DNA of 64,000 nucleotides, taken from positions 20,846,184-20,910,183 of the forward strand of contig CAIIXF020000012.1 of the NCBI GenBank assembly GCA_903813345.2, written 5' to 3'. Shown piece after piece: positions 1-64,000 of this stretch. The notes under the pieces are model-generated. The model saw nothing but the letters and a program-made list of their open reading frames with translations, searched no databases and was not told the DNA's origin. The stretch comes from Owenia fusiformis. Its lineage: Eukaryota; Annelida; Polychaeta; Sabellida; Oweniidae. The stretch's first letter is position 1. Every line of letters starts with the position of its first letter. The translations under genes were made by a program, and so were the position numbers.

Positions 1-2917
1 TCAGAAATGCCAAAGGCATTTCTAAGATATGGTAACAGTTCTTATATACAACAAAACCATTTATGTTTTGGCAATTGAATATAAACATTAATTCGAACAA
101 ACCGAGTTCGACCCATCGAAGTTGACTGTAATGTAATTTATAAAAGAATCTGTTTTACGTTCAAATTTTACGCATGCAAATATTTTTCTTCGGTCATTTT
201 AGATATTCCTTTCAAAGATGAACCACAGTCAATCCACACTGTGGGGCTTATTGGCAAGACATGCTGCATTCCCCACAACTTGATGAGAATGAGGTTCCCC
301 ACTGTGCAGAATGCACCGGTTGACCATGAGGACAAAAGAGGCAACCTGGCTCCTGAGAAATGAAGGAGATATCGAAACTTGGAGGATATCAGTACTGTCA
401 ATATAAGGAGCCAAAACATAGCAAGCAAAAATTGAAGGATTGTGAGAAATACTCTGAATGACTAACACTGGTGATCAACTGTTTGTCTTTGTTTCAGTCT
501 AGCGGGACTTCCGATAGAAGAATTTGGTAAGACTTTTTATTTTATCACTTTCGTCCTTCAAAGGATAAGTCAGGATATATGCCCTTTTGGTCACTCACTT
601 AAATGTTTGTGAAATATGGTTTTTATTACTGTCCTGGTTATATTTGATAAGTATATGCACTTTTACCGAGTTTTGATACATAATGAATCCCCTGCTGAGA
701 GTTGAAATAAGTATGATAACGAAATACAAATAGTCGTTATCATAGAAAAAACACAAATGGCAACATGTATGACATACATGTAAAAAAAACTCAAAAACCC
801 ATGAAGAATTGAAAAGAAAATTATATTTTTGAGATATATTTTAGGTTTTTAAATTTTTTCAAACTTTTGAATTTCCCGCCAGTTTAATTTGAAGGGGAAA
901 AACAAGATGGCTGCCATTTGATGTAGGAAATATCAGAAAAAAAGTTGCTTCACTTTTCATTTTCACATTGAGCACAACTCAAAACTGGGTGCTCTGATCA
1001 GTACCTTTGAGTCTCTATAATCCCTTAATTAAAAACATAAATTCATCAATCAAAAAATACCATTCAATGTGCTTACAAAGAAAGTAAGCAATGTTTTGGG
1101 GATATGTCTCAAACTTATTGTATAATCATTCATTCAGTATTTGAACTTGAATTTTTTTTTCAATTCTGGCAAATTGATATACATTGTCTTCAACCCACAA
1201 CTTGAATAACCCCCGAGGAAATATTTTCAAAGGCTGACAGAATGTCATGTTAGGGTCTAAAATAGTTTATACTTTAATCTCTTTTACACTCAAATTAAAT
1301 CAAACCTTCAGGAACTGGGAATTATATTACAACGCTTATATGACGAGAAGTGTGCCATGGCAAGACAGGATGCTATGGCGCCAAATAAGAGGTTCGAATT
1401 AAGGTTTATTTGATGGGAATACATTAAATATTAATAACGTATTTATGTTTTCGAAGATAGAATTGTTAATTCAAAGTATAATTAAGATACACTTTATCAA
1501 AATATGGAAGTCAATGTTGTATTAATAAAATTGAGCCTTATGAAGGGTTATGAAGTGTAGACCCAGATAATCCCAAATAAAGGGATGGAAGGAATCCATA
1601 ATATACCTGATTAGGCCTGACAAGATAATTTATTATTCTAAGACAAGAAATTCTGTTAAAGGGGCAACAAGGCCTGTAGAGAGAAAATATGAAAATTTTA
1701 ACTTTTTCTGAGCTATCAAGGGAAAATTTGGCTTAAAGGGTTCTGATAGGCTTCCCGTATAAAAACAATATGGCGGCTCCAGGCGAGTCAACTGGATCAG
1801 TCCATTTTTTAGAAATAAGGGGAGTTCTGTAAAATCCAGTTTATTGAAATTGTCTTTGAGATAAAGTTATCCGTTTATAATGATTTTGAAAACGTTATCC
1901 ATAGAGTGATTGCGTTCAAAGAATACATGTACAACAGCCAATATAAATCCTTGTATTAGAACTGCTTTGTTTCATTTGTAGGATATTTCATATGCCAAGC
2001 TGTGTGCTATTACGTTATGGGGAAATTTAGATGCCAATTTTTCCTTATTATACACAAATAGAAGATCCTGAAACTTCACCCATAAATGTGGAATTGATTT
2101 GTCAAAATAAAAATCACCCTTTTATAAATGTGTGACGATCTATAATATACTTATGCTATATAACAGTTAGAGGTGTTGACACAACGACCTCGAACCTGTG
2201 AACCCTTGAGTATTATTCCGGGATCGGGCCTTTTATACTAAACGGTGAGCAACACCAGAAACGAGCGTTCGATTTGCTAAACGATATGCGTCACCCTTTA
2301 ACATCTTCTTTGACATACCTATTTTCTTAAAATGTATGGATAAAATATCAATTTCAATAAGACGTGGAAATCCACTTTTATATCTTTAAGATCCAGCATG
2401 TTTCAAGAGGAATATCAGCTGAAATAATGTTTATCGAGGGGGTTTCTTTGTAGATAATTAAAATAGATGTAAGTCTTGATGAGATATCCAAACTTAAATA
2501 TATTTTGACACTGGTCCACGATCGTTGAACCTCTGTACTTTAACAACATTTCTTTAATGAAAAAGACTTTAGATCTAATCAACATACATACAATGATGCA
2601 AAAGCAACAAATACAGTGATCTACAAAATTTCGGACTATGTAGTGTAATGCCCCGTGAACTGTATGAAGCCTCCGATGCAGATAGAAGAACTGGAGCATT
2701 TTGGGGGCGGGTGGTACCACCAAAACTACCCATTGGGAACATTGCCGCTAATGTTTTTTCCTAAAACTCTGTTAATCGATTGTTTGTGTATTTTTGTTAA
2801 CTATTGGAATATATTCACGTATAAAAAACAAAACTACCCCTTCGAAAAGATTCGGATGGCATCGGATCGGAAGCATGCGCAAAGTTGCGCTCCGGTTTTC
2901 ATGTCTGCGTTCCAATC
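1..2917. other. No gene recognised
   Basis: AT-rich sequence with many short stop-bounded frames and no frame that resembles a known protein family. I see no clear inverted or tandem repeat longer than about 40 bp and no splice-flanked open exon. It is best treated as intergenic or intronic DNA. Confidence 0.5.
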
Positions 2918-2933
2918 GCTAAAGCTACGTTCA

Positions 2934-3915
2934 CACCAATGGCGCTTTGATGGCGCTTTAAAGCGGCTTGTAAAGCGGCACCAAAGCGTAACAAAGCTTG
3001 ATTAAAGCGTCGGGGTCGTAATAGGTAGTAGAAAAGCTCGAAGTAAAGCGGGATGTTCGACAAGAGCGCAAAAAATTAAAACTGTTAAAGCGGCTTGTAA
3101 AGCGGCATCAAAGCGTAACAAAGCTTGATTAAAGCGTCGGGGTCGTAATTGTAAACTGTTTAAAAATTTGGGGCGCTCAGTTACGAATTGATAAAAGCGC
3201 CGAGAGCGTATCAAAGCTTAGCAAACCGTAACAAAGCTCAGCAAAGCTTGACCCAAAGCGTAGGAAAGCTTAACAGAGATTGGTTCAAAGCGGGGACCCC
3301 AGTCTCTTCACTGTCTGTTACCACTTGAAACGCTTCGTTAGATGTCTCAAGATTTGCTACGATCTGGCATGAAGATCTGACACCAGGTCAGAAGCTTTCA
3401 TCAATATCTGAGACTCTTTGTTACACTTTCATGAAGGACTCTCAAGCTTTCCAACGAATTGAGACGCTAAATAATCAAGGATTGAAACGCTTTGCTAGGC
3501 TTTGTTACGCTTGACAAGTTTCCACACGCTATATCACGCCGTGCGAGAAACATCATATCTTCCTCAGATAGGTCATGCTCTGGTCCATCTGGAATTTCTG
3601 GATCTTGTTGTTCTGCCATCGTGTTCTCGAGTCAAAGATGCATTGGTTTTATGGATCTACTGCATCTTTATATAGTCATTTGATCAAAAGCGGCATGAAA
3701 TCGGCGATCTCGACATTTTCCAATGCGTGACAGAGCTTAACAGAGCTTGGCAATTGTATCAGAGCCTGATTTAAAGCGTCATATTATCGCATCAAAGCGT
3801 AATAATGCTTATCAAAGCGTGATTTCAAGCGTAACAAAGCCTGGTCAAAGCGGGATCAAAGCGTGAGGAACCTATCAGAGCTATGTTAACCTTTCCTACG
3901 CTTTGGATCAAGCTT
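2934..3915. repeat. Dispersed element of helically phased AAAGC words
   Basis: Two blocks (about 2940-3295 and 3720-3880) consist mainly of the word AAAGC with variants GAGC and AAAAC. The reverse word GCTTT dominates the middle (about 3300-3520). In 3721-3860 the C of successive words falls at relative positions 9, 19, 38, 50, 61, 71, 81, 91, 103, 113, 124 and 135, which averages 10.5 bp per step once the missing word near 29 is counted. Within the first block a stretch of about 60 bp is repeated directly (about 2962-3030 and 3088-3150). The left edge carries TTCACACCAA, resembling the terminal TATCACACCAA of the MITE family at 9963. I could not find a matching right terminus, so the copy may be truncated. 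No coding potential is recognised. Confidence 0.7.
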
Positions 3916-3919
3916 TTCC

Positions 3920-6250
3920 ATGTAGGCACCCGCAAACGCGTTATTCGTACGAACCGTTTGCTATAGTCTTGTTATTTCGGGAAGTGAGCCATTCTGTCAA
4001 TGTTTTCACCTATTTTGCCTGGAAATCCCCAGCCTGTCGTGTATCCGATGAATACGCCGATTCATAATGAAAGTTGCCATATTGTGAACGAAAAACACGA
4101 TTTAAAAGAGTCTAAATAAGTAGCAATTGTCGAAAGAATCTTTTTTTTAAATTTAACCATTTGGACTTGACCAAAATATTCCAGTTAATAATATTGACTT
4201 GTTATTGGAACGATTCTAACTTGTAGAACACATTGAGGTTAAACCATTTGGAAGTGTCCAACAACTCCATAAACGTTATATATTTCCAACAAATCATCAC
4301 CGTGGATGAGGACAGTGAAAGAAGTTGTCTGAGTGATACTATCTAAATGATTATCATTAATTAATGATTAATTAATTACAAAATGTGTGAATAGTAAGTA
4401 CAAAAACTCCAATAAAACAAAAACTCAATGCAATTTTTTCAAAAGCATAGACAAATTATGAAGCAACAGAACGTATGAATACCATTAGAAGACAATTCCA
4501 AATCGTTATTTTTATCACGTCGAAGGCATTAAGTGTACAATTCGCAGTCGTTCACCTAGTGATTACAAGACAAGTCCATGTCAGAATAATGGCCATTCGC
4601 CGTCGTTAATTCCACTTTGTTCATTTCGGACATTTATTGCAAATTGAAGGTACAGATACTAAGATATTAATACGATCTTTATTGTTAATGTAGTGGATAG
4701 TGTTCCACGTTATAAATGATATTTTTGTTTAAACCTAGTTAAATGACACTAATGGAGATTTAGAGCATATTTCTGGCACTTTTTGTTATCTAATGCCCAT
4801 AAATATGATCTATGATGGCACGATTGCCAAAATAGATACGTGAGTGTGACAGAGTTCCACACTTTCAATAAAATACAACGATTTCATTTCAAATAATTGA
4901 TTTTTACGATGGACATTCCCATTCATGTTCGTATGCATATTTATACAATCGTACACTGCTGTAAGGAATAGCGACATCTAATAATACTACTAATAGATGC
5001 AGCACTCTGCCGGATGCTGCGCATACTTGTATGAGATAATAAATCAAATACTAGTAGGTGATAACGCTTCAGGATACACAATTGCAAATAAATGTCCATG
5101 ATCGACAAGGACTCATCAGTCAGTTATGATTATGAAGATACACTCATGAAGTAGCTTCATAGTGCTTTTGGTTAATATGGTGAAAAAGATTTTCCATGCT
5201 AATCAAGTAGATTGAGTATAGACATTTTAGAAAACCGAAGACAAATTACTAATATTCATATACTGTAGTATTTTCTCAATTGAAGGCCGATGACTTTCTA
5301 TGTGTGATATTGTTACATTTCGCCAAACGGCGTTTTCAATTAACAAGCAATGCGTTGGTAACATATTTGATCGTGAATGATTAGAATTTAGAAAGCGTCC
5401 CTTTTCACGCCGAAAACATGCCTAAATTAGTAGTCTCCTCATACAAATCCAGCGAAACCAACGATAACGTTTTATTCTACAGTATATTCATTGTATTAAA
5501 GAGATCAAGAGTATACCGATGCCTATGTTTTTTAAGTCCATCACTGTATAAGGAGACATATCTATCAAAATACTTGTATAACGTACACACTATATTAATT
5601 ATTTTCACTCGGTACACATGGACCTCTCTTTTTGCAATTTGTCATTCATAGGCGAAGGTGCATGCAGTGCATTTGATGCTTTTTATGTCTTTAGTACCTA
5701 TGTTAAGAACATCCGGTATATCTATTTCCTTCAGTACCTCTAATGACATTAGTCCCTCTGTTATCTTAACTGAATCCAGTATATTTGGTACTTCCAGCAC
5801 CCTTGGCACTTATACCTCTTTTAGTACCTGTACTTATACCTTGGTAATGGATGTAATGTCCTATCAGGCAAATCAACGCAGTTACATAGACGGCTTGTAT
5901 AGATTTCTTCCTAGTTATCATTGTTGCTTCTGTTTATTACATGGTGATAAATGGTAATTGTATATAAGGGCTAAACTCACGTTATATTTGTTTAAAGGGT
6001 CTTGTTGATATCTATTAAGTTAGATATCTTTGTTGTCAGGCCTTTGTTGTCGAGTCTGGTAGCACGAATTCAAATCAGACAATACATTGGTTGATTAAAT
6101 CATCCACAAGTACTGAGTCAAGTGCAAAATTCTTTTCACACTTTGCAAAAGATTTTGTAGAGTATGACTCAAAAGAATGAATTTGTTTGCAAGGAAACAT
6201 TTTTGCAAGTGTGCAAGTATAAGTAGGTTAACCTTGTATTAGTGAATGTA
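3920..6250. other. No gene recognised; local palindrome and AGTACC-rich patch
   Basis: Nothing coding is recognised. A short AT palindrome made of ATTAATTAATGA-type words lies at about 4350-4377. A patch at about 5690-5850 repeats degenerate AGTACC and TACTTCC words and gives a serine- and threonine-rich open frame (5658-5957). I read that as a product of the simple repeat, not as a gene. Confidence 0.4.
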
Positions 6251-6270
6251 ACGAACGCCTGTCGAATACC

Positions 6271-6372
6271 GGATTAACCTACTATTTTATGACCAACTCA
6301 TTGAAATATGAATGGAATAGTGGCAGGTACTATTCATATTTAAATGAGTTGACCAAAATAGTAGGTTAATCC
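6271..6372. repeat. Foldback palindrome, arms about 45 bp
   Basis: The left arm starting GGATTAACCTACTATTTT is the reverse complement of the right arm ending AAAATAGTAGGTTAATCC, with small mismatches and a loop of about 15 nt. It is a small foldback or MITE-type insertion. No target duplication is certain. Confidence 0.75.
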
Positions 6373-6849
6373 GAACAGAACAGATCGTAAGTCATTGTTA
6401 CAAACAGGAAAGTAAGCAAGTTACTATTTGGGCGATGCCGTATGAGGTGTGTCCCCCTCGGTTAATATGACGATGCAAGAGCTAATGCATGAATCTAGGG
6501 GAGACTAAAAGACCCACTTTGCTTATTTTCAATGTTTTTTTGGCAAAATAGATACTTTAATTTGAATTTTATCAATGTCATTGAAAGATGGCGAAGTTGT
6601 TTGGATTCCATGATTCATTAATTGTTATAGAAGTGTCGCCATCTTTTGAACCAAAGATTATTTACAACATGCTCTTTGTTTATATATCACATGTGCATGC
6701 ACTACTAATAATCTCTAAACTTAAACTTAAACTTATTTTTTTCTTGGTTCAATATTAAAGCAAATCAAACCTTGTTTCATATTTGATCGAGTTTGTGAGT
6801 AACATTCTTCAACGAATATTTTTTTCTTTTTTCTTCTGAATTAAGTATA

Positions 6850-7065
6850 GTGGGCCTTTAAGAGGAGGAAACCCCCAGAGCTTTAGCGATGACAGACACA
6901 TTACGTCTCTTGCGTAACCCCTTCGTTTGCGAAAATTCTCACCGGTTAGTTTTCACGTCGTTATGATGTTTTAATCGATGCATATTCCTTACATCTTTCT
7001 TTATCTTGATGTGAAATAAAAAACTATGGTTTTGGTTAACACGCCAAAAATTAACATACAATAAT
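6850..7065 (+). repeat. Dispersed repeat, copy 1 (uninterrupted)
   Basis: About 200 bp running from GAGGAGGAAACCCCCAGAG to the AACACGCCAAAAATTAAC region. It is homologous to 37238-37329 plus 37830-37945, where the same repeat is split by a later insertion. The uninterrupted copy acts as the empty site for that insertion. Confidence 0.65.
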
Positions 7066-7364
7066 ATTATTCGAAGCGTTATTACAAACTTCGAATCCGC
7101 CATTTTTGTTTGTCGATTTGGACCAATCAGGACGTTGGGTCATCTCAATACAGATTTACATTATAGACGTACGTCATCTTTGAATCCTAGGGTTTCTCCC
7201 CCTCTTGGGAGACTTCAGGAATGTTCTTCGAATGGAATCTCACATGTTGCACCCAATACTTTTTATTCAATATTATCCTAGGTCCTAGCACTATAACGTG
7301 CGTCACCATTTAAAAGCCTGCACGGTAACCTTGGTTTTTATATCAACATGAATTCAAAATTCGC

Positions 7365-7490
7365 CATGCGGCTGCCGTAGGAAATGTGACTGCAAGAGTA
7401 TCTGACCGCAGAAATTCTACGGCGAGCGTAGAAATCTTACTGACCGCAGAAATGATAGACAGTACGGTCTCCGTAGCAAATATCACATGG
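7365..7490. repeat. Fragment of the CCCCARTCACATTT foldback family
   Basis: It contains GCGGCTGCCGTAGGAAATGT, CGGCGAGCGTAG and repeated GACCGCAGAAAT words. The same words occur in the elements at 35161-35323 and 37330-37814. It looks like a partial copy without the CACCCCA terminus. Confidence 0.55.
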
Positions 7491-7639
7491 GATACGCGGT
7501 TTACTGTCTGAAATCTTGGATTGTAACTGTGAGGTATATCAGATCAATTGTGCGATGGGCCAAATGTGTAGGCTACTTCCAAATTCGTACATATTGCTTA
7601 AACTTAAAAGACAAATGGGCAAAGCCCTCCACTGACATT

Positions 7640-8266
7640 GATTATCGGTTATCAGTTCCGGCCTCGTGAACTATCTTTCCACCCGAACTACGGTTCTCAC
7701 AACGCGAATATCGACACCGAGCTCCCCGCACACCGAGTTCCCACATCACGAACAATTTGTACATAGTACATCCGGGTGCTTAGAATTCCAGGTTATATGC
7801 CAAAATGTCGGATGATGTCAACGGAGTGAGGGAAATCAGGAAACAAAATGCACATTTTCACCGCTTTCGCCGAACTTTATTAGAAAAGCATGCCACGTTG
7901 ACATCGACGCACGCCCCGAATTCGTAGGGTTTTGCATGAAGAGTTCAACGGGATCGCAAAGTAGTCCCGAAATTTTGTGTTTCTTTCTTGGAGCTTGAAA
8001 ATACTGCTATTTTTAATTGTTAGATATTGATCAACATGCATGAACAATTGGAAAAGTATTTTTTCCGAATTCAAATAAAAATACAATTATTGGAATTTTA
8101 GTACTCTGTCATAATACACAGTATGTGGGAACTCGATGCGCGAGAAGAGAAATATGTTCGGGAGAGGAACTGGTGGTTCGCGACTAAAGAATCGATATTC
8201 GCGTTGTGAGAACCGTGATTCGGTTAGAAGGAATGTAGAAGTTCGCGAGGTCGAAACTGATGACCG
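7640..8266. mobile_element. Inverted-repeat element, arms about 120 bp
   Basis: The left arm (about 7640-7760) and right arm (about 8118-8266) are imperfect inverted repeats. Both contain GGTTCTCACAACGCGAATAT (left) or its complement (right), and the outer part pairs ATCAGTTCCGGCCTCG with its complement. About 360 bp lie between the arms, without a recognised gene; the minus-strand frame at 7880-8086 matches nothing I know. Likely a non-autonomous DNA transposon; the exact ends and target duplication are unresolved. Confidence 0.6.
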
Positions 8267-8269
8267 CCT

Positions 8270-9860
8270 TGTCGAAGTCTAGGACGCCTGATTATTTTTT
8301 AGCATTTTTCGGCTTTGGAATCAGTCCCGTCTTGTGGTGCGCCCTATAAATATGAAATATCTCAGACTCCAACAACCAGATACCTCCAAAGCGTGATTTT
8401 CATAACTTATGTTTTGAGGGGGAGGTGTACAGGTAAGGTACAGTCAAAGCGTAACGGCCTGCGTTTCCTATCATAAATCGATTTATTGATAAACTCGTTA
8501 GTTTGATCCAATCAACTTAAAGCTCTGATAATCAAAGTTATGCTTTTTTCTAGCTCTATCTTTTGAATCATGGCTTGTATTGTTTGTTCCAGGCACATCA
8601 AATAGAAAGGTCGATCAAAACATAAATATAGCAGTATTCCAAGCAAGAAACGCAAGGAAATATTTCCAAAGCCTCGTCGGATAAATCATTAAATCTACGA
8701 CCATGAACTGAACATCTGAGTATTTCAATTGAAAAATGCAGGAATGGCGTTCGTTAAAAGTTCAAATAAGCCATCGATTTAGAATCATCACAAATAGAAA
8801 TACTATTGGGAAAAATATACGTAATTATAATAACGTCAATAAATATTTTCATATGTGTAACAGTTTTAGTGCAGGATTTGCGGATGAAACTTCAAACAAC
8901 AGGTAGAGATCAGTAGCTATATCTGGTTTCCAGTGTCGGAGGAGAAGAAGAGGTGAATTTCCAAACCTCTTCTATTTAAGGAAGTGTTATTGTCATGGAG
9001 GAAAGTTGGATGATATGTTGTTAGTGAAGGTCAAAATACTATATCTAGCAATTCACGCCATGGTAAGGCATATTTTAATAATTTCACATTTGCACACAGT
9101 TTCGAATTCGTTATATATGCAGCAGTAAATTTTGTGGCAACGTGTAGAAGTCATATCATATATCACGGGTGTTAAGCCACGATGACACCATGAGCACATG
9201 CTTTGAGGATCCGCGTTGTTTAAACCTACCGTCGAGCTCACTTATACATTAAGCCCCGTTACACAGTCATGATACCGCCGAGCAAGCTCATTGCATCATC
9301 GTGTCTGCTTTACCCCCCGTGATATATGATAACCTTCTGAAATCTTCTATTGTATTCCTTATATATGTACACAATCAATCTTAGATGTGATATGGTAGTT
9401 CATTGCACTGTCAGCTAGATATCGTATGAAGTGGGCTATTCTGTGGAATTTTAAGTTATTTTTGTTCAACATCAATCATGAAAACTCCACTATGACTCCT
9501 GGTTCAAAACCACTCCTATTTGCAAAATGGTCGCCATTTTTGTCTCGCGAAATTCACGTTCCTAGCTTCACAAATAATCTCAGGTGTCCTGCGTTGTAAA
9601 AAGCCATGTCACTGTAAAGAGCAGTTGTTTGAAATAATTTGTTACAAAAAATCGGCAAAAAATATCCGTTTTTTATTTTTAGCCATTTTAGTTAACATTG
9701 ATTTGTCCATCTGTCTCGCGAAATTCACTTTTGGCCCATTTCCTAGCTTTACAAATAATTTCAGGTGTCCTGCATTGTACAAAGCGTCACCTTCAATGAC
9801 CTTTTCAGGGTCAAAAAACTTGTTTCAAATTAACAATTCTTTTATGAATTTTACTTTCAT
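8270..9860. other. No gene recognised; short tandem duplication
   Basis: Mostly featureless. A block containing TCTCGCGAAATTCACGTTCC followed by a CAGGTGTCCTGC stretch (about 9543-9605) recurs at about 9710-9785, giving a diverged direct duplication of about 60-75 bp with a spacing of about 170 bp. It spans an open frame at 9520-9939 that I do not regard as a gene. Confidence 0.4.
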
Positions 9861-9862
9861 AA

Positions 9863-11090
9863 CCCGACTATCACACCAAACTATACTAGTTCTCACTACG
9901 TTCTCAAAAACGGGTCTGAACTGTGTTAGACGAACTTGAACGAGAAGATCGGCTAGGACTTACCCTACTATCACACCAAACTAGTTCTCACTACGTTCTC
10001 GAAAACGGGCTTCAACTGTGTACGAACGGACTGGACGTACTAAGAACCGTTTGGGGTCTATTTACAAACTTCATCGAACGTACTCGAACGGGTAGGTCCT
10101 CTAGAACTAAGAACATGCTCAAAATTTTCTCGTGGTCGATACGTTCTACAATTAGAACGTGTGACAACGTACTAACGACGAGCCGGACGTACTACGAACG
10201 GAACCGTCGTACTTCAATCCTACTAGGGACGTTTTAACAACGAGTTGAACTGTCTGAGGACGTATTGAGAACGAGGTTGAACTAATTGCAAACTTGTTTA
10301 AACTGATTAAGAACGTATTTAAGACTGCTTATGAACGAATTAGCAAAGATATAGCTATCACACCAAACAAGATGCCACTGCGTTCTTCAAAACTGGTTTT
10401 AAACTGTGTGCGAACGGAATGAGCGTAGTTGCAACTTTCTAAGGTCTATTTACGAACTTCGTGGACTTTCCCGGACGGGGAATGTGATTTAGAATTTTGA
10501 ATCGATTCAAAATTCGATGGCGACCATACCGTTCTGTAATTAGGTCATGATGACCTTTTAGACTAAGGGACGCCGTTGCACACCGACGTGGTGCGACCTG
10601 AACGAACTGCGAACGAGATGGACGTATTGAAGACTGTTTATGAACGAAGTAGCTAATTATTTTAGACATATTTCCCGACCACGGCCAGATTGAGCCCGCT
10701 TTACGACATTTTCGTAGGACTGGCAAGAAAGGGTAAGAACTAGTTTGGTGTGATAGGGGGGTTAGAGCATTCTCAAAATTTTCTGGTGGTCACCACATTC
10801 TGCAATCAGAACGAGTGACAACGTACTTAAGATGAGCTGGACGTAGTACGAACGGAAATGTCGTACTTCAATCCTACGAGGGACGTTTTTAGAACGAGTT
10901 GAACTGCCTTGGAGTTGGGACGTATTGAGAACGAGGTTGAACTAATCGCAAACGGGTTTAAACTGGACGTATAAAGACTGTTTATGAACGACTTAGCAAA
11001 AATATAGCTATCACACATAACTAGTTGCCACTGCGTTCCTGAAAACGTTGTCGAACTGATTTTAAACTATTTGCGAACGAATATTTTTTG
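9863..11090. mobile_element. Older host copy of the phased RAAC MITE, interrupted
   Basis: The left part (9863-9962) starts with CCGACTATCACACCAAACTA, and the right part resumes at 10762. The two join seamlessly when aligned with the inserted copy: the text before the break matches inner positions near 10080-10115 and the text after matches 10115-10380. The copy was therefore split by a second member of its own family. A degraded internal terminus-like motif, CTATCACACATAACTAG, lies at 11008. The right end is not clear. Confidence 0.7.
9963..10761. mobile_element. Harbinger-type MITE with phased RAAC words
   Basis: An element of 799 bp bounded by inverted termini CCCTACTATCACACCAAACT (left) and the complement ending GTGATAGGGGGG (right). 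It is flanked by a 3-bp direct repeat, TTA, at 9960-9962 and 10762-10764. A TTA/TAA target is typical of the PIF/Harbinger superfamily (established knowledge), so it is best read as a Tourist-like MITE. There is no transposase. Inside, AAC or GAC words recur at 10-11 bp; for about 10218-10325 the intervals are 11, 11, 10, 11, 10, 11, 11 and 11. It sits inside an older copy of the same family. Confidence 0.8.
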
Positions 11091-11347
11091 ACGTTGTAAA
11101 ATTGATGAGGGCACTTTTGATAACAATTCTAATTTGATATTAGCGAAACAAATGATAACATATTTGGTATGTCCAGAATGCTCATAGCCCATATTTAATG
11201 ATTCATCGAGTTTCTTTAGATTAAACTAAGTATGACTTTTTCCTTTGAACGTGCGTGACAACAAATTGTCGCATCTCGATTTTTCCTTTGAGATTTAGTA
11301 GTCTGAATTCAGGAGATCTGGGAGCCCGTGTCTAATTCTACGATATA

Positions 11348-11654
11348 ATGATTACTTTATTTGGATTAAATGACAATTGAAGACACCTCAACATATTGCC
11401 ATTTTAGCACTATTTTAGCACTATTTTCACTATTTGCAACGTGATTGTACATGGGATCGGGACATAGTATGAACATGAACATCCAGTGATTGTTGTGTCT
11501 GATTTTAGCAAACCATTCAACAATCACTGGATGTTCACGTTCATACTATGTCCCGATCCCATGTACAATCACGTTGCAAATAGTGAAAATAGTGCTAAAA
11601 TGGCAATATGTTGAGGTGTCTTCAATTGTCATTTAATCCAAATAAAGTAATCAT
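11348..11654. repeat. Long near-perfect hairpin, arms 148 and 137 bp
   Basis: Left arm 11348-11495 and right arm 11518-11654 are reverse complements over their full length, with a 22-nt loop. I see one substitution (GAACATGAAC against GAACGTGAAC) and one 11-bp difference: the left arm carries an extra TTTTAGCACTA unit, seen as a doubled TTTTAGCACTATTTTAGCAC. If transcribed, either strand would form a very long double-stranded stem. No protein and no certain target duplication. Confidence 0.92.
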
Positions 11655-12830
11655 GTAATACTGATAACCAGTACAGCTGAGTCTCAAATGATTTAAGTTA
11701 GACAAAATCCAGTTTTGAACATAAGTGTATCAAATGGTCAACATCCATCCGCATCCATGTGCATGCTCTAAGCAAGACTTTCATCTTTCTAATTACGTTT
11801 CTCAAGCAGAGCACGGTTTTTAAGGTAATTTCACCCAAGTCTATGTGAATATAACCAACATTTCCAACCTAGAAAAAATTCGATCACTGCTCGAGAATCT
11901 ATTAAAGTAAGTAGAAAGTTAAAAATGTTTAATAGGTAGTAAATAATGTGTTTCATTTTTCACTTTTTTTCCGGATCAAGATTGAGATGAATGAATACTT
12001 AAAAAATAAATTGGCATTTAAAAGAACTATTTTCTCAGAACGAACAATCTCAAGAGATTTTGTCACAAATCAAAGATATATGTTCTGCATTCCAGGTGAC
12101 TTTGATTAAATTCCCTGAATTGCCTTTGGTAGAACATAGTTCTCAATCATGATGAAAACGACACTTTCTGCAATTTTCAAACGATTATTAACATGGTTGC
12201 GAATGGGCGTCAGAAAATGTGTTAGGGGGAGGTCTAAACGTCAGAGGATTTGGCCGTAAATATGTGTACTTGCTTTCCTTTACCAGGGGACCGAGTGGGC
12301 AAAACTCTTGATCCGAAAAAGTTGAAAAGTGAAACAACCTAGTGTATGATCATGTTAAACCACCCCCTAGATCCTGTATTCACTTTTAAAGTGACTTTCA
12401 AAGACTTTAGAGGCTAAAATGATGAACACTCCTCAAGAAAATAGTCTTACCTTTCTCACGCCCGGTGATCGTACAAAATGGATGGAGGGGGGATCAGGCG
12501 ATTTCTGCAAGAAAACTCAACAAATTTGGAAGATTTATTTTTCAAGAGAAAATTTACAACTGAATTGCCGAATGAATAGGCGCAGTGCATGGCAAATATG
12601 TTAGGTCATCTAGTATTTTTTTTGAACTGATACCCTTCAAAGATATGAGATCTATTAAAAAAGGCGCATCATCACCAACGTGCAAAAGTCAATGTTTTTG
12701 CTATAAATCGGGCAACAATGGTCTACACGACCTGTAATAAATAGGTATAAGGGACGTTATTATCACAATACTAATGACATTGCTCACTTTTTTAAGCTAG
12801 TTTTCATGCGATAAATAATCGAAATAAATT
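11655..12830. repeat. Mostly unannotated; repeat copy at 12410-12760
   Basis: A repeat of about 350 bp (12410-12760) starts near CGCCCGGTGATCGTACAAAA and runs through GAAGATTTATTTTTCAAGAG, AGATATGAGATCTATTAAAA and CAATGGTCTACACGAC. Its parts recur at 15160-15300 and 51405-51780. The open frame at 12419-12604 lies in this repeat and is not a host gene. Nothing else is recognised. Confidence 0.55.
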
Positions 12831-12831
12831 A

Positions 12832-13085
12832 ATATTGGAGTGAGGGGGATTGGATGGAGGGGGGGGGGATCACGTGTTTGTAAGACATGATAAGACATGC
12901 TACTTGAATTTATTCTTATGACTCCAAATTTTCCCATTTTTCTTTCTCCAGAGATATAATATCCAGTTTCTTACTGGGGTACTGAGTTTAGTTTTTTTCA
13001 AATACGCGAGTTCTTGTGAATTTGTTCCATCGTAAAGACATACAAATCCCCTCCTCCATCCACTCCCCACCCCCTCCATCCAATA
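12832..13085. mobile_element. Short inverted-repeat element with TTAATATTGG ends
   Basis: The left end TTAATATTGGAGTGAGGGGG and the right end CCACCCCCTCCATCCAATAT (read on the + strand) are inverted and related, each followed inward by a G-rich or C-rich GGATGGAGG-type tract. About 250 bp in total with no coding potential. It is related to the G-rich repeats at 12480 and 15180. Confidence 0.6.
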
Positions 13086-13089
13086 TTAA

Positions 13090-15150
13090 TTCCAGGTTAC
13101 GAAATGCCAATATAGTTCCTATGATGCCGCCTACGAATTTTTAAAATGTAATGTTTTTCCTTTGCAATTCAAGAAAAAATCAACGCCATATGAATATTTC
13201 AATTTTCAATTATCAATTATCGTAAATTGGCCCTGATACATGTAGGGTCGGGGTTTTAGGAATTTACTTTTTCCAACTGTTGTTTATTGTACGTTAAGTC
13301 ATACAAAACGATTGTCTGTTACTGCTTTGGGTAACCTGTTAAAAGAGCCTGAACTGTCCAAATCGATTCAATAAAAGTAGAAAACGCAAATTGAGATATC
13401 AAAATGGCATCTAGTGGTATTCCCCACGTTAACATAAAGCTATATTTCAAAATCCAGAAACATTGTCAAATTGGACTCGAGAGAATTAAACAAGGCGAAA
13501 CGAGCCACGATGGACAATGAATAAATACTTCTATTGTTTCCCGTTAAATTACTTTTCCAGAAATAGACAGAAACAAATTTTGAAAGGATTATACTCTTAC
13601 TGGTAGATAAGACAAAAGAGTTTACATAATGTTAAAATGTTAAGGGTTTTGGATGTATGATAATTGATTCAATTGTAATATTAATAGGAGTTGATGACAA
13701 TAGAACATTGATTGATATCTGTATTTCGTTAAGTAAAAATTGCGGTATTGTGTCCTTGCGCAGTCGTAAGGGCGTCGTAGACTAAGCCAAGAAAATAACG
13801 AGAATGAGGTCTTCGCTAATTGTGCGTTTCATTTAAATAAATGTGACCAGCACTCTTTCTTAAATACTTAGTGACTGCATTACTTAACATTCAGCTCCTG
13901 AGTCAACTCCACTTGCAATCATTGAATTATCTCATTGTCTTGACCAATCAAAGTGGAGAGACTAACGAATCATGGGATTGCGGGTGGGTACGTGAATGAC
14001 GTACTACGAATGGGAATGGTGATGCCGATGGAAATATAAGCCGTAGTTTCAATTAGTGATAAAGACATATACAATCATTTGGTACTAACATAAAACACTG
14101 GACTATCACATTGATAACATAAGATCGCGTAAGTATTTGGTTAAATATGATTAATTTGAATTAAGTATAAGACTTTATCATTGCATCCGTGAAATGAAAA
14201 CAGACGCAGCTGTGGCAGTTGAGTAGAGCAAATGCGATACGCTGTGATAAACTTGCTTGATCAGTTCACTTTTAAACATGTTTGATCGAATACCGTGCAA
14301 ACTGGGGATTCGGGTTGTTTCAATGAACTCCCACACGACTTTTAGAAAAAATAATTGAATATCTTGACCGCGAAATATGGACAAACTTTTGGGTCTAATT
14401 ATTTTCTTGATTAATGACTTCGAAATAAAATGAAACATTCTGCAGCTGTTTACTGGCATGTTAATCATATTTAATTGACTCGTTTATGTCAAGTACGATA
14501 CTTGTTAAACCAATGTATTCTTTCAGCCATGAAATACTGTACCTTAGATGTGCATTACCAAGTCTCTCTTTATCTAAGCTATGCCAAGGGATGAACCACG
14601 ATTCTCACGTCGCGAAAGAGAAATCTTTAGCCGCGATCACTATTTCCTCGGTCCCAAACATATTTCTCCACTCCACGGTCGTATAATTATTCATCAATTA
14701 TTAAAATGGCGAATCTGTTCCATATTTACATAAAAGTATAAATGCTTATAAATGTGTAAATGGTCCCCTATGCTGAATTACAACACCAAATGAAGGTCAA
14801 CTTTTGAACAATACATCAAGGTATAGTAAATTAGTATATCGTGAAAAATGAAACCACTGCTGTTCAAGAGGTTATTGTAAGACAACACGAATAGCTTGTG
14901 AAATCATTAACCCCATCTGCATACAGGAACACATGCTACTCATATCAATAATTCCTAAACGCAAATGAAACGTAAATGATATGCAATATATCGTAAATGA
15001 TACGTAAATGACATGCAACGTATCAAACTTTCTATATTCTATCATGTTTTGGTTCGCGAGTCAGGAACACAAAGAAAATATGGTCGACTTCTTCATTCAG
15101 GCGAACTAGACCCTGAATGAGAAACATATTTTCTTGAAAGACATTTATAG
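13090..15150. other. No gene recognised
   Basis: AT-rich single-copy-looking sequence. Open frames such as 14178-14468 (-) and 14486-14686 (+) are unrecognised and lack convincing splice or domain support. Several CGTAAATGA words occur near 14960-15020. Nothing else found. Confidence 0.4.
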
Positions 15151-15159
15151 GTAAGTCAC

Positions 15160-15410
15160 ACGCCCGGTGGTCGGTGAAATGGGACGGAGGGGGGGGGGCG
15201 ATTTCTGCAACAAAATTCAACTAATCTGGAAGATTTGTTTTTCAAGAGAAAGTTAACCATTGAATTGCTGAATGAATAAGTGCACGGTATGGTAGAAAAT
15301 TCAACAAATCTGGAAGATTTATTTGTTCGTAATATAATAAGAAAATCCCTCCTTATGAAAATCATAAAGCCACGTGTCTCCTCTTTACAATGATATATCA
15401 TTCATTGATA
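15160..15410. repeat. Copy of the CGCCCGGTG...GGAGGGGGGG repeat
   Basis: It shares CGCCCGGTG, a G-run, GATTTCTGCAA, GGAAGATTTGTTTTTCAAGA and TGAATTGCTGAATGAATA with 12458-12600 and, for the last part, with 51425-51470. It is a diverged dispersed repeat. The minus-strand frame at 15156-15401 lies within it and is not a gene candidate. Confidence 0.6.
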
Positions 15411-16134
15411 TTTGGTCATGTGAAAGTCAGTACAAGGGACATAGGGGCTATTGGAAGAAGGTGTGACTGGTGTGGCATAGACACTAAAGTGTTCATACTC
15501 ATACTCTTGCAATAATTCATCCTAAAACCCCTCAAAATTGCCACCACTTCATTGCACATAAAGGTGCACTCATCTGTCCATGTCATGCATGGTTCAGCCC
15601 TGAGTCATCTGTGGGTTAAAGCAGAGAAAAGCAGCCCATGGGCAATTATTTCTCGAGGTTTTGCAATATCTGGTGGAGGAATTGTGAGCACAGATGCTCC
15701 TGAGGTAGCTCCAAAAGAAATAAGTCATAGTAATTCAAGTCAGGGGAACTTCCATTGGCATTTAGCTTTTGCACTGATTTTTGCAATATCTAAAACTTGG
15801 CGCAGAGCCGATGTTGACCCACTGTGCAAATGGAAGGATTTCTCACCCAACCATTACCACATGTGAATGAATGACATATCATTGCAAAGAGGAGAGACGT
15901 GGCTTTATGGTACATTGAATGAAATTGATGTAGCCATCACTAGTTTTGTGATTTTACGAGATAACTACTTGTTGCGTTTTTTATACACCCTGTATAGTGT
16001 AAGCTGTACACTAGACAGCGGGCCAATATAACTTTTGAAAAGCCCGTGCTCGGTAACTCTCTGATTGATGAAGCGCTGGGTCTACTTTCCCAACATCCGG
16101 GTACTTTTCTTCCTGCCGAAATCATGAACAAAAA
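15411..16134. other. No gene recognised; unassigned open frame
   Basis: The plus-strand frame 15552-15866 encodes 104 residues with no family I recognise and no clear splice signals. I list it only as an open frame of unknown status. Confidence 0.3.
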
Positions 16135-16227
16135 ATGGATTTCGCCGGAGGTCTCGACGATTTCGATGAATTAATGCAATTTTTTGATGATGATGCACTG
16201 GAAGACCTATCTGTAAAACGATCATAA
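16135..16227 (+). CDS. Tiny acidic open frame (30 aa), possible exon or fossil
   Basis: ATG at 16135, stop at 16225-16227. The peptide is strongly acidic: MDFAGGLDDFDELMQFFDDD, then a short basic tail. Such an Asp-rich start resembles the N-terminal regions of some Harbinger-type transposases or a first coding exon, but this is only an impression. The 488-bp E element is inserted 36 bp downstream. It could be chance. Confidence 0.2.
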   Translation: MDFAGGLDDFDELMQFFDDDALEDLSVKRS

Positions 16228-16263
16228 AGTTGTGTGTTTAGAAAAATTGCTCAATTCGGTTAT

Positions 16264-16751
16264 GGTATGAGGTTCCATATCCATCCGCCAATAGCCATAT
16301 CAATCCGCCCTATATAGTCCATTTAAAAACCTGTAGTATTGTTCTAAATAACACCATAGTTTGTTTCTAGGGTACCAGTACCTAGTATGCCACTATTTGG
16401 TATTAAAATAAAGAGAAGGAGTTTTGAACTTTCATTTGAATTACGAAAATAGCGATGTAGGTCAAAAATAGTTCCGATGTGAGCATGTTTACTACGCGTT
16501 GGCCCATCATCTCAGAATTGAGGAAATGGTAGCAAACGCGAGTTACAATAAATGGACGCTGATATCTCAAAAAGTAACCTGACTCCCTATAATTTGATGT
16601 AGATCAATCGAACCCCTATATGAACAGGTACATTTTGATATATAACACTATGGGGGTATTAAAAAGCGTTTTAAAGTTGATCACGAACGCCATATGTGCA
16701 AAGTATTGATATGAATTTTCGAATTTGGTGTTGGATTACGGTACTCATACC
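16264..16751 (+). mobile_element. Solo E element (488 bp) with TTAT target duplication
   Basis: It starts GGTATGAGGTTCCATATCC and ends GGTACTCATACC, so GGTATGAG/CTCATACC are short terminal inverted repeats. The direct repeat TTAT flanks it at 16260-16263 and 16752-16755. It is homologous end to end with the two E copies that bracket the composite at 23084-25597, with more substitutions and small indels. A TTAA-like 4-bp target recalls piggyBac and Kolobok superfamilies (established knowledge); assignment needs a search. No transposase. Confidence 0.85.
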
Positions 16752-16960
16752 TTATCTTCAGTTGATCGGTTAGTTTCATCTCCAGTTGATCGGTCAGTAT
16801 TTGCGTAGTAATACATGACGTCATTCGGTCAAGAACATTCGTAAGAAGATATATACAAACATGGGAATAAATAATTATTTCCGAACAATTGCTAGTCAAT
16901 TAAATAAGAAAACAGTACTCTCTGACCAGTCGGCATCACCATAGGTTTGTTATAGATTGT

Positions 16961-17080
16961 TTATGTCACTATCGTTGCGCATATGCCGGCCCTCGGTTCT
17001 CAGTGATCAATGCCCCTCCCAAGGTCGGGCCATATATCACTGAAAACCTCGGACATATGCAACGATAGTGACATAACCTC
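16961..17080. repeat. Small inverted repeat around a G/C-rich centre
   Basis: TTATGTCACTATCGTTGCGC on the left pairs with the complement (ending CAACGATAGTGACATAA) on the right. Inner parts GCCCTCGGTTCTCAGTGAT and ATCACTGAAAACCTCGG pair less perfectly. Likely a small foldback element. Confidence 0.65.
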
Positions 17081-17089
17081 TAAATATTG

Positions 17090-20000
17090 GACCGAGGGCC
17101 TTCGGTAAGGTCAAAGAAGAAACAACCATCAGAAAACTTGATGATAGCCAGCAGTAACGTCGAGGGAGAATTGTAAGGCGTTCGATCGAATATAAATCTA
17201 ATTGATTAATAATGATTATTAGACATGCCCTTGGAATATATGAACATTCCAATACCTCTGTAACATTTAATCAAATATAAATCTTACCTTTTTCACTATA
17301 TAAAATAGAGAATATTGCTTGGTTATAAGAAGTGTCTATTTGTAAGAATCTCTTGTAATCAGCAAAAATACTCAGCACATATAAACAGAGACATTACAGA
17401 GACAATACTCGCTGCATATATGGAACACTCTGTATATTCAGGTATTGCTCCTCTTTATTTGTAGAACAGCACAAATAAGCACTGATTATATGTGAAGTTA
17501 AGAATACTCAAATATATGCAAACGCAATACTTTGTAAGTGTGCAATATAGTCACACATTATAATTGCTTCTTTCTGACTATATTAGGCTATTTCTAAGTT
17601 ACACTGCTCATTTTATAACTGAGCATACAAATAAAAAACAGACTATTTGTGCGTATTTTTCTTTTAAGCAAGATAAAACAATACAACAAAAGAATGTAAG
17701 TACCGTCCGTAGTTCTTAATGAATATGACTTTACCTGTGTATAATAAGCAACTAGATGGATTTTGAAATGATCTATTTTTACTATAATTATGATTTTGGA
17801 CACCTTTACAGTCGCGCCAGAAAAGAGAGATCTTCCTTGTAGTTATCAAAAGTTGCTAATAAAAATAGCTTGTGCAAACACGTGTTTTGTATGGATATCG
17901 CCCCCCCCCCCCCCCCGACGGAAAGCTGGCCGCACCGCTGAACTTGTTATCTCTACTTTAAGAGTCAATGCAACCCAATTCTTCCTGAGAAGGTATTATT
18001 ATTTAACATTGACAACCTGTTAACACCGTTTGTATTAAATCTTGGATTATGCATGGGAATTCAATTCTTTACTTTTTCAAATCGCCGCTTTGATTGTTTC
18101 CAATTGCTCATGATCAAAGCAAATGGAAGGCTAGACTCTTTTGGTCATGTTTTCGATTTCAATTATAATCCACACTACAATTCAGAATCATAAAATATAA
18201 ATCACTGGAGCAACGCGTACATGTACGTCCAACAGCTTTTAATCCGTTTAATAAGTTATCAAAACACATTCTTGCCTTTAAATTAAAGCCCATGTTAAAT
18301 TCCTCCCGGTAAAGTCGGTATTTAAAAAAAATTATAACAGGTAATGGAATCGAAAGAAGATTTCATAGTGTTTATGTTTCAATCAGTGTTGATTTCATTG
18401 TCTTATATAACTCATTTACATGAGTTTTCTATTCCCGATGCTTGGTCATAGTTTGCCCGGATAGTTTGTTTATAAGAAATTGATTTAAGTTTAAATAGAA
18501 AATAAAGATAGTATTCTTATTTGAGTTTTACAAACTGGGTATCAAAAAGCCGGCTTTTTAACTTCAGTTTGAAACTGGCTTTTTTATCCTGCTTTTTCAG
18601 AACTATAGATTGTAAATGCGGTTGCCTTCGTGTACTTTTCTATGTTTAGGTGCAGTTTTGTGAATATTCAAAATATCATTTTTTGATAATTTGATAATAT
18701 GAGAAGGAACACAGACAAAACCCGAGAATCAACAGTTATACAGGCTACATTCCGCCTCATTATCTATGTCATGATCATTATAACATAATTCCCATACCTG
18801 TTTACGGCTGAGTGTAGGTTCGCATGGGCGTAGCCAAGGCGGGGGGTGATATGTGCGGTTGCATTCCCCACCCTCTCAAAAAGCAAAAGCAAAAAAACAT
18901 TGACATTGAAATCCAGAAATTCCGGGGGTAAACGCCGTTCCGGGCCTCGCTTCGTTCGCATTGATGCAAACCAAAGAAATCTCACCCCCTGAACAATGCT
19001 GACTCTGCCCCTGGTTCAAGTAGTGATTATAAGGTTAGCCATTTTGTGAAATCAAATGAGATAACCTTGACACTAAAATCTATATTCTACATGATCTTTG
19101 CATGAAATATCAATTGCGTTTAATATGAACTTTTTTGAAAGTACGTGAGCCCCCCCCCCCAGGCGAAAGCTGGCAACGAGCCCGGGGCAACGAGCCTGTA
19201 ATATGATGACTTGCCCCAGTCTCTTCCAAATCGTGTAATAAGATATTAGGGGACATACATTATTCAGGTGACTTTACTGAGTTAAACTTGCAAACAATAT
19301 ATTATAATTTCACAATACATGTTTTCTGTTATGCATTTTATCAGAGATAGCCTTGTTTCTATTTCGAATTGGGTCTTGCCTTGTTTCTCATTTCCAAATA
19401 TATTCACGAAATTTGAAAGATTCTGTATGCTCAGTTGATAATTTGATAATAAAGATAAAGAAACGGGTACATTTATTGCAACTGTTTCATTTGACAGATC
19501 AATTAATAAGTTTTGTGCATGGTAGAGCAAACTTACAAAAAATGCCTTTTGACATGCCAGAGCAATATTCAAAACTTTAATCCCTTATTAATTAATTCTT
19601 GCAAATGAGTTAAGTTCTCACTAATATTGATCAGTTTGTTATAGTTATTATATGGATTAATTTCTACAGCCGGTGGTTCTAATTTCCGCATAAAATTATT
19701 TTGCAAGGTAAATTTACATGTATGTAATGATTGTATAGTCCCCGTGCTACATTGTATAATTAAATTTCTGTTAAATTTAGAAAGTAACCGATTATCTCTG
19801 AAGGAATACAAAAGGTAGTTCAACATTTTTAAGAATATAACAAGGCGAGCATGGATCCCACGGGGGGGGGGGGGCTTAGCTAGATTATTATCAGATGTTT
19901 GTATTGTTCACTTCTAAGGATGTTATTTTAGCAAGTAATGCAATCAGACGGCTTGTGTTCAATGGTGTTACTTATAATTAGTGCTGGGATGATTTTTAAA

Positions 20001-22250
20001 TCCATGGGAAAGTAATACCTGAGATCAAGGCATTTGTTGAAATAAAATATTGAGATTTTTAATACCAATAACCCTTTCAATAATTACATCTAGCTTATTT
20101 GATGTGAGTTTTATCTACTGCTTCTTCTAGCATCTGGGTTCCTAGTAAATTATGATGTAAAGTAAATAAGGTTTTTGACATGTAATACGTAATGTACGTG
20201 TACTTATTCAAAATCTTTATCCTCGATTAAAGCTTTAATGATCGCAAAATAATAAACAAATGTATCAAAATATTGAAAACTCAATATTACATGTCAAATG
20301 ACAGCTATTATTATGTGAAAATGTGAGTAAGATCAGAGACATATAAAACATGTCTCTGGTAAGATACAATCACTACATCTGCAAATACATGTATGCAATA
20401 TATGCGAGATCGCATTTAAACTTGATTGATTTAAATTGATTAAATGTCTGAAAAAGAGCTTTAATGATGTTTTTTTAAATCATGGTAAATGGCTTTCGAA
20501 ACATTTGATTGCAACACATATTTCAGTTTGGAACAAAATACTCAACCGGGCCGATGAATCGTAGCAAATGTGACCTAGGCATTAGCGAGGAAAATACATT
20601 TGACCCAATGATCCCTTGCTGAATCCCTATATAGATAAGATATATATCAAGGCCTACACAAATATTAAATAAGAGTTCCAACAAACACTTTATCAGTAAT
20701 CTTAACAACTAAATAAGCTATTTATGTGATTAAATTATGTCTATCAATTTCTTGATTGCAGATTATTAAAGAGATATTATGTCGGGAGGGGGTCCAAGAT
20801 TAATACAATTCTTAAATCACCAGAATGTCATTCAGATTTAATCCTATGAATAAGCTTATTATTTGAAATTAAAACTTAATGCATAAAAAAAGTGAATTAT
20901 TAGTTTGTATTTTGAATGCAAAGAATGAAAAGGTAATTCTATACAAATCACGAATGCTTCTCTAAACATCCGGCCACAATTGTGCAATTGTGTCAGGTAA
21001 TTAGCACTGTTTATGTTTACATTACTTATTAGAGATGTCAAATCATGGGTTCATCAATACAGCATTATGCTTGTTCATGTTTCATGTTTTAACAATATCT
21101 ATTGTTATTGAATAAGTGAAGATGAGGAGAGGGTTGATATTGAGCAAGCTGCATGTCTCCGAGCTATGATGCACAAGTAATGATGTTGACATTTTGCCTT
21201 GCTTTGCTTGCTCTACGAGTAGTCCATAAATATGAAGCCATACGGTGAGAATGTCTACACATTGGCGAAATTTAGCCAGACAGTCGTTTGCTCCACGCCA
21301 GACCCAGGAACACGACGAAGCCTCTCGTAAGTGAAAGTTTAGCTTGCTTTTTAGTTCTCTTTTTATTTCTCTTAATGGATAGATGATTGAGTTTTGATAT
21401 AAGTAGTTTCGATGAATAAAAAACACAATAAAGACAGTTGGCAAATTGTTGTAAATATAAGACTTGGCATTGATCTTGATAATTTAATTAATTGATTGTC
21501 TTGGAAGGTCCATTATACTGTATGGCTGAACAGTATGCTATAAACTGGTGTCTTTGTATCATTGATTAAAATACACAGTAGTGTCTATGTATTTTCAGAG
21601 CAGTGTCTCCAGAGCAGTGTATTTGTGTGCAGTGACAGATTTCTCGCAAAATAGAAATCATGTGAATCAGCTGAATTTACATATATATTGAGAAACTTGT
21701 AGAAGAAAGGAGTTTGAATGGGGGAAAGCAGAATTCGGTATCGTACGAGAATTTTCTACCGGAAGACAGGCCATATCTAACTACAAAAACACAGTTTTCA
21801 AGATCGAGCAATATGCATACATTGATTTGGAGCATAAGTTCGCACCATTTTAAAGATAGAAATATAATGTTACATCATGTACAATGCAATGTAAATATAC
21901 GTATTTGTTTAGCAGTATACAGGTTTGGCCAAAACATAATAATCCTATTTATATCCATCAAAATGTTTCATCATATTTTTTTAGTATTGAACTTCATATC
22001 CTTGTTTTTGAAAATGATTTTCGTTTCCCGATGTATACAATTTAGTTTATCTATTTGACGTTATTACTTATAGAGGTTGTTTCATTGGCCCACTCTGTAC
22101 ATTCACATCTAAAGAAATTTAAAATAAATTATAAAAAACGTAAAAGCTGTTTGTGTGCAATTTTTTTCTAACTTGTGTTAACGTGTATATTCAGTTTTAA
22201 CTCCCGTTTATGCCTGGGTCGATGCCCAATTCACAAAACAACGTCTACCA
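17090..22250. other. Five kilobases without a recognised gene
   Basis: AT-rich sequence with scattered short frames, none recognised. Homopolymer C or G tracts occur at about 17901-17917, 19149-19160 and 19861-19874. The first two are each followed by a GGCGAAAGCTGGC-like or GGAAAGCTGGCC word, which marks a dispersed repeat also seen at 58759-58934. A GGGCGTAGCCAAGGCGGGGG stretch at about 18828 belongs to the same repeat class. A patch at 17340-17560 resembles the ATATGC-rich island at 22260-22700. Confidence 0.4.
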
Positions 22251-22259
22251 GTCCTCCTA

Positions 22260-22700
22260 ATTAAGCAAAAATATGCATATCTTGTGCTGCATATGATCAT
22301 AAAGGAATGTCAAATATACCGATCTTGACTCCATATATGCAAATGCAGTTAGTTTATATTTTCGTGCATGTCTCAATATAATCACATGCTGCATATCACT
22401 TATCTCAAAATATGCAGGAATACTCATGAAAAATGGCATATATGCAGATCATATGCAAATATAACCAGTGTCAATTTCTATATATATCTAGTATACTCAA
22501 CTGCTTATATTTGTCTATCCCAAATAAGCAGGTGCATGCAGTTTCTGCGCTGCATATAATCACAAGTAAACAGCAAATATGCAAAGTATGTCTGAATATA
22601 AGCAAATATACTCAGTGACAGTACCCGTATATTCAGTCAGTATTCTCTGTGGATGTTTGTTATATGCAGCTGCATATATTTGTGTTCCATATATGTAGTT
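22260..22700. repeat. Island rich in ATATGC/ATGCAAAT and ACTCAG words
   Basis: It contains many ATATGCAG, TATGCAAA and ATACTCAG words, including two exact ATGCAAAT octamers (about 22338 and 22454), and resembles 17340-17560. Open frames here reflect the simple composition. It could be a degenerate repeat or a regulatory patch; no function is shown. Confidence 0.35.
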
Positions 22701-23083
22701 ATTGTCTGCGTTCTGTCAGTGATGATTACTGTTTATAACATGCAATTCGAAGCAAATAAACACCAGAATTGCTCGTTATTTGCAAGCAATATTCGTTTTT
22801 TTATACAGTGTTTGTTAATGTATTATGTTTTATAAAACATGAACAATAATTTGTTGTTTGACCCCTTGCGATTATATGGAAAAATTCTGGTAATAAAATG
22901 TTTTAAATGGTAAGAAAACTAATATGTTCCCAATGATAAATTACCTAAATATTCCACACAATTTTGTTGAATCTACTCGACTCGTATTTGAAAAATCAAA
23001 CAAAATCTGAAAAACACACTTGCGTAATAACACTAATTAAACACCGACATCTACAGTACAATTATAGTATATTTTTACATTAT

Positions 23084-25597
23084 GGTATGAGGTTCCATAT
23101 CCATCCGCCAAAAACCTATATAGTCCATTTAAAAACCTGTGGTATTGTTCTAAATAACGCCATAGTTGGCTTCTAGGGTACCTAGTATGCCACTATTTGG
23201 TATCAAAATAAAGAGGAGGAGTTTAACTTTCATTTGAATTACGAAAATAGCGATGTAGGTCAAAAATAGTTCCGACGTGAGCATGTTTACTACGCGTTTG
23301 CCCGTCATATAAGAATTGAGGAAGTGGTGGCAAACGCGAGTTACAATAAATGGACGCTGATATCTCAAAAAGTAACCTGACTCCCTATAATTTGATGTAG
23401 ATCAATCGAACCCCTATATGAACAGGTACATTTTGATATATAACACGATAGGGGGTAAGCGTTTTATAGTTGGTCACAAACGCCATATGTGCAAAGTATT
23501 GTTATGAATTTTCGAATTTGGTGTTGGATTACGGTACTCATACGTATACCTTAAAATGAGGCCTAAAATTGTCTGCTAGTTGGCCAGAGACCAATATTCT
23601 AGCATAATTTGAGAACAGAATCGATTTTTTCGTTCTGCGTAGGGCAAACAATGATTTTAAATCACTTTCAACCCTTCTGTGAGGATAAGAATGGTCATAA
23701 GAGGCCCGTGAAGGGTCATGCATGAAAGAAAGCCCTCTGAAATTCCGTCAAAATTGCAGGTTATTTCTTCATTTTTTGCTAAAATTACATGATTTTCAGG
23801 GCCCATATCTCAGTGAAATTGCTACAATGTAGCGATTTTTCATTTTTACAGGCTAGATACACGTGTCAGGTCGACAGAAACAGTAAGCATGTGTGATCTT
23901 TAAATTGCTACATTGTAGCAATATTTATTTCAAAATACAGGTGTGAGTGAAACTGCAATTTAGTTAGATTTGGGCGAAAATGGCCAGATTTCAGTCAAAA
24001 TCCTCGGGACACAGGGCCTTTGTCTCAGATTTAGTCAATGATGCAACTCTTAGTAGAAGGTGTGCCATATAGGGAATGAAAGCTGTTTGTTAGACGTATC
24101 ATTTCCTTCAATAAACTCAGAGATAGTCAGGTTAGATTTGTGACGTCATAGTGGCAAAGTTAGACTAGCATATTTAGACGTATTTGGGGTAGGGCAAATT
24201 AACCCTTTCTAGCCTAAATGGATAAATTTTTCACATATTCAGCCAGTTCCGACGTTTTTATGCATTTTTGAACTAAAAATGATATTTTCTACCAAAAAAA
24301 GTTGCAGAGACAAAAATCAGTGTGATGTCATAAAACATTAATATGAGGCCTAAAATTGTCTGCTAGTTGGCCAGAGACCAATATTCTAGCATAATTTGAG
24401 AACAGAATCGATTTTTTCGTTCTGCGTAGGGCAAACAATGATTTGAAATCACTTTCAACCCTTCTGTGAGGATAAGAATGGTCATAAGAGGCCCGTGAAG
24501 GGTCATGCATGAAAGAAAGCCCTCTGAAATTCCGTCAAAATTGCAGGTTATTTCTTCATTTTTTGCTAAAATTACATGATTTTCAGGGCCCATATCTCAG
24601 TGAAATTGCTACAATGTAGCGATTTTTCATTTTTACAGGCTAGATACACGTGTCAGGTCGACAGAAACAGTAAGCATGTGTGATCTTTAAATTGCTACAT
24701 TGTAGCAATATTTATTTCAAAATACAGGTGTGAGGGAAACTGCAATTTAGTTAGATTTGGGCGAAAATGGCCAGATTTCAGTCAAAATCCTCGGGACACA
24801 GGGCCTTTGTCTCAGATTTAGTCAATGATGCAACTCTTAGTAGAAGGTGTGCCATATAGGGAATGAAAGCTGTTTGTTAGACGTATCATTTCCTTCAATA
24901 AACTCAGAGATAGTCAGGTTAGATTTGTGACGTCACAGTGGCAAAGTTAGACTAGCATATTTAGACGTATTTGGGGTAGGGCAAATTAACCCTTTCTAGC
25001 CTAAATGGATAAATTTTTCACATATTCAGCCAGTTCCGACGTTTTTATGCATTTTTGAACTAAAAATGGTATTTTCTACCAGAAAAAGTTGCAGAGACAA
25101 AAATCAGTGTGATGTCATAAAACATTAAGGTATGAGGTTCCATATCCATCCGCCAAAAGGTATGACCCCTATATAGTCCATTTAAAAACCTGTGGTATTG
25201 TTCTAAATAACGCCATAGTTGGCTTCTAGGGTACCTAGTATGCCACTATTTGGTATCAAAATAAAGAGGATGAGTTTAACTTTCATTTGAATTACGAAAA
25301 TAGCGATGTAGGTCAAAAATAGTTCCGACGTGAGCATGTTTACTACGCGTTTGCCCGTCATATAAGAATTGAGGAAGTGGTGGCAAACGCGAGTTACAAT
25401 AAATGGACGCTGATATCTCAAAAAGTAACCTGACTCCCTATACTTTGATGTAGATCAATCGAACCCCTATATGAACAGGTACATTTTGATATATAACACT
25501 ATGGGGGGTAAGCGTTTTATAGTTGGTCACGAACGCCATATGTGCAAAGTATTGTTATGAATTTTCGAATTTGGTGTTGGATTACGGTACTCATACC
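23084..25597 (+). mobile_element. Composite element A, layout E-U-U-E
   Basis: Parts: E1 23084-23550 (467 bp), TTAA, U1 23555-24337, TTAA, U2 24342-25124, TTAA, E2 25129-25597 (469 bp), TTAA. The outside left flank is TTAT. E begins GGTATGAG and ends CTCATACC; E1 ends with a small variant, CTCATACGTATACC. U1 and U2 form a 787-bp tandem duplication with only a handful of differences (for example CATAGTGG against CACAGTGG near 24150/24937). E1 and E2 are direct, not inverted, and nearly identical. No transposase or other protein is recognised. The same plan recurs in diverged form at 30918-33441. Confidence 0.88.
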
Positions 25598-25639
25598 TTA
25601 AGATAACCTTTTTTTGTTCACATGCTTAGAATAACGGTC

Positions 25640-26715
25640 TACAGGGTGTCCCAGAACTCATGAGAATTTTTTGAGGGCAATATAAGACATGGGTGATTTT
25701 TCCTCAAATTTGGTATACTTATTTAACACACTTTAGGGAATGACTGACATGGATTTCAGGCACTTATCTTTTATATTTCCGAATTTATTGACATTTGAAT
25801 TCTACATCGCCACAAACCCCGGAGTTATCGGGAAAACACAACAGATTATGTCACATTTTATCAATTTTATACATATTCTCAACTATAAAACCAATAATTT
25901 TGTATAAGCTTAGTTCAGCATTTTTCTCATATTGATGATGCACTTTGATAAAACGATATATAAACTTTGATAGAGACCCAATAAATCAACAGATTATACA
26001 TTTGGTTTGCTGAAAGATCACAATGATCCTGAGGGATTGAAAGAAATGTCTCCATTTGCTAGCCAATATGATCTTGCATATTGACAATGCACCAGTGAAT
26101 AAGTCACTACATGCATGTCAGTAGTGCATCCAATTTACTTTCTATTGAGACTTTACAGTATATAGTAGCTCCATATACTTGACAGATTTTGCTCTACTAG
26201 ACTTTTGATTTCTTTTGGGACCTTAAACAAAGATTACTGAGCCATGTCACTGAAACGGAGGAAGAATTGAGTCATGTTGTTTCAGAGGATCCTACAGAAA
26301 TGCCTATTGGACGATTTGGGAATGTGTATAAAGAGTAGCTGAAAATACGACATCAACTGTAGATAATATGCTATAATAACTCCGTAGAGATACGTTAGCT
26401 GAATGTGTATGATCCTATTAACTAATGTACTGAAACGCTGAATTAATTCAATGGAAACAATGCTATTAGAGTAGAAAAGTTATGTAAATATTATCAAAAT
26501 GTGACGTAAATTGTTGTATTTCTCTGACTACTCCAGGGTTTGTGGCGAAGTAGAATTCAAATGACAATAAATTCGGAAATATGAAAGATATGTGCCTGAA
26601 ATTCATGTCAGTTATTCCTCAATGTTTGTTTATTAAGTGCACTTAATTTGAAGGAAAATCATTCATGCCTTATATCTCCCTCAAAAAATTCTCATGAGTT
26701 CTGGGACACCCTGTA
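25640..26715 (+). pseudogene. Mariner-like element with long terminal repeats and dead transposase
   Basis: The termini read TACAGGGTGTCCCAGAACTC and the complement, ending GGACACCCTGTA. TA is duplicated at both ends, as for the Tc1/mariner superfamily (established knowledge). The terminal inverted repeats run inward for roughly 220 bp (about 25641-25865 and 26495-26714), much longer than usual for mariner. In the middle a frame at about 26071-26220 reads ILHIDNAPVNKS and later FALLDF, matching the HDNAP and APxDFxLF catalytic blocks. The two Asp codons (26083 and 26200) are in the same frame with 38 residues between, slightly more than the usual 34. Stops interrupt the frame, so it is a pseudogene. 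Confidence 0.82.
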
Positions 26716-28480
26716 TCTCTTATAAAATGTTCGAATCAAAATATTTACGTTTTTTGACCCCTTGTGATGAAAGACATTTTTCGACCCGAAAGCCGGAAGA
26801 TTTTTCAGCAAATGGTATTTTAAAATAATCAACACATATGCGCTTCCATAAATATTGCTTCAAATCTTGCTGCGCTATAGTGTGCTACGGATCCTTCACA
26901 TTCGGAAGTCACATACCATGACTAAATGCTACATGTATGAGTTTTTAGAGAGGTGCATGCATATGAAACACCCTGTATATCAAACTACACTATATGAAAC
27001 ACCCTGTATATTAAACTACACTATATGATTGTGTCAAATTGTAGATCTTCTTTGTAAAATTGATTTGGGTTTCATTAAATACGTTTGTCGCTAAAGCTTT
27101 TACGACTGCCATAACCCAGGGAGCCCAGTAAGGAGCCATTATCTCTGTGCGAGATTTCAATTCTAGGCAATGGACATGAGTAAAAACCTATGTGTATTGG
27201 ACTGGCACATATCCCGATCGCAATCTTTTATTGGTGTTTTGAATTGGTGTTTTGAATTCCCATTAGACGTAGAATGCGGTCTATTTCTAGTTTCTACGTC
27301 ATGGCAACAACATTCGTAATAAAATTGACCATTTCAGAAGAAAATCCATAGTTATGAAACTTATTTAATAAATACAGTGATTTATTATATCACTATCTAG
27401 GTACGTAGCTACCGCATGATTGGTCAAAACCGGATCACATATTATGTAATATAAATATAAATATAGCCGTTTGAAATAGTTTTTATCATAGAACCGATTT
27501 TTGAGTGAAAATGATCTCAATATGATTTTTCTCCGGGACAATACGATTTTTCAAGTATATATGATTTTTTCCCGAGACAATATGATTTTTCGAGTATATA
27601 CAATTTAAGAGGGACAATACGCTTTATTTCCCAAGAAAAACAGTAGTATTTTGGAATAACTGGCGGTATTCAATGGCCATGCTAATGAGGTAAGACAATC
27701 GTTGAATATTGTAATAATATCCTATGGTTTTGAAAAAATATCATTTATATCCATGAGTGGATATTGATATCTTCATGAGTGAGCGCAGCGAATGGGTGAA
27801 GATATTGATATCCATGACTGGGGACCATAGTATTGTCCGTTTATCACATGGTAAATCATTACTCAGCGAAAATAAAATTTGAAAAAAATTCTGAAAAAGA
27901 TATTTTGGAAATTAAAAAATAGATTACAAAATTCATGAATTGTTTTTTTCAAAAATGTTGAAAAAGGGGGATTTTTTGCCAAAATATGATATCTTGATCC
28001 ACATATCAAATATATCTTCACTTGATATTCGATCTATATCCTTGTAACCATGGGATAATTAGCAATATCCCACGCTACCCGGGACTTTCCTAAGAATTTA
28101 TTTTCATTCATGATCAATGTAAGTCAAAATGGCATTGACAAAAAAATTTAACGAATTTCTGACGAAGAAGTGTTAAAATTAATTGAAAATGAATACACAT
28201 GTACCACAAAAATCATATAAACGTTGGATTAGAATTTTGTTGATTGGAAGGAGGAAACTGGGAACGAAATAAACTTGCAAATCAACAGATGTTGATATAA
28301 TAGAACAAATATTTCACTCTGCTTTCGGTGAATACCTGTGACACTTTCCTTGTGCTTAGGAGTGTAGTGTTCACTTTTATGCTGCATAAGTGTGTTAGTC
28401 TATGTTATATTGTGCGTTACATGAATGAAACGAATTGTACTTCGCAATTTTGCAGTATTGAACGATACAAGTGAACAGTA
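26716..28480. other. No gene; short tandem repeat and small foldback
   Basis: A diverged tandem repeat of about 40 bp occurs at about 27518-27640, built from ATATGATTTTTC, GGGACAATA and CGAGTATATA words. A foldback at about 27748-27818 has a loop GAGTGAGCGCAGCGAATG, the same loop class as 43717-43855. Two short copies of ATATGAAACACCCTGTATAT lie at about 26960-27020. No coding region found. Confidence 0.45.
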
Positions 28481-28717
28481 TTGTACTTTATTATGCACCT
28501 CATTAAAATGCTCAAATTTGATTGGTTAAGAGCTGCGGGGTCTATTGCCATACGTGGCAGCAAGATCTCGTTCTATCCAGTATTGAAGTAACGAGATCTC
28601 CAACCATCCCGTATGCCAGAATACCTATCCTCGAAAAGAAATACTAGGCTCGGCATCTGTTTTAGTAGACCCATTATTTAAAATAAAGTATTTCTCAAGG
28701 GAGGTGCATAATAAAAT

Positions 28718-28855
28718 AAATACTGGATGACCATGAGGTGGATATGCCAGAATACATATCCTCGAAAAAAAATACTAGGCTCGGTTTCGCCTCGCCTAGT
28801 ATTTTTTCCTCGGATAGGTATTCTGGCATATCCACCTCATGGTCATCCAGTATTT
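28718..28855. repeat. Foldback palindrome, arms about 62 bp
   Basis: The left arm starting AAATACTGGATGACCATGAG pairs with the right arm ending CTCATGGTCATCCAGTATTT around a loop TCGGTTTCGCCTC. A partial copy of the left arm (GTATGCCAGAATACCTATCC onward) lies just upstream at about 28610, between inverted TTATGCACCTC (28490) and GAGGTGCATAA (28703) boxes. That makes this a nested foldback cluster. Confidence 0.8.
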
Positions 28856-28899
28856 GTTTAAAACGAGTGTGCGGTATATTATATATATATATTATCCCT

Positions 28900-29760
28900 C
28901 TCATATTGCGCCATTTACTCTATCTAGGATTGACTATTGTTGCAATTATGTTTAGTTGTCGATAATTTTAGGTTCTTATGAGACCCATTAAACAATCCAT
29001 TCGAGAGAGTCTTATTAGATTCAAGTCGATAATTCTTTCCTCATTTAAAGAAGCATTTATTAATTCCGCAAGGGATAACTTTTTACATTAATTAATAATG
29101 TAAACTCTAACATCAATAACGTCAACGAAAATATTTTACGAATAGGATATCCCTCTCCTATCCTCGAAAAATAAGAGTGATAACTGAGAGTAAATTGTAA
29201 TGAGTGATTGAAATAGGATGATGTATGCAATTATAAATTCCAAAATGGGCTTGAATGGAACGGGAACCTCAAATATTTGAAGCATATTTCATTAATTAAG
29301 GCTTCAACTGAACACTTGCTAACATCTATATACATTCAAGCGATACATTCAAACCTTAAATTGATAAATAAAACCCACTTAAGAATAGTGTCCTTTCCAT
29401 GTTTGCTCTAATGAAGTAACAGTCTGACATTAACGGACACGGATTCCTTTGATCTGTACAGAGCTAATACAAAATACTTTGCGATAATGGATCAAATGTA
29501 CATGTATTATTTTGGATAAACGGATTGCCCTGGCACTTCTTCCGCGAACGTATTCCTTTATGCCTCAATTAATTGTGAAAGACGGGGATGTTATTCAAAC
29601 AAAACACAGGCGAATGATGCACACATTTAGAATAAAAAAGGCATTGAGGGAACACATTTTAGAATAAAACAGGCATTTAGGGATGATGTAGGCCAAAATG
29701 GCGAACGCATTTTAGGCCAAGAGATCGAAGGCGTTACAAACAAATGAAAGAAATAACTTT
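28900..29760. other. No gene recognised
   Basis: AT-rich, no open frame of note and no repeat structure recognised apart from its edges. Confidence 0.45.
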
Positions 29761-29762
29761 AT

Positions 29763-30312
29763 CCCATACTTGGACGTGTTACAGGTACATAAACCGGTTT
29801 GTAAAAACTTATATTTTCATCAGCGGACAGATATAGCTTTACGTCCCGCTCCGAGCGGGCAGATATAGTATATCTGCCCGCTACGTAATAATCGCCGCTC
29901 GCATATTTGTTCATAATTTGTAACGTTCGCGTAATGACTGTAAACGACAATGGAGAAAACACAGACAATCGGGATCTGTTTGATGGTTTAAAAAAAGGAA
30001 GGAGCATCCAATTAATCAATCAAAAATTCGAGAAAATGAATGTTGAAATATTTGAGAGAACGGGAAAATCCACCCACGGCCAAGAAAACAAAATTGGACA
30101 TGAATATTCTAAAATATTTCCACGATTGAACAATGTGAACCAGATGACCAAGATTGGTATGGGATAAACATATTATCCTATAGTCGGTTCAGGATATTGG
30201 GATTATCCCTTGGCCAATATAATATATTTTCCCTCGGGACCTGCGGCCCTCGGGCAAATATATTATATTGGCCTCGGGATAATCCCAATATCCTGAACCT
30301 CATATAGGATAA
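29763..30312. repeat. Two-part foldback repeat, copy 1
   Basis: Part one (about 29763-30010) starts CCCATACTTGGACGTGTTAC and contains a 29-bp palindrome at 29854-29882 (AGCGGGCAGATATA, centre G, complement). Part two (about 30040-30312) contains a large hairpin at 30186-30299, with arms starting GGTTCAGGATATTGGGATTA. The outer sequences ATTATCCTATA and TATAGGATAAT extend the stem to about 30171-30312. The same parts recur in a different order at 49480-50207. Frames at 29759-30019 and 29907-30167 lie inside the repeat. Confidence 0.8.
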
Positions 30313-30319
30313 TCTCTAT

Positions 30320-30910
30320 ATACGCATTTTATGCTATACGCTTTAATAACAGGCGATATCAAGTAATGAACGCATTTCAAAAATGATGCTCACATCTATA
30401 ATTAAATAAAAAAGGTGAATAAAAGAGCCATTTCAAACAGAATTGGCTACTGTTATACCAATTCTGTTTCTCATCTCTCAAATGCAGTTTCTTCAAATAT
30501 TGATAATATGCGGAGCAGAGTCAGAGTCGTGCACTTTAAATATCGAGACCTTTTAGGTTTGAAATTCAGTCCACTTCCTATGGACAATCATTCTGTTCGT
30601 GAATAAAGAGGTCCTTTAGAATAAACAATAATCCACCCCTGAAGCAATTGGGGTAAAGATGAGAAAATACTTCGGTGAACATATGGGTAAATAATTAAGG
30701 TGGTTCTGTAAGTCTCTCAGATAATAATATATCCGAGACTTAGGATACAATACGCCTTTGTGTATTAAAACTGAATTACCGGGATAAACCAACTGGGATA
30801 AACATCATAAATATTATATTTAAACGGTATCGATATCACCCAAATAATTTCCGCAGAGCACATATCGGTAGCCTAAATAAGTGGTTCATACATTGCTTGG
30901 CATCACTGTC
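30320..30910. other. No gene recognised
   Basis: An open frame at 30415-30606 is unrecognised. No repeat structure seen. Confidence 0.4.
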
Positions 30911-30917
30911 ACATTAA

Positions 30918-33441
30918 GGTGTCACTCCTGTAAATAGCACTTCCGGGTAGGACAGTGTTTTTTAATACTTTAAAAACGAAGCCATGCCAACTTCAATGGT
31001 GTGTATAGTAGGCTTAAGTGTCTGCAATGTGGCCATTTGAGGTATGTCTGTAAAGCTGAGGCCAGGTACTTTCTAAATGTGCCATTTTAAGAAAAAAATC
31101 GCAAGAATATAGTCCCGTAAACTGGAACTACTTTATTCGTTAATTTTCATCGGTGAAGCAGGGATTTTACCTAAAAATGAGTCCCTATGTTGGCGTAGTG
31201 ATATTTAAAAATCGAGACGCAAACCCTATGTTAAATATAGTGTCAAGATGAAGGTTATGTATAGGGGAACGCAGAAATATAGTCATTGTATGGGCTAGTT
31301 CGTTCAAAAATGGCGATATGTACCCCAGAACTTGAATTTTGTGATATTTTTCAATATTTTTCAATGATTTACCGTAATGACACCTTAATATCCCTGCCTT
31401 AGATTGGCTGCCATTTGCGCAGAGACCATGGATGTTGTAGAATTTCAAAATTGTGTCGATATTTACATTCAGGCTAGGCCACACAATGCTTTTAATTCAC
31501 ATTTAAACATCCTGTGCCTATCAGAATGGCCAAACGGGGGCCCAAAGGGATCATAAATGGGAGAAAATCAACTGGGAATTCCATCAAAATTGCTGGTTAT
31601 TTCTCCATAAATTAAATGATTTTAAGGTTCCATACCTCATTTAAATTGCTACAATGTTGCAAATTATCATTTTTTCAGGCTTAATAAACACGCCAGGTGT
31701 ATCACAGGAAGGGTAATCAAGATTAATTTGTAAATTGCTACATTGTAGCAATGGTTTGAGTATGATGTCACAATACACTGGGGCCTAACTGGCGTAATTA
31801 GGAGAAAAGGGGCAAATTTTGCACATGGGGACCACATTTGACTCAAAATATTTGCATTTAGCAACATACATTTCAGTTCATTCTGTGTAATACTTGAAAG
31901 GCATTGCTATAATGATTGACAAAATGAAATAATCTCGGAGATTTTGCGTCTAAAATTTTTGCACGAGATCTCTGAAGTTGATGACCCAATTTTAGGTCAT
32001 TTTGGCCAGTTTTTAGAGACTCAGCCCTCACCTATTTCCCCAAAAATGGCTAGATTTTGTAGAAAACGTGTTAAAAGTTTGGAAATGCAGCTGTTTCGAG
32101 CATTAAATAACTCCATTGTTTGAAAAAAGTGCTAAATGAGCAAAAAATATCATAGTCAAATTTTCCCGTTTTGGGTATTAATATCCCTGCCTTAGATTGG
32201 CTGCCATTTGCGCAGAGACCATGGATGTTGTAGAATTTCAAAATTGTGTCGATATTTACATTCAGGCTAGGCCACACAATGCTTTTAATTCACATTTAAA
32301 CATCCTGTGCCTATCAGAATGGCCAAACGGGGGCCCAAAGGGATCATAAATGGGAGAAAATCAACTGGGAATTCCATCAAAATTGCTGGTTATTTCTCCA
32401 TAAATTAAATGATTTAAAGGTTCCATACCTCATTTAAATTGCTACAATGTTGCAAATTATCATTTTTTCAGGCTTAATAAACACGCCAGGTGTATCACAG
32501 GAAGGGTAATCAAGATTAATTTGTAAATTGCTACATTGTAGCAATGGTTTGAGTATGATGTCACAATACACTGGGGCCTAACTGGCGTAATTAGGAGAAA
32601 AGGGGCAAATTTTGCACATGGGGACCACATTTGACTCAAAATATTTGCATTTAGCAACATACATTTCAGTTCATTCTGTGTAATACTTGAAAGGCATTGC
32701 TATAATGATTGACAAAATGAAATAATCTCGGAGATTTTGCGTCTAAAATTTTTGCACGAGATCTCTGAAGTTGATGACCCAATTTTAGGTCATTTTGGCC
32801 AGTTTTTAGAGACTCAGCCCTCACCTATTTCCCCAAAAATGGCTAGATTTTGTAGAAAACGTGTTAAAAGTTTGGAAATGCAGCTGTTTCGAGCATTAAA
32901 TAACTCCATTGTTTGAAAAAAGTGCTAAATGAGCAAAAAATATCATAGTCAAATTTTCCCGTTTTGGGTATTAAGGTGTCACTCCTGTAAATAGCACTTC
33001 CGGGTAGGACAGTGTTTTTTAATACTTTAAAAACGAAGCCATGCCAACTTCAATGGTGTGTATAGTAGGCTTAAGTGTCTGCAATGTGGCCATTTGAGGT
33101 ATGTCTGTAAAGCTGAGGCCAGGTACTTTCTAAATGTGCCATTTTAAGAAAAAAATCGCAAGAATATAGTCCCGTAAACTGGAACTACTTTATTCGTTAA
33201 TTTTCATCGGTGAAGCAGGGATTTTACCTAAAAATGAGTCCCTATGTTGGCGTAGTGATATTTAAAAATCGAGACGCAAACCCTATGTTAAATATAGTGT
33301 CAAGATGAAGGTTATGTATAGGGGAACGCAGAAATATAGTCATTGTATGGGCTAGTTCGTTCAAAAATGGCGATATGTACCCCAGAACTTGAATTTTGTG
33401 ATATTTTTCAATATTTTTCAATGATTTACCGTAGTGACACC
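30918..33441 (+). mobile_element. Composite element B, layout E-U-U-E
   Basis: Parts: E1 30918-31384 (467 bp), TTAA, U1 31389-32177, TTAA, U2 32182-32970, TTAA, E2 32975-33441 (467 bp). TTAA also lies outside both ends (30914-30917 and 33442-33445). E begins GGTGTCACTCC and ends AGTGACACC or AATGACACC. U repeats with period 793 bp and is almost identical between copies. E1 and E2 are almost identical, with one difference near the right terminus. U is recognisably homologous to U of composite A (for example TCAAAATTGCAGGTTATTTC against TCAAAATTGCTGGTTATTTC), and E probably is too. Duplicate minus-strand frames of 66 aa (31667-31867 and 32460-32660) are simply the same repeat; I do not call them genes. 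Confidence 0.88.
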
Positions 33442-33445
33442 TTAA

Positions 33446-34105
33446 TCAGAACATATTATAGCCATCCTATTTTACAACAGATGAATGGTTATTTTGACCA
33501 GTCAAATGTATTACTTCCTCAACTGCACAAAAGCTACACATGTCATTGGAGAATATTTGATTTCACATATTGAAACAAACCTATCTTAATCTTACATTTC
33601 CCCTACCAGAATGTACTAGTAGTGATTATCATTCTATTACTTCCGATAAACTTCACGAATAAAATAAATCAATTAAGGTGTTAGTTTTGCACTGATGCGC
33701 CTACCCTCTCCCCGCAGCTGCTCCCATGCACTGTTATTTTTATTAGGAGAATGGAGACGTGTGTGGACAGTTTTTAAAGTGAGACGTTGGTAAAAAAGCC
33801 GAGAATATCAATAGCACACGTTGTTTTTGCATCAAGATTTTCGAAATATAATTTCTACCCCAATTAGCGCACGGTCTATAATTTAAAAATTGTTATTACA
33901 GTGTGACACAAAAAAACTGACACCAACCTTATGTTGCATAACTTGTTTGTTTATTAACATACGTGTATAGACTTGTCCTTTGTTACATTTAAAGTAGACA
34001 TAATGAAAAATTTCAGATGTGTAGCTCAAGTGAGTCAAATTTTATGAGCGTTACAACATTTGCTCTAAATGTCGTCCATTCCTTTGCAGACACACATGGA
34101 TTCTC
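33446..34105. other. No gene recognised
   Basis: No recognised coding or repeat feature. Confidence 0.4.
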
Positions 34106-34116
34106 CACAAAAAATG

Positions 34117-34920
34117 CCACCCAGCTTTTGTAACAAAAGTCACACCCCATTCTCTTATACGTCGTAGCACCGGAAGATTTACGACGTTATGCAAGTATTT
34201 TCGGCAGGCGATTTGTAAGAACTCATTTGCTTCGACGTTTTGACAGAATATGGTTCTTTCCTTTTCATAGAAATATCGGCCATATCATGCGGATACCTCT
34301 AGTATCACTACGTCTCAACATTTCACCTGAACACGGTTTAAAACCTCTCAAACCTTCTAGAAAGCTTGACAATCATAGTTTCTATTATTCTAACTCTATC
34401 ATCTTGAAATATTGATTGGATTAACAATACATTTTTTTCAAAACCAATGAAAGAATTCGGAGAAATTAAGTTTTCTTTGAAAGTATACGACGTAAAGGAG
34501 GTATACGACATTTCACAATTGTTAATTTTTAATTCCCCGGACGTCGTACTCCTTTTACGTCGTACACTTTCAAAGAAAAATTGATTTCCCCGGAATTCTT
34601 TCATTGGTTTGGGAAAATGAAGTGTCTGGATGATATGTAAAAATGTATTGTTAATCTTATCAATATTTCAAGATGATAAGGCTAAAATTGTAGAAACGGC
34701 TTTGATGATTTTCGTGAAAAATTATCATTGTTTTTCAAAAAATTGTCGTGCTTTCTAGAAGGTTTAAGAAGTTTTAGTCCGTGTTCAGACGAAATGTCGA
34801 GACGTAGTGATATTAGAGGTATATCTGCATGGTATAGTCAATGTTTCTACGAAAGGGAAAGGACCATATTCTGTCAAAACGTCGAAAAATACTGGGTATA
34901 ATGTTACAAAAGGTGGGTGT
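34117..34920. mobile_element. Large imperfect palindrome (foldback element)
   Basis: Left arm about 34117-34509 and right arm about 34541-34920 are inverted copies with a spacer of about 31 bp. Paired landmarks: CCACCCAGCTTTTGTAACA with TGTTACAAAAGGTGGGTG; CGACGTTTTGACAGAATATG with CATATTCTGTCAAAACGTCG; TTTCTAGAAGG with CCTTCTAGAAAG; TTCTTTGAAAGTATACGACG with CGTCGTACACTTTCAAAGAA. Frames at 34227-34415 and 34338-34604 are arm sequence. It resembles a foldback transposon; target duplication not identified. Confidence 0.82.
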
Positions 34921-35160
34921 TATTTTTGTGTAAGATCCAGTTTTCTCATATGACTAACAAAGATATATAGGTTATTTACTGCGGGGAGGGGTTGAATATG
35001 GGTTTTATTCCGAGGGACAATATAATATTGACTGAAGGGTTGACTCGATAAAGAAGAATTATCAAAGCTCATCAAGAATGGACGATCTTGCACAGGTACT
35101 CGTATAACAACATCTATGTACCAGCAAAGGGATAGACGAAATGAACAAATATTATAACTC

Positions 35161-35323
35161 CGAGTTATAATTTCTACGGCGACCCTGCCGCCTGTAAAGA
35201 ACTGGATACGCCGTACGGAGGCCGCAAGGCGAGCTTAGTTTTCCTACGCTCGCCGCAGAAATACACTGATTTAAATGATCTGCGGTCAACGCACGGCCTC
35301 CGTACGACAAATGTGACTGGGGT
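35161..35323. repeat. CCCCARTCACATTT family copy, right part
   Basis: It runs from CGAGTTATAATTTCTACGGC to ACAAATGTGACTGGGGTG and is nearly identical to 37651-37814. It contains a hairpin GGCGAGCTTAG/TTTTC/CTACGCTCGCC with one mismatch in the stem. The opposite terminus (CACCCCAATCACATTT) is not seen here, so this is a partial copy. Confidence 0.7.
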
Positions 35324-35329
35324 GCAAAT

Positions 35330-36478
35330 GTGCATCTAGGTGAGCTAGTCATCTGAAACTTCTCGTGGAGTTGTAAAATGGATTATAGTTTTAATGTTCG
35401 AAAAAACAAGTCAGAAATTTTTCAGCCCAAAAAAGTTATGAAACATTATATGGGTGGGTGTCATTTTTTGTCTCATGCGGTAGTATTCATCAAGCATCAT
35501 AAATAAGCGATAAATTCACGGTTTTAGTTCCTCACTTTTGGTGCAAAAGCACCTCTCTGCTAATGCAAAAACGCCTTCTTGAATTACATTAGAAACATAC
35601 ATATTCATGTTTACCTGTTAAACGCCTAACCATCGACAATGTACAGTGACAGTTTAGCTGTACATATACGCTGTCATATAATTAACGATTTGAGGCAAAA
35701 ACTGTGATGCAGGTTTTAAAAGATGCATCTTTGGAATATGATGACGTATTTCCTTTTTAATTTCATGCGTATGCCCTTGGCAAAACTTTTAACTTTCTAA
35801 TTACGTTTACAGGTTCTCGAGCAGTGCTCGAGTTTTTTCTAGGTAGTAATGCATTCCAAGGTAAAAATACGCATGCAGTTTTTCGGCATTAGAGAGGACT
35901 TCTTTCTTATGTTATTTTTGGCCAAAACTTACAATATAGAACATCTGGAAATTTTTGGAAAGTCCGCCCTCTTGCAAAAGCAGCTTGTTATGGGCCTGAT
36001 CCGGCGATGGACGACATCATTTCTAGTCATAGTAAATGTCACCAATCCGATTATACTTATATTATATAGGAGAATTGTAATACGAGAACTAGACACTCTA
36101 TCGTTGTCTTTAGATATATTGCATTGCCAGTGGTCTTTTGTTTTTCAAGGTTTTATTGACGACAGATAAAACATTGAAGTTGACTCTATGTGGTTACATT
36201 TAGATTAGGATGATATTTATCCTCGAATTAACCAATATTAGGATAACTTCTAAGATTTATCCCACAATGCATCATTACCTCACCATGACGATATTCATGC
36301 AGATTGCATATTGTATGAATTCTCGGCAAGAATAATTTCAAGATCAATCCCACCAGAAAGCATCATTACCATGACAAAATCACTTCTTCGGATTTATTCT
36401 CGGATCCAACGAATCAACAGCCAAAGAGACCCACACTCGGAACATGAATTTGGCAAATAAAATGTCGATCCCGCACCT
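35330..36478. other. No gene recognised
   Basis: The plus-strand frame 35849-36169 (106 aa) is hydrophobic in its second half but matches no family I know and has no splice support. Nothing else is recognised. Confidence 0.35.
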
Positions 36479-36481
36479 TTA

Positions 36482-37083
36482 CCCCCCTATCACACCAAAC
36501 TAGTTCTTACCCGTTCTTGCCAGTCCTACCAAAATGTCGTAAAACGGGCTCAATCTGGCTGCGGTCGGGATATATGTCTAAAATAATTAGCTACTTCGTT
36601 CATAAACAGTCCTCAATACGTCCATCTCATTCGCAGTTCGTTCAGGTCGCACCACGTCGGTTTGCAACGTAGTATAAACCGTCCCTTAGTCTAGAAGGTC
36701 ATCATGACCTGATTACAGAACGGTATGGTCGCCATCGAATTTTGAATCGATTCAAAATTCTAAATCACATACCCCGTCCGGGAAAGTCCATGAAGTTCGT
36801 AAACAGACCGTAGAACGTTGTAGCTACGTTCATTCAGTTCGCACACAGTTTGAAACCGATTCGGCAACGTTTTGACGATCACCAGAATTTTTTTTAGCAT
36901 GGTCTAAGTGCTGGAGGACCTACTCGTTCTAGTAGTTTCCTGAAGTTTGTAAACAGATCCCAAACGGTTCTTAGTGGGTTCTTAGTACGTCAAATCCGTT
37001 CGTGCACAGTTTAAGCCCGTTCGTGCACAGTTTTAGCCCGTTTTCGAGAACGTAGTGAGAACTAGTTTGGTGTGATAGTAGGG
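36482..37083 (-). mobile_element. Second full copy of the phased RAAC MITE
   Basis: An element of 602 bp with termini CCCCCCTATCACACC (left) and GGTGTGATAGTAGGG (right), flanked by TTA at 36479-36481 and TTA at 37084-37086. It is the reverse complement of the 9963-10761 copy but lacks about 200-300 bp of its middle. GTT words (complement of AAC) are again spaced at 9-11 bp, for example in the stretch from about 36797 to 36875. The same TTA duplication at an independent site supports the element boundaries. Confidence 0.8.
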
Positions 37084-37237
37084 TTAGTACTAACTGGTAC
37101 TTGTTGTGTTTGTACGCCATTTAAAAGCTAAAGTTGCAGTATAAGTTTGGCTGAAAATCTATGTTAGAAGCTCTATATTAGATAACAGCGAGTTTTCGAT
37201 ATACGTTATTTAGAGTACGCATACGCAAACCTTGATC

Positions 37238-37945
37238 ACAAAGAGGAGGAAAGCCCCAGAACTTTAGCGATGACTGACATAATACATCTCATGCGTACCA
37301 CCTTCGTTTGCGCAAATTCTCACCAGTTGCACCCCAATCACATTTCCTACGGCGACCTTGCGGTCTATCATTTCTGCGGCCAGTAACATTTCTACGCTCG
37401 CCGTGGAATTTCTGCGCTCTCATACTTTTGCAGTCACATTTCCCACGGCAGCCGCACGGTGAATTTTAAATGTCTGTTGATAAATAATACTTTTTTCATT
37501 TTATTTACATCGGGACAATTTATAAATGTTATTCATAGTGCTAGGATGTAATATCAAATGAAAAGTGATCGTGAAACATTGACAAATAATGTTTCAATCT
37601 TGTTGAGCCAGTTGATTTCTACGGGGACCTCAGAAATGAACAAAAAACTTCGAGTTATAATTTCTACGGCGACCCTGCGGCCTGTAAAAAACTGGATACG
37701 CCGTACGGAGGCCGCAAGGCGAGCGTAGTTTTCCTACGCTCGCCGCAGAAATACACTGATTTAATTGATCTGCGGTCGACGCACGGCCTCCGTACGACAA
37801 ATGTGACTGGGGTGTTAATGTTCGAACATAGAGCGTCGTCGTGATGTTTTAATCGATGTAAACATATTCATTACACATTTATTTATCTTCATGTGAAAAA
37901 CAAAGCTATGATGATGGTTAATACGCCAGGAATCAACCCGGGAAA
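37238..37945 (+). repeat. Dispersed repeat copy 2, split by an insertion
   Basis: Its two halves (37238-37329 and about 37830-37945) correspond to the continuous repeat at 6850-7065. The left half breaks after a CACCAGTT word, where the CACCCCAATCAC element starts. The right half resumes near CGTCGTCGTGATGTTTTAAT. Confidence 0.65.
37330..37814. mobile_element. CCCCARTCACATTT element inserted in an older repeat
   Basis: It is bounded by CACCCCAATCACATTT on the left and the near-complement AAATGTGACTGGGGTG on the right, 485 bp in all. It carries several ACGG/TGCGG words and a perfect hairpin GGCGAGCGTAG/TTTTC/CTACGCTCGCC (about 37717-37743). The uninterrupted repeat at 6850-7065 shows the approximate empty site. 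Target duplication not certain. No coding potential. Confidence 0.7.
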
Positions 37946-38164
37946 TCAACATCACTGGTGATCCGCTCGATTACGCTGGTTACCGAAACGGTTCGTTTTG
38001 GTAACAAAATGTAGGAACGTCGAAGGTACGATTTTTTCTTTTTTCCTTATTTCACGCGTTGCATATAGGCAGAATCTCCACGACGTTTTTCTCACAAACA
38101 TGTATCAGCATCATATGTTTTAGAAAATGTACATGTTTGCGAAAAATAGCTCAGAAGACAACAT

Positions 38165-38282
38165 AATCGTCGATTTCATTCCTCACTTAAGTTACATAAA
38201 CGGATTGGGTTAAAAGTGCAGATCTTAACTGCTTTTCGAAAAACCGTTTATGTAACTTAAGTGAGGAATTAAATCGACGATT
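38165..38282. repeat. Inverted repeat, 39-bp arms with one mismatch
   Basis: Left arm 38165-38203 begins AATCGTCGATTTCATTCCTC. Right arm 38244-38282 is its complement except for one base. The spacer is 40 nt. Confidence 0.85.
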
Positions 38283-38289
38283 CTGCCAA

Positions 38290-38530
38290 TTATGACTTTG
38301 TTGAACCTGAAGAAACGTATCATTTCTTTGTTAAATAAAAGAAGCAAATTCAATTGCTACCTAACTTGTATTTTTTGCAAGGCCTCGGATGGATGGATAT
38401 TCTGTCAAATGGCTTGCAGCAAACCTACCATTTCCCTTTGGTTAACATGGGAATGTCGATTTTCGAAAATTCATCATATTTATCATCGATTTTCGACCTA
38501 TTGATAGTAAATACTGCATTAAGTACTCAT
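38290..38530 (+). repeat. Dispersed repeat shared with 47640-47870
   Basis: This stretch (TTGAACCTGAAGAAACGTAT through to TTTTCGACCTATTG) is a diverged reverse complement of 47640-47870, and its last part also matches 48095-48175. The frames at 38292-38504 (+) and 47650-47862 (-) encode related peptides (for example CKASDGWIFCQMACSKPTIS against CKDSDGWIFCHMTCGKPTIS). Either an old coding fragment is conserved or the repeat is simply young. I do not recognise the peptide. Confidence 0.55.
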
Positions 38531-38639
38531 TATTTTGCAAACATGAGTGCCTGGAACAACAACTATATCGGTTACAAACAATTCTGTGTTTTATCTATTT
38601 CTCATATTGAGAAATTCAATGTATAAACAGGAGTTCATT

Positions 38640-39094
38640 ACCTCTCCCCCCCCCCCTTCATTTTCAGACATCTTCGGGTCTTTGCTCGGCGGTGGGTTGT
38701 ATATAGGCGGGTAGACTCCCCCGTGAATGTTGATAGGCGCATGCAGTTTTGTGATCGAAACAAACCGCAGCTTGATCTATAAAATGAAACGCACTTTAAG
38801 TGTTACTCCAGTGTGTTACTATACATTAGTAAATTATCATGAGATCATGAGAGTGATCATGTCCACACTCATAGTTCTACCTCATGGGTATTGAATCACT
38901 TTAATTTATAACATTTAAACATTGGAATCCTTCAATCATTCTTGTCCAGAGTTACATTGAGCTCGTATTTTATATTCCTCAAATGTTTGAAACAACATCG
39001 GACAAATGAAAGTCCAAATAGCACTAAATCAAAGAATTAAGACGCTGTAGAAATGCCCAAGAAAAAGAAAAGTTAGGACGTGAACAGTCCCTGT
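38640..39094. other. No gene recognised; C tract
   Basis: A poly-C run lies at about 38647-38657. Nothing else is recognised. Confidence 0.4.
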
Positions 39095-39797
39095 CTAATC
39101 ACCCTTGGTATACGCAGCTAACGAAAATTGACCGGCACGGGTCAAAAGCTGGACCGGCACGGGTTAACGGTTTTATTTGAATTTAAAACAGCCATAACTT
39201 GCTCAATATTGACTTCCTCGTGTCTAATTTGAAATATATGATTCCTCCCGATGCTTTTAAGTACACCAATTTTTTACAGATTTTTAAACGGACCAAGACT
39301 CTCTAAATGCGCATTTATTCTCTTTTCTCTCGAGAACGACTGTCTCATTTTCACGATAACTTTTATTTAGTACTTCTAACATATAAGATCTATTTTCCCC
39401 ATCAAGGTATGATGTAAATGACATGCTTTTTACATATTGTGAGTTTCAATGACGCGCGTTTGATTTTATAAAAAATGCCAAACTTTGTGACAAAGAATTT
39501 CATCCTGCCTGCAGCGAGAAGACGGACCGGTTCGGGGCAATAGCATGAACATCATTCAGGAATCTTTATACATGTGTGTTACATCTATTATTACAAGGAT
39601 CTAAAGTTTCAAATCTTCTCTTAGAACCTCTCCGACAAACCGTTACATGTCCAACTTACCTTCGGTTGTTCCATCGCTTCTTGGGACACTTTTAATTAAA
39701 ATATTTATTGTATAACAACATTTATCCCATTCTACGACGCATTTGAGGTAAAAAATTAGGTTGGTAAAAAGCTCCAGAGCAAGTTGGATACAGCTGG

Positions 39798-39800
<3 letters not shown>

Positions 39801-39839
<39 letters not shown>
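39801..39839. repeat. (TA)n microsatellite
   Basis: About 19 uninterrupted TA dinucleotides. The isoleucine/tyrosine run in the minus-strand frame over it is an artefact. Confidence 0.95.
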
Positions 39840-39841
<2 letters not shown>

Positions 39842-41297
39842 CTCGGTCACTGCGGTCCATTGGGAAATACACATATATCCCTGAGGATAAACCCTGTATC
39901 CAAAAACCTCCAACATAATCCATATTCACATGCCGGCTGAGCAGGCGGATGTATCTTCCCGCTTCACGTTAGACTCAGTTCTCATTATCTTAAATATCTA
40001 AGTGCCAAGTGCGCTGGAAAAATCAAGCCATTGAATATAAAGGGGCATGGGATAAACAGTTTTTCCTTTAGTAGGTTCTGAATATTGGTATTATCCTAGG
40101 ACCATATAATTTATCTGCCCTTGAAACCTAGAACCTTATATAGAGTAATCTCTATTTATCCTATGCCAAGTAGTTTTAGGAAGATAAGTTAGCAAGATAT
40201 ATTCTCATCTGTATCCCGACTCTTAAGTTTCCATATCCAGAACCTACGTATCTCCCGCCATATCTCCCGCTCCCGAGCATACCTTTCCACTTTCGGCAAT
40301 TCTAAAAATCTTCTGGGTATAGGATAAAGCAGTTATTTACGCTGGGTTTCGAAATGGGGTTTACTGCTCCGGAGATATGCATTTCCTACCCCTATATAAA
40401 CTCCATATTAAAATCTCCCCAATGCATAATCCCTTTGTACCCCATAACTAGGAAGGTAAATAGTATGTATAAGAGTAGGTGAATAATTTGTATCACTGAA
40501 CATAGCAATTTCTGTTTTGAAAAGTGCGATATGAAATATATATTCTTTAGTTCTCCTAGTATAGCTCGATAACATCCAATCGCGTTTTTGTCTTTACAAA
40601 GTTTAATCACCACCATCTATTTTCTATCGAGAGTTAGCTTGAAATATCAAAACATTATAATATTCTCATACTTGTAGAACTAAAAATGCTTTCCTATTAT
40701 CATTACTACAATGACGAATATTTGCTACATGGGTCACAAAAATATATTTTCAGTTTCCCAAATAATCGGATCTAGCATGAAAAGCATCCCGAGATGTGTA
40801 AATGATGATAAGATTAGTAAATAATTAGAAACGTTGTTATCTTTTTAAATCTTTGAACCTCAGTAAATTGTTCACTGCACGGGGAAATTTCATTGCAACT
40901 GCAAGAGAAGTGTCCATGTAATATCTATGCTTCTAGCAAATATGCCTCTGAAGGTATGTGAAAATAGGTTATGTGTGATCGGTTGAAATACAAGGTTTAT
41001 CTCTTGGAATTACGTGTATCTCACTCGGTTTATCAATCCAACGGAATACAAAAGTATTTCTCTTTAAAAACTTACTGACCTCCGCGAACAGGTACGTAGA
41101 TTGCTAGACAATGTTAGTACCTCAGTTGAAATACTCAATTTTGATTGGTCAATTAACGGTCAACAAAATGTACTGTTGACCGATACTGGGTACTGTTGAC
41201 CGTTACTGGGTACTGTTGACCGCTACTCAGTACTGTTGACCGCTGCTAGGTACTGTTTCAAAATTATTATTTTTAAATCAGAATTGAAACAAGGCAT

Positions 41298-42560
41298 TAA
41301 CATGACAAAATGTCACCACCTAAAACAATTTGGTCAATTTAAAGCAAGTTGGAAAATACCTTTTGACCTTAAGAAGAACTTCTGAGAACATGTAGATGAT
41401 TTTGAAAAAAAAATTAGTCAATTTGAAGCAAGTTGAAAAAAAGACCTTTTTGACCTTGAGAAGGTCATTAAAGGTCAAAGATCAAATCTAAAGTCAGATT
41501 TGAACTTCTGAGAACTTGTAAAGTCAAATTTGAACTTCTGAAAAGATGTAGATGATTTTGAAAAAAAAATTGGTCAATTTGAAGCAAGTTGAAAACAGAC
41601 CTTTTTGACCTTTTTTGACCTTGAGAAGGTCATTAAAGGTCAAATGTCAAATCTAAAGTCAGATTTGAATTTCTGAGAACATGTAGATGATTTTGAAAAA
41701 AAGAATTAGTCAATTTGAAGCAAGTTGAAAAAAGACCTTTTTGACCTTTTTTGACCTTGAGAAGGTCAAATGTCAAATCTAAAGTCATATTTAAATTTCT
41801 GAGAACATGTAGATGATTTTGAAAAAAAATTTAGTCAATTTGAAGCAAGATGAAAAAATACCTTTTTGACCTTTTTTGACATTGAGAAGGTCATTGAAGG
41901 TCAAATGTTAAATCTAAAGTCAGATTTGAATTTTTGAGAACATGTAGATGATTTTGAAAAAAAAAATTTGTCAATTTGAAGCAAGTTGAAAAAAGACCTT
42001 TTTGACCTTTTTTGACTTTGAGAAGGTCATTGAAGGTCAAATGTCATATCTTAAGTCAAATCTAAAGTCAGATTTGAATTTCTGAGAACACGTAGATGAT
42101 TTGAAATTTTTTTTAGTCAATTTGAAGCAAGTTGAAAACAGACCTTTTTGACCTTTTTTGACCTTGAGAAGGTCATTGAAGGTCAAATGTCAAATCTAAA
42201 GTCAGATTTGAAGGTCAAATGTCAAATCTAGTCAGATTTGAATTTCTGAGAACATGTAGATGATTTTGAAAAAAAATTTAGTCAATGTGAAGCAAGTTGA
42301 AAAAAGACCTTTTTGACCTTGAGAAGGTCATTGAAGGTCAAATGTCAAATCTAAAGTCAGATTTGAACTTCTGAGAAGATGTAGATGATTTAGAAAAAAA
42401 TTGAAGTCAGTCTAAACAGTATTTGTTAAGTTATAGGAAGTTGTAAGAAATTGTTACAGACGCCGGACGCCAGACGCCGGACGCCGGACGCCAACCACCA
42501 ACCGCCGTCGCAAAAAAACGGAGACCATAACAATATGTCACCACTTTTTGGTGGTGACAT
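41298..42560. mobile_element. TGTCACCACC-ended element carrying a minisatellite
   Basis: The left boundary has ACATGACAAAATGTCACCACC and the right boundary GGAGACCATAACAATATGTC followed by a hairpin CACCACTTTTTGGTGGTG. A much shorter relative lies inverted at 51503-51662. The core is a minisatellite (41330-42420) followed by GACGCCGGACGCC repeats (about 42458-42493). A terminal hairpin plus a core tandem array recalls Helitron-related and pearl-type elements of invertebrates, but I see no clear TC/CTRR ends, so the class is uncertain. Confidence 0.6.
41330..42420 (+). repeat. Minisatellite of about 125-167 bp units with DR4-type half-sites
   Basis: About eight units each begin near CAATTTGAAGCAAGTTGAAA (about 41336, 41419, 41574, 41710, 41835, 41972, 42118 and 42285). 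Six units carry AGGTCA-N4-AGGTCA: 41462, 41627, 41888, 42024, 42170 and 42325 (start of the first half-site). Spacers are TTAA or TTGA. A TGACCT half-site on the other strand lies just before each, and several units also hold TGACCTTTTTTGACCT, a DR4 in reverse. AGGTCA is the nuclear-receptor half-site and 4-bp spacing is the TR/LXR-type arrangement (established knowledge). Whether any receptor binds is unknown. Confidence 0.8.
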
Positions 42561-42915
42561 AAAAAGAAATTGAAAAAATCTAAATCGTATTATATGGTTT
42601 TTTTTCGTGAAATATGATATCTTGATCAACTTATCAAATATTTCTTCACGTATTACTAGTATTCGATTATTCTCAGTCAACAGTACTTTCAAGGTTTACA
42701 GTATCGGTATATATATCGTATACTATATGATTTCTATTAGCAGAGAAACAATAACTCAAGACAGAAAATATTTTATTCAAAAATATTGCAAATACGATGT
42801 AACATTGAAATGTCATGAGAAAAAATAAAACAGGAACACTAAAATGAGAAACATATACAATAACATGCCCTTTAGTGATAGTCTACATGTTGAAGTCACT
42901 TGTCGTTTTCCTGGT

Positions 42916-43311
42916 CTATAGGCCTACATGCTTGTCCTCTTTTTTACAATGCGCAAGAAGATTTCTTCTTTGTTTGAATTTTGCATGGCATGTACAAATG
43001 TAATCCCTTCTTTTGCTGTGCACATCTAACTCATGTTGTTTTCTCATTCTCCTGCTCGTGCATACTTTTTTACAAATCTTGCATTTCTCAGGCATCTTTT
43101 GGATGCAGTTTTCTTCGTGTCGTTTTCTGTTACTGTTATTTGCAAAAACCTTTTCGCAGCTACCGCATTTTATTTTAGTTTTATTGTTATCGTGTTTTGC
43201 AAGGTGAGCTAAAAAATTATCCCTTCTTTGAAAATTTCGTCCACATTCTGAACAGAGAATTGTATTATCTTTTGTGTGCATATCGTTATTATGTCTGATG
43301 AGAGCAAAATA
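42916..43311 (-). CDS. C2H2 zinc-finger protein, terminal exon
   Basis: The reading frame from ATG at 43279-43281 to the stop at 42916 encodes 121 residues with about four C2H2 fingers. Finger 1 is CSECGRNF...HLAKH (residues ~9-29) and finger 2 CGSCEKVF...HEENC (~39-60, final ligand Cys). Finger 3 is CKICKKVC...HELDVH (~67-88), and a last degenerate one starts CTCHAKF (~95) with a Cys-x-Cys spacing. Such proteins usually bind DNA or RNA in the nucleus (family knowledge). The frame stays open upstream of the Met to 43311, where TTTTTCTGCCAG looks like a splice acceptor. The added residues YFALIRHNNDMH would complete the tail of an earlier finger. I infer a 3'-terminal exon whose upstream exons lie at higher coordinates; I could not identify them. 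It lies inside the 6.55-kb element, so it may be cargo. Confidence 0.7.
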   Translation of the reverse strand, partial: YFALIRHNNDMHTKDNTILCSECGRNFQRRDNFLAHLAKHDNNKTKIKCGSCEKVFANNSNRKRHEENCIQKMPEKCKICKKVCTSRRMRKQHELDVHSKRRDYICTCHAKFKQRRNLLAHCKKEDKHVGL

Positions 43312-43716
43312 CTGGCAGAAAAACGTGCAAATATTGTCCTACCACAAGACCCATAGCCATTGATATTAGTGGGCATTTTACTGCTTTAAATTGTAAACTT
43401 GGTAACCCAGTAGACTTTTATTTCTTGGGATTAACTCCAGCAAGTAATTTAGAAAACATACGTTTTGTAACACTCATATTAGTGAGTTTTCGCAACTCCC
43501 ATATAGCACTCCCTTATAACGTATTACTTATGATCGTGTGTATTAAAGTATAGGGCAGTATCTATACGCAAAAACATAAGTTATGCTATAAGTGAGTTGC
43601 GAACACTCTCTATTTTATTGAGCTATCCGTATTATCGCCGATATTTTAGAGTCTCTAGAAGATTATATACCTGGCACACAGTCTGTACCACAGACATTGT
43701 CGAAAATATATACAGA

Positions 43717-43855
43717 ATATCACATCATTTTGAGTGATATCATTTTTATCGCCGAGTTGATATCAAATATCAACACGAGTGAGCGAAGCGAATGAGTGTT
43801 GATATTTGATATCTACGAGGCGATAAAATGATATCACTCAAAATGATGTGATATT
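43717..43855. repeat. Foldback palindrome with GAGTGAGCGAAGCGAATGAG loop
   Basis: Outer arms ATATCACATCATTTTGAGTG pair with their complement at the right end, and inner arms TGATATCAAATATCAACAC also pair. The loop GAGTGAGCGAAGCGAATGAG resembles the loop at about 27778. Flanking sequence is rich in further GATATCA words (43945-44045). Confidence 0.85.
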
Positions 43856-45659
43856 GGGTTTATCCCATGATTACGATCACCTTGTGATATAGTTCGTCAT
43901 AAATACAATTTTTAATTCCCAACAATATTGTGGCGCGAAATGCAAATGTGATATCACACGGATATGCGTGAGATAAACGATATCACACGCATATGAGTTT
44001 GATAAACGATTTTCATGAAAATATCACACGAATTTCAATGATATCAGAAATATCAATAGCTGTTATTGTACAGATAACACATTAATCGTGGGATAATAAG
44101 ATGTATTGTATTATTAAAAACAGTTTGCCAGAAGGTTTGAAAGTACGAATGCATAGCACACATCAAATTAGCATCGCAAGTGCGACCTCTTCATTGCAAA
44201 TCACACAAAGTCTATCTTGAACAGCAAGGCGTGCATATCTTCCAGTTTCAATTTGGAAAACAATGGTATTATTGTTATCGCATATTTTGTCTGGTGCATT
44301 TGTTCGAAAAAATCAAGGCACATAGTAAATGAAAGAGGATAATATCAGATGATATCGATATTAGTCATGTTGACTTTGCTGCTATAATACTTTTAACGCC
44401 AAGTTATATTTCATACCTCTATGTATCTAATTCAAAATAATATCCATCAAGAACTAAGGTCTTCAATGAGTTTTGATCGAATGATACGCTGAAAACTTTT
44501 ATTGAGAGCTGAACATTCAGCATCAATTGTATTGTGAAATAAAACATTTAAAAAAAACTAGATTTCATATGTTTTCCCATTGTAATTAGCTTGGTTTGTT
44601 CGTTATTTTCTCTTCAGTAACAATTTAATGTAATAAGTCTGTCAACTTGGATTTTATTTGTTCTGAAAGAGAAGTTCAATTGGTCCGACATTCACTCTGA
44701 TGATATATTTTTTAGTCTTGGTCGCATTGCTGGTATAGCAGTATCAATGCAATTGTAAAATTCATAATCCATGGCTAGATACTAGGTAGCAACCTCAGGT
44801 TTCATTTGGTATGGAAATTATGATTTGATATCAAGAATTAAAAAAGTTATAGCATATTTTGAAAAAGTGGCGTTTTTTGTCTTACCTTGTATTACTTCCT
44901 AGATCTTCAATAATTACGGTAAAACTAAAAAGGGAAAGAAGAAGACACCGAGCTATGTCTAGCTCAAATAAGCCCCGATTCCTCTGCCAGCGCCCTGCCG
45001 ATTGAGTATTTTGTTCAGAAATGAATGCAATTCTGAACAAAAATAGAGCAATGACCTGATAGCATAGATGGGCAATATTCTAACCATTGGAATTTACAAC
45101 TGACATGTAACGGTCTATCGGAGACGTTTTAAGAGAAGATTTAAAACTTTAGATTCTTGTAATAATAGATGTAACACACATGTATAAAGATTCCTGAATG
45201 ATGTTCATGCTATTGCCCCGAACCGGTCCGTCTTCTCGCTGCAAGCAGGATGAAATTCTTTGTCACAAAGTTTGGCATTTTTTATAAAATCAAACGCGCG
45301 TCATTGAAACTCACAATATGTAAATAGCATGTCATTTACATCATACCTTGATGGGGAAAAATAAATCTTATATGTTAGAAGTACTAAATAAAAGTTATCG
45401 TGAAAATGAGACAGTCGTTCTCGAGAGAAAAGAGCATAAATGCGCATTTAGAGAGTTTTGGTCCGTTTAAAAATCTGTAAAAAATTGGGGTACTTAAAAG
45501 CATCGGGAGGAATCATATATTTCAAATTAGACACGAGGAAGTCAATATTGAGCAAGTTATGGCTGTTTAAAATTCAAATAAAACCGTTAACCCGTGCCGG
45601 TCCAGCTTTTGACCCGTGCCGGTCAATTTTCGTTAGCTGCGTATACCAAGGGTGCTAAT

Positions 45660-46620
45660 GGAAACATTTTATGTTCCAATTCATCCATTCTCGGAATGTA
45701 ATTTAATATTGACCAACCCATGGGGAATGAGTAAGTTACTCTAATTAACTACAAACATATCACTATACTCATTCGACCAAGTATGGAAGTAGATGTTCGT
45801 CACATTGATTCGTTTATTAATCATGATATCGCTTTCTTATATTGTTAATAACTTATATAATTAGCCATTATGTCCCTATCATTGAATATATGCCTGAGGT
45901 ATCACCTTTCCACAAAGTAAAGAAAATCGATAATTTCCGGCGCACTGATTGGTTGTATGCAAACGAGTCAAATCAAAGACGTCAATGATGGAAAGTTTTG
46001 AAGAATTAGTACACGGCATAGGAATATTTTGAATTAACTCGAATAAAAAGGATTCTATTTGCCCAACGCACTAATTATCTTTAATCAAATATGAAATATG
46101 GACGGGGCACTTTCATACCGATTCTTATGTAATTAAATTTTATTATTTTTTGACAGAAGTATTGTTAATTAAGACTTCTCAGATCAGCCTCACATACCCG
46201 GGCTCAAATGTCTCATGCGATTGTAAACAAAAAATGTAAATTGTGAAGTTACAAACAACTCGGTTAAATTATCTGATAGTGGTCATACACTATCCTGTTA
46301 ATGGTTATTATGTCGTAGTAAGAAGTTCCATCAGAAATAGAGGAGTTTCAAAATGATTTTGAAATCTCGCTAATTCTCGTTTTTCATGAGATTTTAAGAG
46401 ATTTGCACATTTTACCTCTAATGATTTATTTTTCTTTCTTTTTAATAGCATATTTGAATTCAGTGATATGTTTCCTACAATAATAGCTTTGATTTACACA
46501 TTTATGTCATTTAAATCATTCTCCATGACATTTAAAAAAAACTTGGGCCAAATCTCCATTGATGTTATGCTAAAATTCTTTAAAACCATGGTTTAACGAA
46601 TTGATACATTTTATAAATAA
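45660..46620. other. No gene; one CRE/CCAAT-type module
   Basis: Apart from the promoter-like module at 45903-45985, I see no coding or repeat structure. Confidence 0.4.
45903..45985 (-). promoter_or_regulatory. Promoter-like module, copy 1
   Basis: Read on the minus strand it holds TGACGTCT (a weakened CRE), TTTGCATAC, CCAATCAGTGCGC (CCAAT box context), GGAAATTATCGATTTTCTT and ACTTTGTGGAAAGGTG. The same order occurs at 60389-60470 (+), and a shorter version at 50685-50746 (+). No transcript evidence. Confidence 0.45.
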
Positions 46621-46624
46621 ACTT

Positions 46625-46808
46625 TTTAATCAGCGTCGGGAGCTATTTGAAAAAGGAAAAAATTAGATTGTATGATAGTATTTGTGAAACAATGCATGTT
46701 GTTTTTTAACTGTATAATTATATGTAAATGTTGTAATTGATTTTGTGAGGAAACCAAGTGTTTGGTTTGAAACACAATAAAATCTTGAATCTTGAATCTT
46801 GAATCTTG
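46625..46808 (+). mobile_element. 3' tail of a non-LTR retrotransposon (likely)
   Basis: About 180 bp ending in GGTTTGAAACACAATAAAAT followed by three CTTGAAT-type tandem units. A 3' untranslated region ending in a polyadenylation-like AATAAA plus a short tandem repeat is typical of 5'-truncated CR1/L2-type LINE copies (family knowledge). No reverse transcriptase remains. Confidence 0.5.
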
Positions 46809-46809
46809 G

Positions 46810-47485
46810 TTTAATCGTATGACAACCAACATTTTCATGTTTAATCAAAATATGTTCATTGACAGGATCATTTAATAGTATGCCATTCAGGTTTCGGACA
46901 GATTTAACTAGCACTCTTTGATAAATCATGAAATTAAGTGACTATTGCAAGCTTTTAGCATAGAACTCAAAGGAAGGTTGGTCCAAGATGAACAACGGTG
47001 ACATCTATTATGTCAGCTTTATTCAGCTTTATTTAGCTATTTAGAAACTATACTATTTACCATGAGTGACATTCGCACAAAGCGTTACCTTTTGGTACAT
47101 TTATTCGCCATCAGCGATGTCAATAATGATCAGCAATGTCAACATATCATCAATAAACATTATATGATATACGCTCTTTCTCTGAAATCTTCCCAAACTG
47201 ATCATCATATAATTGATTTATCCAATGACAAGTGAGGTTTCACAAGTGAAATCAGGACACCCATATCCATGTTTGTTTTCTATTAAGCGTTCTCATTCTC
47301 ATTATTTTCAAGAAATCCATCATCATTTTGGTTAAAAAAGATTCTATTTTGGATCTATTTTGACAGTTTTGCTTCAGCAAGATATTTTAACAAATTGACT
47401 GTTTCTACACTGAAAAAAAAAATTTCCCGGGAATACTTGGATCGGGAGATACGCAGCGGGAAATATACATTGGAATATATATACA
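46810..47485. other. No gene recognised
   Basis: AT-rich with no recognised features. Confidence 0.4.
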
Positions 47486-47487
47486 CT

Positions 47488-48900
47488 CTCCATAAGTTTG
47501 GCAACCTTTTTTCCTCATTGAACTACGTGTTAAAGCCTCTTTCCCTTGAATTTTTATTTACTTAACCTGCGATGAAAATACTTATACTATTGATGGAAAC
47601 GTAATTTGACTTTAATTCCAATACCTCCAAATTTTCTCAATTTTTTTTCTCAATTACAATAGGTCGAAAATTGATGATAAATTTGATGAATTTTTGAAAA
47701 TCGACATTGCCATGTTAACCAATGGGAAATGGTAGGTTTGCCGCAAGTCATATGACAGAATATCCATCCATCTGAGTCCTTGCAAAAATACGAGTTAGGC
47801 AGGCAATTGAATTTGCTAACTTTATTTAACAAAAAATTGATATGTTTCTTCAGGTTCAACAAAGTTATAAGGCTTTAAAGTCAAAGTTGTTTTTCAAAAA
47901 AACTCTCCCATTGAAATAACACAGGAGGCGAAAAATTATTTTCAAAAATGACTTTGAAGCACTGTAACTTTTATATTCATCAAATAAACTAAACACTTGG
48001 TGTTTTAAAAAGTTAGACAATTCAATTTTCTATATGAAAATATTTTTTGCTGAATCTTTTACTGAAAAGATATCCTGATTTCTGATTTGCCCCGAACCCT
48101 CCATTTCCCATTGGATTACATGGGAATGACGATTTTCAAAAATTCATCAAATTTATCATCAATTTTTGACCTATTGTAATATACCAATACGCGATAACGT
48201 TTAGTTTTCGTTCAGTTTAGTTAACTCTCGTTTGAAGAGCTCTCATGTACGGTACAACATAGTCTACATCCGGGTTCTTTACCATTGGATTACATAGGGG
48301 TCCTATTTTCAATGCCGCACTGCGACTTTATTAAACATTTATGTAGAGTTGCATTTGCAGAAATGATAGGTATGTATGTAATTAAGATATATAACAAGGC
48401 TTTTTGAACTGTAATCCCCAAATCCGAAGAAATCTGTAGTTGAAAATGCCGTCCAATTTCAGTGACGTCACTGATTTCCCAAATTGCTCAGACTTCATCG
48501 AAGATCGAAAAAATATCAATAATGTTACTTCGAATCTCCGATTATCTATCTGATTATACAATAGATTGGATCATATAACTATGCTTGAGGGCTGATGGAA
48601 GATCAGAAGCTGAGAAACGTTCAGAGTATAGACTCGTTCGGCGGGCCAATGAAAATTTGTCCCTTCCAAAGCGATGCATCATGGGAGATATTTATGTAAA
48701 TTACCATCTGAACTCTTATCGCGAATAGGAGTATTGAGGAAAAAAATTGAGAAAATTTGGAGGTATTGGAAATAAGGTCAAGTTACGTTTCCATCAATAT
48801 TATAAGTTATTTCATCGCCGGTTAAGTAAATAAAAATTCAAAGGTAAGGAGGCTTTAACACGTAGTTCAATGGGGAAAAAAGGTTGCCAAACTTATGGAG
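47488..48900. mobile_element. Inverted-repeat element with CTCCATAAGTTTGGCAACC ends
   Basis: The left end CTCCATAAGTTTGGCAACC and the right end GGTTGCCAAACTTATGGAG are perfect complements. The terminal repeats run about 168 bp inward (47488-47655 and 48733-48900), both containing CCTCCAAATTTTCTCAATTT in opposite sense. The interior holds a reversed copy of the 38290-38530 repeat (47640-47870) and part of it again (48095-48175). The same terminal motif bounds a 150-bp element at 56970-57119. No transposase recognised. Confidence 0.75.
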
Positions 48901-49045
48901 GGGAGTTGTTTATCACATGCTTGGACGTATATTGGACGTATATTGGGAATATTTGAGAGAATAGGAAAATCCGCCCACGACCAAGAAAACAAAACTGGAT
49001 ATGAATATTATATGTAATAATAATACAAATATTCAATTCTATTGA

Positions 49046-49101
49046 GGTGAATACCTGTGCTTGTGGAATATCATCTTGTGAAAGTGTCACAGGTATTCAC
49101 C
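49046..49101. repeat. Small hairpin GGTGAATACCTGTG
   Basis: GGTGAATACCTGTG pairs with CACAGGTATTCACC around about 28 nt. The motif also occurs alone at about 28329. Flanks AATATTCAATT and AAATATTTGTTTTATTATAT extend an imperfect stem. Confidence 0.8.
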
Positions 49102-49104
49102 GAA

Positions 49105-49480
49105 AATATAATTAAATATTTGTTTTATTATATCACTGCCATAACATCTTCTATAATTAAATAAGTCATATATTAACATTGAAATACATTTATATTTCTT
49201 CTAACAACTACCAAATTGTAGTATTTTAATTTAAGGTTTCATGTTAACATTATAATTAATTGTACCATTGCAATGGGTCAATGAAAATGGAACAATTGTG
49301 TTCATACTCATAGTATTGGCCATGTGGGAAACAGGGTTGGGAATAAGTCATGACCGTTGAATATCATTTGATATCCACCGGAAGTCACATGACTTCCGTT
49401 GAATATCGCTAGTTATTTTTAGTCACGTGTAGGACATGGACCAATAAGAGAGTGAGGAATATGACAGTGATATAATAATC
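49105..49480. other. No gene recognised
   Basis: Includes a short inverted pair TGAATATCATTTGATATCC / GACTTCCGTTGAATATC near 49358-49405. Nothing coding. Confidence 0.35.
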
Positions 49481-50207
49481 TAAAATATTTCCACGATTGA
49501 ACAATGTGAACCAGATGACCAACATTGGTATGGGATGAACATATCATCCTTTAGTCGGTTCAGGATATTGGGATTATCCCTTGGCCAATATACTATATTT
49601 TCCCTCAGGACCCGCGGCCCCCGGGCAGATATATTAGATTTGCCTCGGGAAAATCCCAATATCCTGAACCTCATATAGGATAATCTTTATTTATCCCATA
49701 CTTGGACGTGTTACAGGTACATAAAGCCGGTTTGTAGAAACTTATATTTTCATCGGCGGGCAGATATAGCTTTACGTCCCGCTCCGAGCGGGCAGATATA
49801 GTATATCTGCCCGCTACGTCATAATCGCTGTTCCCGTATTGGTTCTTTTTCGCATACTGTAAACGGCAATGGAGAAAAACGCAGACAATCGGGATCTGTT
49901 TGATGCTTTAAAGAAGGGGAGGAGCAGTATGCCCCGTTAATAATCAAAGATTTGAACAGGAAAATCCGGCTACGGACAAGAATACAAACTGGACATGAAT
50001 ATTTTGAAATAATTCCACGGTTGGTTGCAAAATTTCTGAACTGTGGCCAATTGAACAGTGTGATTGGTAAGGGATAAACAGATCATCCTATAGTCGGTTC
50101 AGGATATTGGGATTATCCCCTGGCCAATATAATATCTACCCTCGGGACCTACGGCCCTCGGGCAGATATATTATATTGGCCTCGGGATAATCCCAATATC
50201 CTGAACC
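49480..50207. repeat. Two-part foldback repeat, tandem copies 2 and 3
   Basis: The order is hairpin (49557-49670), the CCCATACTTGGACGTGTTAC part with a 29-bp palindrome (49787-49815), then another hairpin (50096-50207). In copy 1 the CCCATACTTGG part comes first. The repeats therefore form a circularly permuted tandem arrangement with a unit of about 550 bp. The joints read through GGTATGGGATAAAC and TTTATCCCATACTTGG, which are themselves complementary. Confidence 0.75.
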
Positions 50208-50684
50208 TCATATAGGATAATCTCTATATATGTCACGCTCCTCCAGGATATCAATTCTATATCCCAATGTTTTCAAGTATAATATTTTCAAGATACGATC
50301 TGATATGGCTTGCAGAAATAAATAGGAAGTAATCGTTTAGTTGATTGAATAATGGAAGTAGTGAAGTCAATGATTTAATGAATAAGAGCAAATATTTTTA
50401 ATTTGAACAGGTCATTCTTCAAATGACACTGAAGATTAACTAAAAATAGATTGTCTATCTATATATTCTTATGCATGGGAGACATGTTATAATGTTGGTG
50501 AACTTATGATTATGATAAATCGCTTAGAAGGCGTAAATAAATGTCAATTTGACGTTCAATAAAAGTCCGTCAATAATTTACTGATTACTTGCACATTTGA
50601 AGAGGTAAAACTTACAGCAATCAACCGAGGATTTACATGTAAACTCAATTGCATTTGTTTTTCGCGGGAAAAGGTTTCTCTCAT

Positions 50685-50746
50685 TGACGTCACATATTTT
50701 TAAGCAGCTCATTATAATATTCATGAGCTGACTTTGTGGAAAGGTG
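50685..50746 (+). promoter_or_regulatory. Promoter-like module, short copy
   Basis: A perfect palindromic TGACGTCA (50685-50692, CRE consensus) followed by GCTGACTTTGTGGAAAGGTG. It lacks the CCAATCAG segment present in the other two copies. Confidence 0.45.
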
Positions 50747-51502
50747 CCAGTCGAAAGAGTAAGATTGTCATTGTAAAAAAGTTTGGCGGCTCCAGGAGCC
50801 CGTTTCTTGAAAGTATCGTCAATTACGATTCGCGGATTGACGATTTTTGTTTTCTACGATGTTGTCCACGATTTTCCAAATTGCGTTTCTCGAAGCACCC
50901 CGTCAATGAAATCGTAATCGACGACTTTAAATGCCATGTACTTGATAGCAGTTGCCTAGCAATATAACAAATGCAGTTTTATTGGCGCAATCTTTGAAAA
51001 TTAGTTTTACTGAAGAAATCTAGAAGATGAAATTAGCCTTGATATTGTATAATTGTATTTATGTTGTATTTTTTAAATTTTACACAACAGTCTGGCATCG
51101 CAAATCGGTTGAATAAAGTTGAAATTAGCATTCTTACTAATTGTGTTCTACAAGTAAAGGTAAAGTTGCACTTTCGACCAAGAAGGCCCCTGTCTTGGTC
51201 GCAGACGTATTTAGCTGAAAGGGGTTTATAAAATAATTGATATGAAGTCAATATTTTCCAAATACGGAACACATTCTTCCATTTTGATCTGATCCGGTGG
51301 ATCTGTTCTTTTAATTCAGAACATAGATTCTGTTTATAGGGAGCTTTCTTTACAAAATAGTGTCTTCAGGACACCAGAGACAACAGCTCCGTCTGACACT
51401 TTGTCGAAACTAAGAAAAAGTTTACAATTGAATTGTTAAATGAATAGGCGCACGGTATGGTAAATTATGTTAGGTATATACCTAGACTATATTCTAGGAT
51501 TT

Positions 51503-51662
51503 TTATGTCACCACCAAAAATTAAAGTGTTGACATATTGTTATGGTCTCCATTTTTGACGGTCTTGAAAGGTCTTTTTCAAATTGACAGTTTTTTCAAAA
51601 TCAAGTTTCACAATAATATTGTGAGCAACAAGGTGATGACATTTTGTCATGTTATTTGCCTT
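51503..51662. mobile_element. Short TGTCACCACC element inserted in an older repeat
   Basis: It begins TATGTCACCACCAAAAATT, continues with GACATATTGTTATGGTCTCC and ends near GGTGATGACATTTTGTCATG. Both ends match those of the 41298-42560 element in reverse orientation, without the minisatellite. The flanks (51470-51500 and 51675-51780) continue the repeat seen uninterrupted at 12590-12760, so the insertion is visible against an empty site. Confidence 0.6.
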
Positions 51663-52484
51663 GTTTTTTTTTGAAGATATGAGATCTATTGAAAAAAGTA
51701 AATCGTCACCAACGTTTAAAAGTCAATTTAAATCAGGCAACAATGGTCTACACGACATGTAATGAATATTATAAGGTTATCACAAAACTATGTATACTAT
51801 ATGTATATAATGTCATTTGTTGGCTTTTTAAAACAAGTCACAATACGTTATGTAAAAAAATAATTGAAAAAATATTAAAATTGAACGGAAGGTGGATTAA
51901 TTAATCATTTTTTTCAAATACGCAAATTCGTGTAAACTTTGTTGATTTGTTGAGTTTTCTTGCAGAAATTACCGCTATGCTTTCCCATCTGGTTTCCCCG
52001 GCAAATATTTCATCTATCCCCAGACACATTTCGTGCAGTGTTTTATAGACCAATCAGATCACAGGAAAACAATCGTGGATGGTTGACGAGTACCCTTAGA
52101 GGTGTCGTCAATATCGTCTCCATCCACGATTAAATCGTAGATTGACGATAATCGTCAAGTTTCGAGAAACGGAAAAATTTAGCATATTTTTAGAGATAAC
52201 CTTTCAATCTTTCTAATCTTTATGTATTCATCAGTTTATCATTCACCTAGATTTTTTAAGAAAATTTAATAAATGTTAGAAAAAAATCGATCGACCCTGA
52301 AGTACTACTTAAAATTATGATAGTGTACAAGTGCGCAAACAAATAAACAGACAAATACAAAAACAAACAAACAAATCAATGAATGAATTAAATAATAAAT
52401 GAAACAAGTCTTGAATGAATTAATGGAATTATAAATAATGATTTGCTGATTTTCCATAAAATTGATTTATTTTATTCTTTTCAG

Positions 52485-54262
52485 GCTGAATCAACACTTG
52501 CTCGATAGTCAAAACGCAAACATACAAAGAAGCAGTCTTAACATTTGAGTTAGTAAACGAAACAAATTAATAGCCGTCAAGGAGTAATTGGAAAATACGG
52601 CACAATCATCTTCTTACACAGCTAATTGCGAGGTCTCCGTCCCCATCAAAATTAAATATTAATCGAAGGAAACGTTGAAAAATGAAGTTTAATTTTCCTT
52701 CGATAACATGTGGATATTGTCCTACCCTCATAGCGGATCTTATTTTCTTTATTTATAAGGTCGGCCAGTCGATTTTAGAACCAAGCGTCCGGGTCTACAT
52801 TTACGAATGCGTTTGTTTAGAAGATATTGCATACAACGCGAGCATCTGCAACGACCTAAAGAACTTTCCAATGCTGGGAGAAAAGGTGGAAGTCATCACA
52901 GCCAAATACACAATGATCTATCGTCTGCTTCTGAATTTACCCGCTATTGTACTGGGGTTATTTTGCGGAGCTTGGTCGGACAAAGTTGGTCGGAAGCTAC
53001 CTGTAATGATTCCATGTTTCGGGGCGATGATTGGTGGGCTGTCATACATGATTTCAACATACAACTTAATCCCTTCAATCATTCTTATATTGTTCGGCTC
53101 GGCAGTGATAGGAATGTTTGGGAAAAGTGCGGTAATTACGATGGCCGTTCACAGCTATGTTATTGATGTGAGCGAAAAGGAAGATCGTACTAAAGCGCTG
53201 AGCAGACTCTTGGCAATGAACTTCTTTGGAATGTGCATTGGGTCTATTGTTACCGGGGGATTGATTGAGGCTGTCGAATTTACCCACATATTTTTAGCTG
53301 TTATGCTGATTAATTTGTTAGTTGTTGTGATGACCGCTCTTTGTATGAAGGAAACTGTATTTGATGGGCAGGGCGAAAGGCCAAAAGTTGACTGTTGCAT
53401 TTTTAATGTCTCACATATCCGTGATTCTGTTTACGTCCTCTTTAACACTAGATCACATCACCTACAAACGTATTTGTTGATACTGTTCGTGACCATTTTG
53501 CTCCAACAGACAGCAAAGGCTGGTGAGCAGGACATAACTTTGTTATTCGTAGAGCATAAGCCATTTTACTGGGACAAAGCTTGGTACGGATACCTTCTTG
53601 CCGTTGATTTTGCGACCTTTGGAGTTTACTTGTTTTTCGTTCTACCTTTTCTAACAAACGCGCTCAAATTGAATGATGCTACACTTATAATGATAGGGAT
53701 TGTGTTCAAAATATTGAGATTAGTTCTTATGGCATTCGGTACAAAATCATGGATCATCTATTTAGCATTTGTGCTTGGCTCGCCATGCGCTATGATAGTG
53801 TCGGGAGCCAAATCCATGATTAGTAAAATAGTCTCGGAAAAGGAAATAGGAAAAGTATTTTCCTTGATAGCATGTGGTGAAACTCTATCTAATCTTATAG
53901 GATCATTTTCATTCAATAGCATATACATTGGGACTTTTACAATATTTCCTGGAATTACGTTTCTGATAGACGCTGGGTTGTTTCTCTTTCTTCTTCTGGG
54001 TATATTTCTGTTGCGTCGAGATATGCGTCTGATGTCACATTACCATCTACTCGATGAAGAACCTATCAACAATCCAACAGACTTCCCAAACTACGGAACT
54101 GCTATTGACTATGGAGAAGACAGATTGCCCTTTGACGCAAAATTGCAAGGAGTAGATAACAAGGCAGAAAGAACAGAAGAAAAAAGCGCGCTTAAAAGAG
54201 AACCCGCTTTGCTTAGTCATACATCTGATGCTTTAAGTTTATCATTTGAGAACGATTACTGA
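52485..54262 (+). CDS. SLC46-like major facilitator transporter (coding 52682-54262)
   Basis: An intact frame of 526 residues from ATG at 52682 (A at -3, suitable context) to TGA at 54260-54262. It resembles the SLC46 branch of the major facilitator superfamily, which includes the proton-coupled folate transporter; the substrate here is not predictable. About twelve hydrophobic segments are seen, roughly at 14-27, 80-95, 107-126, 130-158, 176-196, 201-221, 262-277, 302-323, 334-352, 356-380, 391-412 and 423-445. The loop after the second segment carries the MFS motif A, GAWSDKVGRK (residues 96-105). The first extracellular loop (about 40-75) holds an N-glycosylation sequon NAS (52-54) and Cys 43, 45 and 56, as in the family. 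The tail after ~446 is polar and acidic. TTTATTCTTTTCAG ending at 52484 looks like a splice acceptor, so a 5' untranslated exon probably lies upstream while the coding part is one exon. A candidate AATAAA lies at 54569-54574. Confidence 0.92.
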
Positions 54263-54339
54263 GATAAATCGGTCTCTGGAGGATTATACCTTCGGCCCTT
54301 GGTCCAATATTTCACTACTGCCTTTTAAAATGAGTTTGG

Positions 54340-54505
54340 GAGCAAATATTTTATTCTATGGAGGGTGATTTTTGCAATGTGTATTGCCTGCAGCCCGCAG
54401 GGCGAAGGAAATACATGCTGCGAAAATTATTGAAGTGCAACAGGTATTGCCCGAACATAGAATGAAATATTTGTTTTATTATGTCATTGCTAGATATTCC
54501 CTACG
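54340..54505. repeat. Degenerate foldback just downstream of the transporter
   Basis: AATATTTTATTCTATG pairs with CATAGAATGAAATATT around a centre rich in GCAGCCCGCAGGGCG. It is related in words (AAATATTTGTTTTATTAT) to 49105-49135. It may lie in the 3' untranslated region. Confidence 0.55.
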
Positions 54506-54824
54506 ATCACTTTGCATTTTAAAGAAATATAGAATAATTGTTATAACCTGTGAACATTAATTTTAATCAATAAATATATCATCAACCCATAAGTTAACTT
54601 AATTACATACAAGTATCACAATATAGTACACTTTTCGTCCAGTGCAGTTGTCAGAATTCCCAGGCGGGCATACGTCGGGCGTCTTTTATAATCCTAAAAT
54701 TGAGGGAGCTGGGAGTAAAGTATAGTATTTTTGATCACATGGTACTGAACCAACCAATCAAATCACACGATTTCTAGCAATGATATAATAGTACAATAAC
54801 GTCATTTCAAAGGGCAATATAAAG

Positions 54825-56750
54825 GAAAAATCAGACAGACTCCATAAACTGTCCGTAGATGACCAATTCCTACTTTATCTGTGTAGGGTTAGACTAGGCA
54901 TGTTCGAAATGGATTTAGCAATTACACGGAGCCCATGTCAAGCTGCGCGCCTACTTAGGCGCGCAGTTTGTTTCGATCACAAACCGCGTGCTTAACAACA
55001 TTGCACCATTCAAGTTGGAGTCTGAATTTTGAAACGTAATTTTAAGACATTCATCCTGCATTGTTTTCTTGTTTAATGCGTTCATTCTGTGGCGAATATA
55101 CGAATCTTGCAAATACTAGCAAAAACTATGTACAAATGGATCGAAGTTTTAAAACATAAGCAGATTAATGGCATTTTCGTCACAGATTTAACGGGAATTT
55201 ATACGTAAATTGATCTAGCACTTTAAATATAAATGATATATACTTCAGACTCGTTTTATATTTAATTCCTTAAGCATTTATCATGTATAATTCAAAATAT
55301 TTCGAGATAAAACAGATAATCAGGAGATTAAAAGGAAATAAAGTACAAACTGCGCGCCTATTTTAGCCAGGAAATTACAAACTGCGCGTATACACTATCA
55401 AAACTACATATTATCATTGGAATTTCTACAGAGGCAGGTGTGTTGGTGTTTTTCATATAGATTTGGAAATTTTCCTTTATCGTCAGATTTTATGAGATTT
55501 TCATATTGAAAGTCAAAATGTATAATAGAAGTAACAATTAAACTTTTATTTCCAGATCATCATCTTGGTGGATGGACTCACATAGTACCGTATTTCAATT
55601 ATGGGGTTCTACTATTAGATACATATGTGGCTTACAAATGGCGCTTACGTTTTCTAATAATAATACAAAACAAGCTTGGATAGGCAAGCAGTTCGGAAAT
55701 ATTAGGCACGCGGTTTGGGAAATACATGTGAATATAGGCGCACAGTTTGACAAGAAAAATGTTTAAATCACGTTTATGGCGTAATTATCGTTTTGAACAC
55801 AAACTATGCTGCTTTAATCAGATGGAGTGATCCTATATATTCTAGCATACACAGACTTAATGGCTGAATAAACGGCTAATGACGATAAAAAGACATAGAT
55901 ATAACTTTACACTGTAAATTTTGAACACAGAAGTTACTTAAAACCCTTATATTGAGATAACTAGGTTTACATCGGGAACAACATTGAGTACTATGAGTAA
56001 ATTAAGTTCATCTTCACAGAATGGTGCTATCTTTAGAACGAGACTAACCTTGTATTTTTCGTATTTTGGCTCTTTTTGGGAGTCGTGTCCTCCCTGTTTT
56101 CCATTTTGAAATATGCGCGCAGTTTGTCAGAGTTTCAAACTGCGTGCCTAGTAGGCGCGCAGCTTGACATGGGCACCGTGAATTAGATTTGGTATTTCAA
56201 AATCCACCGTGTCTAATTTGTTCCTGAAGTGGGTAAATTTTCTCTACATCACATTGGGGTCCATGAACATTTGGCCAAGTAAAAACCAAATTCAGCAAAC
56301 AATGCCAGCAAAAATATCCTAACACCAGAGTGATCTTAGACGCTTTTGAGATCAAATGTCAGATGCCGAAATCTCTTACACTTAAATCTCAAACATATTC
56401 GAACTACAAATCGACAAACACGTTGAAGGGACTTTAAGGAATCGCCCCACAGGGGGCGCCTACATTCGTTAGTTCCATCTTCCATGGAAGTATTTTAGAT
56501 AGAGAAATCACTGAACGATCTTGATTTTTGCAACTCCCATTCGACAAAGACGACGACGTAATGGTGGATAAGGGATTCTTAATAAAAGATTTATTAGATC
56601 CCCTTGGTGTTAATCTAGAATCCCGCCCTTCCTTGCTCTGGAGGACCAGATGAATACAGAAGATGTCTAAAAGACGCAACAGATCGCTGCAGAGCGCATT
56701 CATGTCGAGCGAATTAGGAATTGTGAAAAACAATCACAGACGTGGGCCAA
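54825..56750 (+). pseudogene. Harbinger/DDE_Tnp_4 transposase fossil, split by an insertion
   Basis: The left part (54825-54924) reads KSDRLHKLSVDDQFLLYLCR and on to DLAI. The right part (56186-56750) continues RFGISKSTVSNLFLKWVNFL, a helix-turn-helix-like segment, then the catalytic DDE core. That core shows ILDAFEI (first Asp), KSQTYSNYKS, GAPTFVSSIFHGSILDREIT, VMVDKGF (second Asp) and IHVERIRN (Glu, after a frameshift). This is the IS5-like DDE_Tnp_4 core of PIF/Harbinger or THAP-type transposases (family knowledge). At least two in-frame stops and two frameshifts (near 56317 and 56655) kill it. The break at 54925-56180 is a separate element; removing it with one AATTA copy leaves the two halves in the same frame. 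Confidence 0.88.
54925..56180. mobile_element. CAC-ended element with AATTA target duplication
   Basis: An element of 1256 bp with termini CACGGAGCCCATGTCAAGCT (left) and the near-complement ending GACATGGGCACCGTG (right). Similarity runs inward through GCGCGCCTACTTAGGCGCGC for about 50 bp. A perfect 5-bp direct repeat AATTA flanks it (54920-54924 and 56181-56185). About nine copies of a CAAACTGCGCGCCTA-like word occur in both orientations near the ends and within (for example about 54957, 55352, 55379, 55707, 55736, 56116 and 56136). No transposase is recognised, so it is probably non-autonomous. The exact ends are set by the interrupted transposase frame. Confidence 0.9.
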
Positions 56751-56969
56751 CAGTGCCTTATTATCACTGTTTCAGCCACCAATAATATCCAATGAAGACG
56801 TTACATGTTTTTCTGCTGCAGACTGCGACAGTGGCAATTTAAGTGGTGATGATGACGATAATATGTGAAATACAGAATATGTACTATATTGTTGTATTTT
56901 GTGTAAATTAAACATGTGTGGAGGACAGTTGCTTGAGCAGAGCATGGGAGATAACGGATATACAATACC

Positions 56970-57119
56970 CTCCATAAGTTTGGTAATATGTGATTTTAAT
57001 TGGATAGTCCTCGAATATCAAATAACCTGTCCATATTTGATTTTTAAAACTGCACGTGAAATGTGAAAAGTTGGTCGAACTTCATCTTTGATGATCTTTC
57101 GGTTGCCAAACTTATGGAG
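56970..57119. mobile_element. Short element with CTCCATAAGTTTGG ends
   Basis: CTCCATAAGTTTGGTAAT on the left and GGTTGCCAAACTTATGGAG on the right bound about 150 bp of non-coding sequence. The terminal motif is the same as in 47488-48900. Confidence 0.7.
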
Positions 57120-57291
57120 GTGAGTGAAGATCGTTTTTTATGAAAAAAAAGTATGGACACTTAATTGATTTTCATAATCGTCCTGATTTAAAGAAGATTC
57201 GTGAAGAACATTTGTTTATGATCAGTTATCACTTCAGGTTTACTATGAGAATATCCCATGTATTTTTCAAGCAACATTAAGTACAGGGTGG

Positions 57292-58263
57292 TAAAAAAAC
57301 GGCAACCCTAATTTTTCCTCATATCTTTGTCATGTTTAGAAATGCCCTGATATTTGGCACACATGTACATCATTCAATTTCATACTAGACTGTGTTATTT
57401 CATGAACATTGGACTGATAGTCGCAATGATTCAGCGCTTTAAACGAGGTACCCCAGTTTTCAAATATCGTGCTGTGGGCAAACCTGCACACATTTTCCAA
57501 ACCTGTCAATGACATAACTGCATTCCTCAGCAAGTATGGCCTGAACGACACATGTGATCTTTATTTTGAGGTCAAATGTCTTTCTGGTGTTATTACCCTA
57601 CACTCTATCTTTGGGGTATCCCCACTGGTAAAGATTAAATAGGGCCAAATCTGGGATATGGGTTGCCCATCCATTGTCTGTTGTACTGCTGATAATGTGG
57701 TCATTGAAGTGGTCCCAAAGCCATTATTGTGCATCATTGGGTGTGTGGGGTATGGTTCTGACTTGTTGGAACCACTGTTGCTGCCTATCAACCCCCCTAG
57801 GTTCACCTACTAAAGTCCCCAAGAACTCCATGGGAATCACAAAATAGAGTTTGATGTTGACAGTTATTGCATATCCGTTGGTATCATCAAAGCTAAGTAC
57901 CCTATCTTCTGAGAACACACTAAATTGTGCATCTGTCCTGTCTGTGTGAAGGTGGTGCCTCTCCACTACTTCATCAAGTGCTTGGCTCCCAAGAATAAAA
58001 ATTATTAGAGTATACCAGTGCATCAAGTAGGAAATGGAGTTCATTTTGAATAACAGACCAGCTCAGACAGCCCGAAAGTTGCCATCTTGGGCATGTTGCT
58101 TAAAATGCAGTAATATTGTGACTATCAGTCCGATGGTCATGAAATATGGCAGGTTGGTAGGAAATTGAATGATGTACAAATGTGTAAAATATCAGGGAGT
58201 TATTTCTTAGAATGACAAAGATATTAGGAAAAACTAGGGTTGCCATTTTTTGACCACCCTGTA
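57292..58263 (-). pseudogene. Mariner-like element with dead transposase
   Basis: The ends read TACAGGGTGGTAAAAAAACG on the left and TTTTTTGACCACCCTGTA on the right, with TA at both ends. The terminal inverted repeats run about 150 bp inward (to about 57440 and from 58115). On the minus strand, shifting frames between 57980 and 57560 read FQQVRTIPHT (a decayed FQQDGAPPHY block) and later ALFNLYQWGYPKDRV (a decayed PDLTPLDFFLWGYLKDRV block). These are the catalytic D-containing blocks of IS630/Tc1/mariner transposases (family knowledge), here with the key Asp residues altered. Confidence 0.8.
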
Positions 58264-58269
58264 CATGTA

Positions 58270-58750
58270 TAAACAATATTCTACTGTGCATCCATTGTTA
58301 AAATGCAATTAATAGGTACAATAACGCCATTTTATTCTTTATACAAGAATGAATGAATTAAGTTCAATAATTATAATCAATTTGCAATCACTGGTAAAAA
58401 ATGTTCAAAATAGAAACGACTTAATTTAGATATCATGTATTTGAAAACGTCCTGGTCAAAATCTATTCTTTCGATACAAATTCCAATGTTCGTGTACACA
58501 ACTAAATCACAGAATTTTGCCCTACATATTCCCATTTGACCCTGAATCTGAAAAAGTATCTATGCGTTTCCTTTGGGGCCGTTTTTCGTCTTTTGTTTCC
58601 ATAAAAAATCAGTCTCATTTAAATTACAGGCTTGTTTTACGGAAATATCCCTATACTTTGTAACTGCATTTTACTTCAATCAAACCAGGCCCCTCGTTGA
58701 GATCTATGATTTTACCATCTTGTCTGGCTCCTAAAAATGGAATCTTAGGA
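58270..58750. other. No gene recognised
   Basis: No features found. Confidence 0.4.
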
Positions 58751-58758
58751 TTCACTTA

Positions 58759-58934
58759 GGCCCGTAGCCTGAGGGGGAGCTGCCCCCCCCCCCCCCCCGG
58801 CCAGAAATTCTTTCAAAATCATGCAGTTTTTCCCCATTCTGAGGATTTTTCGCATGATTTTTAGCCAAAATTGTGAAAAAGCTCCCCCTGGAAAAAAGCC
58901 CCCCCCCCTCCAGGTAAAAGCTGGCTACGGGCAA
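58759..58934. repeat. GGCCCGTAGCC inverted-repeat element with C tracts
   Basis: GGCCCGTAGCCTGAGGGGG at the left and GCTGGCTACGGGC at the right are inverted. The element contains two poly-C tracts (about 58782-58798 and 58901-58910) each facing an AGCTGCC or AGCTCCCCC word. Similar C-tract plus AAAGCTGGC units occur at 17901, 18828 and 19149, so this is a dispersed family. Confidence 0.6.
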
Positions 58935-58939
58935 GGGAT

Positions 58940-59590
58940 AAAACATACAACCCAGTGGGCATAATTTCAATGGGGTTTCCATTACACTCTCTGTAGTTTT
59001 TGTGTTTTTGTTTTTTGTTCTGATCGCATTGTCCACTTAACAGGGTAAAATATATTGGTGTCCCAATATGTATAAGATCACAATACAATCCCTTGGCGTC
59101 GATTGGTGTTTTGTCACATCTCGGGTCAAACAACGTAGATTTTATTCCTTGACTTTTGTCTTTTCCATAATGGGGTACAGACACTTCAGATAACATCACT
59201 GTGTCAGACGATAATCAACTTGTTCGTGGTTTGTGCCATTTTTGGGGGTTGTCAGTACATGAATTCTCTTTTGAGAAAAATGATAATTTATTTTGTCTGA
59301 TATAAATAAGTTGTTACAATAATCCAATAATATGATTGCAGTAGCCTGATTTTCCTGCTTTACATTAGCATGACGCAGATTCCACCTCGCAATCATTTAT
59401 GGTACATTTTAGCGTGTGGGGTGACATATCGTCTTAACTAATCACTCGTCAAATGGATTAAATCAAACTCATTATGAGACCATAAATAACATGAAATGAA
59501 AGTGGGTTCTATTAAATTGAAAATCAAATTCTAGGAGATCATAGAGAAGTTTAAAATGAGAGTACCCCTAGAGTGGCGCTAGACTGTCCA
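58940..59590. other. No gene recognised
   Basis: No recognised features; short minus-strand frames lack any family resemblance. Confidence 0.4.
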
Positions 59591-59596
59591 TATTAA

Positions 59597-60109
59597 TCCC
59601 GGGGGTTCACTGTATATAAACCTTGAAGGGTATCCTCGGCGCACATGTGGTACCTTTTTGACATTTGGTATGGCAATGGACCCTAATTTTTGGATCTGGT
59701 ATGAGAATGCCGCCAAAATTATGACTCTTGAGGTATGGCAATGGTTGGATTTTTTCATTTTCTGGAATGAGACTGGTCATACTAAATCTGTTACAAGACA
59801 CTTGTGGTATGGCGTTCAGACATTGGTCTAGTAGTTATGCAAATCCTTAATTTGAGGTGGTTTTGGATCGTTTTCCTCAAAGATCTGTTTATCTTCTTAG
59901 GACTTTGGATATTTTGAATGGCCTTGGTCTTATATCTGGATATTTGGTATGGCATTGGTCTTATATTTTGACATTTGGTATGGCTTTTGGGCGTTATTTT
60001 GGTTGGTATGGGAACACATTGAAATTCGACAGATTGGTATGGGAATATGATATCCGAGGGTTCATCCTAGGACCCCCGTCAAATTTTGTACATAGTGAAC
60101 CCCCCGGGA
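59597..60109. mobile_element. TCCCGGGGG-ended element with TATTAA duplication
   Basis: It begins TCCCGGGGGTTCACTGTATA and ends TACATAGTGAACCCCCCGGGA, inverted repeats of about 20 bp. TATTAA occurs at 59591-59596 and 60110-60115, giving a 6-bp direct repeat (or TTAA with ambiguous ends). Inside are about eight TTGGTATGG-like words, many followed by CAATGG or GGAATG. The plus-strand frame at 59857-60189 reflects this repetition and is not a gene candidate. Confidence 0.72.
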
Positions 60110-60388
60110 TATTAATACTCAATAATACTCAATTGAACAAACCATGTGCATGCATTGTACTGTTATACAAATTCCGGGTAACAAGTTAGGTTTACTTCGC
60201 TTTAAATCTAATAAAAATGAAACAGACACTGCCTGTAATTGATGATTTTTGCTTCTTACTTACCATTTTTCTTTAATTTTCCTCAGATTCTACCACAGAC
60301 TTAGCAAAGATTTAAATATTAGGAGAATTCTTACAGATAACTAAGACTCCATAGACTGCCTGTACTTATTCTAAAATGTTTCAGTCAT

Positions 60389-60470
60389 TGACGTCATCGA
60401 TTGAACTCATTTGCATACAGCCAATCAGCGCAGTGGAAATTATCGATTTTCTTGACTTTGTGGAAAGGTG
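60389..60470 (+). promoter_or_regulatory. Promoter-like module, full copy
   Basis: Order: TGACGTCA (60389-60396, CRE consensus), TTTGCATAC, CCAATCAGCGCAG (CCAAT box), GGAAATTATCGATTTTCTTG and ACTTTGTGGAAAGGTG. It directly precedes the 88-bp minisatellite. Promoter activity is inferred only from the motifs. Confidence 0.5.
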
Positions 60471-60474
60471 AATA

Positions 60475-61245
60475 GGACTTTCACTTTTCTCCACGAAGAA
60501 TGAATGAATTTGTATGTATTTGTATTTTCAAAACACGTTACTTTGCCATAAAAGCGTAACTTTATTGGACTTTAACTTTTCTCCACGAGGAATGCATAAA
60601 TTTATTTGTAGGCATTTTCAAAACACGTTACTTTGCTTTAAAAACGTAACTTTATTGGGCTTTAACTTTATCCACGAAGAATGAATGAATTTTTATGTAG
60701 GCATTTTCAAAACACGTTACTTTGCCTTAAACACGTAACTTTATTGGGCTTTAACTTTATCCACGAAGAATGAATGAATTTTTATGTAGGCATTTTCAAA
60801 ATACGTTACTTTGCTTTAAAATCTTTATTAGACTTTATCTTTATCCACGAACAATGGATGTGTTTTTATGTAGGCATTTTCAAAACACGTCACTTTGCCT
60901 TAAAACGTAATTTTATTGGACTTTGACGTCTCCACGAAGAATGGCTGAATTTTTATATCGGCATTTTCAAAACACGTTACTTTGCCTTAAAAACGTAACT
61001 TAATTGGACTTTAACTTTCTTCAAGAAAAATGGATGAATTTTTATGTAAACATTTTCGAAACACGTTACTTTGTCATAAAAATGTAACTTTATTGGATTT
61101 TAACTTTTCTCCACGAAGAATGAAGGGATTTTTATGTAGGCATTCTAAAACACGTTACTTTGCCTTAAAAACGTAACTTTATTGGACCTTAATTTTATTC
61201 ATGAAGAATGGATGAGTTTTTATGTAGGTATTTTCAATAAAGTTA
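60475..61245 (+). repeat. Minisatellite, about nine units of about 88 bp
   Basis: Each unit contains CTTTAACTTT, TCCACGAAGAATGAATGAAT, TTTTATGTAGGCATTTTC, AAAACACGTTACTTTGCC and AACGTAACTTTATTGG in this order. Units differ by substitutions and small indels, and one (about 60800-60830) lacks part of the AACGTAAC segment. No protein is encoded. Confidence 0.92.
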
Positions 61246-61249
61246 TGTT

Positions 61250-61712
61250 CACGTTATTTTAATATTTATGTTTATGTGATTGAAACGTTGTATAAATAGA
61301 ACGCAATATTCACACTAGCATGCATTTAATGTCTAGCGTCGTGAAATTCGAACATGATTAGGAAACCACTTGGGAAATAAGATGTATTTGGAACTGATAC
61401 CAGACGCTTAAAACTGATGCGTACAAGCATTCGATTACAGTAATTTCTCGGCGATGTTCATTGGTCAGTCTCAACAGACCACCTTACGTCTGATCACGTG
61501 GTTAGATCCCTATGAGCATTCATTATACAAATAAGAACAAAGGATTTTTGAAGTTGAAAGATGCCGATACGTAAAAACGAAAATAACACAGTCTAAAAGT
61601 ATGCAGTGGTTCCAGACGAAGAAAACTATGGAATAGGTAAAACACTAACTACAAAAGTACGAATGGTGGTGTCATGCAGCACAATGACAACGGTATGGAT
61701 ATTTTCTATGGT
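61250..61712 (+). other. Unassigned; possible exon near 61605
   Basis: A frame at 61600-61700 reads YAVVPDEENYGIGKTLTTK, which looks protein-like, but I recognise no family and the splice borders are unclear. Kept as a low-confidence exon candidate. Confidence 0.25.
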
Positions 61713-62113
61713 TAGGTTATTCTTTCCAAACAACATTTTGGAAAAATACTGTGCCATGTTATTTCCTTGTACAAGACAACGCATGAAGGCATGTGTGTAT
61801 TTCCTTGCTTTTTTCAGGAAAGTATCCCTGCAATGTCTTGTTTAGTATACCTGGTAGCAGGTATTTTGCAACTTCAAGAAAGGCTGAAATTTTAAGAAAA
61901 ATCATTCAAAATAGCCACCTTTTCAATTTTCCAAATTTCTACTCCAAGTTTCCCAGTAACACTGGATTTCCATTGACCACTTACTATGTTTACTTAGAGA
62001 AGACAATGTAATGATACTTTCCTGAAAAAGCAAGGAAATACACACATGTCTTCATACTTTATTTTGCTCCAGAAAAAAGCAGGGGCAAAAATGTTGTTTG
62101 GAAAGAATAACCT
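61713..62113. repeat. Inverted duplication of about 110 bp
   Basis: The stretch at 61713-61834 (GGTTATTCTTTCCAAACAAC through to TTTTTTCAGGAAAGTATC) is repeated inverted at about 62008-62113, with about 170 bp between. The arms differ in the middle. Confidence 0.7.
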
Positions 62114-62550
62114 AAGGTCCATTTCACTGCTTCATTTCGTCAGTAGAACGGCAAAAATAAGAAATTGGTAGACCATTGTGCAATAATATATGGAAAAGTA
62201 TATTCATAATGTACATGAATGACATTTCTATATTTCAGATTTTTTAGTTTTTTGTGCAATAAGCCTGTGCCGTCTTGTAATTTGAGGAATTTCAGCCATG
62301 TTAATCTTATTGAAAATAACATGGCAGAGAAACATCCAAATATAAGAGGCCACACACTTTATAAGCCAAACTAGAAGCAATCCAAGATATACAAATGTCT
62401 TGTGTTCATTTTAGCTACAGTTGTAGATTGAAGGGTCTTTTCTTTTGGGTTTTCATGCTAAAATTGTGGGCTTAGTTTCGGGGTTTTCTTTCTTTTTAAT
62501 TGAACCATCGCTGATCTTTTCCTTAAATGTACTTTCAGGTGCAGTCTTTT

Positions 62551-62752
62551 TGCCTTGGAGAGAACAAAAAGAACCACAAATGGAAAACCACAGAGAATCT
62601 ACAATCGGTGGTTCCTACATGTATCTGCAGCATTTGTATCTACATACCTCTTGCCTTGGAGAGAACACAAAGAAACACGAAAGGAAAACCACAGAGAATC
62701 TACAATTTGTGCTACCTATCTGCAGCATTTATATCTACATACCATCTTGTTA
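62551..62752 (+). repeat. Tandem duplication, 101-bp period
   Basis: Two copies begin TGCCTTGGAGAGAAC at 62551 and 62652; both contain GGAAAACCACAGAGAATCTA and CTATCTGCAGCATTT-like words. The period is not a multiple of three, so the open frames over it (62445-62753, 62527-62787 and 62555-62770) are frame-shifted versions of one another. ACTTTCAG at about 62531-62538 could be a splice acceptor upstream. Confidence 0.75.
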
Positions 62753-62799
62753 AAGGTACTGTACACATAATCAGTTCTATCATTTGATGATTTTATTTG

Positions 62800-63310
62800 C
62801 TCTCTGGTTCAGGACGGGTATTCAACAACGACACATTTTTCACTTGTTGGGATTCTAATCCCATTGCTGGCACATGTATGTTTGGCAAACATTTTTCCTA
62901 AGAAATACACTAAATGATGACTGCCTTGATTTCACTTAATGTACAAATGTACCATGAAGCCATGTTTCATTATTTTCACATGTGTTCTGTGATAGTTGCC
63001 TGAATCATTCCTACTTCACATTGGGCCAAATCAAGATGGCAACTGCTTTGAAAAACGAAACACCACATTTCAATTTATTCTTAAAGAATATACATATACT
63101 CCACTATTCCATTCTTCCTACAGAGTTACATCTGCCCAAGCAGTTAGTTGACTTGATGATGTAGATCTTGAGCCGGGGGGCGGGGGGTACAAGGCTATGA
63201 CAGATTTACTAGAGTCAATGAGAGGAATGTCTTGGTATTCCCTCCTCCACTTGTATTGTAAGTGACTCGACCAAGTTGCATCCTTGTATTTTTCATTTTC
63301 TTATCTTGTA
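62800..63310. other. No gene recognised
   Basis: Sequence between the duplication and the exon candidates; nothing recognised apart from a G tract at 63174-63188. Confidence 0.35.
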
Positions 63311-63318
63311 TCTTTCAG

Positions 63319-63470
63319 GTACAACTATGAGAGAGATGCAGAGAACACACCAAGTTAGGGCGACAGCTGGATCAGTCTTTCGACAACTTTGAGCCATCAG
63401 GTCCAGTCGTCCACGTAAACAGTATCATGGGCGAGAGGTGTTCGTGATCCTGTCACCAAAACACCAAAGT
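63319..63470 (+). other. Candidate exon with splice-like borders
   Basis: It is preceded by TATCTTTCAG and followed by AAAGTAAGTAC, good acceptor and donor matches. All three frames contain a stop, so it would have to be non-coding, untranslated or a pseudo-exon. One frame is open apart from a single TGA (near 63392). Confidence 0.3.
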
Positions 63471-63521
63471 AAGTACATTTTTTTATTCAATTATTACATC
63501 AGTTTAGTTCCTCTGTTTTCA

Positions 63522-63622
63522 GGTTCACTTTCAGCTTGGAGATGAGGAGCCCGATGACCAAGACACAACGGAGACAACAGCTGCGTGCCAACTAGGACTA
63601 CAACCGACGTTCCTGCTACCTA
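63522..63622 (+). CDS. Candidate coding exon of an unknown gene
   Basis: It is preceded by CTGTTTTCAG and followed by AAGTTAAGTA. One frame is open throughout and reads VHFQLGDEEPDDQDTTETTA, then CQLGLQPTFLLPK: acidic and Thr-rich at first, family unknown. A further acceptor-like TTTGTAG lies at about 63970-63976, so the gene may continue beyond the window. Confidence 0.35.
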
Positions 63623-64000
63623 AGTTAAGTATTCCTTCCTGGTTTTGCATAGGGATAGGGGGGCGCCTCCCAATTTGATATTTACTCGTGGACTTTTGTT
63701 GGCCGACCCATATTTCTGGTGGAGAAACTTGGACTCTAAGGTAAAGTGGGAGGGTGGGTGGTTGGGTTTCCGGGGGGATAGAGTTCATGTTTCAAAATCA
63801 GAAATATGGAAGTCTACTGGTTGATATCAAATTGGGAGAAATAAATTTTAACTTTTGTAATATTCTGTAAATTTTTAGTGTTGTGTAAAGTATAATGTAA
63901 AGTTTTATTTAAAGTTTTTATGTAAAGTTTTATGTAAAATAACAACTACTACAACATGTTTTTATCTATTTGTAGCACAGATGGTGAATCCCTGCGAAAA

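Follow-up and report, generated by a model that had tools for sequence, protein, structure and literature searches.

The window analysed here, a stretch of 64,000 nucleotides of the Owenia fusiformis genome, includes at positions 30918–33441 a composite in which two copies of one module, U, lie in tandem between two copies of another module, E. A composite of the same order is present at 23084–25597, and a sequence-only reading of the window had proposed that the duplicated U is either inherited as a structure and homogenised, or regenerated each time. The locus raises the question of how a doubled U arises.

Anatomy of the two composites

The composite at 30918–33441, here composite B, was resolved into the following features.

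30914–30917, no strand: left target-site duplication TTAA (outer-flank table)
30918–31384, + strand: E1, long terminal direct repeat (LTDR) of 467 bp, 466/467 identical to E2 with 1 mismatch
31389–32177, + strand: U1, non-coding internal region (INT) of 789 bp, 788/789 identical to U2
32182–32970, + strand: U2, non-coding INT of 789 bp, separated from U1 by a single TTAA (32178–32181)
32975–33441, + strand: E2, LTDR of 467 bp, with 0 substitutions relative to the solo E of L043
33442–33445, no strand: right target-site duplication TTAA (outer-flank table)

The module order is E-U-U-E, with one TTAA at each boundary (at 30914, 31385, 32178, 32971 and 33442), and U1 contains 9 further internal TTAA. 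The equal 467 bp E modules, the U period of 793 bp (789 + 4) and the five TTAA sites proposed from the sequence alone were thus all located. The tips of E are inverted repeats, matching at 13/16 bases in E1 and 14/16 in E2, and the ends are GG..CC. The longest closed ORF overlapping the composite is 99 aa, no Rfam match was found in window positions 22800–34000 at gathering thresholds, and single-strand folding of U gave a z of -2.8 (20 shuffles). The solo E at L043 (C5:21580719–21581191; duplication TAAA) was compared with the right E over the full 467 bp; the two are clearly close relatives, and either may derive from the other.

The composite at 23084–25597, composite A, and a solo E of its family have the following features.

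16264–16751, + strand: solo E of family A, 91% identical to E of composite A, with TTAT on either side
23084–23550, + strand: E1, from a different LTDR family (pairwise alignment)
23555–24337, + strand: U1, the left half of which is 71% identical to U of composite B
24342–25124, + strand: U2, 777/783 identical to U1
25129–25597, + strand: E2, with GGTATGAG present at both tips

Composite A also has the order E-U-U-E, with E modules of 467 and 469 bp (456 matches, 5 mismatches, 14 gap bases) and U modules of 783 bp each (777 matches, 6 mismatches) at a period of 787 bp. The proposal that the two composites share one plan and size holds for the order and approximately for the sizes (U period 787 vs 793), and TTAA at every boundary was confirmed for composite B, whereas the outer flanks of composite A are TTAT and TTAA. 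Inside composite A, 3 further TTAA are found within each U. The inverted tips of its E match plainly for the first 8 bases only and are weaker than those in B, though the ends are again GG..CC.

As had been proposed, U is homologous but diverged between the composites and near-identical inside each (71% between; 788/789 in B and 777/783 in A). The identity between U of A and U of B is 71.0–71.5% over about 365–369 aligned bases and is confined to the left half (blastn E 2e-47 to 1e-44). E of A and E of B gave no blastn match at 1e-5, and their global identity of 78.6% is barely above that of three shuffles (75.4–77.8%). The two families therefore have part of U in common (window 31389–31752 and 23555–23922) and not E; near-palindromes such as AAATTGCTACATTGTAGCAAT are found in the common part.

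Further repeats are present in the window, namely tandem arrays at 60475–61237 (89-bp unit, 8.6 copies) and 41376–42367 (mixed 126–165-bp units), a 553-bp inverted repeat pair of 97% identity at 39100–39651 and 45102–45654, and long self-complementary stretches at 34231–34886 and 11348–11654.

Module strings and junctions in the assembly

The assembly searched comprises 498 Mb in 525 contigs (C1–C12 of 32–62 Mb each), from which 20 loci of family B, 18 of family A, 4 related loci (about 91% alike) and 12 solo-E loci of family B were taken. As L001–L038 were picked as the best matches to E-U-U-E or module queries, U-U is over-represented among them, most in family A, and assembly-wide junction counts are the fairer basis for its frequency. 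A pattern search of the whole assembly found 62 U-U and 188 U-E junctions of family A (1 for the reversed-pattern control for U-E), with 2 clear E-E junctions and one further E-E match with three mismatches. These patterns miss junctions that are more than 2–3 bases off, and in family A the U-U pattern tolerates slightly less variation than the U-E pattern, as the commonest U end costs it one mismatch. For family B only 2 U-U junctions were found, in the composite at 30918–33441 and in L018. The idea of E-U-U-E as a plan retained by the two families was therefore not upheld, given the 2 U-U junctions in B and, in A, 62 U-U against 188 U-E junctions in many string orders. In L018 (C8:37700051–37706608), E and U are partly deleted and 4.3 kb of other DNA lies within a U.

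Among the A and B loci taken, the strings include solo E, E-U-E, E-U-U-E, E-U-E-U-E, (E-U)n-E and mixed forms, and longer strings such as E(UE)5, E-U-U-E-U-U-E and E-UUU-E-U-E-U-E-U-E were seen. Modules of one family share their orientation within a string, except for a detached piece in L015. TTAA joins intact neighbouring modules and is only rarely altered (to TTGA in L002 and to TTAT in L013); at some B loci the match stops a few bases before the module does, which lengthens the printed gap although the TTAA is still inside it. A single TTAA is retained at U-U junctions in both families. The recurrence of U-U at many places with different flanks argues against an assembly artefact, more so for A than for B, for which two such junctions are known.

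Strings change fast, as different strings of modules are found among near-identical loci. The copies compared between L037, which is E(UE)5, and L038, which is E-U-E, show no substitution at all, and between L027 and L030, whose strings are unlike, E differs at 2 positions and U at 2. Both L022 and L024 are E-U-U-E-U-U-E with U1 identical to U3 and U2 identical to U4, while U1 and U2 have one difference, at a site that differs between the two loci; this pairing fits unequal exchange between E copies once a U-U pair existed. The difference in L022 also occurs in L025 (E-U-U-E) with the order reversed, and its recurrence at this single site may be due to chance.

The four related loci, L039–L042, were considered as a longer element, and this was rejected because flanking sequence is common to all four; they resemble a family-B U-E remnant riding in another dispersed repeat.

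Divergence within and between loci

The U and E copies were aligned and compared within and between loci, and divergence was low within and high between loci for all four modules. The medians are as follows.

E of family A (EA, 49 copies): 0.00% within, 1.92% between loci
U of family A (UA, 50 copies): 0.13% within, 2.11% between loci
E of family B (EB, 49 copies): 0.21% within, 2.58% between loci
U of family B (UB, 23 copies): 0.19% within, 3.57% between loci

For copies having a partner, the nearest relative was found in the same locus for 41/46 EA, 43/45 UA, 22/25 EB and 12/12 UB, with ties assigned to the same locus. Older loci are also present, as the E copies of L014 are 2.81% apart and the U copies of L032 3.20%. 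A four-point test on the first and last copies grouped them by locus in 292 of 296 locus pairs, with 4 ties and none against (132/136 EA, the rest ties; 105/105 UA; 45/45 EB; 10/10 UB); neither the extra E of L026 nor the solo E of the window entered this test. Among the within-locus substitution sites, 126/138 are private to their locus and 12/138 also occur in another locus, a count that takes in the additional E next to the L026 array, a copy with a duplication of its own.

Low divergence within and high divergence between loci points to a duplicating or homogenising process, and that part of the original proposal is borne out by the 292/296 pairs and the 126/138 private sites, whereas the retention of E-U-U-E as a plan is not. 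Two separate E lineages inherited by cut and paste would not produce this pattern. From the sequences, it would appear that the copies were either made anew from one unit near the time of insertion, or had their differences erased by exchange within the locus.

Target sites and loci without a terminal E

In a table of 48 insertions, which omits ten loci whose ends are truncated or uncertain (L009, L015, L017, L019, L020, L034 and L039–L042), the outer 4-bp duplication is exact in 41, differs by one base in 5 and by two bases in 2. The 41 exact duplications represent 15 different sequences, with TTAA and TTAT found 9 times each. As the outer duplications vary, TTAA is the constant internal joint and the target site is only TTAA-like. 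Two insertions break a family-B E copy, the intact form of which gives the empty site; L027 duplicates TTGG and L008 duplicates TAAA.

One terminal E is missing from L031 (UUUUU-E) and L032 (E-UU), yet the outer 4-bp flanks are still equal. One E is also missing from L005 and L006, where the outer flanks are one base apart, and L004 is compatible with equal outer flanks after loss of a terminal E.

A target hot spot was observed at L013, L044 and L049, whose insertion points in a single host repeat, about 99% alike, coincide to within one base; their E copies differ by 8–12 of 467 bases.

Relationship to KolobokP

In the portion of the KolobokP description used for comparison (Kolobok superfamily; Kojima and Bao 2022, PMC9587614), these elements, a little-studied kind of animal DNA transposon, have the form LTDR-INT-LTDR, with solo LTDRs and multimers, and Owenia fusiformis is among the hosts. 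The LTDRs are about 450 or about 660 bp and have their own inverted tips of 11–18 bp, perfect or not, with 5'-RR..YY-3' ends and a target duplication of 3–5 bp without strong specificity. One short copy stays at the INT-INT junction of LTDR-(INT)n-LTDR forms, the origin of which is already given there as loss of an LTDR from a multimer, and loss of a single LTDR is also reported. Coding copies carry a DDD/E transposase and an opposite-strand His-Me nuclease (PMC9587614).

Families A and B resemble this description in LTDR size (467–469 bp in A, 467 bp in B), in inverted tips (13–14/16 in B, weaker in A) with GG..CC ends that fit RR..YY, and in the target duplication (41/48 exact at 4 bp, 15 sequences, TTAA-like bias). 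Solo LTDRs, (LTDR-INT)n-LTDR multimers, INT-INT junctions keeping one short copy (TTAA) and loss of one terminal repeat are likewise shared. They differ in that the A and B composites examined have no coding sequence and their LTDRs match no coding element tested. Table 2 of PMC9587614, by another method of counting, also gives its LTDR-(INT)n-LTDR class a lower frequency than U-U has in A. On anatomy set against this part of the description, A and B probably belong to the already described KolobokP kind.

Coding elements were found around the 54 matches from a PF05551 search of the genome. In family C, which has a 470 bp LTDR, a 691 aa ORF matches the PF20700 Mutator-like transposase (E 2.7e-45) and a 125 aa ORF on the opposite strand matches PF05551 (E 9.9e-10); a sequence search of this nuclease against I-PpoI gave a weak match (E 0.04–0.05). 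The L075 monomer has 460-bp direct repeats of 100% identity and carries two ORFs, of 693 aa and 131 aa, one on each strand; the direct repeats of L076, 658 bp long, are 98.8% identical. The genome thus contains elements that combine a transposase with an opposite-strand His-Me nuclease (L067–L070 and L075). E of A or B was not found in L067–L074 at 1e-3, nor in L069–L077 with a match better than E 0.2, and L067–L077 share neither E nor U of A and B beyond short chance-level matches. A transposase that moves A and B would be supplied in trans.

On the unplaced contigs C313, C513, C418 and C443, coding INT units are spaced 3346 + k x 475 bp. The LTDR (475 bp with flank) is present at 14 of the 34 junctions between consecutive nuclease ORFs, k being 0 (no LTDR) at 20, 1 at 13 and 2 at 1; k was read in two 10-kb pieces (L067 and L068) and elsewhere inferred from spacing. 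The units in L067 and L068 are about 99.8% alike. An array of family A on C5 (17321198–17344496) similarly contains 12 U-U and 12 U-E junctions. Regularity of E spacing in the arrays showed no clear departure from random, an equally or more even placement being reached by 1799, 9312 and 3506 of 20000 shuffles. These many consecutive LTDR-less junctions go beyond the KolobokP examples in the portion of PMC9587614 used here, where n reaches 4, though the arrays may reflect collapsed or misjoined assembly.

Origin of the doubled U

Families A and B are probably non-autonomous elements of KolobokP type, in which E-U-E multimerises and an inner E is then lost, leaving one TTAA and hence E-U-U-E. 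E would be an LTDR that is itself a small transposon with inverted tips, and U a non-coding INT. A transposase acting in trans would cut the outer ends of one E and of the same or another E, so that a solo E, E-U-E or a longer string could be inserted with a 4-bp target duplication, as the anatomy of the insertions indicates; the solo E at 12 of the family-B loci taken supports this reading, as do the TTAA-joined strings in which E and U share one orientation. E-U units would multiply by unequal exchange between E copies or via an E-U circle, and the identity pattern suggests that the copies at one locus descend from one recent E-U unit. Departure of an inner E with one TTAA staying behind would join two U modules, converting E-U-E-U-E to E-U-U-E, as the junctions and the loci without one terminal E suggest. 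Loss of a single E with one short copy left accounts both for loci without a terminal E and for U-U. Insertion of a multimer and expansion in place leave identical flanks, and exchange within the locus could yield the same identity pattern. Also counting against this reading are the coding elements tested, none of which carries E of A or B, the one-base difference between the outer flanks of L005 and of L006, and the 12/138 within-locus variants that recur at other loci.

A bolder reading, that E-U units multiply as extrachromosomal circles or donor arrays from which the transposase excises E-ended strings of any length, is less likely. If true, C313, C513, C418 and C443, with 3.3-kb coding INT units and irregular LTDR junctions, would be the replicating or donor form, and LTDRs would be regenerated in each round like LTRs, without reverse transcription.

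U-U could instead be produced if the internal region were excised as a circle, with a cut at the inner end of each of two E modules, and later recombined into a U, the donor keeping E-E. The INT-INT junction read in coding family C lacks TATTA, which is the spacer between two abutting LTDRs, and is thus reciprocal to the one abutting LTDR pair. However, E-E junctions are rare (2 clear and one poor match vs 62 U-U in A; 1 vs 20 in C) and the loci without one terminal E are left unexplained, making this route unlikely.

It is very improbable that tandem U-U arrays came first and that E then transposed into the TTAA of their junctions. E does move alone and TTAA-like targets are preferred, but in strings E sits at module boundaries in one orientation despite the 3 (A) or 9 (U1 of B) further TTAA within U, and at the loci taken no E interrupts a U of the same family. 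Other sites are usable, as L015 has an E of family A at position 766 of a B-family U.

A reading of A and B as piggyBac MITEs or as short LTR retrotransposons is scarcely credible, despite the TTAA junctions, the LTR-like direct repeats and the solo copies. The strict TTAA duplication of a piggyBac MITE was not found, TTAA accounting for 9/41 exact duplications. In 12 piggyBac transposase loci taken from 113 genome matches, TTAA-flanked inverted ends were identified at 5, starting with CTCATT, CTCTTTC or CCTTTAGC, unlike E; no TTAA-flanked ends were found by the search rule at 7/12. On these sequences, a piggyBac origin of A and B is weakened. An LTR retrotransposon was rejected because the ends of E are GG..CC with inverted tips, not TG..CA without them. 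TRIM or short LTR retrotransposons resemble A and B in being short and non-coding, in having direct repeats at their termini, and in forming solo repeats as well as arrays with a common repeat; U-U is not known to have a counterpart in LTR elements. Unlike TRIM, which is mentioned in PMC9587614, E of A and B has inverted tips and inserts alone, and U-U junctions occur. The CMITE elements of corals, linked by their authors to piggyBac (PMC2872659, in the part compared here), likewise lack coding sequence, are TTAA elements, form tandem arrays and have an internal region better conserved across families than the ends, a likeness at the level of description.

Implications

The outcome of the four-point test is hard to square with the plain inheritance of two distinct end modules, and the numbers of U-U, U-E and E-E junctions allow loss of E to be told apart from loss of U. 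Beside the portion of the KolobokP description used here, the four-point test and the long arrays are additions. How KolobokP keeps two matching ends, a question left open in that portion of PMC9587614, becomes testable in Owenia fusiformis, where a single genome holds abundant recent copies together with empty sites, loci missing one end, and families with as well as without coding sequence.
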